Source of the DNA: Reyranella humidisoli
Lineage (GTDB): Bacteria; Pseudomonadota; Alphaproteobacteria; Reyranellales; Reyranellaceae
Assembly: GCF_019039055.1 (NCBI RefSeq)
Contig: NZ_JAHOPB010000004.1
Coordinates: 1 to 64,000 of the forward strand
Length of the DNA: 64,000 nucleotides
Reading direction: 5' to 3'
Below are positions 1-64,000 of this stretch, one piece after another. The translations under genes and the position numbers were made by a program. The stretch's first letter is position 1. Each line of letters begins with the position of its first letter. The notes beneath the pieces were generated by a model, which worked only from the letters and a program-made list of their open reading frames with translations, did no database searches and was not told where the DNA came from.

Positions 1-3000
1 CGGAGGCGCCGCCGCGGGCGTGGCTTTGGCGATGTCGGCCGAAGTCGGTGGCGGCGGCGGCGGCGCCGTCGCAGCGAGCTTGATGGGCTTCGGCGGAGGC
101 GGTGCTGCGGGCGTGGCTTTGGCAATGTCAGCCGAAGTGGGCGGCGGTGGAGGCGGAGCCGTCGCGGCGAGCTGGATCGGCTTCGGCGGTGGTGGCGCTG
201 CGGGCATGGCTTTGGCGATGTCGGCCGAAGTCGGCGGCGGTGGAGGCGGAGCCGTCGCGGCGAGCTTGATGGGCTTCGGTGGCGGTGGCGCCGCGGGCAT
301 GGCTTTGGCGATGTCGGCCGAAGTCGGGGGCGGTGGAGGCGGTGTCGTTGCGGCGAGCGTGATGGGCTTCGGCGGTGGCGGTGCCGCGGGCATGGCCTTG
401 GCGATATCAGCCGAAGTCGGCGGCGGTGGAGGCGGCGCCGTCGCGGCGAGCTGGATCGGCTTCGGCGGCGCTGGTGGCGGCGGCATCAGCTTCATGATGT
501 CCGCCGACGTGGGCGGTGCGAGCAGTGGCGCTGCGGCGGCAATGACGAGCGGAGTTGGCGGCGCCGACATGAGCCTGGCGATGTCAGCCGAACTCGGCGG
601 CGAAGGCGGGGGCTCTGCGGCTGCCAGCTCGATGGGCTTGGGTGGCGCGGGCGTGAGCTTCGCGATGTCGGCCGAACTCGGCGGCGGAGGCGGCGGCTCT
701 GCGGCTGCCAGCTCGATAGGCTTGGGCGGCGCAGGCATGAGTGCGGCGATATCGGCCGAACTCGGTGGCGCTGGTGGCGGCTCGGCGGCAGCCAGCTCGA
801 TGGGCTTGGGCGGCGCGGGCATGAGCGCCGCGATATCGGCCGAACTCGGCGGCGGAGGCGGTGGCTCGGAGGCTGCCAGTTCGATGGGCTTGGGCGGTGC
901 GGGCATGAGTGCGGCGACATCGGCCGAACTCGGCGGTGGCGGCGGCGGCTCTGCGGCTGCCAGCTCGATGGGCTTGGGGGCCGCGGGCATGAGCGCGGCA
1001 ATGTCGGCCGAACTCGGTGGCGCTGGCGGCGGCTCTGCGGCAGCCAGCTCGATGGGGTTGGGCGGCGCGGGCATGAGCGCGGCGATATCGGCCGAACTCG
1101 GCGGCGGAGGCGGCGGCTCTGCGGCTGCCAGCTCGATGGGCTTGGGGGCCGCGGGCATGAGTGCGGCAATGTCGGCCGAACTCGGTGGCGCTGGCGGCGG
1201 CTCTGCGGCAGCCAGTTCGATGGGCTTGGGCGGCGCGGGCATGAGCGCGGCGACATCGGCCGAACTCGGCGGCGGAGGCGGCGGCTCTGCGGCGGCCAGC
1301 TCGATGGGCTTGGGCGGCGCGGGCATGAGTGCGGCGATATCGGCCGAACTCGGGGACGGCGGCGGCGGCTCGGCGGCAGCCAGCTCGATGGGCTTGGGCG
1401 GCGCAGGCATGAGCGCGGCGACATCGGCCGAACTCGGCGGCGGAGGCGGCGGCTCTGCGGCGGCCAGCTCGATGGGCTTGGGTGGCGCGGGCATGAGTGC
1501 CGCGATGTCGGTCGACCTCAGGGGCGGTGGCGGTTCGGCCACGGCAACGACGATCGGTTTGGGTGGGTGGGCCGGGGCCGGCATCTGCCTGGCGATGTCG
1601 GCCGAACTGGGAGGCGGCGGCGGGTCGGCCATCGCGATTTCGACAGGTCTGGCCGGTTCGGTCTTCGGGGCGGGGGGCTTCGATGGGCTCGCTGCAGCGA
1701 CGGCGACTGCCGCTTCGGGCGTGGTCTCCGGCCTGGATGGTATCGGCGCATCGCGGCGTGCCAGGGCCTCCTTCAGTGCGCCGTAGAGTTCCGGTGTCGG
1801 CTCGCCGGTTTCGTTGCGGGCCGAAATGCGCTGGAAAGTCCGGATCGCGGCGCGTGTCATTGGCCCGATCGCGCCGTCAGGCTTGTCGCGCAGCAGCTTG
1901 AGATCGAACAGGGCCTGCTGGATGACGCGGATCTGATCCTTCCGCGCCTTCGGCCAGTCGGCCGGAACGAGATCGATGGGCGGCGGCGGGGGAGAAGCCA
2001 CCGGCGCACGGGGAGCGGGTGGCTCGGGACGGGCCGATGGTCGCGGCGCCAGCGCTGGCGCCGTTCGCAAAGGCGCCGCCGCTGCGGTTTGCATTGGCGC
2101 CACCCGGGCGGGCGGCCGCTCCTGCTTCATGGTTTCGACGATCCGCCTGAATTCGGTCTGGCCCACCAGCTCCGCCTTTTGCAGATCCTCCGGCGTCAAA
2201 CCGCGTTGCAGTGCCTGTGCCCGCGTGGCCGATGTCTTGCCGAGCGCCGTCTCGGCACCCTTGTTCGTCTGGCGCTCGAACTCGGCGGCGATCGCGAACC
2301 AGGCCATCGCCATCGTGGCATCTCTCAGCGCCGCATCGCCCCGCTCGTAGATGTCGCCCAGGGTGAACATCGACGCGGCCATGCCTTGTCGCGCCGCGGC
2401 GTGAAGCAGTTCGACCGCCTCCTTTCCGTCGCGCGCCGCACCCTTGCCGTCCCGCAGCATCAGCGCGAGGTTGTGCTTTGCTATTGCGAGGTTGGCGTTG
2501 GCGGCCTTGCGATACCAATCCACGGCCTTGGCCGAGTCCCGCTCCATGACGAAGCCGCGCTCGTACATGACCGCAACGTTGAACGCGGACTGGGCGGAGC
2601 CGGCTTCTGCCGCGCGCATCAGCCAGCCGGCGCCGGCCTGCTGGTCCTTGGCGACGCCGATGCCCTGCACCAGCCGGCGAGCGATTTCCTCCATCGCCGG
2701 GATACTGTTGCCGTCCGCCTGGCTGCGCAGGTCGGCGATCGGCAGAGAGGCCCAATCAATCGACCTGTCGTTCGTGGCGGCCGGTGCTGGCGCTGGAGGC
2801 CGCTCTGGCGCTGGCGCTGGCGCAGACGCGGGCGGCAGGGGATTGGGAACAGCCGCTTCCGAGGCGACCGGCGGCGACTCCGTCGCTAGGGGCGGGGACG
2901 GGGCGGCTGGTGGCAGCTCCGCCGCGATGGGCAGGCTCTGCACGATCGGCGACGGGCCTGGCGGCGTAGCGGGCGCGACCGGGGACGCCAGCGCTTGCGA

Positions 3001-3153
3001 GGGCGGCTTCGGACCTTCTTCGGGCGGGCGCAGGACCCAGGTGCCGGCCCCCGCGGCGGCCGCGAACATGATGGCGAACGACGTCATCACGACGGGTCGC
3101 TTCAGGAGGGGCCGTTTCAGGGAGGCAGGGGCGGTCGCCGGCTTGCCGGTCAT
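1..3153 (-). CDS. Large Sel1-repeat / peptidoglycan-binding / Pro-rich repeat protein (3' end beyond window)
   Basis: The minus-strand frame is open from ATG 3153 to the window edge (1051 codons seen, no stop). Domains seen: a short basic N-terminus, one hydrophobic segment at about residues 21-41 (inner-membrane anchor), a Pro/Ala-rich linker to about 128, Sel1-like helical repeats at about 145-290 (motifs such as NVAVMYERG and AVDWYRKAA), and a PG_binding_1 domain at about 398-448 (core RVIQQALFDLKLL, then DGAIGPMTRAAIRTFQ). From about residue 505 onward there are tandem Pro-rich repeats. The first family has 28-residue units (PPPPPSSADIAALMPAPPKP) and the second 31-residue units (SADIAKAMPAAPPPPKP). 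The start overlaps the ctaA stop (ATGA), so the two are probably co-transcribed and coupled. Inference: an envelope-spanning scaffold tied to peptidoglycan. Long open frames on the other strand here are shadows of the repeats. Confidence 0.85.
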   Translation of the reverse strand, partial: MTGKPATAPASLKRPLLKRPVVMTSFAIMFAAAAGAGTWVLRPPEEGPKPPSQALASPVAPATPPGPSPIVQSLPIAAELPPAAPSPPLATESPPVASEAAVPNPLPPASAPAPAPERPPAPAPAATNDRSIDWASLPIADLRSQADGNSIPAMEEIARRLVQGIGVAKDQQAGAGWLMRAAEAGSAQSAFNVAVMYERGFVMERDSAKAVDWYRKAANANLAIAKHNLALMLRDGKGAARDGKEAVELLHAAARQGMAASMFTLGDIYERGDAALRDATMAMAWFAIAAEFERQTNKGAETALGKTSATRAQALQRGLTPEDLQKAELVGQTEFRRIVETMKQERPPARVAPMQTAAAAPLRTAPALAPRPSARPEPPAPRAPVASPPPPPIDLVPADWPKARKDQIRVIQQALFDLKLLRDKPDGAIGPMTRAAIRTFQRISARNETGEPTPELYGALKEALARRDAPIPSRPETTPEAAVAVAAASPSKPPAPKTEPARPVEIAMADPPPPPSSADIARQMPAPAHPPKPIVVAVAEPPPPLRSTDIAALMPAPPKPIELAAAEPPPPPPSSADVAALMPAPPKPIELAAAEPPPPSPSSADIAALMPAPPKPIELAAAEPPPPPPSSADVAALMPAPPKPIELAAAEPPPAPPSSADIAALMPAAPKPIELAAAEPPPPPPSSADIAALMPAPPNPIELAAAEPPPAPPSSADIAALMPAAPKPIELAAAEPPPPPPSSADVAALMPAPPKPIELAASEPPPPPPSSADIAALMPAPPKPIELAAAEPPPAPPSSADIAALMPAPPKPIELAAAEPPPPPPSSADIAKLTPAPPKPIELAAAEPPPSPPSSADIARLMSAPPTPLVIAAAAPLLAPPTSADIMKLMPPPPAPPKPIQLAATAPPPPPPTSADIAKAMPAAPPPPKPITLAATTPPPPPPTSADIAKAMPAAPPPPKPIKLAATAPPPPPPTSADIAKAMPAAPPPPKPIQLAATAPPPPPPTSADIAKATPAAPPPPKPIKLAATAPPPPPPTSADIAKATPAAAPP
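32..496 (-). repeat. Five tandem 93-bp coding repeats
   Basis: Five consecutive 31-codon units inside the large repeat protein. On the coding (minus) strand each encodes a Pro-rich stretch followed by TSADIAK and AMPAAPPPPKPI. Units differ by scattered third-position and a few amino-acid changes. The array continues to the left of the window. Confidence 0.8.
581..1504 (-). repeat. Eleven tandem 84-bp coding repeats
   Basis: Eleven 28-codon units, almost identical at DNA level, encode the motif SSADIAALMPAPPKPIELAA on the minus strand. Two consecutive units (917-1084) are repeated as a block at 1085-1252, sharing the same Gly/Ala variants, which points to a 168-bp duplication. Two degenerate copies lie on the upstream side of the coding strand (about 1505-1640). 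Confidence 0.85.
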
Positions 3154-4217
3154 CCCCGGAGAATAGCCGAGACGGGCCTCTGCGGAGAAGGCATAGCGCG
3201 GTGGCGCACGACCAGCAGGGCGGTCAGGAGCAGAACGGCGCCGGCCTGGTGAAGCGTGGCGATGGGAATGCTGACGCCGCTCAGGATGGTGGCGATCCCG
3301 AGCCCCAGCTGAACGAAGGCCATCGCGGCGGCCGCCAGCGTCTCGGAGCGTGGCGCGCGCCACGCCATGACCAGCACGCCGAGCACCAGCAGCTTGGCGA
3401 GCCAGCGATGCACGAACTGGATGGTGGTGCCGTTCTCGAAGAAGTTGATCCATCCCGGCGAAAGGTCGAACAGGCCGGGCGGGATCCAGTATCCCGACAT
3501 GGTGGGGAAGGTGCTGTGCGCGGTGCCGGCGCGCAGACCGGCCATGAAGGCGCCCCATACCAGCACGACCAGCAGGAAGCCGATCAGGGCCGTGGCCTTG
3601 CGCGCGACCTTCGGATCGTCGCGGTGTATCGCCCGCGGCGTGAGTTCGAGGATCAGCCAGACCGTGTAGGCATAGAGGACGATCGCGAGGAAGAGGTGGG
3701 CGGCGAGCCGGTAGTGGCTGACCGACGGCCGGTCGACCAGGCCCGACGCCACCATCGCCCAGCCCATCGCACCCTGCAGTCCGCCCAGGATGAGCAGCGC
3801 GAGCAGTCGGGGTTTGAGATGGGCATTGAGGGCGCCGCGCCACCAGAACCAGGCCAGTGGCAGGGCGAAGACCAGGCCGATCAGCCGCCCCCACACGCGA
3901 TGGATATATTCAAGCCAGAAAATCTCCTGGAACTCCGGGACCGTGAAGTCGCGGTTGACCAGGCGTCCCTGCGGCGACGCCAGATACTTCTGCAGCTCGG
4001 CTTGCCACGCCGCGTCCGACAAAGGCGGCAGCCAGCCGGTCACTGGCCGCCACTCCACCATCGACAGGCCCGATTCGGTGAGCCGTGTCAGCGCGCCGAT
4101 CACGATCATGAAGAAGATCATGCCGGCGACGACGATCAACCACTGGCGCACGGAGGCGGGGACTTGGCTCATGGCTGGCGGAACATGGGCGAAGGATGCG
4201 GCGGCGTCATCAGGCAT
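3150..4217 (-). CDS. ctaA: Heme A synthase, COX15/CtaA family
   Basis: Oxidises the C8 methyl of heme O to give heme A for aa3-type cytochrome oxidase; an integral inner-membrane enzyme. The 355-residue product has the usual length and about eight membrane helices. Family signatures are the RLTESGLSMVEWRP loop after helix 1 (about 45-58), and conserved His residues at about 106 (EYIHRVWGR), 168/174 (SHYRLAAH), 270 (FVHRWLAKL) and 323 (TLHQAG), the heme ligand set. The start chosen is ATG 4217 (MPDDAAAS); ATG 4172 (MSQVPASV) is an alternative. The frame stays open further upstream to 4352 but would run into the divergent gene. The stop overlaps the start of the repeat-protein gene by ATGA. Confidence 0.93.
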   Translation of the reverse strand: MPDDAAASFAHVPPAMSQVPASVRQWLIVVAGMIFFMIVIGALTRLTESGLSMVEWRPVTGWLPPLSDAAWQAELQKYLASPQGRLVNRDFTVPEFQEIFWLEYIHRVWGRLIGLVFALPLAWFWWRGALNAHLKPRLLALLILGGLQGAMGWAMVASGLVDRPSVSHYRLAAHLFLAIVLYAYTVWLILELTPRAIHRDDPKVARKATALIGFLLVVLVWGAFMAGLRAGTAHSTFPTMSGYWIPPGLFDLSPGWINFFENGTTIQFVHRWLAKLLVLGVLVMAWRAPRSETLAAAAMAFVQLGLGIATILSGVSIPIATLHQAGAVLLLTALLVVRHRAMPSPQRPVSAILRG

Positions 4218-4283
4218 AAATGTCGCTAATCCTGACCCTCGCCTGCGATACCTTGCACTCTGCCGGAACGGCTTGTTAAATCG

Positions 4284-4297
4284 GTTCGTACACGAAC
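4284..4297. promoter_or_regulatory. Inverted repeat in divergent promoter region
   Basis: Six-base arms GTTCGT and ACGAAC separated by two bases lie between ctaA and the divergent oxidoreductase gene, 30 bases before the latter's ATG. It is a candidate operator; no regulator is encoded nearby, so the assignment is weak. Confidence 0.3.
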
Positions 4298-4327
4298 GGC
4301 CTGCCCTCTCGCCCCGGATCCTCGTCC

Positions 4328-7300
4328 ATGTCTGATTTCCAGCTGGCCCCACCGCTCTCGCACGGGCTCAGCTTCGACGATCTCCACGACCGTGACGGGA
4401 TCGCCCGTCTCGACGCCGCTTTCGTGGCGTGGCTGAAGGATGCCGACGTCGACGCCCATGCCCGCCTGATGGCTGCGCGCGCCGCGCCCGATGGGCTGGC
4501 CGCCAAGGACGAGTCCAATCTGCTGATCGAGGTGGCACGGCCACTCGAGGACTTCATCGGCTCCCTGTTCGGCGTGAGTGACGAAGCAGCCTCCCTGCGA
4601 GAACGCCATCGTCGCCTGGCGCCGCTCTACGACTGCAAGCGCCTCTTCGTGCAGCGCTACGTCACGCGGGCGCTCAAGCCCGACGCGGCCGCCGCGCTCG
4701 ACGGCGCCGCCGTCACCGCAGCCCTTCCGCTGTCGGTGACACAGGCCGACGGGCTGGAAGCCTGGGAACTGGCCTTTGCGCTCGCTGTCCGCGACCTGAT
4801 CGGGGCGGAGTTCAAGGTCGAGGCGCCGACGCCGCAGGTCACGGCCTTCGCCGAATATGCAGCATGGGCGCTGCATCATCCCCAGGGCCGCAAGCGCCAC
4901 CAGGACGGGCCGCTGTTCAAGGTGCCGCACAAGCTCGACTTCGAGCATCTCGTGCCGATCGAGACCGAGATCGTCGACGGCGTGACGCGCATGAAGCTGC
5001 CGCGGCCGATGCTCCGCCATCGCGAGGGTTTCGCGCTCACCGACCAGGGTTTCGACCTCGTGCGTGCGCTCGATCACGCCAACTACTGCATCTGGTGCCA
5101 TAACCAGGGCAAGGACAGCTGCTCGCGCGGGCTGAAGGATCGCAAGACCGGCGCCTTCCAGAAGTCGCCGTTCGGCGTGACGCTGGCGGGCTGCCCGCTC
5201 GAGGAAAAGATTTCGGAGATGAACCTGCTGAAAAGCGAGGGTTTCTCCATCGGCGCGCTGGCGATGGCCGCGGTCGACAATCCGCTGCTGGCGGCGACCG
5301 GCCACCGCATCTGCAACGACTGCATGAAGGCCTGCATCTACCAGAAGCAGGAACCGGTCGACATCCCGCAGATCGAGACCCGCACGCTCAAGGACGTTCT
5401 GGCGCTGCCCTGGGGCTTCGAGATCTACTCGCTGCTGACGCGCTGGAACCCGCTGAACCTGCGCCGCCCGATCCCGCGTCCCTCGACGGGCCGCACGGTG
5501 CTGGTGGTCGGACTCGGTCCCGCCGGCTTCAACCTCGCGCATCACCTGATGAACGACGGCCATACTGTGGTCGGCATCGACGGACTCAAGATCGAGCCGC
5601 TGCCCGAGTTGCAGTCCGGCGTTCGCATGGATGGCACGCGCGTGCCCTTCGCGGCGGTGAAGGACGTCGCGGCCTTGCGCGAAAATCTCGGCGAGCGCGC
5701 GATGGCGGGGTTCGGCGGCGTCGCCGAGTACGGCATCACGGTCCGCTGGGACAAGAACTACCTCAAGATGGTGCGCCTGCTACTGGAGCGGCGCGCGCAG
5801 TTCTCGATGTTCGGCGGCGTGCGCTTCGGCGGCACGGTGACGGTCGAGGGCGCCTTTGCCATGGGCTTCGACCACATCGCGCTCTGCGCCGGTGCCGGCA
5901 AGCCCACAGTGCTCGACCTGCCCAACGGGCTGGCGCGCGGCGTGCGCGCGGCGTCGGATTTCCTGATGGCGCTGCAGCTCACGGGCGCCGCGAAGAAGGA
6001 TTCGATTGCGAACCTGCAGATCCGCCTGCCGGTGGTGGTGATCGGCGGCGGCCTCACCGCGATCGACACGGCGACGGAATCGCTCGCCTACTATCCGCTG
6101 CAGGTCGAGAAGTTCCTCGCCCGCCACGAGACGCTGGTCGCCGAGCGCGGCGAAGCGGCGGTGGGCGCGAACTGGTCGCCCGAGGAGCGCGAGATCGCCG
6201 AGGAATTCATCGCCCACGCCCGGGCCATCCGCGCCGAGCGTGAATTGGCGGCGCGCGAGGGCCGCGAGCCTGCGATCACCAATCTGGTGAACGGCTGGGG
6301 CGGCGTCTCGCTGGTCTATCGCCGCCGCCTGATCGATTCGCCGTCCTACACGCTGAACCACGAGGAAGTGCTCAAGGCGCTCGAGGAGGACATCCGCTTC
6401 GTCGAAGGCCTGTCGCCCGTCGCCGTCGAGATCGACGAGGCGGGACAGGCGAAGGCGTTGAAGGTCGCGGGCGAGCAGAACGGCAGCAAGGTCGAGGCGA
6501 CCCTGCCGGCGCGCACCATCCTGGTGGCCGCGGGCACGCAGCCCAACACGGTGCTGGCGCGCGAGGATGCGACACACGCCTTCATCGACGGCAAGTATTT
6601 TCGCGCCCTCGACGAGGAGGGCAATCCCGCGACGCCGGAACGCGTCTGCAAGCCCGCCGACGTGCGCGTGCTGATGTATCGCCATGCCGACAACCGCTTC
6701 ATGTCCTTCTTCGGCGACCTGCATCCTTCGTTCGCCGGCAATGTCGTGAAGGCGATGGGGGGGGCGAAGCAGGGGTACCCGGTGCTGACCCGGTCGATGA
6801 CGGCGCTGCCGGCGCCGATGCGCACGCCGGCGGAGATCCTCGACGAGGCCAATCGTTCGTGGCGCGCCCGCGTGGTCCGCGTCGACCGCCTGACGCCCAC
6901 CATCATCGAAGTGATCGTCGAGGCGCCGGCCGCCGCTCGCAACTTCGAGCCCGGCCAGTTCTACCGGCTGCAGAACTACGAGGCGCGCTCCCTGCGCACC
7001 GAGGGCACCCTGCTCACCATGGAAGGCCTCGCGCTGACCGGCGCCTGGGTCGACAAGGAGAAGGGCCTGCTGTCGCTGATCGCGCTGGAGATGGGCGGCT
7101 CGTCCGACCTCTGCGCCATGCTGAAGCCGGGCGAGCCGGTGATCGTCATGGGTCCCACGGGCGCGCCCACGGAGATCGAGCCGGGCGAGACCGTGGTGCT
7201 GGTGGGCGGAGGCCTCGGCAACGCCGTGCTGTTCTCGATCGGCCAGGCCTTCCGCAAGGCCGGCAGCAAGGTGCTCTACTTCGCGGGCTACAAGAAGATG

Positions 7301-7831
7301 ATCGACCGCTACAAGGTCGAGGAGATCGAGGCCGCGGCCGATGTCGTCGTCTGGTGCTGCGACGAGGCCCCGGGCTTCATGCCGGGCCGGCCGCAGGACA
7401 AGTCGGTCGTCACCAACATCGTCGAGGCGATGCGCCAGTATGCGTCGGGTGAGCTGGGCGACCAGCCGATCCCCTACAGCGCCGCCGATCGCATCGTGGC
7501 GATCGGCTCGGACGGCATGATGAACGCCGTGCGCCTGGCGCGACACGCGGCTCTCAAGTCGTATCTCAAGCCCGAACATGTAGCCTTCGGCTCGATCAAC
7601 TCCCCCATGCAATGCATGATGAAGGAGATCTGCGCCCAGTGCCTGCAGCTTCACAGGGATCCGGAGACGGGCAAGGAGACCGTGGTCTTCTCCTGCTTCA
7701 ACCAGGACCAGCGTCTCGACCTCGTCGATTTCGCCAACCTGCGCCAGCGCCTGCGTCAGAACTCGGTGCAGGAAAAGATCGGCGCGCTGTGGATTGATCG
7801 CTCGCTCAGGCAGCTCGGGATGCGGGGCTGA
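4328..7831 (+). CDS. Two-module FAD/NAD(P) iron-sulfur oxidoreductase (GltD-like plus PyrK-like)
   Basis: A 1167-residue flavoprotein. N-terminal cysteines at about 254-345 (CIWCHNQGKDSC; CNDCMKAC) resemble the Fe4S4 domain of glutamate synthase small subunit and dihydropyrimidine dehydrogenase. A GltD-like FAD/NAD(P) core follows, with VVGLGPAGFNLA near 392 and VVIGGGLTAIDTA near 569. From about 850 there is a second flavoprotein reductase module of the PyrK/ferredoxin-NADP reductase type (FEPGQFYRLQN; VLVGGGLGNAVLF near 956). It ends with a Cys cluster near 1102 (ICAQCLQL) plus a later Cys, as in PyrK 2Fe-2S sites. Both modules in one chain suggest electron transfer or bifurcation between NAD(P)H and another carrier. 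The substrate is unknown. Transcribed divergently from ctaA. Confidence 0.88.
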   Translation: MSDFQLAPPLSHGLSFDDLHDRDGIARLDAAFVAWLKDADVDAHARLMAARAAPDGLAAKDESNLLIEVARPLEDFIGSLFGVSDEAASLRERHRRLAPLYDCKRLFVQRYVTRALKPDAAAALDGAAVTAALPLSVTQADGLEAWELAFALAVRDLIGAEFKVEAPTPQVTAFAEYAAWALHHPQGRKRHQDGPLFKVPHKLDFEHLVPIETEIVDGVTRMKLPRPMLRHREGFALTDQGFDLVRALDHANYCIWCHNQGKDSCSRGLKDRKTGAFQKSPFGVTLAGCPLEEKISEMNLLKSEGFSIGALAMAAVDNPLLAATGHRICNDCMKACIYQKQEPVDIPQIETRTLKDVLALPWGFEIYSLLTRWNPLNLRRPIPRPSTGRTVLVVGLGPAGFNLAHHLMNDGHTVVGIDGLKIEPLPELQSGVRMDGTRVPFAAVKDVAALRENLGERAMAGFGGVAEYGITVRWDKNYLKMVRLLLERRAQFSMFGGVRFGGTVTVEGAFAMGFDHIALCAGAGKPTVLDLPNGLARGVRAASDFLMALQLTGAAKKDSIANLQIRLPVVVIGGGLTAIDTATESLAYYPLQVEKFLARHETLVAERGEAAVGANWSPEEREIAEEFIAHARAIRAERELAAREGREPAITNLVNGWGGVSLVYRRRLIDSPSYTLNHEEVLKALEEDIRFVEGLSPVAVEIDEAGQAKALKVAGEQNGSKVEATLPARTILVAAGTQPNTVLAREDATHAFIDGKYFRALDEEGNPATPERVCKPADVRVLMYRHADNRFMSFFGDLHPSFAGNVVKAMGGAKQGYPVLTRSMTALPAPMRTPAEILDEANRSWRARVVRVDRLTPTIIEVIVEAPAAARNFEPGQFYRLQNYEARSLRTEGTLLTMEGLALTGAWVDKEKGLLSLIALEMGGSSDLCAMLKPGEPVIVMGPTGAPTEIEPGETVVLVGGGLGNAVLFSIGQAFRKAGSKVLYFAGYKKMIDRYKVEEIEAAADVVVWCCDEAPGFMPGRPQDKSVVTNIVEAMRQYASGELGDQPIPYSAADRIVAIGSDGMMNAVRLARHAALKSYLKPEHVAFGSINSPMQCMMKEICAQCLQLHRDPETGKETVVFSCFNQDQRLDLVDFANLRQRLRQNSVQEKIGALWIDRSLRQLGMRG

Positions 7832-7852
7832 GATCGGCGCGAAGCCGCTCAA

Positions 7853-7928
7853 TGGAGCGCGCCACTCCAGTGGCGCTTATGCCTTTCTGATCGACGAAAC
7901 CTGAGCGCAACTGGAGTTGCGCGCTCCA
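7853..7928. repeat. Paired hairpin element between convergent genes
   Basis: Two 25-base arms (7853-7877 and 7904-7928) are inverted copies with 23/25 matches. Each arm also contains its own palindrome (GCCACTCCAGTGGC in one, GCAACTGGAGTTGC in the other). The two mismatches between arms are paired changes that keep the small hairpins intact. It lies between the convergent ends of the oxidoreductase and MAPEG genes and may act as a two-way terminator or a REP-type doublet. Confidence 0.75.
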
Positions 7929-7946
7929 ATCGCTCGGCTGTGCGCC

Positions 7947-8360
7947 CTAGACGAAGATCTTCCGGCCGACGATTGCCAGCAGCGCGATCGACGCCACGAG
8001 GATGGTGAGGAGCGTGAGCACGATGCCGGCCGAGCGGCCGGGATTGATGCCCGCTCCGCCGGCAAGCCCGAAGGCATGGGCGAGGCGGCTGACGATGAAG
8101 GTGGCGCCCAGGGCATGCACCAGCCAGCGCGGCCCGTGGCAGATTTCGAGCAGGGCGAGCAGGATCAGGACCAGCGGGGCATATTCGGCGAAGTTTCCGA
8201 AGACGCGGGTCATCCGGCTCATTTCGGCATCGCCGCCATCCCCGACGCTGATGCGCCGCCGCATGCGCTGGCGGATCACCAGCGACGCGAGCACGACGCA
8301 GAGAAGACCCGTGAGGGCGGCATAGAAGGCGGTGACGAACGGCAGGGCCGGCATTGCCAT
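7947..8360 (-). CDS. MAPEG family membrane protein
   Basis: A 137-residue protein with four predicted membrane helices, the size and layout of MAPEG proteins (membrane-associated eicosanoid/glutathione metabolism). The cytoplasmic loop after helix 1 has RISVGDGGDAEMSRMTRVFGN, corresponding to the family's G-D/N-R-NFxE region, followed by the characteristic FAEYAPLVLILLALLE. Bacterial members are usually of unknown substrate. The ATG at 8360 gives the usual length. The 3' end faces the oxidoreductase gene across a hairpin element. Confidence 0.85.
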   Translation of the reverse strand: MAMPALPFVTAFYAALTGLLCVVLASLVIRQRMRRRISVGDGGDAEMSRMTRVFGNFAEYAPLVLILLALLEICHGPRWLVHALGATFIVSRLAHAFGLAGGAGINPGRSAGIVLTLLTILVASIALLAIVGRKIFV

Positions 8361-8434
8361 GAACGGAGTCTCCCCGAGGCTATCGGCCTGTCATAGCTCA
8401 AACGGGGGGACACTTTGGGAAAATCTGCGTGGTG

Positions 8435-9775
8435 TCACGCCCGTCCGCGCCAGGGGTGCACGAGCAGCGGCCCCGCGATCAGGCTGCCGAAGGTGACGAT
8501 GCCCACGGCGATGGCGACGAATACGCCCGGCAGACCCCAGCCGAGATGTTCGATCGCGAACCAGCCGCCGGTCGAGGCCACGAACAGGCGCATCACGCCG
8601 GCGGCGAACGGCGCCTTCATGCGGCCCGCGCCCTGGCTGGCGAAGGACAGCGTCATGCCGATCCCGAAGACGAAGTAGAACGGCGCCACGCGCGTGACAT
8701 AGGCCACGGTCGCGGCAATCACGTCGGGATCGTCTGTGAACAGCCGAGCCCAGCCTTCGGGAAAGAGCGCCACGATCCAGCCGAAGGCGCCGATGCCGAA
8801 GCCCGCGACCAGGCTGCCGATCCAGGCGGCGCGCACGGCACGGCGCCAGTCGCCGGCGCCGGCCGCGACGCCGACGATGGTCGTCAGTCCGGAGCCGATG
8901 CCGAAGGCCAGCGGCACCAGCATGAACTCCAGCCGGACACCGATGCCGTAGCCGGCGAGCGCAGCCACGCCGAAGCGGCCGACCAGGCCCGTGACCAGCA
9001 TGGCGGTGAGGTTCGCGGTGAAGGCGGAGAAGGAGGCGATCAGGCCGACCCGCAGGATCTCCCAGAACAGGCGGGCCTGCAGAGGCACGCCGGCGGCCGC
9101 CGGCACGAAGCCGAGCTTGCCGCTCCACAGGGCACGCGCTTGCAGGAGTGCCGACACTGCCGAGGTGAGCAGCGCGGAGACCGCGGGCCCGGCCATGCCC
9201 ATGCCCGGCCAGCCGCCGATACCCAGCGCCAGCACGTAGGAGAGCGGCACCTGGGCGATCGATGAGACCAGCATGTAGCGGCCGGGCGTCGTCGCATCGC
9301 CGCCGCCGCGCAACAGGGCCGACAGGAAGAAGTTGGCCCAGATGAAGATCGAACCGGTGAACAGGACGTTGGAGTAGGTGAGGGCGTTGGCCAGCGAGCG
9401 ACCTTCGCCGCCGAGCAGCCGGTAGAGCGCGGGCGCGACTGTCCAGGCGAGCAGGGTGAAGAGCAGCGCCAGCACCGTCCCCAGGACCAGCGCGTGCAGC
9501 ACCAGCTTGCGGGCGTCCTCGGTCCGGCCGGCGCCCAGTGTGCGGGCCATGGCGGCCGCCACGCCACCGCCCATGCCCCCGGCGGCCATCATGGTCATCA
9601 TCATCATGAGCGGGAAGACGAGCGCGAATCCCGCCAGCGCCTCGGTGCCCAGCCGGCCAAAGATGAAGGTCTCGGCGATGGCCACGAAGGTCTGCACGAT
9701 CATGACGGCGGTGGTGGGCGCCGACAGCTTCCACAGGCTCTTGCCGATGGGGGCCGTGAGAAGGGGATGGGCCAG
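8435..9775 (-). CDS. MATE family multidrug/Na+ efflux transporter
   Basis: A polytopic protein with about 12 helices. The MATE hallmarks are the GTEALAGFALVFP segment and the MGGGVAAAMARTLGAGR loop near the N-terminus, repeated in weaker form in the second half (YGIGVRLEFMLVPLAFGIGSG). It exports cationic compounds with Na+ or H+. The first ATG in frame is 9703, but the 24 codons before it read TAPIGKSLWKLSAPTTAV, which looks like the conserved first half of helix 1. The only starter candidate there is CTG 9775, preceded by GGAG at a 7-base spacing. I therefore placed the start at CTG 9775; an ATG 9703 start would give 422 residues and a clipped first helix. Confidence 0.85.
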   Translation of the reverse strand: MAHPLLTAPIGKSLWKLSAPTTAVMIVQTFVAIAETFIFGRLGTEALAGFALVFPLMMMMTMMAAGGMGGGVAAAMARTLGAGRTEDARKLVLHALVLGTVLALLFTLLAWTVAPALYRLLGGEGRSLANALTYSNVLFTGSIFIWANFFLSALLRGGGDATTPGRYMLVSSIAQVPLSYVLALGIGGWPGMGMAGPAVSALLTSAVSALLQARALWSGKLGFVPAAAGVPLQARLFWEILRVGLIASFSAFTANLTAMLVTGLVGRFGVAALAGYGIGVRLEFMLVPLAFGIGSGLTTIVGVAAGAGDWRRAVRAAWIGSLVAGFGIGAFGWIVALFPEGWARLFTDDPDVIAATVAYVTRVAPFYFVFGIGMTLSFASQGAGRMKAPFAAGVMRLFVASTGGWFAIEHLGWGLPGVFVAIAVGIVTFGSLIAGPLLVHPWRGRA

Positions 9776-9866
9776 GTTGGAGCTCCGATTGCGTGCATAT
9801 GCACATTATCAGCCCGCGCGATCGTGTCACCTGACAAAGGCTGCGGCAGCCCATTAGGTTTTGCCC

Positions 9867-10163
9867 ATGACAGACAAGGAACGCCCGCTCGCCAGGCCCT
9901 CGGTCCAGATCGACAACGATCGCGTGATCGTCACGGAATGGCGCTTTCCGCCGGGCAGCCACACCGGCTGGCACCGCCACAATCACGACTATGTCGTTGT
10001 CCCGGTCACGACCGGCGAACTGCACATTTTCGACGGCAAGGCGACCGTGCCGGCGCCGCTCCGGGCCGGTGTGTCCTATGCCCGCCAGACCGGGGTCGAG
10101 CACGACGTCATCAACCCCAACGATTTCGAGTTCGTCTTCGTCGAGATCGAGGTCAAGGCCTGA
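9867..10163 (+). CDS. Small cupin-domain protein
   Basis: A 98-residue single-domain cupin. Metal-binding motif 1 is GSHTGWHRHNHDYVVVPVTTGEL (three His) and motif 2 is the GVEHDVINPN stretch. Small cupins of this kind bind a divalent metal and act as dioxygenases, isomerases or sensors; the substrate cannot be read from sequence. ATG 9867 is chosen (MTDKERPLARP); a TTG lies two codons upstream. It stands alone between the divergent MATE gene and the helicase gene. Confidence 0.8.
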   Translation: MTDKERPLARPSVQIDNDRVIVTEWRFPPGSHTGWHRHNHDYVVVPVTTGELHIFDGKATVPAPLRAGVSYARQTGVEHDVINPNDFEFVFVEIEVKA

Positions 10164-10202
10164 CCCTGCTGCCGGGCAGCCCCGCGCCCGGTCGCATTGA
10201 CT

Positions 10203-10221
10203 TGACACCCTGCAGGGGTCA
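10203..10221. promoter_or_regulatory. 19-bp near-perfect palindrome upstream of helicase gene
   Basis: TGACACCCTGCAGGGGTCA reads almost the same on both strands (one mismatched pair). It begins inside a perfect TTGACA hexamer (10202-10207), so it may be an operator overlapping a -35 element. It lies 94 bases before the helicase ATG; no clear -10 box at ideal spacing is visible. Confidence 0.4.
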
Positions 10222-10314
10222 TATGGGGTCCGCCCAGCGGTCCGGCCCGATCCACGAGCCTTATGTGACCGCTCCAAGTCCAGCGGAAAGAATGGACTAA
10301 ACTACGGAAATTAA

Positions 10315-11931
10315 ATGAGTTTTGAGAGTTTGGGGCTGAGCGCCCCGGTACTGCAGGCGGTGGCCGACAAGGGCTACACGACGCCGACCCTCATCCAGGA
10401 AAAGGCCATCCCCATCGTCCTGATGGGTCGCGATGTCCTCGGATGCGCCCAGACGGGCACAGGCAAGACTGCCTCCTTCGTCCTCCCCATGATCGACATT
10501 CTCGCGGAAGGCCGGTCGAAGTCGCGGATGCCGCGCTCGCTCATCCTCGAGCCGACCCGCGAACTGGCCGCCCAGGTGGCCGAAAACTTCGAGATCTACG
10601 GCAAGAACCACAAGCTCAACATGGCGCTGCTGATCGGCGGCGTGAGCTTCCCCGACCAGGAACGTGCCCTCGAACGCGGCGCCGACGTCCTGATCGCCAC
10701 GCCGGGCCGGCTGCTCGACCATTTCGAGCGCGGCGGCATCCTGCTGAACGACGTCAAGATCCTGGTGATCGACGAAGCCGACCGCATGCTCGACATGGGC
10801 TTCATTCCGGACGTCGAGCGCATCGTAGCCACCCTGCCGCCGTTGCGACAGACCCTGTTCTTCTCCGCGACCATGCCGCCGGAGATCAAGCGCCTGGCCG
10901 ACCGCTTCCTCAGCAACCCGAAGGAAGTCACCGTCTCGGCGCCGGCCTCGGCCTCCAAGAACATCGTGCAGGGCCTCGTGGTCGTGCAGGAAGACGACAA
11001 GCGTGAGGCTCTGCGGGCCCTGATCAAGGAACAGGACATCAAGAACGCGATCGTGTTCTGCAATCGCAAGCGCGACGTGGCGATCCTCCAGACTTCGCTG
11101 AAGAAGCACGGCTTCAATGCGGGCGCGCTGCATGGCGACATGAGCCAGCCGGCACGCATGGAGACGCTCGAGAAGTTCAAGCAGGGCGAGATCCAGATCC
11201 TGGTCGCCTCCGACGTCGCCGCCCGCGGCCTCGACATCGTGGCGATGAGCCATGTGTTCAACTTCGACGTGCCGTTCTCGCCCGAGGACTACGTCCACCG
11301 CATCGGCCGTACCGGCCGCGCCGGCAATACCGGTCATTCCTTCACCCTGGCCTCGCCCGACGAGGGCGGCCTGGTCGAGGCGATCGAGAAGCTGATCGGC
11401 ACCACCATCCCGCGCGTCGAAGTGCCGGGCATGGCGGAACTCGCCTTCGAGCCGTCCGATGGACGCCGTCGCGGCCGTGGCCGCGGACGCGGTGGTTCCA
11501 GCAGCGGCAGCAGCCGTGGCCGCAGCGCCGGCGGCGGTCGTCCGCCGCGCGAGGCACGCCCCGAGCGCGAGCCGCGCCCGGAAGCGGAAGCCGCCCGTCC
11601 TGAAGTCGAGGCCCGTCCCGAGCGCGAGGCCCGTCCGGAGCGTGAGGCCCGCCCGCCGCGGGCGCCGCGTCCCGAGCGCGAGGCGCGTCCGCCGCGCGAG
11701 CCGCGGGCCGAGCGTCCGCCGCGTGAGGCCGCCCGTCCGGAGCGCGAGCCGCGTCCCGAACGTGAGGCACGTCCCGATCGTGAGGCACGGCCGCCGCGCG
11801 AGCCCCGTTCGGATCGCCGTCCGGATCGCTCGGAACGTCCCCGTCAGGATCGTCGCGATCGAGACGACTCGCCCGCGCCGCTCGGCCTCGGCGATCACGT
11901 GCCGGCTTTCCTCGCCCGTCCGACGCGCTAG
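10315..11931 (+). CDS. DEAD-box ATP-dependent RNA helicase (RhlE-like) with charged repeat tail
   Basis: Unwinds RNA duplexes; the closest group is probably RhlE/CsdA-like. Motifs in order: Q motif (PTLIQEKAIP) near 23, Walker A AQTGTGKT near 45-52, PTRELA near 81, DEAD-box VIDEADRMLDMGF near 151, SAT near 184, then the C-terminal RecA domain with VASDVAARGLDI and HRIGRTGRAG near 329-338. Residues from about 385 to 530 form a low-complexity RNA-binding tail rich in Arg, Pro and Glu, with recurring PEREARP and RPPREPR units. The ATG at 10315 follows an A-rich leader (GGAAATTAA), typical of cold-responsive helicase mRNAs, although that is only an inference. Confidence 0.93.
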   Translation: MSFESLGLSAPVLQAVADKGYTTPTLIQEKAIPIVLMGRDVLGCAQTGTGKTASFVLPMIDILAEGRSKSRMPRSLILEPTRELAAQVAENFEIYGKNHKLNMALLIGGVSFPDQERALERGADVLIATPGRLLDHFERGGILLNDVKILVIDEADRMLDMGFIPDVERIVATLPPLRQTLFFSATMPPEIKRLADRFLSNPKEVTVSAPASASKNIVQGLVVVQEDDKREALRALIKEQDIKNAIVFCNRKRDVAILQTSLKKHGFNAGALHGDMSQPARMETLEKFKQGEIQILVASDVAARGLDIVAMSHVFNFDVPFSPEDYVHRIGRTGRAGNTGHSFTLASPDEGGLVEAIEKLIGTTIPRVEVPGMAELAFEPSDGRRRGRGRGRGGSSSGSSRGRSAGGGRPPREARPEREPRPEAEAARPEVEARPEREARPEREARPPRAPRPEREARPPREPRAERPPREAARPEREPRPEREARPDREARPPREPRSDRRPDRSERPRQDRRDRDDSPAPLGLGDHVPAFLARPTR

Positions 11932-11958
11932 AATCGCGCGTCGCGGCGGAGGGCGTTC

Positions 11959-12198
11959 ATGCAGACCATTTTCGTCATGGTGAAATGCGAGCTCGGCAAG
12001 GCCTACGACGTTGCTGACAACGCCGTGGCCGTCGAGCAGGTCTCGGAGGTCTATTCGACCTCCGGGCAATACGATCTTCTGATGAAGTGCTATCTCGACG
12101 AGAAGACCGACATCGGTCATTTCGTGACGAGCCAGATCCAGACGCTTCCGGGCGTGAAGGACACCTTCACCCTGATCACCTTCAAGGCGTTTTCCTGA
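11959..12198 (+). CDS. Stand-alone Lrp/AsnC ligand-binding (RAM) domain protein
   Basis: Only 79 residues, matching the C-terminal effector domain of Lrp/AsnC regulators. The fold is beta-alpha-beta-beta-alpha-beta with the AVAVEQVSEVYSTSGQYDLLMKC core and the end strand VKDTFTLITFKAF. It has no helix-turn-helix, so it probably binds an amino acid and oligomerises, or modulates full-length partners, without binding DNA itself. Its stop codon overlaps the inferred CTG start of the next gene. Confidence 0.85.
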   Translation: MQTIFVMVKCELGKAYDVADNAVAVEQVSEVYSTSGQYDLLMKCYLDEKTDIGHFVTSQIQTLPGVKDTFTLITFKAFS

Positions 12199-13349
12199 GT
12201 ACGGCCCTTCCGCGCCGGCATCTCCCGAGGGGCGAGGATTTCCTTCTCCTCCCGCCTTCCATTCAGCCCTACGCCTATCGCAACGTCGACAAGCTCTTCG
12301 CCCATCGGGTGATCCGCCGGGGTGCGAGCCCGCGCGAGTTGCCGCGTGGCGCCGAGATCGCTCCGGTCTATGCCGCCGGCGGTCGCGAGCACGACGTCGC
12401 CTCGTTCATGGATCGCAACGTGGTCGTGGGCATCCTGGTGATCCATCGCGGCCGGATCGTGCTGGAACGCTACGGGCTCGGCCTGCAGGAGCACGATCGC
12501 TGGTCGACCATGTCGACCGTGAAGTCGATGACGGCGATGCTGGTGGGCGCCGCTGTTCACGACGGTGTCATCAAGTCGATCGACGATCCGCTGACCGACT
12601 ACCTGCCGGCGCTGCGGCGATCGGCTTACGAGGGCGTGACTTTGCGGCATGTGATGACGATGTCGTCGGGCGTGCGCTGGACCGAGGTCTATCCCGACCG
12701 GAACTCCGACGTGAACCGCTACAGCAAGTCGCTGGCCGACAAGGTGCCCGACGGCGTGCTGAAGCTGATGGCGTCCCTGCCGCGCGCGCATCCGCCGGGC
12801 AGCACCTTCCTCTACAATTCCGGAGACACATTCTTGCTGGGCGCCGCGCTCACCCGCGCGGTCGGCAGGCCGCTGGCCGACTACATGTCGGAGAAGGTCT
12901 GGCAGCCGGCCGGCATGGAATGCGACGCCTTCTATACGCTCGAGAGCGAAGGCGGGCAGGAGATCGGCGGCAGTCGCGCCGGCATGGTCCTGCGCGACTT
13001 CGGCCGCTTCGCGGAGTTCGTGCGCAAAGACGGCGTGATCGACGGCGCGCGCGTGTTGCCCGAGGGCTGGGTCGCGGCGGCGGCGACGCCCGCCTTCAAG
13101 GTGCCCGCGCCGGTCGTCCCCGACATCACGCATTACGGCTACAGCTGGTGGCTGGGCGACGGCGTGATGGCCGCGATCGGCCATGCCGGCCAGCGCATCG
13201 ACATCTATCGCGCGGAGGATCTGTCGGTGGTGACGCTCGCCGCCCTGCCGCAGCCGCCTTTCGTTCCCGCGACCGATCACGATCGGCGCGCCGAGATCGT
13301 GACCTTCACGCAGGCCGTGAGGGCGGCCTGCTCGAACTCCAACGAGTGA
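12195..13349 (+). CDS. Serine hydrolase, beta-lactamase class C family
   Basis: Family S12-type serine hydrolase (esterase or peptidase). Catalytic motifs are the SxxK tetrad STVKS (SMTAMLVG follows) and the YxN motif in LYNSGDTF; the class C-like closing region is GHAGQRIDIY. The N-terminal stretch NVDKLFAHRVIRRGASPRELPR precedes the fold. No ATG, GTG or TTG exists in frame between the upstream gene and GTG 12309. The family alignment seems to need residues before that GTG, so I infer CTG 12195, which overlaps the previous stop as CTGA and follows AAGG by 7 bases. An ATG at 12087 would overlap the Lrp-like gene by 112 bases and is unlikely. No signal peptide is seen. Confidence 0.75.
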   Translation: MSTALPRRHLPRGEDFLLLPPSIQPYAYRNVDKLFAHRVIRRGASPRELPRGAEIAPVYAAGGREHDVASFMDRNVVVGILVIHRGRIVLERYGLGLQEHDRWSTMSTVKSMTAMLVGAAVHDGVIKSIDDPLTDYLPALRRSAYEGVTLRHVMTMSSGVRWTEVYPDRNSDVNRYSKSLADKVPDGVLKLMASLPRAHPPGSTFLYNSGDTFLLGAALTRAVGRPLADYMSEKVWQPAGMECDAFYTLESEGGQEIGGSRAGMVLRDFGRFAEFVRKDGVIDGARVLPEGWVAAAATPAFKVPAPVVPDITHYGYSWWLGDGVMAAIGHAGQRIDIYRAEDLSVVTLAALPQPPFVPATDHDRRAEIVTFTQAVRAACSNSNE

Positions 13350-13357
13350 GCCAACGC

Positions 13358-13891
13358 ATGTCGACGACGCCCGCCAAGAAGCTCGAAGTCTTCATCGAGC
13401 GTATCGTCATGGGCAGCCGCTGGCTTCAGGCGCCGCTCTACATTGGACTGGTCTTCGTGCTGGGCGTCGTGGTCGTGAAGTTTCCCTTCAAGATCTGGGA
13501 ACTGATGCGCAAGGCGATCTCCGCCGAGGAGGCCGATCTCGTGCTCGCGGTGCTGTCGCTGGTCGACCTGATCATGGTGGCAAACCTCGTGGTGATGGTG
13601 ATCATCTCCGGCTACGAAAACTTCGTGAGCCACATCGACGTCGACGAGACGCGCGACAGGCTCGCCTGGTTCGGCAAGCTCGACGCGGGCTCGCTCAAGA
13701 TCAAGCTGGCCAGCTCGATCGTGGCGATCTCCTCGATCCACCTGCTGCAGCGCTTCCTCGAGGCCGGCGACTATGACAACAGCAAGCTCTACGTGCTGGT
13801 CGTCATGCACATGGCATTCGTGGTATCGGCCTTGATGCTCACCTACATCGACAAGATCGGTTCCGACAAGAAAGCGGCCGGCGGCCCTTGA
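13358..13891 (+). CDS. UPF0114 (YqhA) family membrane protein
   Basis: A 177-residue protein with three or four membrane helices: about 26-46 (LYIGLVFVLGVVVV), 64-90 (LVDLIMVANLVVMVIISGYENFVS) and a helix near 145-165. The GYENFVS motif and the LDLIMVANL-like helix are characteristic of UPF0114 proteins. Function is unknown in the literature I know. The ATG at 13358 is 8 bases after the hydrolase stop, so it is likely in an operon with it. Its stop TGA overlaps the TTG start of the next gene. Confidence 0.85.
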   Translation: MSTTPAKKLEVFIERIVMGSRWLQAPLYIGLVFVLGVVVVKFPFKIWELMRKAISAEEADLVLAVLSLVDLIMVANLVVMVIISGYENFVSHIDVDETRDRLAWFGKLDAGSLKIKLASSIVAISSIHLLQRFLEAGDYDNSKLYVLVVMHMAFVVSALMLTYIDKIGSDKKAAGGP

Positions 13892-14499
13892 GCGCCGGGG
13901 GCAAGGCGGTCCTCGCCATCTGGGTCGACGTCGATCCGGCCGACCAGGCCTTCTTCGAGCACTGGCACAGCCGCGAGCATCTGGGCGAGCGCGTCTCCTG
14001 TCCCGGCTGGCTGCGCGGCAGCCGGTTCCGGGGCGTCGCGCGGCCCGACCGCTACCTGCTGTTCTACGATGCCGAGACCCAGGCCGCCTTCGAGAGCGAG
14101 ACCTATTACGCCCGCCTGCGCGCGCCCAGCGAGATGAGCCGCGCGATCTTCCCGAAGTTCCGCGACACATCCCGAACCGTCTGCGCGGTCGAGCAGCGCT
14201 GGGGCGAAGGCATCGGCGCGGCCGCTCTCACCCTGCGCATGAAGGCCAACAATGTAGCGCCCTTCGACAGGCTCGCCTCGCCCGAGACGGCGCGTGTCGA
14301 TCTGCTGAGTGGCCGCGCGAAGGTCGGCCAGGCGCAAACGGTCGAGAAGGACCTGCGCGGCACGCCCGACCAGCAGATCGAGCGGGCGCTGGTCGCGTTC
14401 TTCTGGTCGGTGGAAGCCGCCCAGGCGGCGCGGGAGCGTCACGCCCCCGAAGGCGAGGTCTTCGCCCTCCGCCACACCGTGTCGAAGGGCGACCTCTGA
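13888..14499 (+). CDS. Hypothetical protein, possible duplicated alpha/beta-barrel fold
   Basis: A 203-residue protein I do not recognise with certainty. It starts AVLAIWVDVDPADQAFFEHWHSREHLGER, similar to dimeric alpha/beta-barrel proteins of the DUF4286/EthD type, where a strand is followed by a helix with a conserved WH..EH. Around residue 105 a second similar half follows. No signal peptide or membrane helix. The start is TTG 13888, which forms a TTGA overlap with the upstream stop, so translation is probably coupled to the UPF0114 gene. Confidence 0.7.
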   Translation: MSAGGKAVLAIWVDVDPADQAFFEHWHSREHLGERVSCPGWLRGSRFRGVARPDRYLLFYDAETQAAFESETYYARLRAPSEMSRAIFPKFRDTSRTVCAVEQRWGEGIGAAALTLRMKANNVAPFDRLASPETARVDLLSGRAKVGQAQTVEKDLRGTPDQQIERALVAFFWSVEAAQAARERHAPEGEVFALRHTVSKGDL

Positions 14500-14502
14500 T
14501 TT

Positions 14503-14569
14503 GTCATCCCGAGCGTTAGCGAGGGATCCTTACTCGAACGAAAAGATCCCTCACTGCGTTCGGGATGAC
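14503..14569. repeat. Inverted pair of dispersed GTCATCCCGAGCG-type repeats
   Basis: Arms 14503-14528 and 14545-14569 are inverted copies of a unit reading GTCATCCCGAGCG...AGCGAGGGATC, with a short spacer. It fills the gap between convergent genes and would fold into a long hairpin. The same unit recurs near 46195, 47122, 55847, 55917 and 61721. Confidence 0.8.
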
Positions 14570-14579
14570 AGCTCCCCTG

Positions 14580-15722
14580 TTAGTTGATCAGCCCGTAGAA
14601 CTTCCCGGCGTTGGTGCAGGTGATCATCTTCACCTGCTCGGCCGGGACCTCGGCGAACTGTTCCTTGATGTACTTGTCGGAGTGCGGCCAGACACCGTCG
14701 CCGTGCGGGTAGTCGGAGCCCCACATCAGGCTCTCCGCGCCCATGTCGTCGATCAGCTTGGCGCCGATGCGGTCGAACTGGAACGTGGCCTTGCACTGGC
14801 GGCGCCAGTAGTCCGACGGCTTCATCTTCATGCCGAGATCGTGGAAGCGGTCCTCCCATTCGAAGTCCATGCGGTCGAGCGCGTAGGGGATCCAGCCGCA
14901 GCCCGATTCGCCGAAGGCGATGCGGACGTTGGGGAAGCGCTCCAGCACGTTGGCGCCCATGATCGCTGCCAGGATGTTCACCAGGTTCATCTGGAAGCCC
15001 GAGACCACGGTGAAGAACACCGAGCGGCCGACCCGGCCGGGATACTTCTCGATGGTACCCGGCGGGACGTTGGGGAAGGTGTGGAAGTGCAGCGGCAGCT
15101 GCACGTCGTTCACCGCCTTCCACAGCGGATCCCACATCGGGTGCCACATCGGCTCCATGTCCCACGAGCAGGAGAGCTCGAGGCCCTTGATGCCCATCTT
15201 GGCGACCCGGTAGACCTCCTTCACCGCGGCGTCGATGTCGCCGTACGGCAGGCACGCGAGACCGATGTGCCGGTCCGGGTAATGGCTGCAGAAGTCCTTC
15301 AGCCAGTCGTTGTAGATGCGCAGCATCTCGTTGCCGGCCTCGCGGTCGTTGAGGCGGCTGGCGGCGCCCAGGATGCCGTAGATCACCTCGGCGTCGACGC
15401 CGTCGCGATCGAGATCCTTGATGCGCAGATGCGGGTCTGAAATTCGGCGGATGTCCTTGGCGCCGTCGGCATAGAGACCGGTCTCCGCCATGATGTCGAC
15501 GCGGCCATGCTTGCCGGGCACGAACTTGGAGCCGGACGGGCCGACGCCGTTCTTGAAGCCGAACGAGGCGCCGTTCTTCGCCACCCACTTCGGACCGTCG
15601 TCGGTGTCGGTGACGTAAGGCATGCGCTCCTTGAGATCGCGCGGCGCCATCGACGTGAAGAGATCGGGCGGCATCCACGGAAGATCGAGGTGGCTGTCGG
15701 CCGAGATCCGCTTGTACTGCAT
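14580..15722 (-). CDS. Amidohydrolase_2 family metal-dependent hydrolase
   Basis: A 380-residue TIM-barrel hydrolase or decarboxylase of the ACMSD/amidohydrolase_2 family. N-terminal metal motif is ISADSHLDLP (the DxH version of HxH). Further ligands are in LPLHFHTFP (His), the GESGCGWIPYALDRMD segment and GSDYPHGDG (Asp) near the C-terminus. Such enzymes hydrolyse or decarboxylate aromatic and ring-opened acids. It is divergent from the GMC oxidoreductase, with about 100 bases between the starts. The ATG at 15722 gives normal length. Confidence 0.87.
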   Translation of the reverse strand: MQYKRISADSHLDLPWMPPDLFTSMAPRDLKERMPYVTDTDDGPKWVAKNGASFGFKNGVGPSGSKFVPGKHGRVDIMAETGLYADGAKDIRRISDPHLRIKDLDRDGVDAEVIYGILGAASRLNDREAGNEMLRIYNDWLKDFCSHYPDRHIGLACLPYGDIDAAVKEVYRVAKMGIKGLELSCSWDMEPMWHPMWDPLWKAVNDVQLPLHFHTFPNVPPGTIEKYPGRVGRSVFFTVVSGFQMNLVNILAAIMGANVLERFPNVRIAFGESGCGWIPYALDRMDFEWEDRFHDLGMKMKPSDYWRRQCKATFQFDRIGAKLIDDMGAESLMWGSDYPHGDGVWPHSDKYIKEQFAEVPAEQVKMITCTNAGKFYGLIN

Positions 15723-15826
15723 GGCGTTTGCTCCCCTGATTTCGCTGCGGGAATTATGCGCCGTCTGACCGTCGGAGCAATGCCCCTACTATTTCGCGGG
15801 TCGGCTTGTGTGCTAGGCATCGCCCG

Positions 15827-17476
15827 ATGACCGACACGACTCCTTCCCGTCTCGACGGAGACTTCGACTACATCATCGTGGGCGCCGGCTCGGCCGGATG
15901 CGTGCTCGCCAACCGGCTCTCGGCCGACCCGAAGAACCGCGTGCTGGTGCTCGAGGCGGGCGGCCGCGACAACTGGATCTGGTTCCACATTCCAGCCGGC
16001 TATCTCTTCGCGATCGGCAATCCGCGCGCTGACTGGATGTTCCAGACCGAGAAGGAGCCCGGCCTCAACGGCCGCGCACTGAACTATCCGCGCGGCAAGG
16101 TGGTGGGCGGCAGCTCGGCGATCAACGGCATGATCTCGATGCGCGGCCAGTCGCAGGATTACGATCACTGGCGGCAGCTCGGCCTCACCGGCTGGGGCTG
16201 GGACGATGTCGCGCCGGTGTTTCGCAAGCTCGACAACCATTTCATGGGCGACACCGAGCATCACGGCGCGGGCGGCGAATGGCGGGTCGAGGAATCGCGC
16301 GTGCGGTGGGAGGTGCTCGACGCGGTGATCAGGGCCGCCAACGAGATGGGCATTCCGACGACCGCGGACTTCAATACCGGCGACAATACCGGCGTGGGCT
16401 ATTTCCACGTCAACCAGAAGCGCGGCATCCGCATGTCGGCGGCCCGCGCCTTCCTGAAGCCGGTGCTCAATCGGCCCAACCTCAGGCTGGAGACCGGCGT
16501 GCTGGTCGAGAAGCTGGCCTTCGAAGGCCGGCGCTGTACCGGCGTGCTCTACCGGCAGAACGGACGCCTCATCGAGGCGCGCGCCGGGGGCGAGATCATC
16601 CTCGCGGCCGGTGCGGTCGCCTCGCCGCAGATCCTGCAGCTGTCCGGGATCGGCCCGGCGGACTGGCTGGGCGACGCGGGCGTTGCCGTCGTGCAGGACC
16701 TTCAGGGGGTCGGCCGCAATCTCCAGGATCATCTGCAGCAGCGCGCAATCTACAAGGTCGACGGCGTAAAAACGCTGAACACGGCCTATCACTCGCTGGT
16801 CGGCCGGGCGCTGATGGGCATGCAATATGCATTGCTGCAGAAGGGGCCGCTCACCATGTCGCCCTCGCAGCTCGGCATCTTCACGCGCTCCTCGCCGGAT
16901 CAGGAAAGGTCGAACATCGAATTCCATGTGCAGCCTCTGTCGCTCGACAAGTTCGGCGAGCCCCTGCACCGCTTCCCGGCGATCACGGTGAGCGCCTGCA
17001 ATCTGCGCCCGACCTCGCGTGGCACGATCAGGCTGCGCTCGGCCGATCCGACGGCCAAGCCCGTCATCGCGCCGAACTATCTCGCGACGTACGAGGACCG
17101 CACCGTGGCGGCCGACGCCATCCGCGTGACGCGGCGCCTGATGCGGCAGGCCGCCCTGCAGCCCTATCGTCCCGAGGAATATCTGCCGGGGCCGGCCGTC
17201 GGGGACGACGATGCCTCGCTCGCCAAGGCGGCCGGCGATATCGGCACCACGATCTTCCATCCCGTCGGTACGGCGAAGATGGGCCTGCCGTCGGACCCGC
17301 ATGCCGTGGTGGACGAGCGACTTCGCGTCATCGGCTTGCAGGGGCTGCGGGTGATCGACGCGTCGGTCATGCCGACCATCACTTCGGGCAACACCAACAC
17401 ACCGACAATCATGATCGCCGACAAGGCGGCAGCAATGATCCTCGCGGACAACAAGCAAGGAGGCAGGCATGCGTAA
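15827..17476 (+). CDS. GMC family FAD oxidoreductase (choline dehydrogenase-like)
   Basis: A 549-residue flavoenzyme that oxidises an alcohol. The Rossmann motif is IIVGAGSAGCVLANRLS near residues 17-33, and GMC signature 1 is YPRGKVVGGSSAINGMI. Signature 2 is GAVASPQILQLSGIGP. The C-terminal catalytic pair sits in HPVGTAKMG (His) and SGNTNTPTIMIADKAA (Asn). ATG 15827 is preferred over an upstream ATG 15806 because it begins right at the family N-terminus. The last 8 bases overlap the start of the solute receptor gene, suggesting the imported compound or its derivative is the substrate. Confidence 0.92.
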   Translation: MTDTTPSRLDGDFDYIIVGAGSAGCVLANRLSADPKNRVLVLEAGGRDNWIWFHIPAGYLFAIGNPRADWMFQTEKEPGLNGRALNYPRGKVVGGSSAINGMISMRGQSQDYDHWRQLGLTGWGWDDVAPVFRKLDNHFMGDTEHHGAGGEWRVEESRVRWEVLDAVIRAANEMGIPTTADFNTGDNTGVGYFHVNQKRGIRMSAARAFLKPVLNRPNLRLETGVLVEKLAFEGRRCTGVLYRQNGRLIEARAGGEIILAAGAVASPQILQLSGIGPADWLGDAGVAVVQDLQGVGRNLQDHLQQRAIYKVDGVKTLNTAYHSLVGRALMGMQYALLQKGPLTMSPSQLGIFTRSSPDQERSNIEFHVQPLSLDKFGEPLHRFPAITVSACNLRPTSRGTIRLRSADPTAKPVIAPNYLATYEDRTVAADAIRVTRRLMRQAALQPYRPEEYLPGPAVGDDDASLAKAAGDIGTTIFHPVGTAKMGLPSDPHAVVDERLRVIGLQGLRVIDASVMPTITSGNTNTPTIMIADKAAAMILADNKQGGRHA

Positions 17477-19037
17477 GACAATTCTGGGAATGATCGCGGC
17501 ACTCGGCCTTACGGTGCCGGTTGTGGCCGTGGCGCAGCAACCGACGACGCTTCGGGTCGTCGCCCATTCGGATCTGAAGATCCTCGACCCGATCTGGACG
17601 ACGGCGTTCATCGTCCGAAACCACGGCTATATGATCTACGACACGCTGTTCGCGCTCGACGGCGAGCTCAAGATCAAGCCGCAGATGGTCGATACCTGGA
17701 AGATGAGCGACGACAAGCTCACCTGGACCTTCACCCTGCGCGACGGGCTGGAGTTCCACGACGGCCAGCCCGTCACCAGCGAGGATGTGATCGCCTCGCT
17801 GAAGCGCTGGGCCGTGCGCGATTCGCTGGGCCAGCTCCTGTGGAGCAAGGTGGCCGAGGTGAAGGCCGTCGATGCCAAGACCTTCCAGCTCGTGCTGAAG
17901 TCGCCGACCGGCATTGTGCTGCAGGCGCTGGGCAAGCCCTCGGGCAATCCTTTCATCATGCCCAAGCGGGTCGCCGAGACGCCGCCCTCCGACCAGATCA
18001 AGGAGTTCGTGGGTTCCGGCCCCTTTATCTTCAAGGCCGACGAATGGAAGCCCGGCGACAAGACCGTCTATGTGAAGAACCCGAAATACAAGCCGCGGGC
18101 CGAGCCTGCGTCCGGCCTGGCCGGGGGCAAGGTCGCGAAGGTCGACCGGGTCGAGTGGGTCGCCATTCCCGACCAGCAGACCGCGGTCAATGCCCTGCAG
18201 GCCGGCGAGATCGACATCATCGAATCGCCGCAGCACGACCTCTATCCGCTGATCAAGAAGGACCGCAACGTCTCGCTGGTCACCACCAACAAGTGGGGAA
18301 ACCAGTACATCTATCGCTTCAACCAGCTCTTCAAGCCGTTCGACAATGCCAAGAACCGGCAGGCGATGCTCTATGCGCTGAACCAGAAGGACTTCCTGAA
18401 CGGCGTCATCGGCGATCCGGAGTTCTATACGGTCTGCAAGGCCATGTTCATGTGCGGTGGCCCCTATGAGACGACGGCGGGCTTCGCCGACAAGTACGAG
18501 AGCGACTTCGCCAAGGCCAGGCAGCTTCTCGCGGAGGGCGGCTACGACAACACGCCGGTCGTGCTGCTGCATTCGACCGACCTCTACGTGCTGACCAACA
18601 TGGCGCCGATCGCCAAGTCGCTGATGGAGAAGGCCGGCATGAAGGTCGACATGCAGTCGATGGATTGGCAGACGCTGGTCGCGCGTCGCGCCAAGAAAGA
18701 CGCGCCGGACAAGGGTGGCTGGAACGTGCTGATCACCTCGACCTCGGGCGCCGATTCGCTCGACCCTCTAACCTACAGCTTCATCAGCGCCTCCTGCGAC
18801 AAGGCCTGGTTCGGCTGGCCCTGCGACGCCGAAATCACGCGCCTGCGCGAGGCCTTTGCGGACGAGACCGACGAGGCCAAGCGCAAGGAGATCGTCGAGA
18901 AGCTGCAGCTCCGCGCCGCCGAGGTGCCCACGCACGCCTTCCTCGGCCAGTACAACAATGCGATGGCGATCCGGAAGAACGTCAGCGGCAGCGTCGTTTC
19001 GCCGGTGCCGGTCTTCTGGAACATCGAGAAGAAGTAG
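17469..19037 (+). CDS. ABC transporter periplasmic receptor, peptide/opine type (SBP_bac_5)
   Basis: A 522-residue receptor with a Sec signal peptide (hydrophobic to about 22, cleavage after AVA before QQPTTL). Family motifs include WTFTLRDGLEFHDGQPVTSEDVIASL near 85-110 and the C-terminal NVLITSTSGADSLDPLTY. It delivers peptides or other bulky solutes to an ABC permease. No permease or ATPase is encoded beside it, so those subunits are elsewhere or it is an orphan receptor. The 8-base overlap with the GMC gene indicates co-expression. Confidence 0.92.
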   Translation: MRKTILGMIAALGLTVPVVAVAQQPTTLRVVAHSDLKILDPIWTTAFIVRNHGYMIYDTLFALDGELKIKPQMVDTWKMSDDKLTWTFTLRDGLEFHDGQPVTSEDVIASLKRWAVRDSLGQLLWSKVAEVKAVDAKTFQLVLKSPTGIVLQALGKPSGNPFIMPKRVAETPPSDQIKEFVGSGPFIFKADEWKPGDKTVYVKNPKYKPRAEPASGLAGGKVAKVDRVEWVAIPDQQTAVNALQAGEIDIIESPQHDLYPLIKKDRNVSLVTTNKWGNQYIYRFNQLFKPFDNAKNRQAMLYALNQKDFLNGVIGDPEFYTVCKAMFMCGGPYETTAGFADKYESDFAKARQLLAEGGYDNTPVVLLHSTDLYVLTNMAPIAKSLMEKAGMKVDMQSMDWQTLVARRAKKDAPDKGGWNVLITSTSGADSLDPLTYSFISASCDKAWFGWPCDAEITRLREAFADETDEAKRKEIVEKLQLRAAEVPTHAFLGQYNNAMAIRKNVSGSVVSPVPVFWNIEKK

Positions 19038-19045
19038 CGGGTATC

Positions 19046-19078
19046 GCGACGCCGTCGTCGCTCAGACGACGGCGTCGC
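19046..19078. terminator. Perfect 14-bp hairpin across convergent stops
   Basis: Arms GCGACGCCGTCGTC (19046-19059) and its exact complement (19065-19078) with a 5-base loop. The right arm encodes the last five codons before the stop of the dioxygenase gene. The left arm is in the 3' untranslated end of the receptor gene. No T-run follows on either side, so it may stop transcription weakly or protect 3' ends. Confidence 0.6.
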
Positions 19079-19910
19079 CCACGATCTGCGTGCGCTGCAT
19101 GCGGCGGTGGAACGGACCGGCATCGTGGATCGCCAGATGCTTGGTGCAGCGGTTGTCCCAGAAGGCGATCGAGCCGGGCTCCCAGCGGAAGCGGCAGGTG
19201 AATTCCGGCCGGTGGCCGTGATCCATCAGGAAGTCGAGCAGCGGCTTGCTCTCGCGCTCTGTCATGTTCTCGAACCGGCACGAATAGGAGTGGTTCACGA
19301 ACAGGCACCTGGCGCCGGTCTCGGGATGGGTGCGCACGACCGGATGCACGCTCTCGGTCGGCCGCCAGTTCGAATCCTCGCGCACCTTGATCGAGCGGCG
19401 GGCATTCAGTCCGGCCTGCGGGCCGGCGACGCGGATGTCGCTGTGCACGACGCGTAATCCCTCGAGCATCGCCTTCATGCCGTCGGAGAGGCTCTCGTAA
19501 GCGAGATACTGGTTGGCGAACAGCGTGTCGCCGCCATAAGGGGGCACTTCGAGCGCGTACAGAATGGCACCCATCGGCGGCTCCGACATCATCGTGGTGT
19601 CGGAATGCCATTCCTCGCCGACAATTCGCTCGTCGCCGGGCGCACGCACGACGCGCACGATTTCCGGATCGCCCGTGCCGGTATTGAAGTTGGGGTGGAT
19701 GAAGATGTCGCCGAAGCGGCGAGTGAACGCCTTGTGCCCGGCATCGTCGAGCGTCTGGCCGCGAAAGAAGATCACCAGGTGTTCGAGCAGTGCGCGTCGG
19801 ATCTCGGCAATCGTCTCGTCGTCGAGAGGAGCGCCGACATCGACGCCACCGATCTCCGCCCCGAGGGCGCCGGCAATCCGGGAGACGGTGATCCGTTGAT
19901 AATCAAGCAT
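19062..19910 (-). CDS. TauD/TfdA family Fe(II)/2-oxoglutarate dioxygenase
   Basis: A 282-residue oxygenase that couples 2-oxoglutarate decarboxylation to hydroxylation of a substrate. The iron triad is H102 and D104 (EEWHSDTTM) and H268 (GPFHRRMQRTQ); the following Arg binds 2-oxoglutarate. The LVIFFRGQTLDDAGHKAFTRRFGDI stretch near 45-70 is typical. Members act on taurine, alkyl sulfates, phenoxyacetates or carnitine-like compounds; the substrate is not decidable. It converges on the receptor gene. Confidence 0.92.
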   Translation of the reverse strand: MLDYQRITVSRIAGALGAEIGGVDVGAPLDDETIAEIRRALLEHLVIFFRGQTLDDAGHKAFTRRFGDIFIHPNFNTGTGDPEIVRVVRAPGDERIVGEEWHSDTTMMSEPPMGAILYALEVPPYGGDTLFANQYLAYESLSDGMKAMLEGLRVVHSDIRVAGPQAGLNARRSIKVREDSNWRPTESVHPVVRTHPETGARCLFVNHSYSCRFENMTERESKPLLDFLMDHGHRPEFTCRFRWEPGSIAFWDNRCTKHLAIHDAGPFHRRMQRTQIVGDAVV

Positions 19911-20040
19911 CGTTCGCTCGCGATGGTGCGATTGGACGGCGATGATGCGTATGGATGCCCAGGTGGGGCAAGTCGGGTTCGACGGAGGCTTTCGCCGCGC
20001 GGTCGGAAGAGGGGCGCCGACCGGGTCGGCGCCGCATCCG

Positions 20041-20319
20041 TCAGGCCTTCTTCAGTTCCTTGATCTGCTCGTTCACCGAACGGCGCTGCCCGGTCACGGT
20101 CTCGTGCTCGGTGCGCAGCTCGCCGATGCGGCGCTTGATGTAGTTCTGGCGCCGACGGATCGACTTCAGCCGTTCCGGCGTCGCCTCGGCCTTCTCGACC
20201 TTGAGCCCCTCGCTCTCGGCCTTCAGGCGCTGGCGCTCCATCATCACCTCGGGCAGGCGCTCGGAGAGATAGTCGCGTTCACGCATCAAGATGCGCTTCT
20301 GATTGCCTTCTTCAGCCAT
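20041..20319 (-). CDS. Small charged coiled-coil protein, unknown
   Basis: A 92-residue, highly charged, all-helical protein (ERDYLSERLPEVMMERQRLK, RLKSIRRRQNYIKRRIGELR). Heptad-like spacing of Leu and Ile suggests an antiparallel coiled coil. I do not recognise a family. Start ATG 20319 follows AGGGGAG by 7 bases; the frame extends upstream to 20439 but that part has no ribosome site and different composition. Divergent from the OmpA gene. Confidence 0.75.
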   Translation of the reverse strand: MAEEGNQKRILMRERDYLSERLPEVMMERQRLKAESEGLKVEKAEATPERLKSIRRRQNYIKRRIGELRTEHETVTGQRRSVNEQIKELKKA

Positions 20320-20491
20320 ATGTCGGTCTCCCCTCAGCGGACTGTCTGATAGCAAGCGTGAAACGTGGGTGCAACAGACCGCGACCCCCAGTGGACGCGC
20401 CAATTGTCGCCACCGGAAGTGCGGCGGCAATGCAACCAAACCGTGGCGGGGGTGTTAGCTCGCAGTCAACCACGAGCGGGGAGTATTCCCA

Positions 20492-21439
20492 ATGAAGAAG
20501 ATGTTCGCAGCGGCGCTGGTCTTTCTGGCGCCGGTCGGCCTCCAGGCGCAGACGATCAATGCCCAGGAAGGCTTTTACATAGGTGCCGGCGGCGGCGCCG
20601 CCTGGTTCATCGGTTCCAATCCCAACAGCCAGAGCTGGACCGGATGGGCCGTGGGCGGAAAGGCCGGTTACGACTTTGTCGGTCCCCGTCTCGAGCTGGA
20701 GGTCGGCTATGGCCAGATCCCGGTCTCGGCCAACATTCCGGGTACGGCGATCAACGGCAAGGTCGGTCAGCTGACCGCGATGGTAAACCTCTTGTACGAC
20801 TTCATGCCGACCTCGGTGATAACGCCCTATGTCGGTGCCGGTGCCGGTATCGCGTTCGTCGACAGCAATTCCGCGTTCGGCAGCACCCAGTTCGCCTATC
20901 AGGGCATGGTGGGCGTGGCCTACAACGTGAGCGAACAGCTGCGGTTCATGGTCGAGGGCCGTTACGTCGGCACCACGAATCCGAGCGTCAACACGCCCTT
21001 CGGCAACGTCTCGTTCCAGAACCAGAACATCCTGGCCCTGGCCGGCGTCTCGTACAAGTTCGTGTCGCCGCCTCCCGCGCCGATGCCGCCGCCGGCGCAG
21101 ACCGTCGCACCGCCGTCGTTCATGGTGTTCTTCGACTGGGATCGCTCCAACCTGAGCGAGCAGGCGCTGACCACGATCCGTCAGGCCGCTTCGGCCTACA
21201 AGCAGAAGGGCAACGCTCGCATCACCGCGACCGGTCATACCGATACGTCGGGTACCGAGGCCTACAACATGGCGCTGTCGCTGCGCCGTGCGAACGCCGT
21301 CAAGGACGCGCTGGTCCGCGAGGGCGTGCCGGCGACCAACATCAGCGTCCTGGGCCGGGGCGAGCAGGGTCTGCTGGTGCAGACCGGCCCCAACGTCCGC
21401 GAGCCGCAGAACCGCCGCGTCGAGATCGTGATTCAATAA
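20492..21439 (+). CDS. OmpA family outer-membrane protein (beta-barrel plus peptidoglycan-binding domain)
   Basis: A 315-residue porin-like protein. The Sec signal peptide ends after LQAQ (about 20). Residues 25-190 form an eight-stranded barrel of the opacity/OmpA type (YIGAGGGAAWFIG, ITPYVGAGAGIAFVDS). A Pro-rich hinge (PPPAPMPPPAQ) is followed by the OmpA C-terminal domain from about 205: FMVFFDWDRSNLSEQA, TGHTDTSGTEAYNMALSLRRA, GRGEQGLLV and a closing NRRVEIVI. It anchors the outer membrane to peptidoglycan. A GGGGAG site precedes the ATG. Confidence 0.95.
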   Translation: MKKMFAAALVFLAPVGLQAQTINAQEGFYIGAGGGAAWFIGSNPNSQSWTGWAVGGKAGYDFVGPRLELEVGYGQIPVSANIPGTAINGKVGQLTAMVNLLYDFMPTSVITPYVGAGAGIAFVDSNSAFGSTQFAYQGMVGVAYNVSEQLRFMVEGRYVGTTNPSVNTPFGNVSFQNQNILALAGVSYKFVSPPPAPMPPPAQTVAPPSFMVFFDWDRSNLSEQALTTIRQAASAYKQKGNARITATGHTDTSGTEAYNMALSLRRANAVKDALVREGVPATNISVLGRGEQGLLVQTGPNVREPQNRRVEIVIQ

Positions 21440-21955
21440 CGCGAAAAATCACCGCCCCGGCAACAGGTCGGGGGCGGCCCCGTTAGACGGTTGCCGGATC
21501 GCAAGGTCCGGCCCTCCGGTTGCGGCTTCCCAACCCTCTCCCCGAGTGGCGGCGGCTGCGACCGGAGACCTCTTTAACCCAACAATTGTGGCCGTGGAAA
21601 TCCTCCGCCCGTCCTGGCATCGGTCGTGATCGCCACCTCGCCTGTTCGGGTGCAAACGTCCGAGAATTCCCAGTCGCTGTCTTCGCCCCCGACCACGCTG
21701 TCGCCCGCCGGTTACAAGGACGTGCGCAGTCTCGGCGTCACGTCCGACGGCAAGATCAGCGGGAATGCGGTCGGCAACAGCGGCGAAACCAAGGTCGAGG
21801 TCGATTCGAGCGGCGCGGTGGGCGAACGCCGGTGGACGCAGATGGGCAACACTCTGTGGTCGCCTTGTGATCAGCCCCGCACGCGAACCTTCGGACGCAA
21901 CCGGGAGGAGGCCTGCACCGTTCTCTCGCCAACAGTTCACTCGCAGGAGGCTCTC
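21440..21955. other. 516-base gap without a confident gene
   Basis: Between the OmpA and lipoprotein genes. It holds a GC hairpin next to the OmpA stop. From ATG 21626 there is a frame that reads directly into the lipoprotein gene (110 extra codons). That extension has no signal, no family resemblance and ends beside a strong ribosome site (GCAGGAGG) for the lipoprotein's own ATG, so I treat it as non-coding or leader. Promoters for the lipoprotein must lie here, but I cannot place them. Confidence 0.5.
21452..21477. terminator. GC-rich hairpin after the OmpA gene
   Basis: Arms CCGCCCCG and CGGGGGCGG around a 9-base loop, 13 bases after the OmpA stop. An A-run (GAAAAATC) before it would give a T-run on the minus strand only, so its efficiency for the OmpA transcript is uncertain. 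Confidence 0.45.
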
Positions 21956-22189
21956 ATGCTCAAGTTCACGAATATCGCGCTGGTTGCGGCTCTTGGCCTG
22001 GGTGTCGCGGCCTGCGGCAACAATCCGACGGATCGCGCCCTGACCGGCGGCGCCATCGGCGCCGGCACCGGCGCCGTGGTTGGCTCGACGATGGGTGCCC
22101 CGCTTGCGGGCGCCGTGGTCGGCGGCCTGGGCGGTGCGGCGATCGGTGCCGCCACCACCCCCCGCAACGATTACGGCTACTACCGCTAA
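21956..22189 (+). CDS. Small glycine-zipper lipoprotein
   Basis: A 77-residue lipoprotein. The signal peptide (MLKFTNIALVAALGLG) ends in lipobox VAAC, with Cys about residue 20 as the lipidated first residue. The mature part is a glycine zipper (GGAIGAGTGAVVGSTMGAPLAG and GGLGGAAIGAA) that probably packs in the membrane, then a short tail ending YGYYR. Similar proteins are annotated as osmotically induced or entericidin-like. GCAGGAGG lies 6 bases before ATG 21956. A strong terminator follows. Confidence 0.85.
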   Translation: MLKFTNIALVAALGLGVAACGNNPTDRALTGGAIGAGTGAVVGSTMGAPLAGAVVGGLGGAAIGAATTPRNDYGYYR

Positions 22190-22209
22190 CTCTCGCTTCG
22201 ACCGGAATG

Positions 22210-22237
22210 GCGGGCGCCTGCAGGGCGCCCGCTTTTT
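22210..22237 (+). terminator. Rho-independent terminator of the lipoprotein gene
   Basis: Nine-base arms GCGGGCGCC (22210-22218) and GGCGCCCGC (22224-22232), a 5-base loop, then TTTTT. It is 20 bases past the lipoprotein stop and fits the textbook form. Confidence 0.9.
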
Positions 22238-22247
22238 CGTGCGCGGC

Positions 22248-23186
22248 TTACAGACCGCAAGCGGCATGAAGACTTACGGAGTGATTGGACGGGGTGATGT
22301 CATCCGGCGCCGCGACACTGAGCGTCGAGGTGAACACGCTGCCGCCCGGGCGAGGACACGAGATGAAGCGCACCTTCAGCTGCAATGACTTTTGCGGCAG
22401 CAGGGGCTCGTTGAACGGACACAGGGCCGTAGTGCGGCGGCCATCGCTCGACATCTGGCAATTGATCTCGAGAGGCGGCGGGGGAGCGTGGGTCGATGCG
22501 ACGAGTTCGCCGATATGGGCGCTGACCACGGTCGGCGCGTTGCTCCAATTCGCATCCGCGATCGCAAGCACGACCGACCGCGCCGGACCCTCGCCCTCAT
22601 TCTTGATGGTGACCGGAAAAATCTGCGTCGTTGGGCCCCGGTCTCCTGGTCTTGCTCTCGCCGCGGGAAGCGGCCGGTTCAGTGACATCACGAGGCGCGG
22701 CCTGCGGAAAATCTCCACCGGCGGGCTGGTGCCGTTGTTGTTGCTTTCGCTAGACTCGCGGCAGGCGTTATCCGGGTCCACCTGTGCGGTCGCGGTGAGC
22801 TGCTGGCCCGGGGTTACGGCCCTGACGGTGTAGGTGGCCGTGACCGAGTGCTGCGGCAATAGCAGGAACCAGGGCGGCGCGGTGCAAACCTCGCGATCGC
22901 AGTCAAGATTGGTGTCGTGATCCACACGCGCCAGCTCGGTCTGGCTGGGGAACAGAAGCCACATCTTGAAGCGGTTGCAGGCCAGCAATCCGATGTTCTT
23001 GGCGGTCACCGTATATTTGAACGTCTCGCCGACCACGACGCGGCTGGCGCTGACGTCGACCTGGGTGATCACCAGGTCCGGTCGCGAGTCCGGCGCGGCG
23101 GGCGGGCGCGGGAAGGGTTGAGCGTCCGCGGGCTGCGCACCGGCCAGGGCGAGCACGAGAGCGACGGTAGCGAGCGAGAATTTCAT
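22248..23186 (-). CDS. Secreted CARDB-type adhesion-domain protein
   Basis: A 312-residue exported protein with a signal peptide (MKFSLATVALVLALAGAQPADA). The mature part has two immunoglobulin-like modules. The first, about 38-135, reads PDLVITQVDVSASRVVVGETFKYTVTAKNIG and ends DPDNACRESSESNNNGT, the CARDB/DUF11 pattern. The second has PVTIKNEGEGPARSVVLAIAD, then ITPSNHSVSL. Cys pairs suggest disulfides in the periplasm or outside. The function is not known. ATG 23186 is chosen at the signal peptide; the frame continues upstream to 23279 without signal features. Confidence 0.8.
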   Translation of the reverse strand: MKFSLATVALVLALAGAQPADAQPFPRPPAAPDSRPDLVITQVDVSASRVVVGETFKYTVTAKNIGLLACNRFKMWLLFPSQTELARVDHDTNLDCDREVCTAPPWFLLLPQHSVTATYTVRAVTPGQQLTATAQVDPDNACRESSESNNNGTSPPVEIFRRPRLVMSLNRPLPAARARPGDRGPTTQIFPVTIKNEGEGPARSVVLAIADANWSNAPTVVSAHIGELVASTHAPPPPLEINCQMSSDGRRTTALCPFNEPLLPQKSLQLKVRFISCPRPGGSVFTSTLSVAAPDDITPSNHSVSLHAACGL

Positions 23187-23326
23187 GGAGCACCGTGCTT
23201 CGAGCGGACAAGTGCGGCATCCTCGCAAGCTGGCCGGCTTTTTCAACCTCTGAAGACACCCGGCGTCGCGAGCCTGCATCGACCCGCCATATGGCGCGAG
23301 TGCCGCCCCGATGCGAAACTGCTGCG

Positions 23327-23635
23327 ATGGCCCGTCTCTTCACGCGCAACATCGAAAACTTCACCTGCGAGCGCTGTGGCACCGCGGTCGAGGGCAACGG
23401 CTTCACCAATCACTGCCCCAACTGCCTGTGCAGCAAGCATGTCGACGAAAATCCCGGAGACCGCGCGGCGGAGTGCGGCGGGCTGATGGAGCCAATCGCT
23501 ATCGAGCAGTCGCGCGGGCGCTACATCGTCGTGCATCGCTGCCTGAAGTGCGGCCAGGTGAAGCGCAACAAGGCCTCCCCCAACGACAGTTCGAAGGCCC
23601 TGGTGGAGGTGGCCCGGCGGCGGGCCCTGCCGTGA
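23327..23635 (+). CDS. RNHCP-domain zinc-ribbon protein
   Basis: A 102-residue protein. Its RNHCP domain begins ARLFTRNIENFTCERCG and contains the signature TNHCPNCLCSKHVD, with further CxxC in RCLKCGQVKRNK. The domain is named for the RNHCP-like motif and is probably a metal-binding RNA or DNA module of unknown role. ATG 23327 starts the domain directly. The stop overlaps the next gene's GTG start (GTGA). Confidence 0.9.
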   Translation: MARLFTRNIENFTCERCGTAVEGNGFTNHCPNCLCSKHVDENPGDRAAECGGLMEPIAIEQSRGRYIVVHRCLKCGQVKRNKASPNDSSKALVEVARRRALP

Positions 23636-24699
23636 TCCGGTGCGGCCTGGCGATCCTCGCGGCTGGCCTGCTCCTCGCCTGGCCTGCCGGAGCGTCGCGC
23701 GCCCAGGGCGTCGAGGAAATCGAGCAGGCCTGGCGCGGCTGGATGGAGAAGACCCAGCGCACGCGCGGCAGTTTGGTGGTGATGCGCGCAGGCCAGCCCG
23801 TGCGCGAGGCCGAGTCGGGCCGCCTCCCTCCCGGCGCCGCGGTACCTCTTGCCAGCCTGTCGAAGGCGATAACGGGCGTCTGTATTGCGACGTTGATCGA
23901 ACGCGGGACTCTGGCCTTCGAGACGCCGGTATCGCAGGCCCTGGCGCGGACCCTGTCGCGCACCGGGCGGCCGGTCGATCCGCGCCTCCTGCAGGTGACC
24001 GTCTCTGAACTGCTGGTTCACCGGGCGGGCCTCGGCCCCGGCGGAGGGGAAGACATGGCGCGCTGGCTGCGCCGCAATTCGGGCGGCCGGACGGCCTTCG
24101 AGGAGCAGCTGCGCTGGCTGTTCGCTCGCCCGCTCGCCTATGGGCCGGGCGAGCGCTTCGAATACTCGAACGCCGCTTACCTGATGCTGGGCGCCATCGT
24201 CGAGGAGGCGGCCGGCCAATCCTATGAACGCTATTGCAGGGATACGGTCCTGGCACAGCTCGGCGCGCGCGACGCGATGCTCGATCCGCAATGGCGCATC
24301 CTGTCGAGTTATGGCGGCTGGAAGATGCCGCTCGCCCAGTATGGGCGCTTCTACCAGGCCTTCGCGCCGAGCAATCCTGCGATCGGCCCGCGCGCACGGG
24401 CCTGGATGATGTCGCCGGAGGGCAAGCAGGTGGGCGGTGGCGCCCATTACGGGCTTGGTACCTTCGTCCGTCCGACGCCGCGCGGCGGAGGCAATTTCTG
24501 GCACGCCGGTGCCTGGAGCTACGATCTCGCCAATGCCCATGACGGGCCAATCCACACCTCCTACGCGACCTTCGCCGTTCGATTGGGAGCGCTCGACGTA
24601 AACATGGTGAGCTTCGCCGAGCCGAGGCAGGAACGTGGTGACGGTGAACTGGACGCCGCGCTGGGCGCGGCCGCGCGTCGGGTGAAGCGGTGGCCGTGA
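23632..24699 (+). CDS. Exported serine hydrolase, beta-lactamase class C family
   Basis: A 355-residue S12-type hydrolase with a Sec signal peptide (LAILAAGLLLAWPAGASRAQ). The catalytic SxxK motif is ASLSKAI near residue 75; YxN is in FEYSNAAYLMLG. The third motif is FWHAGAW near the C-terminus. Likely a periplasmic esterase or D-Ala-D-Ala peptidase-like enzyme. The start is GTG 23632 in a GTGA overlap with the RNHCP gene, so coupled translation is likely. Confidence 0.88.
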   Translation: MIRCGLAILAAGLLLAWPAGASRAQGVEEIEQAWRGWMEKTQRTRGSLVVMRAGQPVREAESGRLPPGAAVPLASLSKAITGVCIATLIERGTLAFETPVSQALARTLSRTGRPVDPRLLQVTVSELLVHRAGLGPGGGEDMARWLRRNSGGRTAFEEQLRWLFARPLAYGPGERFEYSNAAYLMLGAIVEEAAGQSYERYCRDTVLAQLGARDAMLDPQWRILSSYGGWKMPLAQYGRFYQAFAPSNPAIGPRARAWMMSPEGKQVGGGAHYGLGTFVRPTPRGGGNFWHAGAWSYDLANAHDGPIHTSYATFAVRLGALDVNMVSFAEPRQERGDGELDAALGAAARRVKRWP

Positions 24700-24766
24700 C
24701 ACGCTCCGCGCGCTGAGCTACCTAGGATCGTGGGCTTGGGGGAGTCCTGGACTGGGGGAGTGAGTT

Positions 24767-25225
24767 CTGAATCTTCTGCATTTCCTGGCAGTCGCCGTCA
24801 TGGCGGCGTGCCTTTACGTGTCCGTACCGGAATGGCAGGGGCGGGCGCGGTCGAGAAGCCTGCTGCTCGTGCCACCGGTCCTGGCCTTCATTTGCGCCTA
24901 CATCATGATGGGGTTCGTGACGCCGGAGAATCGCGAGCCGTGGCTGCTGCGCTCGGCACTGGTTGCCGGTCTTGCGCTGGGCCTCGTGCGCGGCTTTCTC
25001 CTGAAGGCCGACGTCGACAATTACGGGCTGACGCGACTGCCCGGCGCGCGCGACGGGATGCTCGTCACCCTGGTCATCGCCGCCGCGATGGCCGTCGCCA
25101 TCTTCGCGCCGCTGGTCGCCGGCCCGGCATCGGCCTGGGTGCCGTATGCCACCAGCCTCGCCGGCTTCGGCGCGACCTACCTGTCCGGTCGCGCCGTCGT
25201 GGTCTATCTGCGCACGCGTTCCTAG
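24767..25225 (+). CDS. Hypothetical four-helix membrane protein
   Basis: About 152 residues with four or five hydrophobic segments (FLAVAVMAACLYVSV, LVPPVLAFICAYIMMGFV, SALVAGLALGLVRGFLL, MLVTLVIAAAMAVAIFAPLVAG). It resembles DUF1453/CcdC-like small membrane proteins only vaguely. The first ATG in frame is 24800, inside helix 1. CTG 24767, 6 bases after GGGGGAG, would complete that helix and is preceded in frame by a stop, so I infer CTG as the start. The 3' end converges on the deacylase gene. Confidence 0.65.
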   Translation: MNLLHFLAVAVMAACLYVSVPEWQGRARSRSLLLVPPVLAFICAYIMMGFVTPENREPWLLRSALVAGLALGLVRGFLLKADVDNYGLTRLPGARDGMLVTLVIAAAMAVAIFAPLVAGPASAWVPYATSLAGFGATYLSGRAVVVYLRTRS

Positions 25226-26911
25226 CTAGGCTGCGAACGAGCGCAGGACCTTGCCCGGCCGAGAGGCCGGGTCGGCGCAGAAGCCCTTCTCGTCGGCGGC
25301 CCTGGCGCCGTTGATCCAGACGCCGTGCAGGCCGATCGCGCCCGCGGTGAGGCGCGCCGCCCCGGCCGGCAGGTCGTGCGCCCGGCGCTTGGGGCCGCGC
25401 GCGACCGTCTTCGGGTCGAACAGCATCAGGTCGGCGGCCAGACCCTCGCGCAGAAAGCCGCGATCCTGGATGCCGAACAGCTTGGCCGGCTGGCCGGTCA
25501 GGCGATGCACCGCCTGCGGCAGGTCGAGCACGCCGAGGTCGCGGCTCCAGTGGCCCATCAAGTGAAGCCCAAAGCCCGCGTCGCAGAAGAAGGTGAGATG
25601 CGCGCCGGCGTCGCTCAGCGAGATGTGGGTGTTGGGATCGGCTAGGATACGACCGACCTCCTTGTCGTCGTTGTGCAGGAGCTGCGCCACGAACATCGTG
25701 TCGAGGTTCTCCGACAGGGCGAAGTCGAGGATGAAGTCGAGAGGCTCCTTGCCTGCTTGTTTGGCGAGTTGGGCCAGCGTCGCGCCTTCCATCGCGCGGT
25801 TCTCGTCCTTCGCGGTCTCGACAACGAACAGCTTGTCCCATTCGCCGTTGAACAGCAGCCGGCCGCGCTTGGCCTGCAGTTCCTCGCGCACGGAGGCGCG
25901 CCATGCCGGATCGCGGTAGATCTTCTTGAGTTCGGCAGGATCGTGCGCCGCCATCGCTGGCTTCCAAGCCTGCATGCTCTCGAACAGGTACGGGCTGTGG
26001 AAGGTGAAATCCATGCTGAGTGGACAGCACGAGGTCTGCGCCACCAGCTCGCGGCCGCGGGCACGCGCTTCGTTCACCTGGTTGAGCGTGGTGAACGCGG
26101 CTTCGGGGTTGGTGTTCGAATGGAACAGCGCGGCGATCACCACCGGGCGGTTGGCTTCGGCGGCGATCTCCTCGAGATAGGGGATCGTGGTCGTGCGGCC
26201 CTTGGTCAGCATGTAGACGCCGGTGCCGCCCTGGCCCATCGCCTTCACCAGCGTGCGCAGCTCGTGGTCGTCGGCGAGGCGCGACGGCATCGGCGTCCCG
26301 CCCTCGCCATTGTGCGCCTCCGAAGTCGAGGAAGCGAAGCCGATGGCGCCGGCTTTCATCGCCTCGCGCACCAGGTCGGCCATCTTCGAGACCTCGGCCT
26401 CGGTGGCGGCGCGCTCGGTGGCGTCGGTGCCCATAACGAAGGTGCGGATGGCGGAGTGGCCGGCGAAGCAGGCGACGTTGGGACCGACGCCGTTCTTCTC
26501 CAGCATGTCGAGATATTGCGGGAAGCTCTCGAAGCCCCAGTTGATGCCGGCGCGCAGCGCGTCGAGCGACATGCCCTCGACATGGGTGAGATGGCGCATG
26601 GTGAGGTCGCGGTCGGCCGGCTTGCAGGGCGCGATCGTGAAGCCGCAATTGCCGAGGATTGCCGTGGTGACGCCCAGCGCCGGCGAGGGATCGACGAACG
26701 GGTCCCAGGTGATCTGCGCGTCGTAGTGGGTGTGGCCGTCGATGATGCCCGGAGCCAGTGCGAGCCCGTCGGCCTTTACGGTTTCCCGGGCGGCGCCGAG
26801 ATTCGGCCCGATGGCGGCGATTTTCCCGTCCCGCACGCCGAGGTCGCCGTGGACCGGCTTGGCCCCCGAGCCGTCGTGGATTTCCGCATCCTTGATGACC
26901 AGGTCGAACAT
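25226..26911 (-). CDS. N-acyl-D-amino-acid deacylase family amidohydrolase
   Basis: A 561-residue amidohydrolase that releases acyl groups from N-acyl-D-amino acids, or related amides. The metal motif is DGHTHYDAQ (H60, H62), preceded by the beta-sandwich start DLVIKDAEIHDGSG. Other family signatures are LGNCGFTIAPC, GFASSTSEAHNG, the NPEAAF region and LSDAGAHLTFFCDAGFG near the C-terminus (Asp ligand). GGAGGAAACAA precedes ATG 26911. Divergent from the Bug receptor gene with 60 bases between starts, so a shared substrate is plausible. Confidence 0.9.
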   Translation of the reverse strand: MFDLVIKDAEIHDGSGAKPVHGDLGVRDGKIAAIGPNLGAARETVKADGLALAPGIIDGHTHYDAQITWDPFVDPSPALGVTTAILGNCGFTIAPCKPADRDLTMRHLTHVEGMSLDALRAGINWGFESFPQYLDMLEKNGVGPNVACFAGHSAIRTFVMGTDATERAATEAEVSKMADLVREAMKAGAIGFASSTSEAHNGEGGTPMPSRLADDHELRTLVKAMGQGGTGVYMLTKGRTTTIPYLEEIAAEANRPVVIAALFHSNTNPEAAFTTLNQVNEARARGRELVAQTSCCPLSMDFTFHSPYLFESMQAWKPAMAAHDPAELKKIYRDPAWRASVREELQAKRGRLLFNGEWDKLFVVETAKDENRAMEGATLAQLAKQAGKEPLDFILDFALSENLDTMFVAQLLHNDDKEVGRILADPNTHISLSDAGAHLTFFCDAGFGLHLMGHWSRDLGVLDLPQAVHRLTGQPAKLFGIQDRGFLREGLAADLMLFDPKTVARGPKRRAHDLPAGAARLTAGAIGLHGVWINGARAADEKGFCADPASRPGKVLRSFAA

Positions 26912-26971
26912 GTTTGTTTCCTCCGGAAAGAACCCTAGTCTTTGGCCAAGGAAATGGAACGGGAGGATTGC

Positions 26972-27940
26972 ATGTCTGGCATGACGCGCCGCGGATTGGT
27001 GGCGGCAGGAGTGGCGCTTGGCTTGGCGCCGGCGGTGGTACGCGCCCAGGAATTTCCCACCAAGCAGGTTCGCGTAGTGGTTCCCTATCCGGCGGGCGGC
27101 GGTACCGACCTGGTGGCACGGTTGGTGATCCCGCGCCTGGCGGACCGCTGGAAGCAGACCGTCATCATCGACAACAAGGGCGGGGCGAGCGGCATCCTGG
27201 GCAGCGAGATCGTCGCCAAGTCTCCCCCCGACGGCTACACGCTGCTGGTCACGACCAGCGCCCACACGATCAATCCCTTCACCACGAAGGTGCTGCCATA
27301 CCACACCGAACGCGACTTCACGCCGGTCACGCCGCTGGTCCAGGGCGCGATCGCGCTGGTCGGCTCGCCCAAGGCCGGCATGGACACGATGGAAAAGTTC
27401 ATGACCGCGGCGCGGGCCAATCCGGGCAAGTACCAGTTCGGCAGCACCGAGAATACGACCCGCATGGTGGGCGAGCTGTTCCGGGTGAAGAGCGGCCTGA
27501 AGATCGAGAACGTGGCCTACAAGGGCGCGGCCCCCATGATGCAGGAACTGGCCGGCGGCCATATCCCGGTCGGCCTGACCAGCCCGCTCACGGTGATGGC
27601 GCATCATCGCGCCGGCACGCTGCGCATGCTGGCGGTGAGCGGCAACAAGCGCTTGCCGGGTCTCGAGGACATTCCGACCATGGCGGAGGCCGGCGTGCCG
27701 GGCGTCGACACGCTCGCCTGGTTCTCGCTGTTCGGGCCGGGCAAGATGTCGCCCGCGCTTGCCAACCGCATGCGCGACGATGTGGTGGCGGTCCTGGCCG
27801 AGCCCGAGATGCAGGCCAAGATCCGCGACCTGTCGAGCCTGCCCGGCGGCGAGTCGCCCGACGCCTTCGCCCAGCGCATCAGGAACGAGCTGGTGACCTG
27901 GAAGGAAGTGGCCAAGCTGGCAGGTATCGAACCGGAGTAA
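26972..27940 (+). CDS. Bug family (tripartite tricarboxylate transporter) solute receptor
   Basis: A 322-residue periplasmic receptor. The Tat-like leader is MTRRGLVAAGVALGLAPAVVRAQ, with a twin Arg followed by hydrophobic residues. Family signatures are VRVVVPYPAGGGTDLVAR and VIIDNKGGASGILGSEIVAKSPPDGYTLL. Bug proteins bind small carboxylates for TctAB-type carriers, but tctA and tctB are not here, as is common for this expanded family. Ribosome site GGGAGG lies 5 bases before ATG 26972. An upstream ATG 26942 would give an atypical N-terminus. Confidence 0.92.
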   Translation: MSGMTRRGLVAAGVALGLAPAVVRAQEFPTKQVRVVVPYPAGGGTDLVARLVIPRLADRWKQTVIIDNKGGASGILGSEIVAKSPPDGYTLLVTTSAHTINPFTTKVLPYHTERDFTPVTPLVQGAIALVGSPKAGMDTMEKFMTAARANPGKYQFGSTENTTRMVGELFRVKSGLKIENVAYKGAAPMMQELAGGHIPVGLTSPLTVMAHHRAGTLRMLAVSGNKRLPGLEDIPTMAEAGVPGVDTLAWFSLFGPGKMSPALANRMRDDVVAVLAEPEMQAKIRDLSSLPGGESPDAFAQRIRNELVTWKEVAKLAGIEPE

Positions 27941-27977
27941 CGTCGAAGGGGCCGCCGCCCGACACGCGATACGTTGC

Positions 27978-28871
27978 CTACGTCGAATAGTGTCTTTCGG
28001 CGTCGAGCGAGCGACACAGCCAGTCGGCGAAAGTCACGAGCGACGGATCGCCGGCGAAGCGAACGTCGTACTGCAGCGTGAAGTGCCGGCGCGTCGGCCG
28101 CCGGGCCGGATGGGCGATGGCGATACGGCCAGCCTTGAGATCGGGCCCGAGCAGCTCCTCGATGGCGATGCCCAGCCCGAGATCGGCGACGACCGCCTCC
28201 AGTGTCTGGCTGGCGCTTTCGAAGGTGCTGCCGCCGCGGACCGGCACGGCCAGGAAGCCGGCATGATCCAGCCAGCGCCGCCAGTCCTCCGAACGCGGTC
28301 TCGTATGGAGCAGCGGTACGCGCGCGAAATCGACCGGCCCCTTGCGGAGCCGCGATGTCGCGGCGACCGCCACGGTCGTGATCGGCATCAGGGGCCGCAC
28401 GACCAGACCCGACTGGCGTCCGATGCCCGAGACGGCGATCACCGCGTCGAAGCGGCTGGGCAGCAGGTCGAGCGGGTTCGTGCTTGCATGGAAGTCGACC
28501 CCGAGTTCGGGAAGATCGCGGCGCAGACGCGCCAGGATCGGCAACAGCGCCCGCGACAGGAAATGGCCGTAGACACCGATGGAGAGCTGCCGGTAGTGGC
28601 GCAGCCTCACGCCCGCGGCCGCCTCCTCGAGACGGTCGAGCGCTTCGCGCGTTCCTTCCGCCAGTGACTGGCCGACCGGCGTCAGCTCGAGCCCGGTGGC
28701 GCGCCGCACGAACAGGGAGGCCTGAAGGTTTTCCTCGAGCGTCCGCACGTGCCGGCTGACCGCGCCGGGCGTGACGTTCAGCTCGCGTGCGGCATGGGTG
28801 ATCGATAGGTGTCGCGCGGCGGCCTCGAAGGCCCGGACGGCGTGAAGGGGAGGCAATCGGCGGGTGCTCAT
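27978..28871 (-). CDS. LysR family regulator (GcvA-like)
   Basis: A 297-residue transcription factor. The helix-turn-helix is LSITHAARELNVTPGAVSRHVRTLEENL at about 22-50; the first line PPLHAVRAFEAAARH is typical of the GcvA/AmpR subgroup. The C-terminal co-inducer domain follows from about 90. It is divergent from the acyl-CoA dehydrogenase gene, with 76 bases between start codons, and is likely to regulate it and itself. Confidence 0.92.
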   Translation of the reverse strand: MSTRRLPPLHAVRAFEAAARHLSITHAARELNVTPGAVSRHVRTLEENLQASLFVRRATGLELTPVGQSLAEGTREALDRLEEAAAGVRLRHYRQLSIGVYGHFLSRALLPILARLRRDLPELGVDFHASTNPLDLLPSRFDAVIAVSGIGRQSGLVVRPLMPITTVAVAATSRLRKGPVDFARVPLLHTRPRSEDWRRWLDHAGFLAVPVRGGSTFESASQTLEAVVADLGLGIAIEELLGPDLKAGRIAIAHPARRPTRRHFTLQYDVRFAGDPSLVTFADWLCRSLDAERHYST

Positions 28872-28947
28872 GGTGTTGAGTATCAGTCAAAATGCTTGGA
28901 AAAGTAATCGTTTGAGAGTGCGCAGGACTCCACGCATCCTCGCCCCC

Positions 28948-31653
28948 ATGAATGACCTTTCTCCCATCGCCTCCACCCCGACGCTTCCGGCCTCGCTCGC
29001 CGGGCGCGCGGCCGTTGCCCAACGTTCCGAACACATCGCGCCGGATTGCAGCGGGCTGAACTTCTTTGCGATCGATCGCAGTCTGCGCGACCTGCTCGGT
29101 CTCTATATGGAGGGGCCGCTGCTGGCCCATCTGACCAAGCCCCTGAACGAGCTGGGAGAGCTTGCCGGCGGGCGCCTCAACCAGCTCGCCGACCTTGCCG
29201 ACAAGCATCCGCCGGTGCTGCACCCGCGCGACCGGTTCGGCCGCGACGAGGAGTGGATCGAGGTCCATCCGGCCTACGACGAGATCCGACGCATTGCGTT
29301 CGCGCGCTTCGGCATGCATGCCATGACGCATCGGCCTGGCGTACTGGGCTGGCACGACAAGCTGCCGATCCTCGCCAAGCAGGCCTTCTTCTATCTCTTC
29401 TCCCAGGCCGAGTTCGGCGTGCTGTGCCCGGTCAACCTGACCGACTGCACGTCCGACCTGCTCGAACGCTACGGCAGCGAGGCGCTGAAGGCGCGCTATC
29501 TCGACCGCATGCTGACGCAGGACATGGACCGGCTGCTCTACGGCGCGCAGTTCATGACCGAGAAGATCGGCGGCTCCGACGCGGGCGCCGCCGAGCTGAC
29601 GGCGGTGCGCGACGGCGAGCACTGGCGACTCTATGGCGAGAAGTGGTTCTGCTCCAACGCCGACGGCGATGTCGCCGTGCTGCTGGCGCGTCCCGAAGGC
29701 GCGCGGGAGGGCAGCCGCGGCCTCGGTCTCTTCCTGATGCCGAAGACCCTGCCGGACGGCTCGCGTAACGACTATCGGATCGTGCGGCTGAAGGACAAGC
29801 TCGGCAGCAAGTCGATGCCGAGCGGCGAGATCGTCTTCAGCGGCGCCGTCGCCTACCAGCTCGGGGCCATCGATCGCGGCATGAAGCAGATGCTGGAGAT
29901 GGTCAATCCCAGCCGCGTCTCCCATCTCACGCGCGCCGCTGGCATGATGCGGCGCTGCCTCAACGAATCGATGCAGGTGGCGCATCACCGCAATGCCTTC
30001 GGCAGGCGGGTGATCGATCATCCGCTGATGCGCCGCCAGCTCGTGAAGATGATGATCAAGACCGAGCAGGCGCTGTCGGCACTCATGCTGACGACCGCCA
30101 TGATGGGGCGGGTCGACGACCCGGTGGCTGCGAAGGTGGTGCGCATCCTCACGCCGATCGGCAAGTACCGCGCGTCGCGCGACAATATCGCCGTCGCCAC
30201 GGCGGCGATGGAGGCGCGCGGCGGCAATGGCTACATCGAGGACTGGCCGAACGCCCGGCTGGTGCGCGACGCCCATCTCGGCGTGATCTGGGACGGCACG
30301 TCCAGCGTCAACGCCCTCGACGTCATCCAGCGGGCGGTCGGCAAGGAGCGCGCGCATGTCCAGCTGGGCGAGGCGCTGGGCGAGCGGCTGGCCGATACGC
30401 GCGGTCTGCCCGGCCAGTTCCGGACGCGGCTCGAGACGACGCTGGCGCAGGCCCTGCGCTTTGCCGAGGAAGTCGCCGACACGCCGTCGAAGGAGCGCTT
30501 CAGCCGGGTCGCTGCGAGTGCGCTCTATCATGTCACCACCGCGGTGCTGATGGCCCACGAAGGCGCCCGTCTCGGCCCAGGCGGCGGCGATGCGCGGCGC
30601 ATGATGATGGCACGTTTCGTCCTGGAGCATCGGCTGTCGGACCGGCCCAAGCTCGCCGCCGACGGAGGCGGCTGGGAGGAGGCCGCGAACTCGGCGTTGC
30701 TCGACGAGGCACCGCTCTCGCTCGACCGGGTATCCTCGCTGCTCACGACCTGGCGGGCAGGGCGCGCGCCATCTTCCCAATGGCGCTCCCGCCGGGCCGG
30801 TGGGAAGATCACGCGTCATGCCGGTGGCCCGTCCCGATCCTGCGCCGCGGACTTATCCCGCCTCGGTCTCCCTGCACCGCAGGACAGACGGCGGCCCTGC
30901 CGTGGCGGCCGGAACTTCGTCCATCGCCGATGTCGAAAGCTGGCTGTTGACCGACGCGCTCGGCGAAGAGGATGTCCTGCCGTTCTTCGAGCAGTTGTGC
31001 TGGCGCCTCGTCGCGGCGGGCCTGCCGCTCGATCGGGCCAGCCTGCATGTCGGGACGCTGCATCCCCAGCTCTATGGCTTTGGCTGGAACTGGAACCGCG
31101 TCGACGGGCTGTGCGACGAGGTCAGGGTGGCCGAGGCGGCGCTGGCCAACGATGCCTACCGGCGCAATCCGCTGTTCCACGTGATCGAGAAGGGCGAGGC
31201 TTTCAGGGGCCGGACCGGCGATGCCGCACAGCGCTACCCGCTGATGGCCGAACTGGCGCTGCAGGGCTACGTCGACTATGCCGCCATCCCCTTGCGCGCG
31301 GGCGGCGCCTATCACAACGCCGCGACGGTGGCGACGAAGCGCGCCGGTGGCTTCTCCGAAGCCCAGTTCGGGGAACTCACGCGGCTCCTGCGGCTGGCCG
31401 CGCTTCACGTCGAGCGGCACATTGCGCTCAGGATCGCCGCCAATGTCCTGGACACCTATCTCGGCGCGGCCGCCGGCGGGCGGGTGCTGCGCGGCTCGAT
31501 CAAGCGCGGTGCCGGCGAGCCGATCCGGGCCATCATCTGGGCATCGGACCTGCGCGGCTTCACCGATCTCGCCGACCGTCTCGACGGCCCCGACATGATC
31601 GCCCTGCTGAACGGCTACTTCGAGTGTCTCGCCGGCGCGGTCCTGGCGCATGA
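28948..31653 (+). CDS. Acyl-CoA dehydrogenase (AidB-like) with lost stop codon
   Basis: The recognisable enzyme spans about residues 1-605 (to near 30770). It has the long N-terminal domain and FMTEKIGGSDAGA substrate/flavin loop of the AidB-like acyl-CoA dehydrogenases, then NPSRVSHLTRAAGMMRRC and EARGGNGYIEDWPNARLVRDAHLGVIWDGTSS. The chain should end near SSLLTTWRAGR, but no stop occurs until 31651. The last 280 or so codons are Arg/Gly/Ala-rich, resemble no domain and lie out of frame over the cyclase gene. Either the stop has been lost, or there is a frameshift near 30750-30830. The start is ATG 28948; an upstream ATG 28864 would overlap the LysR gene. Two hypothetical functions remain: fatty-acid oxidation or alkylation-stress protection. 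Confidence 0.75.
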   Translation: MNDLSPIASTPTLPASLAGRAAVAQRSEHIAPDCSGLNFFAIDRSLRDLLGLYMEGPLLAHLTKPLNELGELAGGRLNQLADLADKHPPVLHPRDRFGRDEEWIEVHPAYDEIRRIAFARFGMHAMTHRPGVLGWHDKLPILAKQAFFYLFSQAEFGVLCPVNLTDCTSDLLERYGSEALKARYLDRMLTQDMDRLLYGAQFMTEKIGGSDAGAAELTAVRDGEHWRLYGEKWFCSNADGDVAVLLARPEGAREGSRGLGLFLMPKTLPDGSRNDYRIVRLKDKLGSKSMPSGEIVFSGAVAYQLGAIDRGMKQMLEMVNPSRVSHLTRAAGMMRRCLNESMQVAHHRNAFGRRVIDHPLMRRQLVKMMIKTEQALSALMLTTAMMGRVDDPVAAKVVRILTPIGKYRASRDNIAVATAAMEARGGNGYIEDWPNARLVRDAHLGVIWDGTSSVNALDVIQRAVGKERAHVQLGEALGERLADTRGLPGQFRTRLETTLAQALRFAEEVADTPSKERFSRVAASALYHVTTAVLMAHEGARLGPGGGDARRMMMARFVLEHRLSDRPKLAADGGGWEEAANSALLDEAPLSLDRVSSLLTTWRAGRAPSSQWRSRRAGGKITRHAGGPSRSCAADLSRLGLPAPQDRRRPCRGGRNFVHRRCRKLAVDRRARRRGCPAVLRAVVLAPRRGGPAARSGQPACRDAASPALWLWLELEPRRRAVRRGQGGRGGAGQRCLPAQSAVPRDREGRGFQGPDRRCRTALPADGRTGAAGLRRLCRHPLARGRRLSQRRDGGDEARRWLLRSPVRGTHAAPAAGRASRRAAHCAQDRRQCPGHLSRRGRRRAGAARLDQARCRRADPGHHLGIGPARLHRSRRPSRRPRHDRPAERLLRVSRRRGPGA

Positions 31654-32086
31654 CGGCGAGGTGCTGAAGTTCATCGGCGACGGGCTTCTGGCGGTGTTTC
31701 CCTATTCGGCGTTTGCCGATCAAAGGGCCACAGCCGCGGCGGCGCTGGCGGCGGCGGAGAGCGCGCTTCAGGCGATAGAGCGCCTCAATGGCGATCCGCA
31801 GGCTTTCGCGGATATCCCCGGCTGGCGACCCTTGCGAACCGGGATCGCCCTGCACGACGGCGAAGTGTTCTTCGGCAATGTCGGTGCGCCCGAGCGGCTT
31901 GATTTCACGGTCATCGGTCGGGCCGTCAATGCCGCCAGCCGCGTCGAGGCGTTCAGCAAGTCGGTAGGGCGCTCCATCGTCATTACGGAGCCCGTGATGC
32001 GCCTTCTGGACCGGCCGCTCGTACCGCTGGGTGAGCACGAACTGCGCGGCCTCGCCGCTCCCATCTCGATCTATGGTGTGCCATGA
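30818..32086 (+). CDS. Adenylate/guanylate cyclase, class III
   Basis: A 422-residue cyclase making cAMP or cGMP. The N-terminal half (about 25-220) is a sensory domain seen in many rhizobial cyclases (LPLDRASLHVGTLHPQLYGFGWNW). The catalytic domain follows from about 240: WASDLRGFTDLA with the first metal Asp, EVLKFIGDGLLAVFP with Lys and the second metal Asp, RTGIALHDGEVFFGNVG and FTVIGRAVNAASRVEAFSK. No membrane helices, so cytoplasmic. Start ATG 30818; GTG 30800 is 6 codons upstream. The upstream dehydrogenase frame runs over its first 830 bases. Its stop overlaps the hydrolase gene (ATGA). Confidence 0.9.
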   Translation: MPVARPDPAPRTYPASVSLHRRTDGGPAVAAGTSSIADVESWLLTDALGEEDVLPFFEQLCWRLVAAGLPLDRASLHVGTLHPQLYGFGWNWNRVDGLCDEVRVAEAALANDAYRRNPLFHVIEKGEAFRGRTGDAAQRYPLMAELALQGYVDYAAIPLRAGGAYHNAATVATKRAGGFSEAQFGELTRLLRLAALHVERHIALRIAANVLDTYLGAAAGGRVLRGSIKRGAGEPIRAIIWASDLRGFTDLADRLDGPDMIALLNGYFECLAGAVLAHDGEVLKFIGDGLLAVFPYSAFADQRATAAAALAAAESALQAIERLNGDPQAFADIPGWRPLRTGIALHDGEVFFGNVGAPERLDFTVIGRAVNAASRVEAFSKSVGRSIVITEPVMRLLDRPLVPLGEHELRGLAAPISIYGVP

Positions 32087-32868
32087 AACGCTGGGGCGTG
32101 ATCCTGTTCGTCCTGCTGTTTGCCGGTCCCGCCGCCGCTCAGTCCGTCGGTTTCCCCAGCGTCACCGTCGGCAGCAGCCAGGCGGGGCCCGAGGTGAAGG
32201 GCTGGGTCTACAAGCCTTCCGGCAGCGGCCCGTTCCCCGCGATCATCCTGGCCCATAGCTGCGCCGGCACGAACGCCCACACCGACGTCTGGGGCAAGCT
32301 GCTCGTGGGCTGGGGCTATCTCGTCCTGGCGCCGGACTCCTTCGGTCCGCGCGGCACCAAGGCGGTGTGCACGACACCGGGCTTCGTGACGCCCAACATG
32401 CGCGTGGCAGACATTGCCGGCGCGCTCGACTATCTCGCAACGCGACCGGACGTAGTGAAGGGCAAGATCGGCATCATCGGCCACAGCCATGGCGGCTCGA
32501 CGGTGCTGCGCTCCACGCAGAGGAATTTCGGGCTGGCGCAGCGGGGTCTCGCCGCGGGCGTCGCCTACTATCCGGGTTGTAACCCGCAGTTCGACGGCGG
32601 CGTCGATGTGCCGGTCCTCCTGCTAGCCGGCGACAAGGACGACTGGACGCCGGCCGATCGCTGCCGGTCGCTGGTGTCGAGCCTGTCGCGCACCGGGATC
32701 GTCGCCGCGGTCTACTATCCCAACGCCTATCACAGCTTCGATTCCAGGTCCGCCGACCGCAACGTGCCGGGCGCCGCGGGCAAGCAGCACCATCTCGCCT
32801 ACGACCCCGCCGCCGCTCCTGACGCCGAGGCACGGACGAGGGCGTTCTTCGCGAAGTATCTGCGTTAG
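32083..32868 (+). CDS. Exported dienelactone-hydrolase-like alpha/beta hydrolase
   Basis: A 261-residue hydrolase with a Sec signal peptide (ILFVLLFAGPAAAQS). The nucleophile elbow is GHSHGGS near 145, a Ser instead of the Cys of true dienelactone hydrolase. The acid is in LLAGDKDDWTP near 185, and the catalytic His in YPNAYHSFDS near 220. It likely hydrolyses an ester in the periplasm. The ATGA overlap with the cyclase gene suggests co-translation. The 3' end overlaps the convergent ureohydrolase gene by 4 bases. Confidence 0.85.
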   Translation: MKRWGVILFVLLFAGPAAAQSVGFPSVTVGSSQAGPEVKGWVYKPSGSGPFPAIILAHSCAGTNAHTDVWGKLLVGWGYLVLAPDSFGPRGTKAVCTTPGFVTPNMRVADIAGALDYLATRPDVVKGKIGIIGHSHGGSTVLRSTQRNFGLAQRGLAAGVAYYPGCNPQFDGGVDVPVLLLAGDKDDWTPADRCRSLVSSLSRTGIVAAVYYPNAYHSFDSRSADRNVPGAAGKQHHLAYDPAAAPDAEARTRAFFAKYLR

Positions 32869-33806
32869 GCGTTGGCCAGCCCCATCTGCCGGCAGAGCAG
32901 CACGAGAGTCTCGTAGATCACGTGCGAGCAGAGGTGGGCGGCCATGCCGTTCACGTCCTGCGGGGGGCTCACGGTGTTCACGTCGACCGCCACGATGTTG
33001 AGGTCGGTGAGGCAGCGCAGCAGGTCGATGCCTTCGCGGGCGCTGAGGCCGCCCCAGGAGGGGGTGCAGACGCCCGGCGCGCAGGACGGATCGAACACGT
33101 CCATGTCGAAGCAGAGATAGACCGGACGCTTGCCGACCTTGTCGCGGAACTCCGCCATGCGCTGGGCGAAGCCGCCGCGGATCAGCTCGTCGATCGAGAC
33201 GACCTTGTAGCCGAGGCTCATGGCGCGCGGCACGACGCCCTGCGCGTAGGTCGTGCTGCGGATGCCGACATGCCAGGAGAATTCCGGATCGACGAGGCCT
33301 TCCTCGGCGACATGCGTGAACTGGGTGGCGGAGTTGTACTTCTCGTCCGAGCCATACGGGTAGGAATCGGTGTGCGAATCGATGTGGAGCGCCGCCATCT
33401 TCGGGTACTTCTTGCCGACCGCGCGCGCGACCGGGACGGTGACCGAGCCGTCGCCGCCGATGGTGATCGGCACGGCGCCGGCCTCGACGATCCGGTCGGC
33501 GGCCTGTTCGATCCGCTCGAACGCATCGACGATCTTCGACGGTGTCAGCTTGACGTTGCCGCAATCGACCAGGCCCAGCGCCGTCGCGGGATCGAAGTCG
33601 GCATTGGTCGGATTGAAGCGGCGCATGAGCTGCGACTGCTGGCGTACCGAATCGGGGCCGCCGCGCGCGCCGATGCGCATGTTGGTGCCGCAGTCGAACG
33701 GGATGCCGAGGATCGCGGCCTTGTTGGCCGGGCCGGGGCGGCCGTAGGGCACGCCCATGAAGGTCAGGGGCAGGGTGAACAGTTCGTCGTCGGACAGACG
33801 GTCCAT
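32865..33806 (-). CDS. Agmatinase/arginase-family ureohydrolase with altered metal site
   Basis: A 313-residue ureohydrolase; family members cleave guanidino or amidino groups to urea using two Mn ions. Motifs: TIGGDGSVTV, where the usual GGDHS His is Gly (codon 33447-33449); HIDSHTDSY with Asp, His and Asp ligands kept; and CFDMDVFDPSCAPGVCTPSWGG with both Asp ligands. One Mn-A ligand is therefore missing, so metal content and substrate may be unusual. The gene follows the M20 gene after a one-base gap, in the ABC importer operon. Guanidino-acid hydrolysis is a reasonable inference, true agmatinase is not assured. Confidence 0.88.
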   Translation of the reverse strand: MDRLSDDELFTLPLTFMGVPYGRPGPANKAAILGIPFDCGTNMRIGARGGPDSVRQQSQLMRRFNPTNADFDPATALGLVDCGNVKLTPSKIVDAFERIEQAADRIVEAGAVPITIGGDGSVTVPVARAVGKKYPKMAALHIDSHTDSYPYGSDEKYNSATQFTHVAEEGLVDPEFSWHVGIRSTTYAQGVVPRAMSLGYKVVSIDELIRGGFAQRMAEFRDKVGKRPVYLCFDMDVFDPSCAPGVCTPSWGGLSAREGIDLLRCLTDLNIVAVDVNTVSPPQDVNGMAAHLCSHVIYETLVLLCRQMGLANA

Positions 33807-33807
33807 G

Positions 33808-35064
33808 TCAGGGCTCCGCGGAGAGGAAATCGTAGGCCACTAGCGTGTGGATCCTGGCAACGGCCAGCAGCTCGTCGACCAGAACATGCTCGTCGGCCCC
33901 GCCCATGTTGAACGGCGTCAGGCCGAGCACCACGGTCGGCACGTCGAACATGCGATACCAGCGCGAGTCCGAGCCGCCGACGCGCATGTTCACGGCTGGC
34001 GTCTCGCCCAGCACCTCGGCGGCAACCCGGGCGGTGCGCGTCACGATCTCGTGGCCGGGGTCGGTGAAGGAGGGCTCGAAACGGCGGATCGCCTTCCAGC
34101 TCACGCCCTCGAGCGGCGCCAGCCACTCGTCGAGCTTGGCCGCGAGCACGTCGGTCGTGATGCCCACGGGGAGCCGGATGTCGGCGCGTGCGATGGCGTG
34201 CGTGGGCACCAGGTTGGGCGAGGTACCGCCCTCGATCGTGCCGATATTGACCGTGACCCGCGACAGCGTGTCGGCCTCGCCGGCGCCGGAGAGCGGTTCG
34301 GAAATGGGCTTGGCCTTGCCGATCGCCGCGGTGACGACCGGGGGCGACTGGAAGGGGACGTCCTCGAGTTGCTTCAGGCAGTTGAGCGCGGTGCGCAGCC
34401 GGTCGATGGCGTTGGTGCCCCTGTGGACGTGCGCGCCGTGCGCCGGGGATCCGGTGGCCTCGACCTCGACCCACATCAGGCCCTTCTCGCCGAAGCGCAC
34501 GACTTTGGGCGAGCCGACATCGCCGCAGATATTGGCGTCGCCGGCGGCGTGCGGGAAATGCTTCAGGAGATATCCCGATCCCAGCGAGCCCATGTTCTCC
34601 TCGTCGCCGGCCAGGGTCAGCACGATCTCGCCGTCCCAGGCGTCGCGATTCTCGGCCAGCAGCAAAGCCGCGAGCAGCGAGCAGGCGATGCCGCCCTTCA
34701 TGTCGCAGACGCCACGACCGTAGAGCTTGCCGTCCTTCAGCACGCCGCCCAGCGGCGGCACGGTCCACGGCAGGTTCTCCAGCAGCGGGAAGGTGTCGAG
34801 ATGGCCGTTGAAGATCAGGCGGCGGCCCGGCGCGCGGCCGCGGATGCGGCCGATCAGCGAGACGATGCGCGGCTCAGGCTCGACCCGCTCGATCTCGATG
34901 CCGGGAATCTCGCGCAGCAGCGCTTCGGCGACCTGCGCGACGTCGAACGTGTCGCTCGGCGGGTTGGGCGAGGCGACGGCCACCAGCCGCCGCGTCACCT
35001 CGATGAGACGGTCGAGCGAGCCTTCGACCTTGCGCGCCAGCTCGGTACGGACTTTGGATGACAT
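33808..35064 (-). CDS. M20 family amidohydrolase/deacylase (ArgE/DapE-like)
   Basis: A 418-residue zinc enzyme that removes acyl groups from amino acids or splits dipeptides. Zn-site motifs: FNGHLDTFP (H88), GRGVCDMKGG (bridging D121) and LAGDEENMGS (general base E155/E156). The lid dimerisation domain contains GSPAHGAHVHRG. ATG 35064 shares one base with the permease stop (TGATG), so translation is coupled. The context suggests it trims an acylated amino acid imported by the ABC system, before or after the ureohydrolase acts. Confidence 0.9.
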   Translation of the reverse strand: MSSKVRTELARKVEGSLDRLIEVTRRLVAVASPNPPSDTFDVAQVAEALLREIPGIEIERVEPEPRIVSLIGRIRGRAPGRRLIFNGHLDTFPLLENLPWTVPPLGGVLKDGKLYGRGVCDMKGGIACSLLAALLLAENRDAWDGEIVLTLAGDEENMGSLGSGYLLKHFPHAAGDANICGDVGSPKVVRFGEKGLMWVEVEATGSPAHGAHVHRGTNAIDRLRTALNCLKQLEDVPFQSPPVVTAAIGKAKPISEPLSGAGEADTLSRVTVNIGTIEGGTSPNLVPTHAIARADIRLPVGITTDVLAAKLDEWLAPLEGVSWKAIRRFEPSFTDPGHEIVTRTARVAAEVLGETPAVNMRVGGSDSRWYRMFDVPTVVLGLTPFNMGGADEHVLVDELLAVARIHTLVAYDFLSAEP

Positions 35065-35729
35065 CAGCGAGCCTGCAGCCTGCGTTCCCAGAAGCGGATG
35101 GCCATGGCGAGCGGCCAGCAGATGAAGAAGTAGACCACGGCAATGAAGGTGAAGGTCTCGAGCGGCCGGAAGTTGGTCGCCGAAAGCTCCATGCCACGCC
35201 TTGTGATCTCGCTCACCGAGATGACCGCGCCCAGCGAGGAGAACTTGATGAGCTGCACGAAGTTGGAGGCGAGCGGCGGCAGGGTCATGCGGATCGCCTG
35301 CGGCAGCACGATGCGGTTGAACGACTGGAACGGCGTCAGGCCCAGCACCTGGGCCGCTTCGCGATGGCCCTTGGGCACGCTCTGGATGCCCGAGCGGTAG
35401 ACCTCGGAGATGAAGGACGCCTGGTAGAGGGCGAGGCCGATGATCAGTGCGACCAGCGCCTCGATGCGCACGCCGAACACGATCGGCAGCACGTAGTAGA
35501 CCCACAGGAGCTGGACCAGGATCGGCGTGTTGCGCACCACCTCGCCGATCGAGATACCGATCCAGCGCAGCACGCGGAAGCGCGACATGTCGAGCAGGGC
35601 GATGATCAGCCCGCCGAGCATCGCCAGCACCAGGGTGATGGCCGAGATGACGAGCGTCATCTGCAGTCCGCCCATCAGGAAGTCGAAGCTTCCCCAGACC
35701 GTGTCCCAGCGGAATTGGTATTTGAACAT
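35064..35729 (-). CDS. Polar amino acid ABC transporter permease
   Basis: A 221-residue inner-membrane permease of the His/Glu/Gln (HAAT) family, five helices. It has the EAA-loop GHREAAQVLGLTPFQSFNRIVLPQA, which contacts the ATPase, and the helix GGLQMTLVISAITLVLAM. ATG 35729 (MFKYQFRW) follows GAGGAGTGG. A second ATG at 35753 would lie within a palindromic repeat. Only one permease gene is present, so it probably forms a homodimer. Confidence 0.9.
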   Translation of the reverse strand: MFKYQFRWDTVWGSFDFLMGGLQMTLVISAITLVLAMLGGLIIALLDMSRFRVLRWIGISIGEVVRNTPILVQLLWVYYVLPIVFGVRIEALVALIIGLALYQASFISEVYRSGIQSVPKGHREAAQVLGLTPFQSFNRIVLPQAIRMTLPPLASNFVQLIKFSSLGAVISVSEITRRGMELSATNFRPLETFTFIAVVYFFICWPLAMAIRFWERRLQAR

Positions 35730-35744
35730 CCACTCCTCACTTTT

Positions 35745-35847
35745 CCTCCCCATTCAAATGGGGAGGTGGCGCCGCTTGCGGCGACGGAGGGGTCATGACC
35801 CCTCCGTCAGCATAAGACGCTGACACCTCCCCCGCTGACGGGGGAGG
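35745..35847. repeat. Stack of palindromes between receptor and permease genes
   Basis: Hairpin CCTCCCCA/TGGGGAGG at 35745-35766, a perfect 26-base palindrome at 35783-35808 centred on GGTCATGACC, a GTCAG/CTGAC pair, and a hairpin with arms CCTCCCCC at 35826-35847. It sits in the transcript between the receptor stop and the permease start. This is where REP-type elements in sugar and amino-acid importer operons protect receptor mRNA and lower downstream expression. Confidence 0.8.
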
Positions 35848-35856
35848 CAAGCTTGA

Positions 35857-36663
35857 TTATGGCGCGACGATCGGGTCGAGCTTGTGCTTCTTGGCGTACT
35901 TCAGCAGCCGGCCGTCGAGCTTGATCGTGTCCACGAACAGGTTGACGTAGTTCAGCCAGATCTGGTCACCCTGCGGCACGACATACGCGTACGGCGTGAT
36001 GGCGAGCTTCTCGTTGGGCAGGATGTAGGTCGCCCAGTCGAACTCGTCGGTCACTTTGATGGCGGTCGGGAAGTCGGTGATGATGACGTCGACGCGCTGT
36101 GCGACCAGCTCGGCCTCGCGTGTGTTGGGCGGCGCCACCGACACCACCTCGGCGTTCTTCACATAGCCCTTCATGAAGGGCTCCATGTAGCTGCCCAGGG
36201 AGACGGCGGCCTTGACGCCCTTCTGGTCGATGTCCTTCCACTCCTTGATCTTGCTGTCCTTGCGCGTGACCGCATAGAGGTTGGTCAGCAGGTAGGGCTT
36301 GGAGAATTCGACGGCCTGGCCGCGCTTCATCGTGGCGCCGACGCCGAACATGCCGATCTCGCACTTGCCGGCCTGAAGGTCGGCGATGAACGAGCCGAAG
36401 CTCGATTCGACGATCTCGAGCTTGGCGTCGAGTTCCTTGGCGAATTCCTTCGCCAGGTCGGCATCGATGCCCTCGATCTCGCCCGTCTTGGAATTGCGGA
36501 ACGAGATCGAATAGTAGAGCGGAAACTGGCAGACCCGGAGCTTCTTGCTCTTGGTCACCTCGTAGAGACGCGACTGCGTCTGCTGTGCCTCGGCGCCCGT
36601 GATCGAAAATGCGCCAACCGTGCCCGCCAGCGCGAGCGCTCCCAAAATCCTTGCTACACCCAT
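35857..36663 (-). CDS. Amino-acid ABC transporter periplasmic receptor (SBP_bac_3)
   Basis: A 268-residue receptor. Signal peptide MGVARILGALALAGTVGAFSITGAEA is cut before QQTQS. Family features: LRVCQFPLYYSISFRNSKTGEIEGIDADLAKEFAKEL, then FGSFIADLQAGKCEIGM, where polar ligand residues reside. It likely binds an amino acid or guanidino derivative. First gene after the ATPase in the operon and separated from the permease by a block of palindromes. Confidence 0.92.
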   Translation of the reverse strand: MGVARILGALALAGTVGAFSITGAEAQQTQSRLYEVTKSKKLRVCQFPLYYSISFRNSKTGEIEGIDADLAKEFAKELDAKLEIVESSFGSFIADLQAGKCEIGMFGVGATMKRGQAVEFSKPYLLTNLYAVTRKDSKIKEWKDIDQKGVKAAVSLGSYMEPFMKGYVKNAEVVSVAPPNTREAELVAQRVDVIITDFPTAIKVTDEFDWATYILPNEKLAITPYAYVVPQGDQIWLNYVNLFVDTIKLDGRLLKYAKKHKLDPIVAP

Positions 36664-36691
36664 GACAAGCCTCCTTGTTTAACCTTCCCCG

Positions 36692-37456
36692 TTACTCATC
36701 CTCGAACTGCTGCAGGAAGCGCTTGGCGCGCTCCGTCTGCGGTGCATCGAAGAACGCAGATCCCGGCGCCGCCTCGACGATCTCGCCGCGATCCATGAAT
36801 ACGGTGCGCGTGCCGACATGACGCGCGAATCCCATCTCATGAGTGACGACCAGCATGGTCATGCCCTCGCGAGCAAGCTGGCGCATGACCGCGAGGACCT
36901 CGCGGCGCAGCTCGGGATCGAGCGCGCTGGTTGCCTCGTCGAAGAGCAGGACCTTGGGCGACATGGCGAGCGCGCGGGCAATTGCCACGCGCTGCTGCTG
37001 GCCGCCGGAGAGGCGCGCGGGATAGGCGTCGCGCTTGTCGGACAGGTCGACCTTCTTCAGCAGGGCCTCGGCGATGGCGACTGCCTCGTCCCTGGGCATC
37101 TTCTTCACGCGTATCGGCGCTTCGATCAGGTTCTGCAGCACCGACATGTGCGGCCACAGATTGAAGTGCTGGAACACCATGCCGATGTCGGACCGCACGG
37201 CGCGCCCGGCCGCCTTGACCTGCTTGTTCGGTGCCGGCGTCGAAATGGGCACGCCCTGCATCACGATGCGGCCCTCGCTCGGCTCCTCGAGCAGGGCGAG
37301 GCAGCGCAGCAGCGTGGTCTTTCCCGAACCCGACGGGCCCACGACGCAGACCACGTCGCGCTCGGAAACGTCCAGAGACACCCGGGTCAGTACCTGGTTG
37401 GCGCCGAAGCGCTTTGTGATGCCGTCCGCGAGGATGAGGGGGGCCGTGCTGCTCAT
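36692..37456 (-). CDS. Polar amino acid ABC transporter ATPase
   Basis: A 254-residue cytoplasmic ATPase of the GlnQ/HisP group. Walker A VVGPSGSGKTTLLRCLALLEEP near 39, Q-loop GMVFQHFNLWPHMSVLQN, signature LSGGQQQRVAIARALAMSP, Walker B VLLFDEATSALDPELR and the switch His in VVTHEMGFARHV. First gene of the importer operon, starting at ATG 37456; the frame continues to 37543 but over the divergent promoter region with the LysR gene. Confidence 0.93.
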   Translation of the reverse strand: MSSTAPLILADGITKRFGANQVLTRVSLDVSERDVVCVVGPSGSGKTTLLRCLALLEEPSEGRIVMQGVPISTPAPNKQVKAAGRAVRSDIGMVFQHFNLWPHMSVLQNLIEAPIRVKKMPRDEAVAIAEALLKKVDLSDKRDAYPARLSGGQQQRVAIARALAMSPKVLLFDEATSALDPELRREVLAVMRQLAREGMTMLVVTHEMGFARHVGTRTVFMDRGEIVEAAPGSAFFDAPQTERAKRFLQQFEDE

Positions 37457-37464
37457 GTCACTCC

Positions 37465-37479
37465 ATAAGCAATTCCTAT
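37465..37479. promoter_or_regulatory. LysR-type T-N11-A box near the ATPase start
   Basis: ATAAGCAATTCCTAT fits ATA-N9-TAT, the classical T-N11-A LysR motif, 8 bases before the ATPase ATG. Part of it (GCAATTCCT) is present in inverted form at 37533-37541 near the LysR side, giving a symmetrical layout of the divergent region. Confidence 0.5.
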
Positions 37480-37552
37480 GCCGCTCCATCGGAGACTGCC
37501 GGATCGGCAGGGGTTTTGCTAGTAGAGTCCTAAGGAATTGCAAAAATGACCA

Positions 37553-37567
37553 ATAACGACTGTTTAT
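37553..37567. promoter_or_regulatory. LysR-type ATAA-N7-TTAT box before the LysR gene
   Basis: ATAACGACTGTTTAT is a perfect ATAA-N7-TTAT dyad, the sequence recognised by OccR-type regulators. It ends 5 bases before the LysR ATG and lacks a Shine-Dalgarno site after it, so it could serve autorepression of a leaderless or short-leader message. Confidence 0.55.
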
Positions 37568-37572
37568 AGCAT

Positions 37573-38451
37573 ATGGACGTCAAGCTCCTCGAAGCCTTCC
37601 GGGCGGTGGTCGACCATCGCTCCATGACCGCCGCCGCGGGCGCCATGGGCGTGACCCAGCCCGCGGTCAGCACCCAGATCGCCCGCCTTGAAGAGACGGT
37701 GGGTTTCCCGTTGTTCGAGCGGGCCAACGGTCGGCTGAAGCCGACGGCCGAGGGCGTGCTGTTCTATGCCGAAGCAAGCCGCGTGCTGGGCGAGGTCGAC
37801 CGGCTGCAGGCCGCGACGGCGCAGATCCGCGAGGGCCAGTCGGGCCGGCTGGTGATCGCCAGCCATCCTTCGGCCGCGATCTCGCTGCTGCCCAACCTCG
37901 TGGCGAAGTTCCTGGACGAGCGGCCGGGCGTGTCGGTGCGGCTGATCTCGCGCCATTCCGATGTCGTGAGCCAGCTCCTGCCGAGCGAAGGCTTCGACAT
38001 CGGCATCGCCGAACTGCCGATCGACGAGAGCCAGGTCGAGGTCCGGCGCTACGGGATGCGCTGCGTCGCGATCCTGCCGCCGCGCCATCCGCTCGCGGCC
38101 TGCAAGCTGCTGACGCCGCAATTGCTCGCGCCGCATCCGATGGTGATGCCGGCGCGCTCGCACCAGGTGCCCAATCGCATCCGCGGCGTCTTCTCGGCGG
38201 CCGGCGTGTCCCTCAATGCCGTGGTCGAGGCGGAGTTCTTTGCCACGCTCTGCGGTCTGGTGGCGGCGGGCACCGGCTGGTCGATCGTCGATCCGCTGTC
38301 GGCGCGCGGCTTCGAGCATCTCGGGCTGGTGGCGCGGCCGTTCGAGCCGGCCGTCACCTACGAGATCGGTGCCTTCCATCGCCGCGACCGCGAGCCGTCG
38401 GTGCTCGCCGCGGCGTTCCTCGACATGCTCGACGACAAGCTGAAAGGGTAA
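37573..38451 (+). CDS. LysR family regulator of the importer locus (OccR/NocR-like)
   Basis: A 292-residue activator. Helix-turn-helix MTAAAGAMGVTQPAVSTQIARLEE at about 18-42. The co-inducer domain begins near 92 (GRLVIASHPSAAISLLPNLVAKF), as in NocR/OccR-type opine and arginine regulators. It is divergent from the ABC importer operon and followed after 3 bases by the M28 peptidase gene, so it probably controls both sides. Two LysR boxes lie in the intergenic region. Confidence 0.9.
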   Translation: MDVKLLEAFRAVVDHRSMTAAAGAMGVTQPAVSTQIARLEETVGFPLFERANGRLKPTAEGVLFYAEASRVLGEVDRLQAATAQIREGQSGRLVIASHPSAAISLLPNLVAKFLDERPGVSVRLISRHSDVVSQLLPSEGFDIGIAELPIDESQVEVRRYGMRCVAILPPRHPLAACKLLTPQLLAPHPMVMPARSHQVPNRIRGVFSAAGVSLNAVVEAEFFATLCGLVAAGTGWSIVDPLSARGFEHLGLVARPFEPAVTYEIGAFHRRDREPSVLAAAFLDMLDDKLKG

Positions 38452-38454
38452 GCC

Positions 38455-39729
38455 ATGCGTCTCGACGCGGGACTGATGGGCCGCCTCGCGGCCGACGAGG
38501 CGCTGTGGCGCGACTTCAACGACATCTGCGACTGCGGCGGGCGTCTCTCCGGCACGGAGAGTGAGAAGCGGGCCTTCGCGCTGCTGCGCGAGCGCGTCCG
38601 CGCGGCCTCACCGGCCAATTCCGGGCGGTCGATCCCGGTGCCTTACAATGGCTGGCAGGCGAAGTCGGCTACGCTGAAACTGCCCGGCGGCAGCTTCGCG
38701 CCCTGCCATCCGCTGGTCCGCACCATCGCCACGCCGCCGTCGGGCCTCACGGCCGAGGTGATCGATCTCGGCCGTGGCACGCCCGACGAGTTCGAGGCGC
38801 ACAAGGCCGAGATTGCCGGGCGCATCGTGCTGGTGCGGCACGAGCTGATGTTCGCGGCCGGCACCATTCATCGCCGCCGCAAGTACGACATGGCGCGCGC
38901 GAACGGCGCCGTGGGCTTCCTGATCGCCGGGCCGCTGGCCGGTCACGTGGTGGCGGGCTCCTCGGGCCGCGACACGGGCGAGGGCATTCCCGCGCTGGGC
39001 ATTTCGCCGGAGACGGCGGCGAAGCTGGCGCGCCGTTCGACCGGCTTTCCCACGGTCACGATCGCCATCGAGACCGCGGAGGGGCCGGCCGAGACCGAGA
39101 CGCTGGTCTACGACTATCCCGGCCAGACCGACGAATGGGTGGTGCTGTCGGCGCATGTCGACGGCCACGACCTCGCCGAGAGCGCGATGGACAACGGCAC
39201 CGGCCTCGCCGCCGTGCTGGCGGTGGCGCGCGCTTTGTCGCCGGAAGTGGCGAAGTGGCGGCGGGGATTGCGCGTCATGTTCTTCAGTGTCGAGGAATGG
39301 GCGCTGACCGGCTCGGCGCAATATGTGAAGGCGCTGGGCGAGGCCGAGCGCGCGAAGATCGCGCTGAACGTCAATCTCGATTCGGTGGCGGGCAGTCCGA
39401 ACCTCGCGGCACTCACCAGCGGCTATGCCGGCGTCGAGCCGTTCCTGCTGGGGGTGGCGGAAGCCAACGGTCAATCCCTGCGTACCGTGCGGCCGCTGAT
39501 GACCAATTCCGACCACGCGAACTTTGCTGCGGGTGGCATTCCGGCCATCCGTCTCGTGGCGGGCTTCGACGATCCCAACGCGCATCTACGGGTCGTGCTG
39601 ACGCCGGCCGATACGCGGGACAAGGTGGCGCAATCGGAGTTGCGGCAGGCCACGCTGCTCACGGCGGCGCTGGTCGCGGCCGCCTGCACCGTCGATCCCG
39701 CGGAAGCGGCGCGCTGGCGGATGGCGTAG
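38455..39729 (+). CDS. M28 family zinc aminopeptidase
   Basis: A 424-residue metallopeptidase with a PA-type insert (about 95-190, GEGIPALGISPETAAKLAR). Zinc ligands are in VVLSAHVDGHDLAESAMDNGTG (His, Asp), SVEEWALTGS (catalytic Glu pair) and NVNLDSVAG (Asp), with the last His later in TNSDHANF. No signal peptide, so it is cytoplasmic, unlike many M28 enzymes. It starts 3 bases after the LysR stop and is probably translated with it. It may release amino acids from imported conjugates. Confidence 0.9.
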   Translation: MRLDAGLMGRLAADEALWRDFNDICDCGGRLSGTESEKRAFALLRERVRAASPANSGRSIPVPYNGWQAKSATLKLPGGSFAPCHPLVRTIATPPSGLTAEVIDLGRGTPDEFEAHKAEIAGRIVLVRHELMFAAGTIHRRRKYDMARANGAVGFLIAGPLAGHVVAGSSGRDTGEGIPALGISPETAAKLARRSTGFPTVTIAIETAEGPAETETLVYDYPGQTDEWVVLSAHVDGHDLAESAMDNGTGLAAVLAVARALSPEVAKWRRGLRVMFFSVEEWALTGSAQYVKALGEAERAKIALNVNLDSVAGSPNLAALTSGYAGVEPFLLGVAEANGQSLRTVRPLMTNSDHANFAAGGIPAIRLVAGFDDPNAHLRVVLTPADTRDKVAQSELRQATLLTAALVAAACTVDPAEAARWRMA

Positions 39730-39782
39730 GCATCGCACGAACGTTCAATACGGCGAGGCCGGGCGGGCCCTAGGCTCGGCGC

Positions 39783-40346
39783 ATGCTGCTGTCGCTCCTC
39801 GTGGCCTCTCTCCTCGTCATGGGCAGCCCCGGTCCCTCGACGATCAGCGTCACGGCCGTTGGGGCGGCGTTCGGTCTGCGACGGTCCATCGCCTACACAT
39901 CGGGGCTGATTGCCGGCACCGTTCTCGTCCTGCTCGCGGTGGCAACCGGCGTGGTGGCCATGCTGCTGGCGCTGCCGCGGATCGCGCCCGTCCTGCTCGT
40001 CGCATCGGTCGGCTACATCCTCTATCTCGCCTTCCGGATCGCGACGGCACCGCCGCTCGCAATGCATGACGCGTCGCGCGATGCGCCATCTTTCGGCGGC
40101 GGTCTCCTGCTGGCCCTCGCCAATCCCAAGGCCTATGTCGCCATCGCGGCGGTGTTCACGGGCTCGGGCCTGCCAGCCTCCGTCAAGATCGTGGTGCTTG
40201 CCGGCATGGTCGTGCTGATCCATGGCGCGTGGCTGGCGGCGGGGACAGCGTTCGGGCGAGTCTTGCGCGATCCGATGTGGTCGCGGCGCGTCAACGTCTG
40301 GCTCGCCGCGGCTCTCGTGGCGGTGACGGTCTATTCGCTCACGTAA
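39783..40346 (+). CDS. LysE family translocator
   Basis: A 187-residue amino-acid exporter with about six helices. It begins with the LysE/RhtB signature SLLVMGSPGPSTISVTAVGAAFGLRRSIAYTSG, where the PGP loop is diagnostic. The second half has LLLALANPKAYVAIAAVF with the NPK motif. Substrates are amino acids or similar metabolites. The last 16 bases overlap the convergent MFS gene. Confidence 0.92.
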   Translation: MLLSLLVASLLVMGSPGPSTISVTAVGAAFGLRRSIAYTSGLIAGTVLVLLAVATGVVAMLLALPRIAPVLLVASVGYILYLAFRIATAPPLAMHDASRDAPSFGGGLLLALANPKAYVAIAAVFTGSGLPASVKIVVLAGMVVLIHGAWLAAGTAFGRVLRDPMWSRRVNVWLAAALVAVTVYSLT

Positions 40347-41803
40347 CGGCCCGCGTCCGTGCGCGGAGCCTGAGGTGGCGCGGGGCGCAGCAACGATATC
40401 AGGCCGGCGAGGGCCGCCAGACCGCCCAGCAGGAGGATGACCTCGCGGCTCGCCGCCACGAGCGATGCGGTTGGCAGGTCCAGCGTACTCCCGTCGGCTC
40501 GACCGAGGCCCAGCGCGAACAGGGTCGAGGCGCCGGCAATGCCGGTGCTCATGCCGATCAGGCGGACGACGTTCAGGACGCTTCCCGCCTGTCCTGTCTG
40601 TTCGGGCGGCGCGGTCGACATGATCGCACTGGTGTTGGGTGAGATGAACAGGCCCTGTCCGACGCCGAATATTGCGAGCGCGAGCGTGACCAGCGGCAGG
40701 TTCTCGGCCGAGCCGTCGAGGAAGGCATAGATCATCGCGAGGCTCGCGATGCAGATCAGCATGCCGCACGAGGTCGGCGTGCGGGCGCCCAGTCGGTCGT
40801 AGAGGGCGCCGCCGACCGGGGCCAGAAGTCCCAGCGTGATGGGCAGGATCGACAGTCGGAGTCCCGCCGCCAGGGCCGAGTCGTCGTAGATCCGCACGAG
40901 GACGAAGGGGATGAGGAAGAACACGCCGAACAGCACGGCGTAGGACAGGAAGTTCGCCGCGTTGCCCAGCAGGAAGGCGCGCTTGGTCAGGAGATGCAGG
41001 TCGAGCAGGGGGGCCGTGGCGCGGCGTTCCGCCCGCACGAACAGGACCAGGCACAGGATGCCGAAGAACAGGCAGCCGATCAGCGCGGGCGAGGTGAACC
41101 CCCACGCATGGCCCTCGTTCAGCACGGCCACGACCGCCGTCAGCGCCGGCGCGATCAGGAGCGCGCCGTACCAGTCGAAGCGGCTCGTACTGGGCAACGA
41201 CTTGGTCTGGGGAAGGGTGAGCCAGCCCAGCAGGATGCCGATCAGTCCCATCGGCACATTGATCCAGAAGGCCCACTGCCAGCCCAGCGTATCGAGGATC
41301 AGGCCGCCGATGGCCGGTCCTGCCCCGAGGCCGATCGCCTGGGCCGCCGACTGCAGGCCGAGGCCGCGCCCGTGTTCCTCGGGGCCGGTGGCCATCACGA
41401 CGATGGCGATGCTGTTCGAGGTCAGGAGCGCGGCGCCGACGCTCTGCAGGATGCGGAAGAAGATCAGCGTCGGCAGGTCGGTGGCGAAGCCGCACAGGCC
41501 CGAGCCGATGATGAAGAGCAGGAATCCGCCGAGATACAAAAGCTTGCGGCCGAACATGTCGGCCAGGCGCCCGAAGATCGGCGTGAACGAGGCCATGGCC
41601 AGCAGATAGGCGACCGCGACCCAGCTCACGCTGCTGAGGCGTGCGCCGAACTCGACTTCGAGCCGCGGCAGCAGCACCTGCGTCATGCTGGCGTCGATCT
41701 GGCCCATGCACGCGCCGATGCACACGGTACCGACGACAAACCAGCGATAGGACTTCAGGCGGGCGATGGCTGGCAGCGGCGGCGGCTCCTTCCCGGCCAT
41801 CAC
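40331..41803 (-). CDS. MFS multidrug transporter, DHA2 (14-helix) family
   Basis: A 490-residue drug exporter, of EmrB/QacA type. Signatures: WVAVAYLLAMASFTPIFGRLADMFGRK between helices 2 and 3 (motif A), RILQSVGAALLTSNSIAIVV (motif B) and AIGLGAGPAIGGLILDTLGWQWAFWINVPMG (motif C). It exports hydrophobic compounds with protons. The start is ATG 41803 (or the next codon). It is divergent from the dehalogenase gene across 182 bases with no clear operator. Confidence 0.92.
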   Translation of the reverse strand: MMAGKEPPPLPAIARLKSYRWFVVGTVCIGACMGQIDASMTQVLLPRLEVEFGARLSSVSWVAVAYLLAMASFTPIFGRLADMFGRKLLYLGGFLLFIIGSGLCGFATDLPTLIFFRILQSVGAALLTSNSIAIVVMATGPEEHGRGLGLQSAAQAIGLGAGPAIGGLILDTLGWQWAFWINVPMGLIGILLGWLTLPQTKSLPSTSRFDWYGALLIAPALTAVVAVLNEGHAWGFTSPALIGCLFFGILCLVLFVRAERRATAPLLDLHLLTKRAFLLGNAANFLSYAVLFGVFFLIPFVLVRIYDDSALAAGLRLSILPITLGLLAPVGGALYDRLGARTPTSCGMLICIASLAMIYAFLDGSAENLPLVTLALAIFGVGQGLFISPNTSAIMSTAPPEQTGQAGSVLNVVRLIGMSTGIAGASTLFALGLGRADGSTLDLPTASLVAASREVILLLGGLAALAGLISLLRPAPPQAPRTDAGRYVSE

Positions 41804-41985
41804 GGCGGCCCGAATCGTCTTGAAGGAAAGTGGGCCGGGTGACGCGTCGGTCAGGGCGGGATCCTCGTGAGTGGTTGCCGATGCTGCGCGACGGCCGCGA
41901 GGACGTTATCGCGTGCCAGTCGTTTGACGCCAGCCGAATTCGACTGCGATGCTCGGGCAATGGCAAGGGGGAGAGGATCGGGGAC

Positions 41986-42714
41986 ATGGCGGCTTCGGCA
42001 TCACTGGCGACCGTCCGGGCGCTAACCTTCGACGTCCAGGGCACCTGCGCCGATTTCTGCCGGCCGCTGCTGCGCATGGGCGAGGCGGTAAACCGCGCCA
42101 AGGGCCTTTCCGTCGACTGGGGCATCCTGTCCGCCGACTGGCGGGGTCTCTATCGTGTGGTGCTCGACGAGATCATCGCGGGAAAGCGTCCGTGGCTGCG
42201 GGTGGATCGCATCTATCGCGAGACGCTGGACGTCCTGCTGCAGCAGCACGGACTCTCGGCCACCTTCACTGCCGCCGAACGCGACGAACTGAACAAGGTC
42301 TGGAGTCGCCTCGATGCCTGGCCCGACAGCGTGGAAGGTCTCGCGCGGCTGCGCCGGCGTTTCGTTACCTCGACGCTTTCCAACGCCGGCATGAGGACCA
42401 TGGTCGCGGTGGTCAAGCATGCGGGGCTGCCGTTCGACGCGGTGCTGACGGCGGAACTCGCGCAGAGCTACAAGCCCGCGCCGGCCGTCTATCAGCTGGC
42501 GGTCGATCTTCTGGGCTTCCGGCCGGATGAGATCATGATGGTGGCCTGCCACAAATACGATCTGAAGGCAGCGCGCGCCTTCGGCATGCGCACGGCGTTC
42601 GTGGCGCGCCCGCTGGAGTTCGGACCGGGCGTCCAGCCCGACGTCGCGCCCGAACCCTGGTTCGACGTCTTCGCTACGGATTTCGTGGATCTCGCCGAGG
42701 CTCTCGGAGCCTAG
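41986..42714 (+). CDS. Haloacid dehalogenase type II-like HAD hydrolase
   Basis: A 242-residue HAD enzyme of the L-2-haloacid dehalogenase group. Motif I LTFDVQGTCADF holds the nucleophile Asp near 16; motif II VTSTLSNAG; motif III SYKPAPAVYQ (Lys); motif IV CHKYDLKAARAFGMRTAFV. The alpha-helical cap lies between residues 20 and 110. GGAGAGGATCGGGG precedes ATG 41986. The frame is open to 41830 but without family sequence. The substrate may be a halogenated acid or a phosphate ester. Confidence 0.87.
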   Translation: MAASASLATVRALTFDVQGTCADFCRPLLRMGEAVNRAKGLSVDWGILSADWRGLYRVVLDEIIAGKRPWLRVDRIYRETLDVLLQQHGLSATFTAAERDELNKVWSRLDAWPDSVEGLARLRRRFVTSTLSNAGMRTMVAVVKHAGLPFDAVLTAELAQSYKPAPAVYQLAVDLLGFRPDEIMMVACHKYDLKAARAFGMRTAFVARPLEFGPGVQPDVAPEPWFDVFATDFVDLAEALGA

Positions 42715-42731
42715 CCCGGGCCTCTCCCGTG

Positions 42732-43223
42732 TCAGGGTGCCGGGACGAACGAACGGGCCAGGTAGCGGACGGTCTTGGCGCCGCCGTGAAGGACGGCGTG
42801 GCCGACTTCCACGAAGCCGAGCGCCTCGTGGAACGCGTCCGAGGCCGGATTGGGCGGATTGGAATTCACCTCGCAGACGACACGATCGTGCCCGGCATCG
42901 GCGGCATGGCGGAAAAGGTCTTCATAGAGACAGTGCGCCAGCCCGCGCTTGCGCATCGCCGGATCGACCACGATGCGATCGACATAGACGAAGCGGCGAT
43001 GGCGCTCGCGGAACCACAGATAGTTGGGGCTGTCGTAGTCGGCGCCCTCGTCGAACGCCATGAGGAACGCGGCACCTTCGCCGATGCAGCGTGCGTAAAA
43101 GGCCTGCCGCAGCAGTTGGCTCAGCCGCTCGGGCGCGAGCCAGGAGAGTTCGATGGCATGGGCGTTGTTGAGCGCGAGGATCGTGGCCTCGTCATGGGCC
43201 GCGACCGGACGCGGCGCGGTCAG
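42732..43223 (-). CDS. GNAT family N-acetyltransferase
   Basis: A 163-residue acetyl-CoA-dependent transferase. GNAT core: RFVYVDRIVVDPAMRKRGLAHCLYEDLFRHA (beta-4 and the pyrophosphate loop near 90-110), then RVVCEVNSNPPNPASDAFHEALGFVEVG. No ATG, GTG or TTG is found at the proper N-terminus. CTG 43223 forms a CTGA overlap with the epoxide-hydrolase stop and is preceded by AAGGAG at 8 bases, so I infer a CTG start. The first residues then read LTAPRPVAAHDEATILALN, a usual GNAT opening. Confidence 0.8.
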   Translation of the reverse strand: MTAPRPVAAHDEATILALNNAHAIELSWLAPERLSQLLRQAFYARCIGEGAAFLMAFDEGADYDSPNYLWFRERHRRFVYVDRIVVDPAMRKRGLAHCLYEDLFRHAADAGHDRVVCEVNSNPPNPASDAFHEALGFVEVGHAVLHGGAKTVRYLARSFVPAP

Positions 43224-44365
43224 GCCGCGCTCTCCTTCAGGAACTTCAGCAGCAGCCGGCTCACTTCCGCAGCCTGCTCCTGCTGCACCCAATGGCCGGC
43301 GCCCTCGACCATGTAGATCTCCTTCATGTTGGTGCAGGCGCTCTTCTGCATCTTCTCCAGCGCGCCGGGCGACTGGTAGTTGCCCCAGTCGCTCTTGCCC
43401 GAGATGAAGGTCGAAGGCTGGTCGATGGTTCGGCCGGTGAAAATTTCCAGTTCCGGCGTCACGCGGCCGCTGGTGCGGGCGCGATACCAGTTGAGGCCGC
43501 CCTGGAAGCCGGTGCGCTCGTACTCTCCGACATAGACCGCGAGTTCGTCGTCGGTGAGCCACTTGGCGGCCGCGATCTCGGCGGCGCTCGGCATCTGCTT
43601 GGCCACCGTCTCGGCCATGCCTTCGGCCAGGTCCATGATGTAGTAGGTCGGCATCTTCGCCAGTTCCTCGGCGGTCCAGCCCTTCAGCTCGTACGGCTTG
43701 TTCGCCTTCCAGTCGGCGCTCTTGTAGTGATAGTAGGCGCGCAGGAAGTCGTGCAGGCCCTGCTTGGGATGCCACTGTTCCTCGTTGGCTTCGCGGGTCG
43801 ACTGGTACCACTGATAATGCTTGCGCGGGCGCGGCAGCGTCGCCATCGCGGCGTGGATGTCGGTTCCCTTGGCGGGCGCGGGCTTGCCGTCGGTGTCGAA
43901 CGGCACCGGCGAGGGGCCCGCGAAGGGCGCGCTCATCAGCACCATGCGCCTGAAGATGTCGGGCCGCACCAGCGAGGCGTAGGAGGCAACCGACGAGCCG
44001 AAATCGTGGCCAACCGCAGCTTCGGCGGTGCGATGGCCCAGCGCGTAGAGTACGCCGATCGCGTCGCGCAGCAGGTTGGTGAAGCGGAAGCCGATCTGGT
44101 CGGCGTCGAAGTCGGCGTCCCAGCCGGTCGTGCGGCCATAGCCGCGGAGGTCCGGCGCAATCGCGTGATAGCCGGCCGCGGCGAGCGCCGGCATCACCTT
44201 GCGCCAGCTGTAGGCCACTTCTGGAAAGCCGTGGAACAGCATCACCGCGGGGCTTCCCTTCTTTTCGAAGCCCGCCTCGAGCACATGGATGTCGAGGCCA
44301 TTGATGCCGGGAAGGATGCGGGCGCGAACGCCGGCGGGGAGGACGGAGGCGGGAAGCGGTTGCAT
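43220..44365 (-). CDS. Alpha/beta hydrolase, epoxide hydrolase-like
   Basis: A 381-residue hydrolase. The oxyanion region is FHGFPEVAYSWRKVMPAL, and DLRGYGRT is typical of epoxide hydrolases and haloalkane dehalogenases. The nucleophile is Asp in AVGHDFGSSVAS near 119; the acid and cap Tyr lie in LNWYRA; the base is His in EGAGHWVQQEQ. It opens epoxides or similar esters. Its stop overlaps the GNAT gene start. Confidence 0.9.
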   Translation of the reverse strand: MQPLPASVLPAGVRARILPGINGLDIHVLEAGFEKKGSPAVMLFHGFPEVAYSWRKVMPALAAAGYHAIAPDLRGYGRTTGWDADFDADQIGFRFTNLLRDAIGVLYALGHRTAEAAVGHDFGSSVASYASLVRPDIFRRMVLMSAPFAGPSPVPFDTDGKPAPAKGTDIHAAMATLPRPRKHYQWYQSTREANEEQWHPKQGLHDFLRAYYHYKSADWKANKPYELKGWTAEELAKMPTYYIMDLAEGMAETVAKQMPSAAEIAAAKWLTDDELAVYVGEYERTGFQGGLNWYRARTSGRVTPELEIFTGRTIDQPSTFISGKSDWGNYQSPGALEKMQKSACTNMKEIYMVEGAGHWVQQEQAAEVSRLLLKFLKESAA

Positions 44366-44460
44366 GGAACGAGTCTAGCGTACCGCAGTCGGAATGGCAG
44401 GCCGGTCCAGCACTGGTTTTGCTGGCCGGTCCGCTCTGCGATCACCAACTTGGTCAGTGA

Positions 44461-44844
44461 CTACTGGGTCGCGATTTCCTTGTCGTACTGCGGCTCGTCG
44501 GTGAAGACGAGCAGGCGACGCGCGTGGGTTTCGCGATCCATGCAGGCCTTGTAGCCGGACGTTGCCGGCACCAACCCATAGTCGCGGCAGGCATCGCGAG
44601 CATCGGCCGTGACGCGGGCCATCGTGTGGGCGATCTCCGGCTTGCCCCATTCGAGGGCGCGTGTCGCCTGCGACAGGCAGTATTCGTAGCCCTCGGATGT
44701 CGGCTTGAGCCCCTGTTCACGGCAGATCCGCTCGGCGTGACTCTGAGCCGAAGCCGGCGGGATCGGTGGAGCAAAGGCTGCTATACCCGCAACGAGAAGG
44801 GCGCTGCCGAGCGCGAGGCCGGCGTTGAGCTGGTTGCGAGTCAT
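44461..44844 (-). CDS. Secreted protein with duplicated Cys motif, unknown
   Basis: A 127-residue exported protein. The signal peptide (ALGSALLVAGIAAFAPPIPPASAQS) ends near residue 34. The mature part has two similar units: ICREQGLKPTSEGYEYCLSQ and ACRDYGLVPATSGYKACMDR, each a Cys-x3-4-GL-P-T/S-GY-x2-Cys pattern, so two disulfide loops are likely. I know no family for it. A tandem 9-base repeat lies upstream. Confidence 0.75.
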   Translation of the reverse strand: MTRNQLNAGLALGSALLVAGIAAFAPPIPPASAQSHAERICREQGLKPTSEGYEYCLSQATRALEWGKPEIAHTMARVTADARDACRDYGLVPATSGYKACMDRETHARRLLVFTDEPQYDKEIATQ

Positions 44845-44913
44845 GGACTGCTCCCGGGGAATGGGTTGCGATCAGATACCCAATAAACGTCCGGAATCGA
44901 CCGGCGGTTGCCA

Positions 44914-44931
44914 ATACAAACGATACAAACG
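44914..44931. repeat. Tandem 9-bp direct repeat upstream of secreted Cys protein
   Basis: ATACAAACG occurs twice in tandem. The sequence AAACGTCCGG is also present twice, at 44885-44894 and 44927-44936. The region is the presumed promoter of the secreted protein, so these may be operator half-sites. Confidence 0.35.
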
Positions 44932-44972
44932 TCCGGCGACCGCCCCGGTTTAGCCCCAATTCCCCGAAGCGA

Positions 44973-46139
44973 TCAGTAGCTCTTCGGCAGTCCCAGCACC
45001 CGTTCGGCGACGTAGCAGAGGATGAGCTGCTCGCTCACCGGCGCGATGCGGGCGATCATGACCTCGCGCAGGAAGCGCTCGACGTGGAATTCCTTGGCGT
45101 AGCCGTAGCCGCCATGGGTCAGGATGGCGCGCTCGCAGGCGTCGTAGGCGTTGCGGGCGCCGAGATACTTGGCCGAATTGGCCTCCGCGCCGCATTCCTT
45201 GCCGTTGTCGTAGAGCCAGGCCGCCTTGAAGGTCAGCAGGTTGGACGCCTCGAGCTGCATCCAGCTCTCGGCCAGCGGATGCTGGATCGCCTGGTTCTTG
45301 CCGATCGGCCTGCCGAACACGACCCGCTCCTTGGCATATTGCGTGGCGCGCGCGAGGGCGGCCTTGCCGATGCCGATCGCTTCGGCGGCGATCAGGATGC
45401 GCTCGGGATTGAGGCCGTGCAGCAGGTAGTGGAAGCCCTTGCCCTCCTCGCCGATGCGATCCTCGAGCGGCACCTTCAGCCCGTCGATGAACACCTGGTT
45501 GGTGTCGATCGCCTTGCGGCCCATCTTCTCGATCTCGCGCACCTCGATCTTGCCGCGATCGAAGTCGGTGTAGAACAGCGACAGCCCGTCGGTCGGCCGC
45601 TTGCACTTCTCCTTGGGCGTGGTGCGGGCGATCAGCAGCATCTTGTCGGCGACCTGCGCCGTCGTGGTCCAGGTCTTCTTGCCGTGGACGACATAGCCGT
45701 TGCCGTCGCGCTCGGCCTTGGTCTCGAGCGCCGTGGTGTTGAGGCCGGCATCGGGTTCGGTGACGGCGAAGCAGCCCTTCACCTTGCCCTTGATGATGTC
45801 GGGCAGGATGCGCTTCTTCTGTTCCTCGGTGCCGAACACCACGATGGGGTTGGGTCCGAACACGTTGAGATGGATCGCCGAGGCGCCCTGCAGCGCCGCG
45901 CCCGATTCGGCGACCGCCTGCATCATGATCGAGGCCTCGGTGATGCCGAGGCCGGATCCGCCGTACTCCTCCGGCATGGCGATGCCCAGCCATCCGGCAT
46001 CGGCCATCGTGCGGTAGAAATCCTCGGGGAAGCCGCCGTCCTTGTCCTTCTTCAGCCAGTATTTGTCGTCGAAGCCGGCGCAGAGCTTGGCGACGCTGTC
46101 CTTGATGGCGAGCTGGTCTTCGGAAAAGGCGAAATCCAT
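44973..46139 (-). CDS. Acyl-CoA dehydrogenase
   Basis: A 388-residue flavoenzyme. Flavin/substrate motifs: CFAVTEPDAGLNTTALETKAERDGN near 130 and YGYAKEFHVERFLREVMIARIAPVSEQ near the C-terminus. The catalytic base cannot be placed without alignment. It oxidises acyl-CoA thioesters to enoyl-CoA. GGAG precedes ATG 46139. First downstream member after the alpha/beta hydrolase, SDR and EamA genes on the same strand, so it may form a degradation module with them. Confidence 0.92.
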   Translation of the reverse strand: MDFAFSEDQLAIKDSVAKLCAGFDDKYWLKKDKDGGFPEDFYRTMADAGWLGIAMPEEYGGSGLGITEASIMMQAVAESGAALQGASAIHLNVFGPNPIVVFGTEEQKKRILPDIIKGKVKGCFAVTEPDAGLNTTALETKAERDGNGYVVHGKKTWTTTAQVADKMLLIARTTPKEKCKRPTDGLSLFYTDFDRGKIEVREIEKMGRKAIDTNQVFIDGLKVPLEDRIGEEGKGFHYLLHGLNPERILIAAEAIGIGKAALARATQYAKERVVFGRPIGKNQAIQHPLAESWMQLEASNLLTFKAAWLYDNGKECGAEANSAKYLGARNAYDACERAILTHGGYGYAKEFHVERFLREVMIARIAPVSEQLILCYVAERVLGLPKSY

Positions 46140-46194
46140 TTCTAACTCCGTGTCGTCCCGGGCCAACGGCGAGGGGGCTTTATCGGTGACAGGT

Positions 46195-46223
46195 GAAGGA
46201 TCCCTCGCTGCGCTCGGGATGAC
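46195..46223. repeat. Dispersed GTCATCC-type repeat, single arm
   Basis: One copy of the GTCATCCCGAGCG...GGATCC unit (seen here as its complement), in the gap before the acyl-CoA dehydrogenase gene. A degenerate second arm may lie at about 46150-46180. Confidence 0.7.
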
Positions 46224-46231
46224 ACCCGGGT

Positions 46232-47026
46232 TTATCTGTTCAGGCCGAGGAAGCTCATCATGAGGCGGTTGAACGGCTCGGGCCGCTCGACGTTGGGCAG
46301 GTGGCGTGCCTTGGCGATGTCCTCGTAGCGCGCGCCGGGGATCTTCGACGCGATCAGCCTGTTGCGATCCGGCGGCGTGGCGGGATCGTCGTCGCCGCAG
46401 ATCACCAGGGTCGGGATCTTGATGGTCGGCAGCCGGTCGAGATAGTCGAAGTTCTGGATGGCCGCGGCGCAGCCCAGGAAGCCCGCGTCCGAGGTGCCGC
46501 AGATCGTCGAATGGATCTCCTTCCAGCGGGTCGGATTGGCGTCCTTGAACTCCGTCGTGAACCATCGCTCCATGTTGCCGTCGGCCAGCGCCTTGACGCC
46601 GTTCGCGCGGACCGCCGCCTTGCGCTGGTCCCACTGGCCCGCGGAATCGTCGGGCGAGGAGGGATGGGTGTCGCACAGCGTGAGCGAGTGCAGGCGCTCG
46701 GGGTAGGCGAGGGCAAAGCCCTGGCCGATCATGCCGCCGATCGACAGGCCGATGTAATGGACCTTCCAGATGCCCAGCACGTCGAGCGCACCTTTCACGT
46801 CGGCCGCCAGCTCGTCCATCGTGTAGTCGCCCTCGACCGGCTGGCTGCCACCATGACCGCGCATGTCGAGGCGCAGCACGCGATAGCCGGCGGCCAGCAA
46901 CGGCACAAGCTGCTCGGTCCACATGCCGCCATCCGCGGCCAGCGAATGGGTGAAGCAGACCGCCGGCGCGTTCTGCGGCCCGGCGAGGTCGAAGTAGATC
47001 TTACGTCCGTCGAGATTGAGAAGCAT
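46232..47026 (-). CDS. Alpha/beta hydrolase (3-oxoadipate enol-lactonase-like)
   Basis: A 264-residue hydrolase. N-terminus MLLNLDGRKIYFDLAGPQNAPAVCFTHSLAADGGMW; DMRGHGGS follows; the nucleophile elbow is YIGLSIGGMIGQG (Ser near 94). The acid is in VICGDDDPATPP and the base His in ARHLPNVERPEPF. The pattern matches PcaD-type lactonases in aromatic acid breakdown, but the context has other CoA and SDR enzymes, so the substrate is uncertain. An earlier ATG at 47044 is six codons upstream. Confidence 0.88.
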   Translation of the reverse strand: MLLNLDGRKIYFDLAGPQNAPAVCFTHSLAADGGMWTEQLVPLLAAGYRVLRLDMRGHGGSQPVEGDYTMDELAADVKGALDVLGIWKVHYIGLSIGGMIGQGFALAYPERLHSLTLCDTHPSSPDDSAGQWDQRKAAVRANGVKALADGNMERWFTTEFKDANPTRWKEIHSTICGTSDAGFLGCAAAIQNFDYLDRLPTIKIPTLVICGDDDPATPPDRNRLIASKIPGARYEDIAKARHLPNVERPEPFNRLMMSFLGLNR

Positions 47027-47039
47027 TTTTGGCCCCAAT

Positions 47040-47148
47040 GTCATCGCGGGCGGGGTAATCCCCGCCCTTAAGCGCAGCGAAGGATCTCACGCTGGCTGTA
47101 GGCGCTCCCTGACCGCAATGCGAGGTCCTTCGCTGCGCTCAGGACGAC
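47040..47148. repeat. Dispersed repeat pair with GC hairpin
   Basis: Degenerate inverted copies of the GTCATCC unit, one around 47071-47087 and one at 47122-47148. Between 47048 and 47067 there is an 8-base perfect hairpin (GGGCGGGG TAAT CCCCGCCC). It fills the gap between SDR stop and hydrolase start. Confidence 0.65.
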
Positions 47149-47155
47149 AGATGGT

Positions 47156-47926
47156 TCACATCGCCGAGATGCCACCGTCGATGATCACTTCCGAGCCGGT
47201 CATGAAGCTCGATTCGTCGGAAGCGAGGAAGACGATCGCCCAGCCCACTTCCTCGGGCCGGCCGAGGCGGCCGATCGGGACCTGCTTGCCCAGCTTCTGC
47301 TGCATCAGGTCCTGGCCGAAGCGGTCGCGATACTTGTCGAGGATCGGCGTGTCGATGAAGGTCGGGTGCACCGAGTTGCAGCGGATGTTGTAGCCGGACT
47401 TGGCGCAGTGCAGCGCCACCGACTTGGAGAGCAGGCGGACGCCGGCCTTGGCCGAGTTGTAGGCCGCCATGTTGGCGCCGGCGATGATGCCGGAGATCGA
47501 GGAGATGTTGATCACCGAGCCGCCGAGCTTCTGGGTGTGCTTCTTGATCTCCGCGACGCCGTGCTTGCAGCCCAGGAATACGCCGTCGAGGTCGATCGCG
47601 TGGACCTTGCGCCATTCCTCCAGCGTGATCTCCTCGACCGTCTTGCTGAGGCCGATGCCGGCGGAGTTCAGCAGCACATGGATGGCGCCGAACTTGGTCA
47701 CGGTCTCGGCGATGGCGGACTTCCAGTTGTCCTCGCTGGTGACGTCGAGCTTCACGAAATGACCGGCCGAGCCCAGCCGATCGGCCACGGCCTTGCCGCG
47801 GTCGGCGGCGACGTCGGCGACGACGACCCTGGCGCCTTCCTTGGCCATCAGTTCTGCGGCATTGGCGCCGAGGCCCGAGGCGCCCCCGGTGATGAGCGCA
47901 ACCTTGCCTGCCAGACGATCCGTCAT
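47156..47926 (-). CDS. SDR family NAD(P)-dependent oxidoreductase
   Basis: A 256-residue classical SDR. Cofactor motif ALITGGASGLGANAAELM near 10-26; NSAGIG near 90; catalytic Ser in INISSISGIIAG near 140 and YNSAKAG (Tyr-x3-Lys) near 155; the PG-type motif is HPTFIDTPI. It oxidises or reduces a hydroxy group. ATG 47926 overlaps the EamA stop (ATGA). Confidence 0.93.
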   Translation of the reverse strand: MTDRLAGKVALITGGASGLGANAAELMAKEGARVVVADVAADRGKAVADRLGSAGHFVKLDVTSEDNWKSAIAETVTKFGAIHVLLNSAGIGLSKTVEEITLEEWRKVHAIDLDGVFLGCKHGVAEIKKHTQKLGGSVINISSISGIIAGANMAAYNSAKAGVRLLSKSVALHCAKSGYNIRCNSVHPTFIDTPILDKYRDRFGQDLMQQKLGKQVPIGRLGRPEEVGWAIVFLASDESSFMTGSEVIIDGGISAM

Positions 47927-48849
47927 GTCTTCTTTCCTCCCGCGGCGGCCCCCGCTTTTGCCTCGCGGTGGGCGATGTAGGTCGTGGAGGCCACGATGAC
48001 GGCGGCGCCCACGAACGTCCAGATGTCGGAGGTCTTGCCCCAGACCGCCACGTCCATCAAGGCGGCCCAGACGATGCCGAGGAAGGTGATGGGTTGCAGG
48101 GCGGAAATGTCGAGCAGGCGATAGGCCCAGGTGATGAAGAAATAGCCCATCGTCCCGAAGAAGCCGGCCGACAGGAACAGCAGGAGCTGGTCCGCGGTCG
48201 GCGTCTGCCAGAACCAGATGCCGAGCGGCGTGAAGCAGATTGCGCCGACCACGCTCTGCCACAGCACGACGACCGCCGGCTTGTCGCGGCCCGACACGAC
48301 CTTGGCCACGAGGTTGGAGCCCGCGATCAGCGGCACGGCGCAGAGCATGTAGATGATGCCGGGATTCACCGTGACGAGGCCCGGCCGGACGATGATCAGC
48401 ATGCCGGCGAAACCGATGCCGACCGCCAGCCAGCGCCGCCAGTGCACGGTCTCGCGCAGGAAGATCACCGCGCCCACGGTGACGAAGATCGGCCCGGTGA
48501 AGCTCAGCGCCGCCATGGTGGCGAGCGGCAGCCAGACGACGGCCTCGTACCACAGCGCGTAGCCCGACGTGTGGAACAGGCCGCGGAAGCAGTGGAGTTT
48601 CAGGTCCTGCGTCTTCATGCCGGCGAGGCCGGCGCGCCACAGCAGGTAGGGCGCAATCAAGGCGATGCCGGCGGCCCAGCGGCCCCACGCGACGAACAGC
48701 GGCGGCATCTCGCCCGCCAGCTCCTTCACCGAGGCGTTCAGGAAGTTGAAGAAGATGCCGGAGACGACGGCGAGGAAGAACCCCCGCGCCGTGCGAGAGG
48801 GAATCCAGCGTGACAGCGTATCGGGCGAGTCGATAGCGGGGGCGGACAT
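47923..48849 (-). CDS. EamA/DMT family transporter
   Basis: A 308-residue membrane protein with ten helices as two EamA halves, each opening with a GFFLAVVSGIFFNFLNASVKEL-type helix; the second half is GYFFITWAYRLLDISALQPITFLGIVWAALMDV. DMT members move metabolites or drugs. It shares an ATGA overlap with the SDR gene. Divergent from the amine oxidase gene with 178 bases between, and could import or export its substrate. Confidence 0.9.
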   Translation of the reverse strand: MSAPAIDSPDTLSRWIPSRTARGFFLAVVSGIFFNFLNASVKELAGEMPPLFVAWGRWAAGIALIAPYLLWRAGLAGMKTQDLKLHCFRGLFHTSGYALWYEAVVWLPLATMAALSFTGPIFVTVGAVIFLRETVHWRRWLAVGIGFAGMLIIVRPGLVTVNPGIIYMLCAVPLIAGSNLVAKVVSGRDKPAVVVLWQSVVGAICFTPLGIWFWQTPTADQLLLFLSAGFFGTMGYFFITWAYRLLDISALQPITFLGIVWAALMDVAVWGKTSDIWTFVGAAVIVASTTYIAHREAKAGAAAGGKKT

Positions 48850-49027
48850 GCCGCGGCAGAGGAAGCCGATACGGGAAGCGGGTCAAGGTACTGCTTTCGC
48901 AGGTCAGCCCCTCGGCGCGGTAATTGCGGGGCAACATCGTCGTCTGTGGCGCCGCGGCCCAACTCGGAACGGGGCTGCTTGCGATCTGCGATCGTCAACG
49001 TGAGAATGCCGTCGAGAGGAAGAACAC

Positions 49028-50965
49028 ATGCCCGATGCCAACGCCGAGACCCTGACGCACGCGGCCCCCGGTCATCCGCTCGATCCACTGACCCCCCACG
49101 AGATACGCCAGGCGTCGGCGGCCGTGCGAGCGGCACACGATCTCGGGCCGGGCATGATGTTCGAAACGGTGAGTCTGCACGAGCCCGACAAGAGCGTCGT
49201 GACTGACTTCCGGGCGGGTGCTTCGTTTCCGCGCGAGGCGTTCGTCTGCGCTTTCGACCGCACCAACGGCAAGGTCTGGGAGGCCCGGGTGGACCTTGTC
49301 GCCGACAAGGTCGTCGACTGGCGGCACGTTCCCGGCGTTCGGCCGCGCATCCTGGTCGACGATATCACGCTGGTCGGAGAGGTCGCGCGGGCCGATCCCC
49401 GCTTCCGCGAGGCCCTGGCCCGGCGCGGCATTACCGACATCGAAAACGTGCAAGTCGACCCCTGGTCGGCCGGCAATTACGGGCTGCCGGACGAAGAGGG
49501 CCGGCGGCTCTCGCATACTTTCTGCTGGTACCGGAGCGAGAAGCACGACAACGGCTATGCCCATCCCATCGAAGGTCTGTGTGCCGTCGTCGATCTCGAC
49601 CGTGCCGAGGTGCTGCGTGTCGACGACTACGGCGTGGCCGATCTCCCGAGGCTCGATCGCAACTATGCCGCCCGCTATCGAAGCGTCTTTCGCGATGACG
49701 TGAAGCCCCTGGAAATCGTCCAGCCGGCCGGCCCGAGCTTCGTCGTCGAAGGCAACGAGGTGCGCTGGCAGAAATGGCGCTTCCGCGTCGGCTTCAATGC
49801 CCGCGAAGGGCTGGTGCTGCATGCGATCGGCTACGAGGACGATGGACGGCTGCGGCCGGTGCTGCACCGGGCCGCGTTGTCCGAGATGGTCGTGCCCTAC
49901 GGACACCCCCGCGGCGGGCATTTTCGCAAGAATGCCTTCGATGTCGGCGAGTACGGCATCGGCGTGCTCGCCAATTCCCTGACGCTGGGCTGCGATTGTC
50001 TCGGCGCCATCCGCTACTTCGACGCCTGGCTGGCCGACAGCAAGGGCGATCCCTACTGCATCGAGAGCGCGGTTTGCCTGCACGAGGAGGATTTCGGCAT
50101 CCTGTGGAAGCATACCGACCTGTTCACGGGCGAGGTCGATGTGAGGCGCGCCCGCCGGCTGGTCGTGTCGTCGATCTCGACGATCGGCAACTACGAGTAC
50201 GGCTCGTTCTGGTACTTTCACCAGGACGGCTCGATCCACTTCGAAATGAAGGCGACCGGCATCCTGAACACCGCCGGCCTGCGGCCCGGCGAAGCGCCGG
50301 ACTATGGGACGATCGTGTCACCGGGCGTCTATGCCCACTACCATCAGCACGTGTTCAACATGCGCCTCGACATGGCGGTCGATGGCGAGCGCAACCGCGT
50401 CGTCGAGGTCGATACCGTGGCCTTGCCCATGGGTGCTGACAATCCGTACGGCAATGCCTTCACCACGCGCGAGACGGTCCTGGCAAGCGAGCAGGGCGCG
50501 CAGCGCAACGTCGACTTCAATGCCGCCCGCTTCTGGAAGATCGAGAGTGGGGAGGCCCGCAACCGGCTGGGCCAGCCCACGGCCTACAAGTTGCTGCCGT
50601 TGAGCCCGATCCCGACCTTCTCGCATCCCCAGTCGATGGTCTCCCGTCGCGCGGCCTTCATGACCCGGCAACTCTGGGTCACCGCCTACCATCCCGACGA
50701 GATCTACGCGGCCGGCCGCTACCCCAACCAGAGCAGCGGCGGCGACGGATTGCCGGCCTGGACGGCCTCGGACCGCCCGCTGGTCGATACCGATGTCGTG
50801 GTCTGGCACAGCTTCGGTCTGCACCATATCCCGCGCCCCGAGGATTTTCCGGTCCAGCCCGTGATCACCGCCGGTTTCGCCCTTCATCCCGCCGGATTCT
50901 TCACGGAGAATCCGGCTCTCGACGTACCGCCCTCCGCAAGCAGCATGAGTTGCTGCGTCGACTGA
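49028..50965 (+). CDS. Copper amine oxidase (primary-amine oxidase, TPQ type)
   Basis: A 645-residue enzyme that oxidises primary amines to aldehydes with ammonia and peroxide release. The cofactor precursor Tyr is Y389 in TIGNYEYGSF (consensus NY[DE]Y). Copper ligands are H437/H439 of HYHQHVFN and H599/H600 of GLHHIPRPEDFP. No signal peptide is visible, so it is probably cytoplasmic, as in several bacteria. ATG 49028 follows GAGAGGAAGA. Divergent from the EamA transporter. Confidence 0.95.
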   Translation: MPDANAETLTHAAPGHPLDPLTPHEIRQASAAVRAAHDLGPGMMFETVSLHEPDKSVVTDFRAGASFPREAFVCAFDRTNGKVWEARVDLVADKVVDWRHVPGVRPRILVDDITLVGEVARADPRFREALARRGITDIENVQVDPWSAGNYGLPDEEGRRLSHTFCWYRSEKHDNGYAHPIEGLCAVVDLDRAEVLRVDDYGVADLPRLDRNYAARYRSVFRDDVKPLEIVQPAGPSFVVEGNEVRWQKWRFRVGFNAREGLVLHAIGYEDDGRLRPVLHRAALSEMVVPYGHPRGGHFRKNAFDVGEYGIGVLANSLTLGCDCLGAIRYFDAWLADSKGDPYCIESAVCLHEEDFGILWKHTDLFTGEVDVRRARRLVVSSISTIGNYEYGSFWYFHQDGSIHFEMKATGILNTAGLRPGEAPDYGTIVSPGVYAHYHQHVFNMRLDMAVDGERNRVVEVDTVALPMGADNPYGNAFTTRETVLASEQGAQRNVDFNAARFWKIESGEARNRLGQPTAYKLLPLSPIPTFSHPQSMVSRRAAFMTRQLWVTAYHPDEIYAAGRYPNQSSGGDGLPAWTASDRPLVDTDVVVWHSFGLHHIPRPEDFPVQPVITAGFALHPAGFFTENPALDVPPSASSMSCCVD

Positions 50966-51036
50966 CCCGTCCTCGATCCCGCTGAGACCGCTCCCGACGC
51001 CGCCAGCCCGTTCCGGCTGGTCGTCGATCGTTCGCC

Positions 51037-52185
51037 TTAGTCGAGCGTGACCTTGTAGCGGCTGACCGCGACGAGGGAGACAATCAGCAGCATGGCGAGC
51101 AGGGCGGCGAGTTCGGTGGCGATGTCGTCGAAGCCGGCGCCCTTCAGCATGACGCCACGCACCACGCGCATGAAATGCGTCGCGGGAAGGGTCTCGCCGA
51201 TCCACTGCGCCCAGACCGGCATTCCGCGGAACGGGAACATGAAGCCCGACAGCAGGATGGAGGGCAGCATCATGAAGAACGAGGCCTGCATGGCCTGCAA
51301 CTGGTTCTGCGTGAGCGTCGAGATGGTGAAGCCGATGGCGAGGTTCACGGTGATGAACAGAGCCGTACCGGTCGCCAGCAGCGGCACGCTGCCCTGGATC
51401 GCCACGTCGAACAGCACGCGCGCCACCAGCAGGATGACGGTGACCTGGACCGTGCCGATGGCGATGTAGGGCACGATCTTGCCGATCATGACCTCGATCG
51501 GCCGAACCGGCATGGCGAGCAGGTTCTCCATGGTGCCGCGCTCGCGTTCGCGGGTGACGGCGAGTGCCGTCATCATCACCATGGTCATGGTGAGGATCAC
51601 CGCGAGCAGGCCCGGCACGATGTTGAGTCGCGACTTGCCTTCGGGATTGTAGCGGCGCTGCACCACGACCTCGACAGCGTCGGGCCGGTCGCGCAGGCCC
51701 GCCAGCGGACCCACGAAGTCGCGCTTCAGGGCCTGGGCGATGGACGGGCCGGCGGCGGCCAGCGGATTGGCCGCGGCCATCGGATCGGTCGCGTCGGCAT
51801 CGATCAGGATCTGCGCCCGCTCACCGCGCACCAGTCGGCGCGTGAAATCCGACGGGATGGTGACGACGAACTGCACCTCGCCCTGCTGCAGCAGCGCGTT
51901 GGCCTCGTCCTCGCTCGTCAGATGATGCGTGAACCGCATGTAGCCGGTGTTGTTCAATGCCGAGAGCACGGTGCGTGTGATCTGGCTCTGGTCGGCCGCG
52001 ATCACCGCTGTCGGCAGGCGATGCGGATCGGTGTCGATGGCATAGCCGAACAGCAGCAGTTGCACGATCGGCATGCCGAACATCATGGCAAAGGTCAGCC
52101 GGTCGCGGCGAAGCTGCAGCACCTCCTTCACGATGATGGCGCCGAGCCGCTTCAGGAAACCGCGCCGGACGGCGAACCAACGCAT
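51037..52185 (-). CDS. ABC-2 type efflux permease (YhhJ/YbhS-like)
   Basis: A 382-residue permease with one N-terminal helix, a large external loop (about 40-175) and five C-terminal helices. Motifs: AIIVKEVLQLRRDRLTFAMMFGMPIVQLLLFGYAI and the ABC-2 core ERERGTMENLLAMPVRPIEVMIGKIVPYI. It exports drugs with the preceding ATPase. ATG 52185 lies 2 bases after the ATPase stop. The open frame further upstream is a shadow over the ATPase gene. Confidence 0.92.
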   Translation of the reverse strand: MRWFAVRRGFLKRLGAIIVKEVLQLRRDRLTFAMMFGMPIVQLLLFGYAIDTDPHRLPTAVIAADQSQITRTVLSALNNTGYMRFTHHLTSEDEANALLQQGEVQFVVTIPSDFTRRLVRGERAQILIDADATDPMAAANPLAAAGPSIAQALKRDFVGPLAGLRDRPDAVEVVVQRRYNPEGKSRLNIVPGLLAVILTMTMVMMTALAVTRERERGTMENLLAMPVRPIEVMIGKIVPYIAIGTVQVTVILLVARVLFDVAIQGSVPLLATGTALFITVNLAIGFTISTLTQNQLQAMQASFFMMLPSILLSGFMFPFRGMPVWAQWIGETLPATHFMRVVRGVMLKGAGFDDIATELAALLAMLLIVSLVAVSRYKVTLD

Positions 52186-52187
52186 GG

Positions 52188-53110
<923 letters not shown>

Positions 53111-53114
<4 letters not shown>

Positions 53115-54103
53115 GGGAGCGGCTCGACCGAGACCGGCAGGCCGGGCGGCAGCGGCGTGCTCGCATTCGTGGGCCGCGCTTCGACCAGGAAGACGAGCTT
53201 CGTCCGCGCGCTCTGCGAGTAGATCACCGGTGGCGTGTATTCGGCGCGCGGCGAGACGTAGATGATCGTCGCCCTGAGCCCGGCCGGGCAGGAATCGCAG
53301 GTGAAGGAGACTTCGCGGCCGGTCCGGGCGCGCGCCACCTCTTCCTCGGGCACGAAGAAGCGCAGCTTCACGCGGAAGTCTGGCAGCAGCGACACTACGG
53401 GCGAGCCCGCAGGCACCCATTCGCCGATATTGAAGAAGGTGTTCTCGACCAGCGCATCCTCGGGCGCGACCGGCATCAGGTCCTCGAGGCGCTTCTGCGC
53501 CTGCGCGAGGTTGGCCTGGTTCTGCTCGATCAGTGCGGCCGCGGCCGCGATCTCGCTCTGCCGCGCGGCGAGGTCGCCGACCCGCTCCTGCGCCTCGAGC
53601 GATGCCGCGCGCGAGCGCAGCTGGCGGACCTGCGAATCGGCCTGTTCGAAGGCCTGATGGGTCGAGATATTGCGCGCCACCAGTTCGGTCTGCCGCTTCA
53701 GCTCGGTCTCGGCCTGCACCAGCGCCGCCTCGATCTCGCGGCGCTGGGCGCGGATCACGTCCTGCTCCTCCTGTCGCTTGCCCGTGAGCATGTTCTGGTG
53801 ACGCGCCTTGGCCTCGGCCAGCATCGCCTCGGCGCGGGCTACCTCGGCTCGCGCGGTGACGGGATCGATGACGAACAGGCGGTCGCCCTTCTTCACGCGC
53901 CCGCCGCGCTCGACGGGGCGTTCGATCAGCCGTCCGGCGATCGGCGGCGCGATCAGGCTGGTTTCGCCCTCGACATAGCCGAGATAGCGCCCGTCATCCG
54001 TGCCGATACCGACCATCAGCAGCAGACGGTCGCCCCAGACGACGTAGGAGACGAGCAGCGCGGCCACGAGGGCCACGACGACGACCAGCGGGGCGCGTTT
54101 CAT
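53111..54103 (-). CDS. HlyD/membrane-fusion periplasmic adaptor
   Basis: A 330-residue adaptor. One N-terminal helix (VVVVALVAALLVSYVVW), a lipoyl-like half-motif ETSLIAPPIAGRLIERPVERGGRVKKGDRLFVIDP near 48, a long coiled coil of Gln/Glu/Arg-rich helices (about 90-215), the second lipoyl half and a barrel (VENTFFNIGEWVPAGSPVVSLLPD). It links the exporter to the outer membrane. ATGA overlaps at both ends tie it to the TetR and ATPase genes. Confidence 0.92.
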
Positions 54104-54735
54104 GCGACGTCTCCCGCCGCGGGACGAAGGGCGTGCAGCATGAGGTCGGCGTGATGGCGGGCAAGGGCTTGCACATCGAGCTTGTCGGCGCCGATCGGCT
54201 CGAACACGGTGCGCCACAGGATGGCGAGCAGCATGGGGCTCATCATCGAGCGGACGGTCAGGAACGCATCGACCTTGCGGAACTCACCTTGCTCCATGCC
54301 GCGCTTGATCAGCCGCTCCATCAGCGGCAGGCCGCGGCCGATCACTTCCTTCAGGTAGAACTGGCCGATCTCGGGAAAGGCGCGCGATTCGGAGAGAACC
54401 AGCTTGGCGACAGCCGCCATGGGCGAATGCTCGATGCGGTCGGCCATGAATTCCAGGATGCGCGGCAGCAGCGGCGCGACCGGCCCGCGATGGTCCGCGA
54501 GCATGGCCTCCATCCGGCCGACATTGCTGGCGACGGCATGCTGCACCACGCCTTTGAACAGGGCGGTCTTGTCCTCGAAATAGAGATAGATCGCGGCCTT
54601 CGAGAGCCCGGCGCGCCGGGCGACATCGTCGAGGCGCGTGCCGGCGAAGCCCGTTTCCACGAACTGGGCGAGGGCCGCCTCGAGGATTTCCTGCGGCCGC
54701 TCGGCGGGCGCGCGGCGCTGCTTGGCGTTGCTCAT
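54100..54735 (-). CDS. TetR family repressor of the efflux operon
   Basis: A 211-residue repressor. Helix-turn-helix FAGTRLDDVARRAGLSKAAIYLYFEDKTALFKG at about 30-60, then a C-terminal ligand domain (TetR_C type) with the KLVLSESRAFPEIGQFYLKEV helix. First gene of the chain TetR-HlyD-ATPase-permease, all joined by ATGA or 2-base spacing, so it regulates its own operon. A palindrome is placed 7 bases before its ATG. Confidence 0.94.
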   Translation of the reverse strand: MSNAKQRRAPAERPQEILEAALAQFVETGFAGTRLDDVARRAGLSKAAIYLYFEDKTALFKGVVQHAVASNVGRMEAMLADHRGPVAPLLPRILEFMADRIEHSPMAAVAKLVLSESRAFPEIGQFYLKEVIGRGLPLMERLIKRGMEQGEFRKVDAFLTVRSMMSPMLLAILWRTVFEPIGADKLDVQALARHHADLMLHALRPAAGDVA

Positions 54736-54741
54736 ATAAGT

Positions 54742-54761
54742 AACTTACCAGTCAGTAAGTT
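54742..54761. promoter_or_regulatory. TetR-type operator
   Basis: A 20-base palindrome with arms AACTTAC and GTAAGTT around a 6-base centre. It overlaps the likely -10 to start region of the minus-strand TetR gene (a TTGCGG hexamer lies upstream), as expected for autorepression, and it may also control the divergent VOC gene. Confidence 0.75.
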
Positions 54762-54819
54762 TATCCGCAAGGGCTCCCGGCGCCGCATAAGGAGGCCTAG
54801 ACTGGGGCAGGAGGTCGCC

Positions 54820-55425
54820 ATGGACACTGTGATCGAAACCGCGCGCCGCCGGACGCTCAGCGCCGAGCCCGCGACGCCCGTGCTGTTCGCCCACTTCGTG
54901 CTGCGTTCCTCGAACGTGCAGCCGATGATCGACTGGTACTCGGCGGTGCTGAACATGCGCATCGTCCAGCGCACCGACTACATCTGCTTCCTGACCTACG
55001 ACGACGAGCATCATCGCCTGGGCATCGTGAACCTGGCGGGATTGAAGGCGCCGGATGACAAGACCTCGGGCCTGGCGCACGTGGCCTACACGCTGGCCGA
55101 CATCGGCGCGCTGCTCTCGACCTGGCGCCGCGTGAAGGCGCTGGGAATCGAGCCGTCGCGCTGCATCCATCATGGGCCGACCGTGTCGATCTACTATCGC
55201 GACCCCGACGGAAACGGCGTGGAGCTGCAGGTCGACCGCTATCCCACGAAGGAGGCGACCGCGGCCTACTTCCAGACCGAGGCGTTCAGGAAGAATCCGA
55301 TCGGCGTCGCCTTCGATCCCGAGGTTCTCGCGAAAGCGTACGAGGCCGGTGCGCCGGAGAGCGAATTGCTCGACATGCCCGACGGCCCGCCCGCCGCGCC
55401 GCAGTCGGCGCCTTCTCCTCGCTAG
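54820..55425 (+). CDS. VOC (glyoxalase/extradiol dioxygenase-like) protein
   Basis: A 201-residue protein of the vicinal-oxygen-chelate fold. Metal-type residues: FAHFVLRSS (His near 26), GLAHVAYTLADI (His near 88) and DPDGNGVELQVDRYP (Glu near 133). This His-His-Glu set is characteristic of type I extradiol dioxygenases, suggesting ring cleavage of a catechol or a related oxygenation. GCAGGAGG lies 5 bases before ATG 54820. Divergent from the TetR gene. Confidence 0.85.
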   Translation: MDTVIETARRRTLSAEPATPVLFAHFVLRSSNVQPMIDWYSAVLNMRIVQRTDYICFLTYDDEHHRLGIVNLAGLKAPDDKTSGLAHVAYTLADIGALLSTWRRVKALGIEPSRCIHHGPTVSIYYRDPDGNGVELQVDRYPTKEATAAYFQTEAFRKNPIGVAFDPEVLAKAYEAGAPESELLDMPDGPPAAPQSAPSPR

Positions 55426-55446
55426 TCCGCCCGCGCGGCCACGCGC

Positions 55447-55815
55447 CTAGAACAGCCAGGTTAGGGCCGAGCCGCCGACCACGATGATCAGGATGGCGGT
55501 GCCGACCATTACCTTGTTGGCCGGCCGGTAGGTCTCGTCCTCGATGGTGCGGCCGACATGGAGATAGTGCCAGGTCGCGCCGACCAGCATGACGATGCCC
55601 AGGATCACCAGGCCGATGCCGAGCTTCTCGACATGGCGGTTGGCGAGGTGGCGCACCTCCGGCAGGACCTGGTGGATCTCCATCAGGAAGAGCGCGAAGC
55701 GGTTGATGGCGACGCCCAGCGTCATCACCGCGATCGCCGTCCGTATCCAGGCCAGGAACGTGCGTTCGTTGGCGAGATGCTCGGTGACGTGCGGGTTCTT
55801 CTTCGGAGTGTCCAC
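55447..55815 (-). CDS. DUF202 (YidH) family membrane protein
   Basis: A 122-residue protein with three helices. The N-terminal signature HLANERTFLAWIRTAIAVMTLGVAINRF is typical of DUF202/YidH. Function is unknown. The start is GTG 55815 (VDTPKKNPHV), preceded by CAGGAG. The upstream frame to 56154 is a repeat and shadow region. Confidence 0.88.
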   Translation of the reverse strand: MDTPKKNPHVTEHLANERTFLAWIRTAIAVMTLGVAINRFALFLMEIHQVLPEVRHLANRHVEKLGIGLVILGIVMLVGATWHYLHVGRTIEDETYRPANKVMVGTAILIIVVGGSALTWLF

Positions 55816-55846
55816 GCTGTCTGTCTCCTGCGTCTGGCGTCGGCTT

Positions 55847-55945
55847 AAAGGTCCTTCGCTGCGCTCAGGATGACACCATTGCTGTGATTGACGCAGTGCG
55901 CCGATCCAAAAACCATTGTCATCCCGAGCGCAGCGAGGGACCTTT
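55847..55945. repeat. Inverted pair of dispersed GTCATCC-type repeats
   Basis: Arms at 55847-55874 and 55917-55945 carry the consensus TGTCATCC(C/T)GAGCGCAGCGA(A/G)GGACCTTT in opposite directions, 42 bases apart. Located between the DUF202 and acyl-CoA dehydrogenase genes. Confidence 0.85.
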
Positions 55946-55964
55946 CGTCTTCGCATTGCCCAAA

Positions 55965-55996
55965 AGAAAAAGGCGCGATCCCGGGGGATCGCGCCT
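55965..55996 (-). terminator. Rho-independent terminator of the acyl-CoA dehydrogenase gene
   Basis: A 12-base stem (AGGCGCGATCCC and its complement) with a 2-base loop. On the minus strand it is followed by TTTTTC. It lies 22 bases past the stop of the dehydrogenase gene. Confidence 0.9.
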
Positions 55997-56017
55997 CGTT
56001 CCGTCCCGGTGAGGGAC

Positions 56018-57241
<1,224 letters not shown>

Positions 57242-57356
57242 CGCTCTCTCCCTTTGTGCTGCGGCGGACTCTGGCCGAAAATGGGTGCAATGTGAACGGG
57301 CATTCAGGTCGCAGACGGGTTTCGGATCGCGGTCTGTGGAGAGAGAACAAGACGCA

Positions 57357-58448
57357 ATGAAGATCACAGGTTTCGAGGCACTGGCGCTCAAGGTCCCCGA
57401 AGATGACCCGCTGGCCAACATGCCGGAGGAGGCGGGCCGCACACGGCCTGCAGTGGCACTGCGCCTGCGCACCGACGACGGCATCGAGGGCATCGGCGTC
57501 ACGCTCTATGGCGGCCGGATGAGCCGCAGCCTGCATGCCGCGGTCGAGGAACTCGCGGCGCTGACGGTGGGCGAGGATCCGATGCGGATCGAGCATATCG
57601 TCCAGAAGCTGCGCAAGGCAGCGGGCGACAGCGGCCCGGCCGGCATCTTCACGCTCGCCCTCTCGGCGATCGACACGGCGCTGTGGGACATCAAGGGCAA
57701 GGCGCTCGACCAGCCGCTGTGGAAGCTGCTGGGCGGCCACCGCGACCGCATCCCGACCTACGCGTCGGGCTCGCTGCGCCGCGGCCTGACCGACAAGCAG
57801 GCCCAGCAGGCGGCGCGCACCCTGCTGCAGAAGGGCTTCCGCGAGATGAAGACCCAGATGGCGCTGCCCGGCAATCCGACCCCGGCCGAAGAGGTGCGCC
57901 GCGTGCGGGTGGTGCGCGATGCGATCGGCCCGGACGTCAGGCTGATGTGCGACATCAACCAGCGCTGGCGGCCCGAGCAGGCGATCGACATCGGCTCGCG
58001 CATCGAGGACGTGGGCCTGTTCTGGCTCGAGGACGTGACGGCGGCCGACGATTACGCGGGCCTCGCACGGGTCACGGCGGCACTCAGGACGCCGGTCGCG
58101 GGCGGCGAATATGTCTGGGGCATCGTGCCCTTCCGTCACATGATAGAAGCGCGCTCGGTCGACATCGTCATGATCGACCTCGCGCGGGTGGGCGGCGTCA
58201 CCCAGTGGATGAAGGTCGCGGCGATGGCCGAGGCGTTCAACTTGCCGGTAGTGAGCCACGTCATGCCCGAGATGCTGCTGCACATGGTGGCGGCATGCCC
58301 GAATGGGCTCACGGTCGAGTACATGCCGTGGATGCTGGCGCTCTACGAGGAGACGCCCGCCATCGAGAACGGCGAGTTGGTCCTGCCGCACAAGCCCGGC
58401 CTCGGTTTGAAGTTCGACGAGAAGGCGCTGGCGAGCTTCAAGGCCTGA
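57357..58448 (+). CDS. Mandelate racemase/muconate-lactonising enzyme-like (enolase superfamily)
   Basis: A 363-residue TIM-barrel enzyme acting on acid sugars or aromatic acids. Metal Asp in LMCDINQRW, Glu in [12 protein letters not shown] and Glu in VAGGEYVWG. The second catalytic Asp is in [14 protein letters not shown] and His in VVSHVMPEM. The general-base KxK motif reads REMKTQM, with Gln in place of the second Lys. ATG 57357 is preceded by GAGAG. Divergent from the dehydrogenase gene, so it belongs to the same aromatic or hydroxy-acid cluster. Confidence 0.9.
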
Positions 58449-58463
58449 TCGCTTTTCATATTC

Positions 58464-58486
58464 CTCTCCCCCTGTCGGGGAGAGGC
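58464..58486. terminator. Hairpin between convergent genes
   Basis: Nine-base arms CCTCTCCCC and GGGGAGAGG with a 5-base loop, between the enolase and MFS stops. It resembles the CCTCTCCCCC repeats at 63829-63925. It probably ends transcription from both sides, but no T-run follows. Confidence 0.6.
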
Positions 58487-58502
58487 GTCTGAAAGAGCAC
58501 GA

Positions 58503-59765
58503 TCAATGAACGGTTTTCGGCAGCCTGAGCGGCTTCAGCGCGGCGAGGGCCAGGAAGGCGGCGAGGAAGTTGAACAGCGCCGCCGCCAGGAACACGTCGC
58601 GCCAGCTCCCCGTCTCGGCCACGTAGAAGCTCGCGAGCGGGATCAGCAGCGAGGCGGTGCCCTTGGCGGTGTAGAGAAGCGCGGCGTTCGTCGTCGCGTA
58701 CTTCATGCCGAACGTGTCGGTGCAGATCGCCGGGAACAGGCTCGCGGTCTCGCCCCAGGCGAAGAAGGCGATGCCGCCCAGCACCACGAACAGCAGGGGA
58801 TCCTGACCGTACACCCATAGCGCCCAGATACCGGCGCCCTCCAGCAGGAAGGCGATGAATAGCGTGTTCTCGCGGCCGATACGGTCGGAAATCCAGCCGC
58901 ACAGGGGCCGCGTCACGCCGTTCATCACGCGGTCGAGCGTCAGCGCGAAGGTGAGGGCGGGCAAGGTGAGCCCGAGCAGGCTCACCGGCACGTCGGCGAC
59001 CTTGAAGTCGCGCGCGATCGGCGCGATCTGGGCCGTCGCCATGAGCCCGCCCGAATAGACCAGGATGAACATGAGGTAGAGCAGCCAGAAGATGCGGGAG
59101 CGCAGCATCTCGAGCGGGCCGACGTCGCGGGCCGCCTGGGGCAGGTGCGCGGGTGCAGGCGTTGCTGCGGCGACGATCTCGGGCGGCGCGCGCAGCAGCC
59201 AGGCCGTCACCATCACGACCAGTCCCTGTGCCAGTCCGAACCAGAGGAAAGCGGCCTCGTAGCCGCGCGTGGCGATCACCTCCTGGATCGGGATGATGCT
59301 GAGCGCCGAGCCCGCGCCGAACCCGGCCACGGTGATGCCGACGGCCAGGCCGCGGCGGTCAGGGAACCAGCGGACGGCGTTGCCCACGCAGGTGCCATAG
59401 ACCGCGCCCGCGCCGATGCCGCCCAGCGCCGCGCCGAGATAGAGCAGAAGCAGCGAATCGGCCACGGAGTTCAGCATCCAGGCCGCGCCCACCAGGACGC
59501 CGCCGCCGAACACGATCAGTTTCGGGCCGTAGCGATCCACGAACCACCCTTCGAACGGCACCAGCCAGGTCTCGGCGATCACGAAGATCGCAAAGGCGGT
59601 CTGGATGCTGCCGAGGCTCCAGCCGTGCTTCTCGTGAAGCGGATGGACGAACAGCGTCCAGCCATATTGCAGGTTGGCGACCGCGATCATGCAGAGCAGG
59701 CCGGCGCAGAGTTGCAGCCAGCGGTATGCAGGCGGTGCTGGCACCGACGAATTGCTGCGCGACAC
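58503..59765 (-). CDS. MFS transporter, oxalate/formate antiporter (OxlT) family
   Basis: A 420-residue 12-helix carrier. The N-terminal pair WLQLCAGLLCMIAVANLQYGWTLFVHPLHEKHGW and AAWMLNSVADSLLLLYLGAALGGIGAGAVYG are typical of OxlT-like MFS carriers for monocarboxylates. GTG 59765 (VSRSNSSVPAPPAYRW) is chosen because it begins just before the first helix; the long frame further upstream is a shadow of the ligase gene. It may import the aromatic acid used by the ligase. Confidence 0.87.
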   Translation of the reverse strand: MSRSNSSVPAPPAYRWLQLCAGLLCMIAVANLQYGWTLFVHPLHEKHGWSLGSIQTAFAIFVIAETWLVPFEGWFVDRYGPKLIVFGGGVLVGAAWMLNSVADSLLLLYLGAALGGIGAGAVYGTCVGNAVRWFPDRRGLAVGITVAGFGAGSALSIIPIQEVIATRGYEAAFLWFGLAQGLVVMVTAWLLRAPPEIVAAATPAPAHLPQAARDVGPLEMLRSRIFWLLYLMFILVYSGGLMATAQIAPIARDFKVADVPVSLLGLTLPALTFALTLDRVMNGVTRPLCGWISDRIGRENTLFIAFLLEGAGIWALWVYGQDPLLFVVLGGIAFFAWGETASLFPAICTDTFGMKYATTNAALLYTAKGTASLLIPLASFYVAETGSWRDVFLAAALFNFLAAFLALAALKPLRLPKTVH

Positions 59766-59843
59766 TCTCGAAACGCTCCCTTGCCCCGCGATGGTTCCCG
59801 TCCCTAAATCGTCGCGACAGGACAAGCGTCGGGGAGAACGTCG

Positions 59844-61703
59844 TTGGACAGTGTACTGCAGGTTCCGTTCAAGCCCATCGAATTCCTGAGCCGGGACATC
59901 AAGGTCGAGCGGCGTCCCGACGGCACGGTGGTGCTGCAGTCGAACCACCTTCTGGCGCCCTATGCCCCCCACATCCCCGCGCTGCTGGCCAAGTGGGCGG
60001 CCGAGGTGCCCGACCGGCTTTGGCTGGCGCAGCGCCGTGGACCGGCGCGCGACTGGCTGAAGGTCAGCTATGGCGAGGCCAAGAGGCAGGTCGATTCGGT
60101 GACGCAGGCGCTGCTCGACCGCGGCTTCGGGCCCGACCGGCCGGTCATGATCCTGTCGTCGAATTCCATCGAATTCGCGCTGCTCACCATGGCCGCCATG
60201 CAGGCGCGCGCGCCGGTCGCGCCGGTGTCGCCGGCCTATTCGGTGATGAGCCAGGACCACGCCAAGCTGAAGTACGTCTTCGACCTCGTGAAGCCCGGCC
60301 TGGTCTTCGTGCAGAACGGCGAGATCTATGCGCGTGCGCTGGCGGCGCTGAACCTGGAAGGCGTGCTGCTGGTCCATGTGGAGAAGCCGGCACCAGGCTT
60401 CCAGTCGCTTGCCTGGTCGGAGCTGGTGGCCACGAAGGCGACGGATGCGGTCGCGAAGTCGATCGCGGCGATCGGGCCGAAGACCGTTGGAAAATTTCTG
60501 TTCACCTCGGGCAGCACCGGCATGCCCAAGGCCGTCATCAACACGCAGGAAATGATGTGTGCCAACGTCGCCATGATGAGCATGGCGCGAGTGCGCAAGG
60601 CGGAAGATGCCGCGCCGGTCATGCTCGACTGGCTGCCGTGGAACCACACGATGGGCGGCAACGCGACCTTCCAGGGCAACCTGAACGAGGGCGGCACGAC
60701 CTGGATCGACGACGGCAAGCCGCTGCCCGGCCTGTTCGAGGAGACGCTGCGGAACCTGCGCGAGGTCTCGCCGACCTCGTTCTCCAACGTGCCCGCGGGC
60801 TACGCGATGCTCGCCACCGCGCTGGAGAAGGACGAGAGTCTCGCCAAACGCTTCTTCAGGAACATCAACGTACTCTCCTACGGCGGCGCGACACTGCCGG
60901 GCGATCTCTACGATCGCATGGAGGTGCTGGCGGTGAAGCACACCGGCTATCGTATTCCCTTCGTCACTGGCTGGGGCTCGACCGAGACCGCGCCGACGGC
61001 GACCAGCGTGCACTGGGCCTCCGATCGCGTCGGCCTCATCGGCCTTCCGTACCCGGGCGTGCAGCTCAAGATGGTGCCAACCGGCGAGGAGGGCCGCTAC
61101 GAGCTGCGGCTGAAGAGCGTGATCGTGACCCCGGGTTACTACAAGCAGCCCAACCTCACGGCGCAGATGTTCGACGAGGAGGGCTTCTACAGGATCGGCG
61201 ACGCCGGCCGCTTCGTCGATCCGAACGATCCGCAGCAGGGGCTGATCTTCGACGGCCGCGTCGTCGAGGATTTCAAGCTGACCAGCGGTACCTTCGTTCT
61301 GGTCGGCACGCTGCGCACGACGGCCATCGCCGCCGCCACGCCGGTGTTGCAAGACGCGGTTGTCTGCGGCCAGGACCGTGAGTATGTCGGCCTGCTCGGT
61401 TTCCCCAATGTCGCCGCCTGCCGACAGCTTGCCAACGACAGCGGCGCGCAACTCCCGCTCGCCGAACTGCTGGCCCATCCCGCCGTGGTCGATACCGTGA
61501 AGAACGGCCTTGCCCGGATGAACGCCGAGGGCCGCGGCTCCTCGATGCGCGTGAAGCGCGTGCTGCTGATGACCGAGCCGCCACAGGTCGACGGCCAGGA
61601 AATCACCGACAAGGGCTACATCAACCAGCGCGCCACGCTGGAGCGTCGCAAGGCGCTGGTCGAGAAGCTCTATGCCGGCGGAGAGGGCGTGATCGAGATC
61701 TGA
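59844..61703 (+). CDS. AMP-dependent acyl-CoA synthetase, feruloyl-CoA synthase-like
   Basis: A 619-residue adenylating ligase that forms aryl- or acyl-CoA from acid, ATP and CoA. A P-loop-like motif FTSGSTGMPKAVINT near 222, A5/A7-type stretch FVTGWGSTETAPTATSVHWAS and GDAGRFVDPNDPQQGLIFDGRVVEDFKLTSGTFV near 455. The C-terminal catalytic Lys is near DGQEITDKGYINQRA. The N-terminus (PFKPIEFLSRDIKVERRPDGTVVLQS) is that of feruloyl-CoA synthases. The start is TTG 59844, 7 bases after GGGGAG. The divergent MFS gene would bring in the acid. Confidence 0.9.
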   Translation: MDSVLQVPFKPIEFLSRDIKVERRPDGTVVLQSNHLLAPYAPHIPALLAKWAAEVPDRLWLAQRRGPARDWLKVSYGEAKRQVDSVTQALLDRGFGPDRPVMILSSNSIEFALLTMAAMQARAPVAPVSPAYSVMSQDHAKLKYVFDLVKPGLVFVQNGEIYARALAALNLEGVLLVHVEKPAPGFQSLAWSELVATKATDAVAKSIAAIGPKTVGKFLFTSGSTGMPKAVINTQEMMCANVAMMSMARVRKAEDAAPVMLDWLPWNHTMGGNATFQGNLNEGGTTWIDDGKPLPGLFEETLRNLREVSPTSFSNVPAGYAMLATALEKDESLAKRFFRNINVLSYGGATLPGDLYDRMEVLAVKHTGYRIPFVTGWGSTETAPTATSVHWASDRVGLIGLPYPGVQLKMVPTGEEGRYELRLKSVIVTPGYYKQPNLTAQMFDEEGFYRIGDAGRFVDPNDPQQGLIFDGRVVEDFKLTSGTFVLVGTLRTTAIAAATPVLQDAVVCGQDREYVGLLGFPNVAACRQLANDSGAQLPLAELLAHPAVVDTVKNGLARMNAEGRGSSMRVKRVLLMTEPPQVDGQEITDKGYINQRATLERRKALVEKLYAGGEGVIEI

Positions 61704-61720
61704 GAAGATTCGATATTCCT

Positions 61721-61749
61721 TGTCATCCTGAGCGAAGCGAAGGACCTTT
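61721..61749. repeat. Dispersed GTCATCC-type repeat, single arm
   Basis: TGTCATCCTGAGCGAAGCGA followed by AGGACCTTT, one copy of the family in the ligase-SDR gap, 30 bases before the SDR start. Confidence 0.8.
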
Positions 61750-61779
61750 GGCGCGCACGGTGTGGAGAACGAGATCGGC

Positions 61780-62673
61780 ATGAATCGACTGGCAGGCAAG
61801 GTGGCCATCGTCACGGGGGGCGCGAGCGGCATGGGCCGCGCGACCGTTATGCGTTTCCTGGCCGAGGGCGCGAAGGTGATCGTGGCCGACCTCAACGAGG
61901 CCAATGGTGCGGAGACGCTGGCGGTCGCGAAGGCGCAGGGTCATGGCGACAGTGTCGGCTTCGTGCGCTGCGACGTGGCGAAGGAAAGCGACGTCGCCGC
62001 GATGGTCGCCGAGGCTAAAAGTCGTTTCGGCCGGCTCGACATCGCCTACCTCAATGCCGGCGTCGGCGGCGCCTTCGGGCCGATCGCCGAGACCAGCGTC
62101 GAAGACTGGGACTATACCTTCGCGGTGCTGACGCGCTCGGTGTTCCTCGGGATGAAGCACGCCTCGCAGGCGATGAAGGAACACGGCGCCAATGGAGAAA
62201 AGAGGGGTGGCGTGATCCTCGTCACCGCCTCGATCGCCGGCATGGTGGGCGGCGGCGGCAGCCATGCCTATTCGGCGGCGAAGGCCGCCTGCATCAGCCT
62301 GATCGAGAACGTCGCCACGGAGCTCGGCCCCGATCGCATCCGCGTGGTCGGCATCGCGCCGGGCGTCATCTCGACGCCCTTGGTCCATCGCGGCCGGCCC
62401 GACAAGTACGAGAAGCAGTTCGGCCAGCAGCCCTGGCCCGACCGCGGCGAGCCCGGGCACATTGCCGACGTGGCGACTTTCCTCGCGTCCGACGAGGCGC
62501 GTTTCATCACCGGCGAGACGGTGAAGGTGGATGGCGGCCTGCTGGCCCAGGGCGTCGCGCTCTGGGGCACCGGCAGCGACAACACCTTCATGAAGAGCGC
62601 CGGCGTCAACCGCGGCACGACCGGCGAAGCCATGGTCGTCCGCACCTTGCCATCTGGAGATCAGAAGAAATGA
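61780..62673 (+). CDS. SDR family NAD(P)-dependent oxidoreductase
   Basis: A 297-residue short-chain dehydrogenase. Cofactor motif AIVTGGASGMGRATVMRFL near 8-26; LNAGVGG near 90; VTASIAGMVGGGG with catalytic Ser near 150 and YSAAKAA (Tyr-x3-Lys) near 165; APGVISTPLVHRGRPDKY. The C-terminal extension (about 265-297) is longer than in the classical 250-residue form. ATG 61780 (MNRLAGKVAIV) is chosen over ATG 61762. Overlaps the next gene by ATGA. Confidence 0.93.
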   Translation: MNRLAGKVAIVTGGASGMGRATVMRFLAEGAKVIVADLNEANGAETLAVAKAQGHGDSVGFVRCDVAKESDVAAMVAEAKSRFGRLDIAYLNAGVGGAFGPIAETSVEDWDYTFAVLTRSVFLGMKHASQAMKEHGANGEKRGGVILVTASIAGMVGGGGSHAYSAAKAACISLIENVATELGPDRIRVVGIAPGVISTPLVHRGRPDKYEKQFGQQPWPDRGEPGHIADVATFLASDEARFITGETVKVDGGLLAQGVALWGTGSDNTFMKSAGVNRGTTGEAMVVRTLPSGDQKK

Positions 62674-63818
62674 CCAGCGAAGCACAGCGCCTGCACGGGC
62701 ACCTCATCGGACAGCAGGGATCGCGCGGGTCGCTCAACACGCCGGCCCTCGTGCTCGATCTCGACATGCTGGATCGCAACATCGCGGAGATGGCGAACTT
62801 CGCGAAGGCGCATAACGTGAAGCTGCGGCCGCATTCCAAGACGCACAAGTCGGCCGACATCGCCAGGCGCCAGATGGCGGCCGGCGCGCTCGGCGTCTGC
62901 TGCGCCAAGCTGGGCGAAGCCGAGGCGCTGGGCGAAGAGGGCGTGCAGAGCCTGCACATCACCTCGCCGGTGGTGACGCCGCAGGCGATCCAGCGGTTGG
63001 TCGAGCTGAACGCGAAGGTCTCCGACCTGATGCTGGTGGTCGACCATCCCGACAACGCCGAGGCGCTGGCCGCCGCGGCGGCAAAGGCCGGCAAGCCGCT
63101 CACCGTGATCATCGACATCGATCCGGGCATCCACCGCACCGGCACCGCTTCGCCCGAGGCCACGGTCGCGCTGGTGCAGAAGATCGCCAACTATCGCTCG
63201 CTCACCTATGCCGGTGTCCAGTTCTACTGCGGCCGTCACCAGCACATCGTCGACTTCAAGCAGCGCACCGCCGAGATCAAGGAGCGCACGGAGTACCTGC
63301 AGGGCATCCTGGCGAAGCTGGAAGAAGCGGGGCTGAAGCCCGGCATCGTCACCGGCTCAGGCACCGGCACGCACTACATCGACGCCAAGCTCGGCGTCTT
63401 CACCGAGTTGCAGGTCGGCTCCTACGTCTTCATGGACCACGACTACAACGTCTGCGACCTGCGCGGCCTCGACAAGCCGACCTTCGAGCAGGCGCTGCAG
63501 ATCGACGCTCGTGTCGTCAGCGCCAACAAGCCGGGAATGGTGACGGTCGATGCCGGCCTGAAGGCGATGGCCACCGAGAAGGGCCCGCCGATGATCCTGA
63601 AGGGCGCCGTTGACGGCTCGACGACGCGCTTCATGGGCGACGAGCATCTCGCGGTGATCGCGCCGGAGGGCGGCGAGGCGCCCAAGCTGGGCGACCAGGT
63701 GGTGCTCTTCCCGCCGCACTGCGACCCGACCGTGAACCTCTACGAGAGCTTTCACGTGGTGAAGGGCGACACGCTGGTCGAGATCTGGCCGGTCACGGCG
63801 CGCGGTCGGTCGCGCTGA
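62670..63818 (+). CDS. D-threonine aldolase/alanine racemase-type PLP enzyme
   Basis: A 382-residue fold type III PLP enzyme. The PLP-Lys motif is RPHSKTHKSADIARRQM (Lys near 55-58), and the barrel has IIDIDPGIHRTGTASP and VQFYCGRHQHIVD. The metal pair HCD in LFPPHCDPTVNLYESF near 352 is typical of D-threonine aldolases and DSD1 deaminases. It likely cleaves D-3-hydroxy amino acids. Coupled to the SDR gene by an ATGA overlap. Confidence 0.9.
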   Translation: MTSEAQRLHGHLIGQQGSRGSLNTPALVLDLDMLDRNIAEMANFAKAHNVKLRPHSKTHKSADIARRQMAAGALGVCCAKLGEAEALGEEGVQSLHITSPVVTPQAIQRLVELNAKVSDLMLVVDHPDNAEALAAAAAKAGKPLTVIIDIDPGIHRTGTASPEATVALVQKIANYRSLTYAGVQFYCGRHQHIVDFKQRTAEIKERTEYLQGILAKLEEAGLKPGIVTGSGTGTHYIDAKLGVFTELQVGSYVFMDHDYNVCDLRGLDKPTFEQALQIDARVVSANKPGMVTVDAGLKAMATEKGPPMILKGAVDGSTTRFMGDEHLAVIAPEGGEAPKLGDQVVLFPPHCDPTVNLYESFHVVKGDTLVEIWPVTARGRSR

Positions 63819-63828
63819 CGTTCATGCT

Positions 63829-63925
63829 CCTCTCCCCCGATAGGGGGAGAGGCTGGGTGAGGGGGCAACGCACCGGCGCTTCGATCAACCCCCTCACCTA
63901 ACCTCTCCCCCTATCGGGGGAGAGG
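63829..63925. repeat. Long inverted repeat of CCTCTCCCCC units
   Basis: Two hairpin units (63829-63852 and 63902-63925), each with 10-base arms CCTCTCCCCC and GGGGGAGAGG, flank a further inverted pair GGTGAGGGGG (63856-63865) and CCCCCTCACC (63889-63898). The element lies just past the aldolase gene. Confidence 0.85.
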
Positions 63926-64000
63926 AACTTGAGTGTGCCCCACCAGCAATCCACCGTTCCACGTACGGGCGAGCGCGATCACGGCGCACATGCCGATGGC
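63911..64000 (-). CDS. Possible C-terminal fragment of a gene entering from the right
   Basis: On the minus strand the frame from the window edge (AIGMCAVIALARTWNGGLLV, hydrophobic) runs to a TAG at 63911-63913, inside the palindromic repeat. If real, the last residues (VPLPR) come from the repeat. Only 29 codons can be seen, so I cannot name it. Confidence 0.25.
   Translation of the reverse strand, partial: AIGMCAVIALARTWNGGLLVGHTQVPLPR

Follow-up and report, generated by a model that had tools for sequence, protein, structure and literature searches.

The clustering of an amino-acid importer, two metallohydrolases and an arginase-fold protein in the alphaproteobacterium Reyranella humidisoli raises the question of which compound this bacterium takes up and cuts, and by what chemistry. 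A preliminary description of the stretch of 64,000 nucleotides analysed here (hereafter the window) had supposed that the system imports a conjugate, deacylates it and removes a guanidino or amidino group. Our analysis supports the uptake and the hydrolytic steps, but the residues for guanidino chemistry are gone from the arginase-fold protein.

Gene order and the divergent spacer

All genes named in the preliminary description were found, in the order and on the strands given there (Table 1). It closed the locus at position 39729, which is the end of the M28 gene. The close spacing was likewise borne out: the permease stop and the M20 start overlap as TGATG, a gap of 1 bp separates the M20 and ureohydrolase genes, and a gap of 3 bp separates LysR from M28. 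The cluster holds only one permease gene. The LysE-type gene starts 53 bp past the end of the M28 gene and adjoins M28 in only some Reyranella loci.

Table 1. Genes and candidate regulatory boxes of the locus, with their positions in the window.
Feature	Position	Strand	Basis or remark
Arginase-fold protein of the GGDG clade, 313 aa	32865..33806	-	Pfam Arginase, 250.5 bits (cut-off 22)
M20-family metallohydrolase, ArgE/DapE-like, 418 aa	33808..35064	-	Family profile matches
Permease of polar-amino-acid ABC importer	35064..35729 (or ..35753)	-	BPD_transp_1; HEQRo_perm_3TM, 88.2 bits (cut-off 42.2)
Periplasmic receptor, SBP family 3	35857..36663	-	Profile match; start signal-peptide-like by eye
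ABC ATPase of importer	36692..37456	-	Profile matches
Candidate LysR box A, ATA-N9-TAT, ATAAGCAATTCCTAT	37465..37479	+	Adjoins ATPase start
Candidate LysR box B, ATA-N9-TAT, ATAACGACTGTTTAT	37553..37567	+	88 bp from box A; directly 5' of LysR start
LysR-type regulator	37573..38451	+	HTH_1 and LysR_substrate
M28 metallopeptidase with PA domain	38455..39729	+	Profile matches; signal peptide not evident by eye
LysE-type exporter, uncertain member	39783..40346	+	LysE, 36.7 bits

The palindrome ATA-N9-TAT occurs twice in the 64-kb window, both times inside the 116-bp spacer between the LysR and ATPase genes. Whole-window shuffles contained on average 0.36 matches, with 5 out of 100 reaching two, and at least two sites arose in 0.075% of 20,000 mononucleotide shuffles of the spacer. 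Two exact boxes at a spacing of 87–89 bp are kept in 26 of the 34 spacers of relatives, which derive mostly from one genus (Reyranella) and include both L074 and L156, although these are one contig. Besides Reyranella, the two-box spacing is present in L073 and L074; the spacers of L076, L086 and L087 contain no exact box. The LysR boxes previously noted between the divergent genes are, thus, better than expected by chance and kept in relatives and, as T-N11-A palindromes in the spacer of a divergent LysR gene, form candidate binding sites.

The assignment of a polar amino-acid importer also holds. The SBP_bac_3 receptor, the HEQRo-type permease and the ATPase together make up an ABC importer of the PAAT type, and the receptor keeps an Arg (..TMKR..) and an Asp (..ITD..) that align with those of ancestral amino-acid-binding proteins. 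Outside the cluster, receptor relatives were found in 5 of 398 genomes of the phylum besides the genome itself; by eye, their neighbours are long proteins of signalling type, which offered no hint of a substrate.

Hydrolysis by the M20 and M28 enzymes is supported as well. The M28 motifs HxD, DN, EE, D and SDH, which we take to be the metal-ligand motifs, are kept in the window and in 11 aligned relatives, one of which (L102) ends before the first two motifs. The M20 protein shares its sequence family and most metal motifs with the ArgE/DapE deacylases, but scores below the cut-off of the ArgE/DapE subfamily TIGR01910 (181.6 against 217.6 bits), and the His that serves as C-terminal metal ligand (DapE position 349) is a Gly, as judged from an alignment to 3ic1. 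This replacement is seen in 14 out of 14 aligned relatives. As a control from the same genome, 7 alignable proteins, two of them weakly so, among 19 other M20 family matches (L185–L188, L191, which is identical with L198, L192 and L199) have a His at this position or one column off. An N-acyl amino acid is a possible substrate of the M20 enzyme.

The active site of the arginase-fold protein

The ureohydrolases with the GGDG signature form a single clade in our tree (support 100/100). The window protein falls short of the NCBIfam agmatinase cut-offs (TIGR01230, 160.2 against 174.3; NF002564, 221.9 against 302), and its predicted structure (pLDDT 88, pTM 0.89) has as best Foldseek matches 3niq (TM 0.89), 1gq6 and 7lox; the structures were compared by Foldseek only and what is said of the pocket rests on alignments. 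With guanidinopropionase, guanidinobutyrase and agmatinase (3nip, 3nio, 7lox) it shares the fold (TM by query length 0.80–0.89), about 32–36% identity and five of the six metal ligands (D143, H145, D147, D234 and D236). It differs from them in the site-a ligand His, which is replaced by G120, the catalytic His, replaced by S159, and the guanidinium-binding Glu, replaced by T278.

Alignment of the window protein with 38 relatives revealed that G120, D143, H145, T146, D147, D234, D236 and T278 are invariant in all 39 rows. Ligand His, catalytic His and Glu are all replaced in 39/39 rows, and likewise in all 46 GGDG rows of a further alignment, which has Ser, Ala, Pro, Thr or Asn at position 159; L072 (with a run of X within the ureohydrolase gene), L096, L100, L101, L102 and L104 are partial, lack the motif regions or are absent from one of the ureohydrolase alignments. 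In L178 the GGDG signature could be read in the sequence though gene calling returned no ureohydrolase. The canonical controls in the tree kept the ligand His and the Glu in 29 out of 29 cases and the catalytic His in 28 (L107 has Ala). A reshaped site that is this invariant is the mark of a kept function and not of decay.

Excerpts of a study of E. coli agmatinase describe how that enzyme handles the guanidinium group and catalysis through His126, His163 and Glu274, the counterparts of Gly120, Ser159 and Thr278 (PMC8125230). According to the same excerpts, only 1–2% of the activity is left when Glu274 is changed to Ala and 3–5% when His163 is changed to Phe, whereas His126 holds only the weak metal site, and the case is made that activity needs at least one Mn (PMC8125230). 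The ureohydrolase had been called a variant, which is correct, and more strongly so than was stated, but the removal of a guanidino or amidino group attributed to it is not supported: with all three of these residues replaced, such removal in the known way is unlikely. The enzyme probably does a different job from guanidine splitting, since the parts that grip and split guanidine are consistently lost from the aligned sequences.

Altered active sites on the arginase fold are also known from the metformin hydrolases MetCaCb and MfmAB, in which the catalytic His of MetCa is Asn and MetCb is metal-free yet required as a binder (PMC11271267). By analogy, the window protein could be a pseudoenzyme that assembles with the M20 enzyme or with a canonical ureohydrolase encoded elsewhere in the genome, as MetCb does with MetCa. 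Of the 41 clade-positive genomes in our genus sample, 39 indeed hold a canonical paralogue (two of them as a fragment; the exceptions are G049 and G059). However, between three and five of the six ligands are missing from members of the MetCb clade (PMC11271267), whereas the aligned GGDG proteins lack a single ligand and have the remaining five unchanged in 39/39 rows. A second, paired arginase-family gene was found neither in the window cluster nor in the recurring clusters listed; in L163 a canonical one lies approximately 8 kb away. The pocket differs from that of MetCa too, as the latter is described as having an essential E320 (PMC11271267), whereas the Glu of the window protein is replaced by Thr. 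We therefore consider a pseudoenzyme unlikely.

Recurrence and gene neighbours in relatives

Most of the gene set is carried by 8 of the 29 ureohydrolase lineages, so that the unusual combination and its order, for which recurrence in relatives had been proposed as a check, do recur. Lineages were joined at 80% identity, 92 loci were counted, and neighbours were tested within 9 kb using rough gene calls from simple scripts. Some contigs were counted twice (for example L074/L156, L103/L163 and L089/L161), which leaves the count of 29 lineages unaffected; L072, which resembles a damaged Reyranella-type copy, enters the count as a separate lineage. The hosts include Bradyrhizobium/Tardiphaga (without M28), Albimonas, an Elioraea metagenome-assembled genome (MAG; without M20) and two beta-proteobacterial MAGs. 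The M20 gene adjoins the ureohydrolase gene in 6 of the 8 clustered lineages, the exceptions being L076, which has no M20, and L157, whose cluster carries the ureohydrolase gene at its M28-LysR end. For 15 of the 29 lineages, some on short contigs, no tested neighbour was found within 9 kb, and two further lineages had only a LysR or ATPase match within that distance. The unclustered settings are diverse (SDR pairs, a TPP enzyme, a TRAP importer, an Opp-type importer) and the family may, therefore, serve several substrates.

Genomes carrying the GGDG clade make up 24 of 385 in the class sample. M20 relatives occur in 11 of 289 genomes, 10 of which are clade-positive, and M28 relatives in 11 of 367, 9 of which are clade-positive; these draws are separate samples and ignore kinship, the 11 M28-positive genomes falling in 7 families, 5 of them clade-positive. 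Several of the co-occurring M20 and M28 genes sit on other contigs of draft assemblies. This bears on the possibility that the locus is an ordinary salvage operon for peptides or N-acyl amino acids, with a common dipeptide as substrate and only a minor or regulatory role for the arginase-fold protein. The M28 relatives outside the cluster agree with such salvage: judged by eye and by weak matches, L257 lies near an Opp-type receptor in a genome without a clade match, and L260 near GGT-like and Opp-type genes in a clade-positive genome. The 1-bp gap between the M20 and ureohydrolase genes, their adjacency in most clustered lineages and a co-occurrence that holds across contigs nevertheless argue against it, and make plain salvage improbable.

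In three other lineages an arginine-deiminase-like (ADI-like) gene lies upstream of the ureohydrolase gene, at 5 bp in L092 and 14 bp in L103, and in L165–L167 with one DUF1028 gene in between, a family for which our literature search found no paper. The motifs TRDS, EGG, HIDG and HCST are kept in all six ADI-like proteins of more than 300 aa (L103 and L163 being one contig). The ADI-like gene of L091 is broken across two reading frames, and it is missing from L093, a member of that lineage. The upstream placement in these lineages fits a ureido product that is passed on to the next enzyme, and is compatible with a guanidino origin of the substrate. A comparable two-step logic is found in the route of agmatine deiminase and N-carbamoylputrescine amidohydrolase, which leads from guanidine via ureide to amine (outlined in excerpts of PMC12283126); we suggest it for the ADI-like lineages, whereas the window's own cluster contains no deiminase gene and a ureido substrate is, consequently, carried over from these other lineages.

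The same genes could be taken to mean that the arginase-fold protein still hydrolyses guanidino or amidino groups with substitute residues, for example on a guanidino dipeptide that is cut by M28 and M20 and then loses urea. It has the fold of guanidinopropionase and guanidinobutyrase and approximately 35% identity to them; the ADI-like genes, and an M20 relative two genes from an arginine deiminase gene in L229, indicate that guanidino compounds are near; and a catalytic His can be Asn, as the excerpts on MetCa show (PMC11271267). Nevertheless, agmatinase altered at either Glu274 or His163 is described as nearly inactive (PMC8125230) and here both positions and a metal ligand are replaced, which renders such an activity unlikely.

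More specific substrates were rejected. The cyanophycin dipeptide (beta-Asp-Arg) was dropped in view of the guanidine residues lost from the arginase-fold protein (the enzyme CphZ was not among the literature matches listed), and an ectoine-like cyclic amidine because the ABC components score below the ectoine (Ehu) cut-offs. For a link with formamidase, FmdA-like genes lie near the ureohydrolase gene in only L077 and L089 among the clustered loci. Ureido- or acyl-diaminopropionate (albizziine-like) compounds were suggested by the M20 neighbour in L224, a diaminopropionate ammonia-lyase (496.6 bits against a cut-off of 276). That stretch shares with the window a 46%-identical M20 and an importer that is PAAT-type by eye, but it has no ureohydrolase and instead contains the ammonia-lyase, DgaE-like and M24-type genes; nothing ties these compounds to the window.

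A proposed function and its meaning

We tentatively propose that the locus is a LysR-controlled pair of operons for the uptake and hydrolytic cutting of a small amino-acid-like compound, and that its arginase-fold member works as a metallohydrolase on something other than guanidine; this reading of regulation, metal content, activity and substrate is quite possible, if short of probable. The importer would carry a molecule that has an alpha-amino acid as its head, as the receptor residues suggest, and the M28 and M20 enzymes, presumably cytosolic, would cut amide or peptide bonds as is expected from their families. The arginase-fold protein may have moved past guanidine chemistry: its loose metal site is without the His, and it has neither the guanidinium-binding Glu nor the His that shuttles protons. 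It would probably work through the metal that is held tightly (site b) and attack a neutral C-N bond of the ureido or amide kind, yielding ammonia and CO2 or a carboxylate. The substrate of the operon would, accordingly, be an amino-acid compound that bears an amide or ureido group.

A bolder possibility, which we regard as speculative and rather unlikely, is that the whole clade has turned from guanidine to neutral substrates, as mono-metal ureido- or amide-hydrolases that receive a ureido amino acid from a deiminase or an importer. If true, the arginase fold would have given rise to a further way of converting an N-carbamoyl-amine to the amine; N-carbamoylputrescine amidohydrolase is not known to be of this fold. 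The matching replacement of His by Gly in the arginase-fold and M20 proteins would then be consistent with one substrate, common to both, that brings a metal ligand of its own. The literature matches listed (titles and abstract starts) include neither an arginase-family clade without these residues nor this gene set.

Proteins of this clade are likely annotated as agmatinase in databases, a name that would probably be wrong because the guanidine-binding and catalytic residues are invariantly lost. The gene sets found elsewhere (ADI-like, DUF1028, SDR pairs, TPP enzyme) offer several independent leads to the substrate. Should the clade hydrolyse ureido or amide bonds, the reactions of the arginase superfamily would widen by one type, and soil and freshwater bacteria would have a new route for taking up and degrading organic nitrogen.

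Gene cluster and regulatory spacer

The gene set and order named in the preliminary description were confirmed by the gene calls and family matches of the window (see table). The genes are tightly packed: those for the permease and the M20 hydrolase overlap by 1 base, 1 bp separates the latter from the ureohydrolase gene, and 3 bp separate LysR from M28.

Coordinates and strands of the cluster genes in the window
Feature	Position	Strand
Arginase-family protein (ureohydrolase)	32865-33806	minus
M20 hydrolase	33808-35064	minus
Permease, single	35064-35729	minus
Receptor, family-3	35857-36663	minus
ABC ATPase	36692-37456	minus
LysR gene	37573-38451	plus
M28 peptidase with PA domain	38455-39729	plus

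The motif ATA-N9-TAT, a stringent version of the T-N11-A box typical of LysR regulators, has two matches in the 64-kb window, both inside the 116-bp LysR/ATPase spacer, and at least two sites arose in 0.075% of 20,000 shuffles of this spacer. Among 34 spacers scanned (mostly Reyranella), one or more exact sites are present in 31, and a pair spaced 87-89 bp apart in 26, including those of L073 and L074/L156 (L-numbers denote loci fetched from relatives, G-numbers sampled genomes). In the L070 spacer one site is exact and another relaxed, those of L050, L077, L080, and L157 have exact sites arranged otherwise, and an exact site is absent from those of L076, L086, and L087. Because of the window count, the shuffles, and this recurrence, the LysR boxes proposed earlier are real as sequence elements and candidate binding sites. 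Elsewhere, between the receptor and permease genes (35742-35850), inverted repeats are densely packed, including a perfect 13-bp repeat and two CCTCCCC..GGGGAGG hairpins, the only two such hairpins in the window (shuffle mean 0.03); they may represent a mobile palindromic element or a structure that stabilises the mRNA downstream of the receptor gene.

Active sites of the cluster enzymes

The model of the ureohydrolase (pLDDT 88, pTM 0.89) has a fold like that of agmatinases and guanidino-acid hydrolases, and Foldseek matched it to 3niq (TM 0.89) and 7lox (TM 0.80). In E. coli agmatinase, according to PMC8125230, the ligands are His126, Asp149, Asp153, and Asp230 at site a and Asp149, His151, Asp230, and Asp232 at site b, His163 is catalytic, and Glu274 binds guanidine, 1-2% of activity being left in E274A. 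In the motif alignment, from which we paired the residue numbers ourselves, the metal-ligand positions of the window protein are occupied by Gly120, Asp143, His145, Asp147, Asp234, and Asp236, with Ser159 in place of His163 and Thr278 in place of Glu274. Gly120, Thr278, and the five remaining ligands are invariant in all 39 rows, which comprise the window protein and 38 relatives with identities as low as 44%. More widely, Gly, all five ligands, and Thr are found in 46 of 48 arginase-family rows (reference not counted), whose residue 159 varies among Ser, Ala, Pro, Thr, and Asn; the other two (L155 and an additional L163 gene) have the canonical ligand His and Glu. Thirty sequences were added for a tree; L106 carries the same signature, and the other 29 all keep the ligand His and Glu, as well as the catalytic His in 28 cases (L107 has Ala). 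In this 69-row tree, some branches of which are long according to a tool warning, the 40 proteins with the signature, here termed the GGDG clade, are separated from the rest by a branch with support 100/100. The L155 protein (9148-10044; G425), with an adjoining ABC importer, retains Glu and the full set of metal ligands, has Ala for the catalytic His, and is a possible intermediate outside the clade.

Judged by its sequence, the ureohydrolase is thus not a normal one: fold and operon style are known, but the active site departs from the canonical members compared. It may still hydrolyse guanidino compounds through an atypical site, although three functional residues would then have been replaced at once.

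The M20 protein is altered too: aligned to 3ic1, it has Gly at the position of the C-terminal metal-ligand His (DapE 349), as do 14/14 aligned cluster relatives. The same genome has 19 further M20 family matches, of which seven proteins could be aligned, all with His at this column or one off. At this column the His is also missing from L203 (46% identity; Asn) and from ten remoter relatives (L204-L213, 33-38%; Ala in L209), so its loss is older than the operon. An M20 with 46% identity to that of the window, departing at other metal positions as well, is encoded in L224 (823-9208) beside diaminopropionate ammonia-lyase, DgaE-like, and M24-type genes, a second M20 gene, and an ABC importer. 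The metal ligands of M28 are intact in the alignment with relatives. The receptor keeps an Arg and an Asp that align with those by which ancestral amino-acid-binding proteins contact the alpha-carboxylate and alpha-amine. Receptor relatives in L261, L263, L264, and L265 adjoin, by eye, genes for large signalling-type proteins, not an importer, which suggests sensory use of this receptor type.

Distribution and gene neighbourhoods

The clade is sparse. In the class sample 24 of 385 genomes match the ureohydrolase at E <= 1e-86, the signature being read in all 24, and in the phylum sample (398 genomes) the carriers among 30 loci taken from the best matches are the genome itself and G186. Several Reyranella records, R. 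aquatilis included, have a 99% identical protein, and at identities of at least 86% it occurs in 41 of 61 genus genomes (hand count), making it a patchy trait in the genus; in some (G027, G047, G059) it is only a fragment. In L072 (328-1353) a block of unread bases and some unrelated sequence break up the gene, probably because of faulty assembly. The protein is possibly a pseudoenzyme that pairs with an active enzyme, like the one known from metformin hydrolase, and 39 of the 41 positive genus genomes (hand count) also have a canonical paralogue, two as a fragment; however, the metformin hydrolase pseudoenzyme clade loses three to five ligands and adjoins its active partner (PMC11271267).

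Joining 92 loci (some contigs counted twice) at 80% identity gave 29 ureohydrolase lineages. The greater part of the cluster is present in eight of them: Reyranella with L070, Bradyrhizobium/Tardiphaga (without M28), L074, Albimonas, L073, L157 (ureohydrolase on the M28-LysR side), Elioraea L076 (without M20), and L088. The gene order thus recurs in relatives, a check suggested in the preliminary description. The cluster may instead serve ordinary salvage of peptides, but this would leave unexplained the tight link of M20 and ureohydrolase, adjacent in six of the eight. M28 is the sole cluster gene nearby in L159 and adjoins the ureohydrolase in partial L102, two lineages match at LysR or ATPase only, and in 15 none of the tested neighbours was found. 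Neighbours in these remaining lineages include SDR pairs (L168, L169, L171, L179; by eye), a TPP enzyme (L090, L174, L176), dehydrogenases beside a TRAP importer (by eye) in L162 and L177, and an FmdA-like gene beside an Opp-type importer (by eye) in L089.

Three lineages have an arginine-deiminase-like (ADI-like) gene upstream of the ureohydrolase, preceded by a PotABCD-type importer (by eye); none was found near it in L093, and the L091 copy (5381-6420) falls into two reading frames, through either sequencing error or real damage. All six ADI-like proteins over 300 aa keep TRDS, EGG, HIDG, and HCST, the motifs with the deiminase active residues. The operons in L103 (5943-9915), L092 (4343-7966), and L165 (7235-9938), which combine a PotABCD-type importer (by eye) with ADI-like, M20D-like or DUF1028, and GGDG ureohydrolase genes, resemble separate pathways for the breakdown of a guanidino or ureido compound that are independent of one another.

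At E <= 1e-70, 11 of 289 class genomes encode a relative of the window's M20, ten of them being clade-positive (exception G656), and at E <= 1e-50 one is encoded in 8/15 further clade-positive genomes. For M28, a threshold of E <= 1e-40 gave relatives in 11 of 367 genomes, nine clade-positive (exceptions G072, G776). Naive binomial values against 24/385 are 9e-12 (M20) and 7e-10 (M28), and 2e-5 for M28 by family (5/7; background 13/200 assumed); all compare separate samples and retain some effect of relatedness. In several draft genomes these relatives and the ureohydrolase lie on different contigs, which is not proof of distance. In two clade-positive genomes (L229:1118-12396, L237:8049-16334) the M20 relative lies on another contig with a PAAT-like importer, Rieske oxygenases, a 2-hydroxyacid dehydrogenase, and urea-amidolyase-associated-type proteins (one scoring 248.8, below the cut-off of 284.7, another by eye); in L229 an arginine deiminase gene then follows.

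Proposed function

The literature search gave nothing on the GGDG clade or this gene set among the matches listed. The Glu to Thr exchange would take away the charge pairing with guanidinium, as expected if the substrate were a neutral ureide or amide. In E. coli agmatinase, His126 is a ligand of the weakly bound metal alone, and PMC8125230 argues that activity needs at least one Mn, which makes a one-metal enzyme plausible by analogy. Most likely, by our reading of the whole cluster, the ABC system would import an amino-acid-like compound, M28 and M20 would cleave an amide or peptide bond, and the arginase-fold enzyme would hydrolyse a neutral C-N bond; in other lineages, a ureide would be provided by the ADI-like neighbours.
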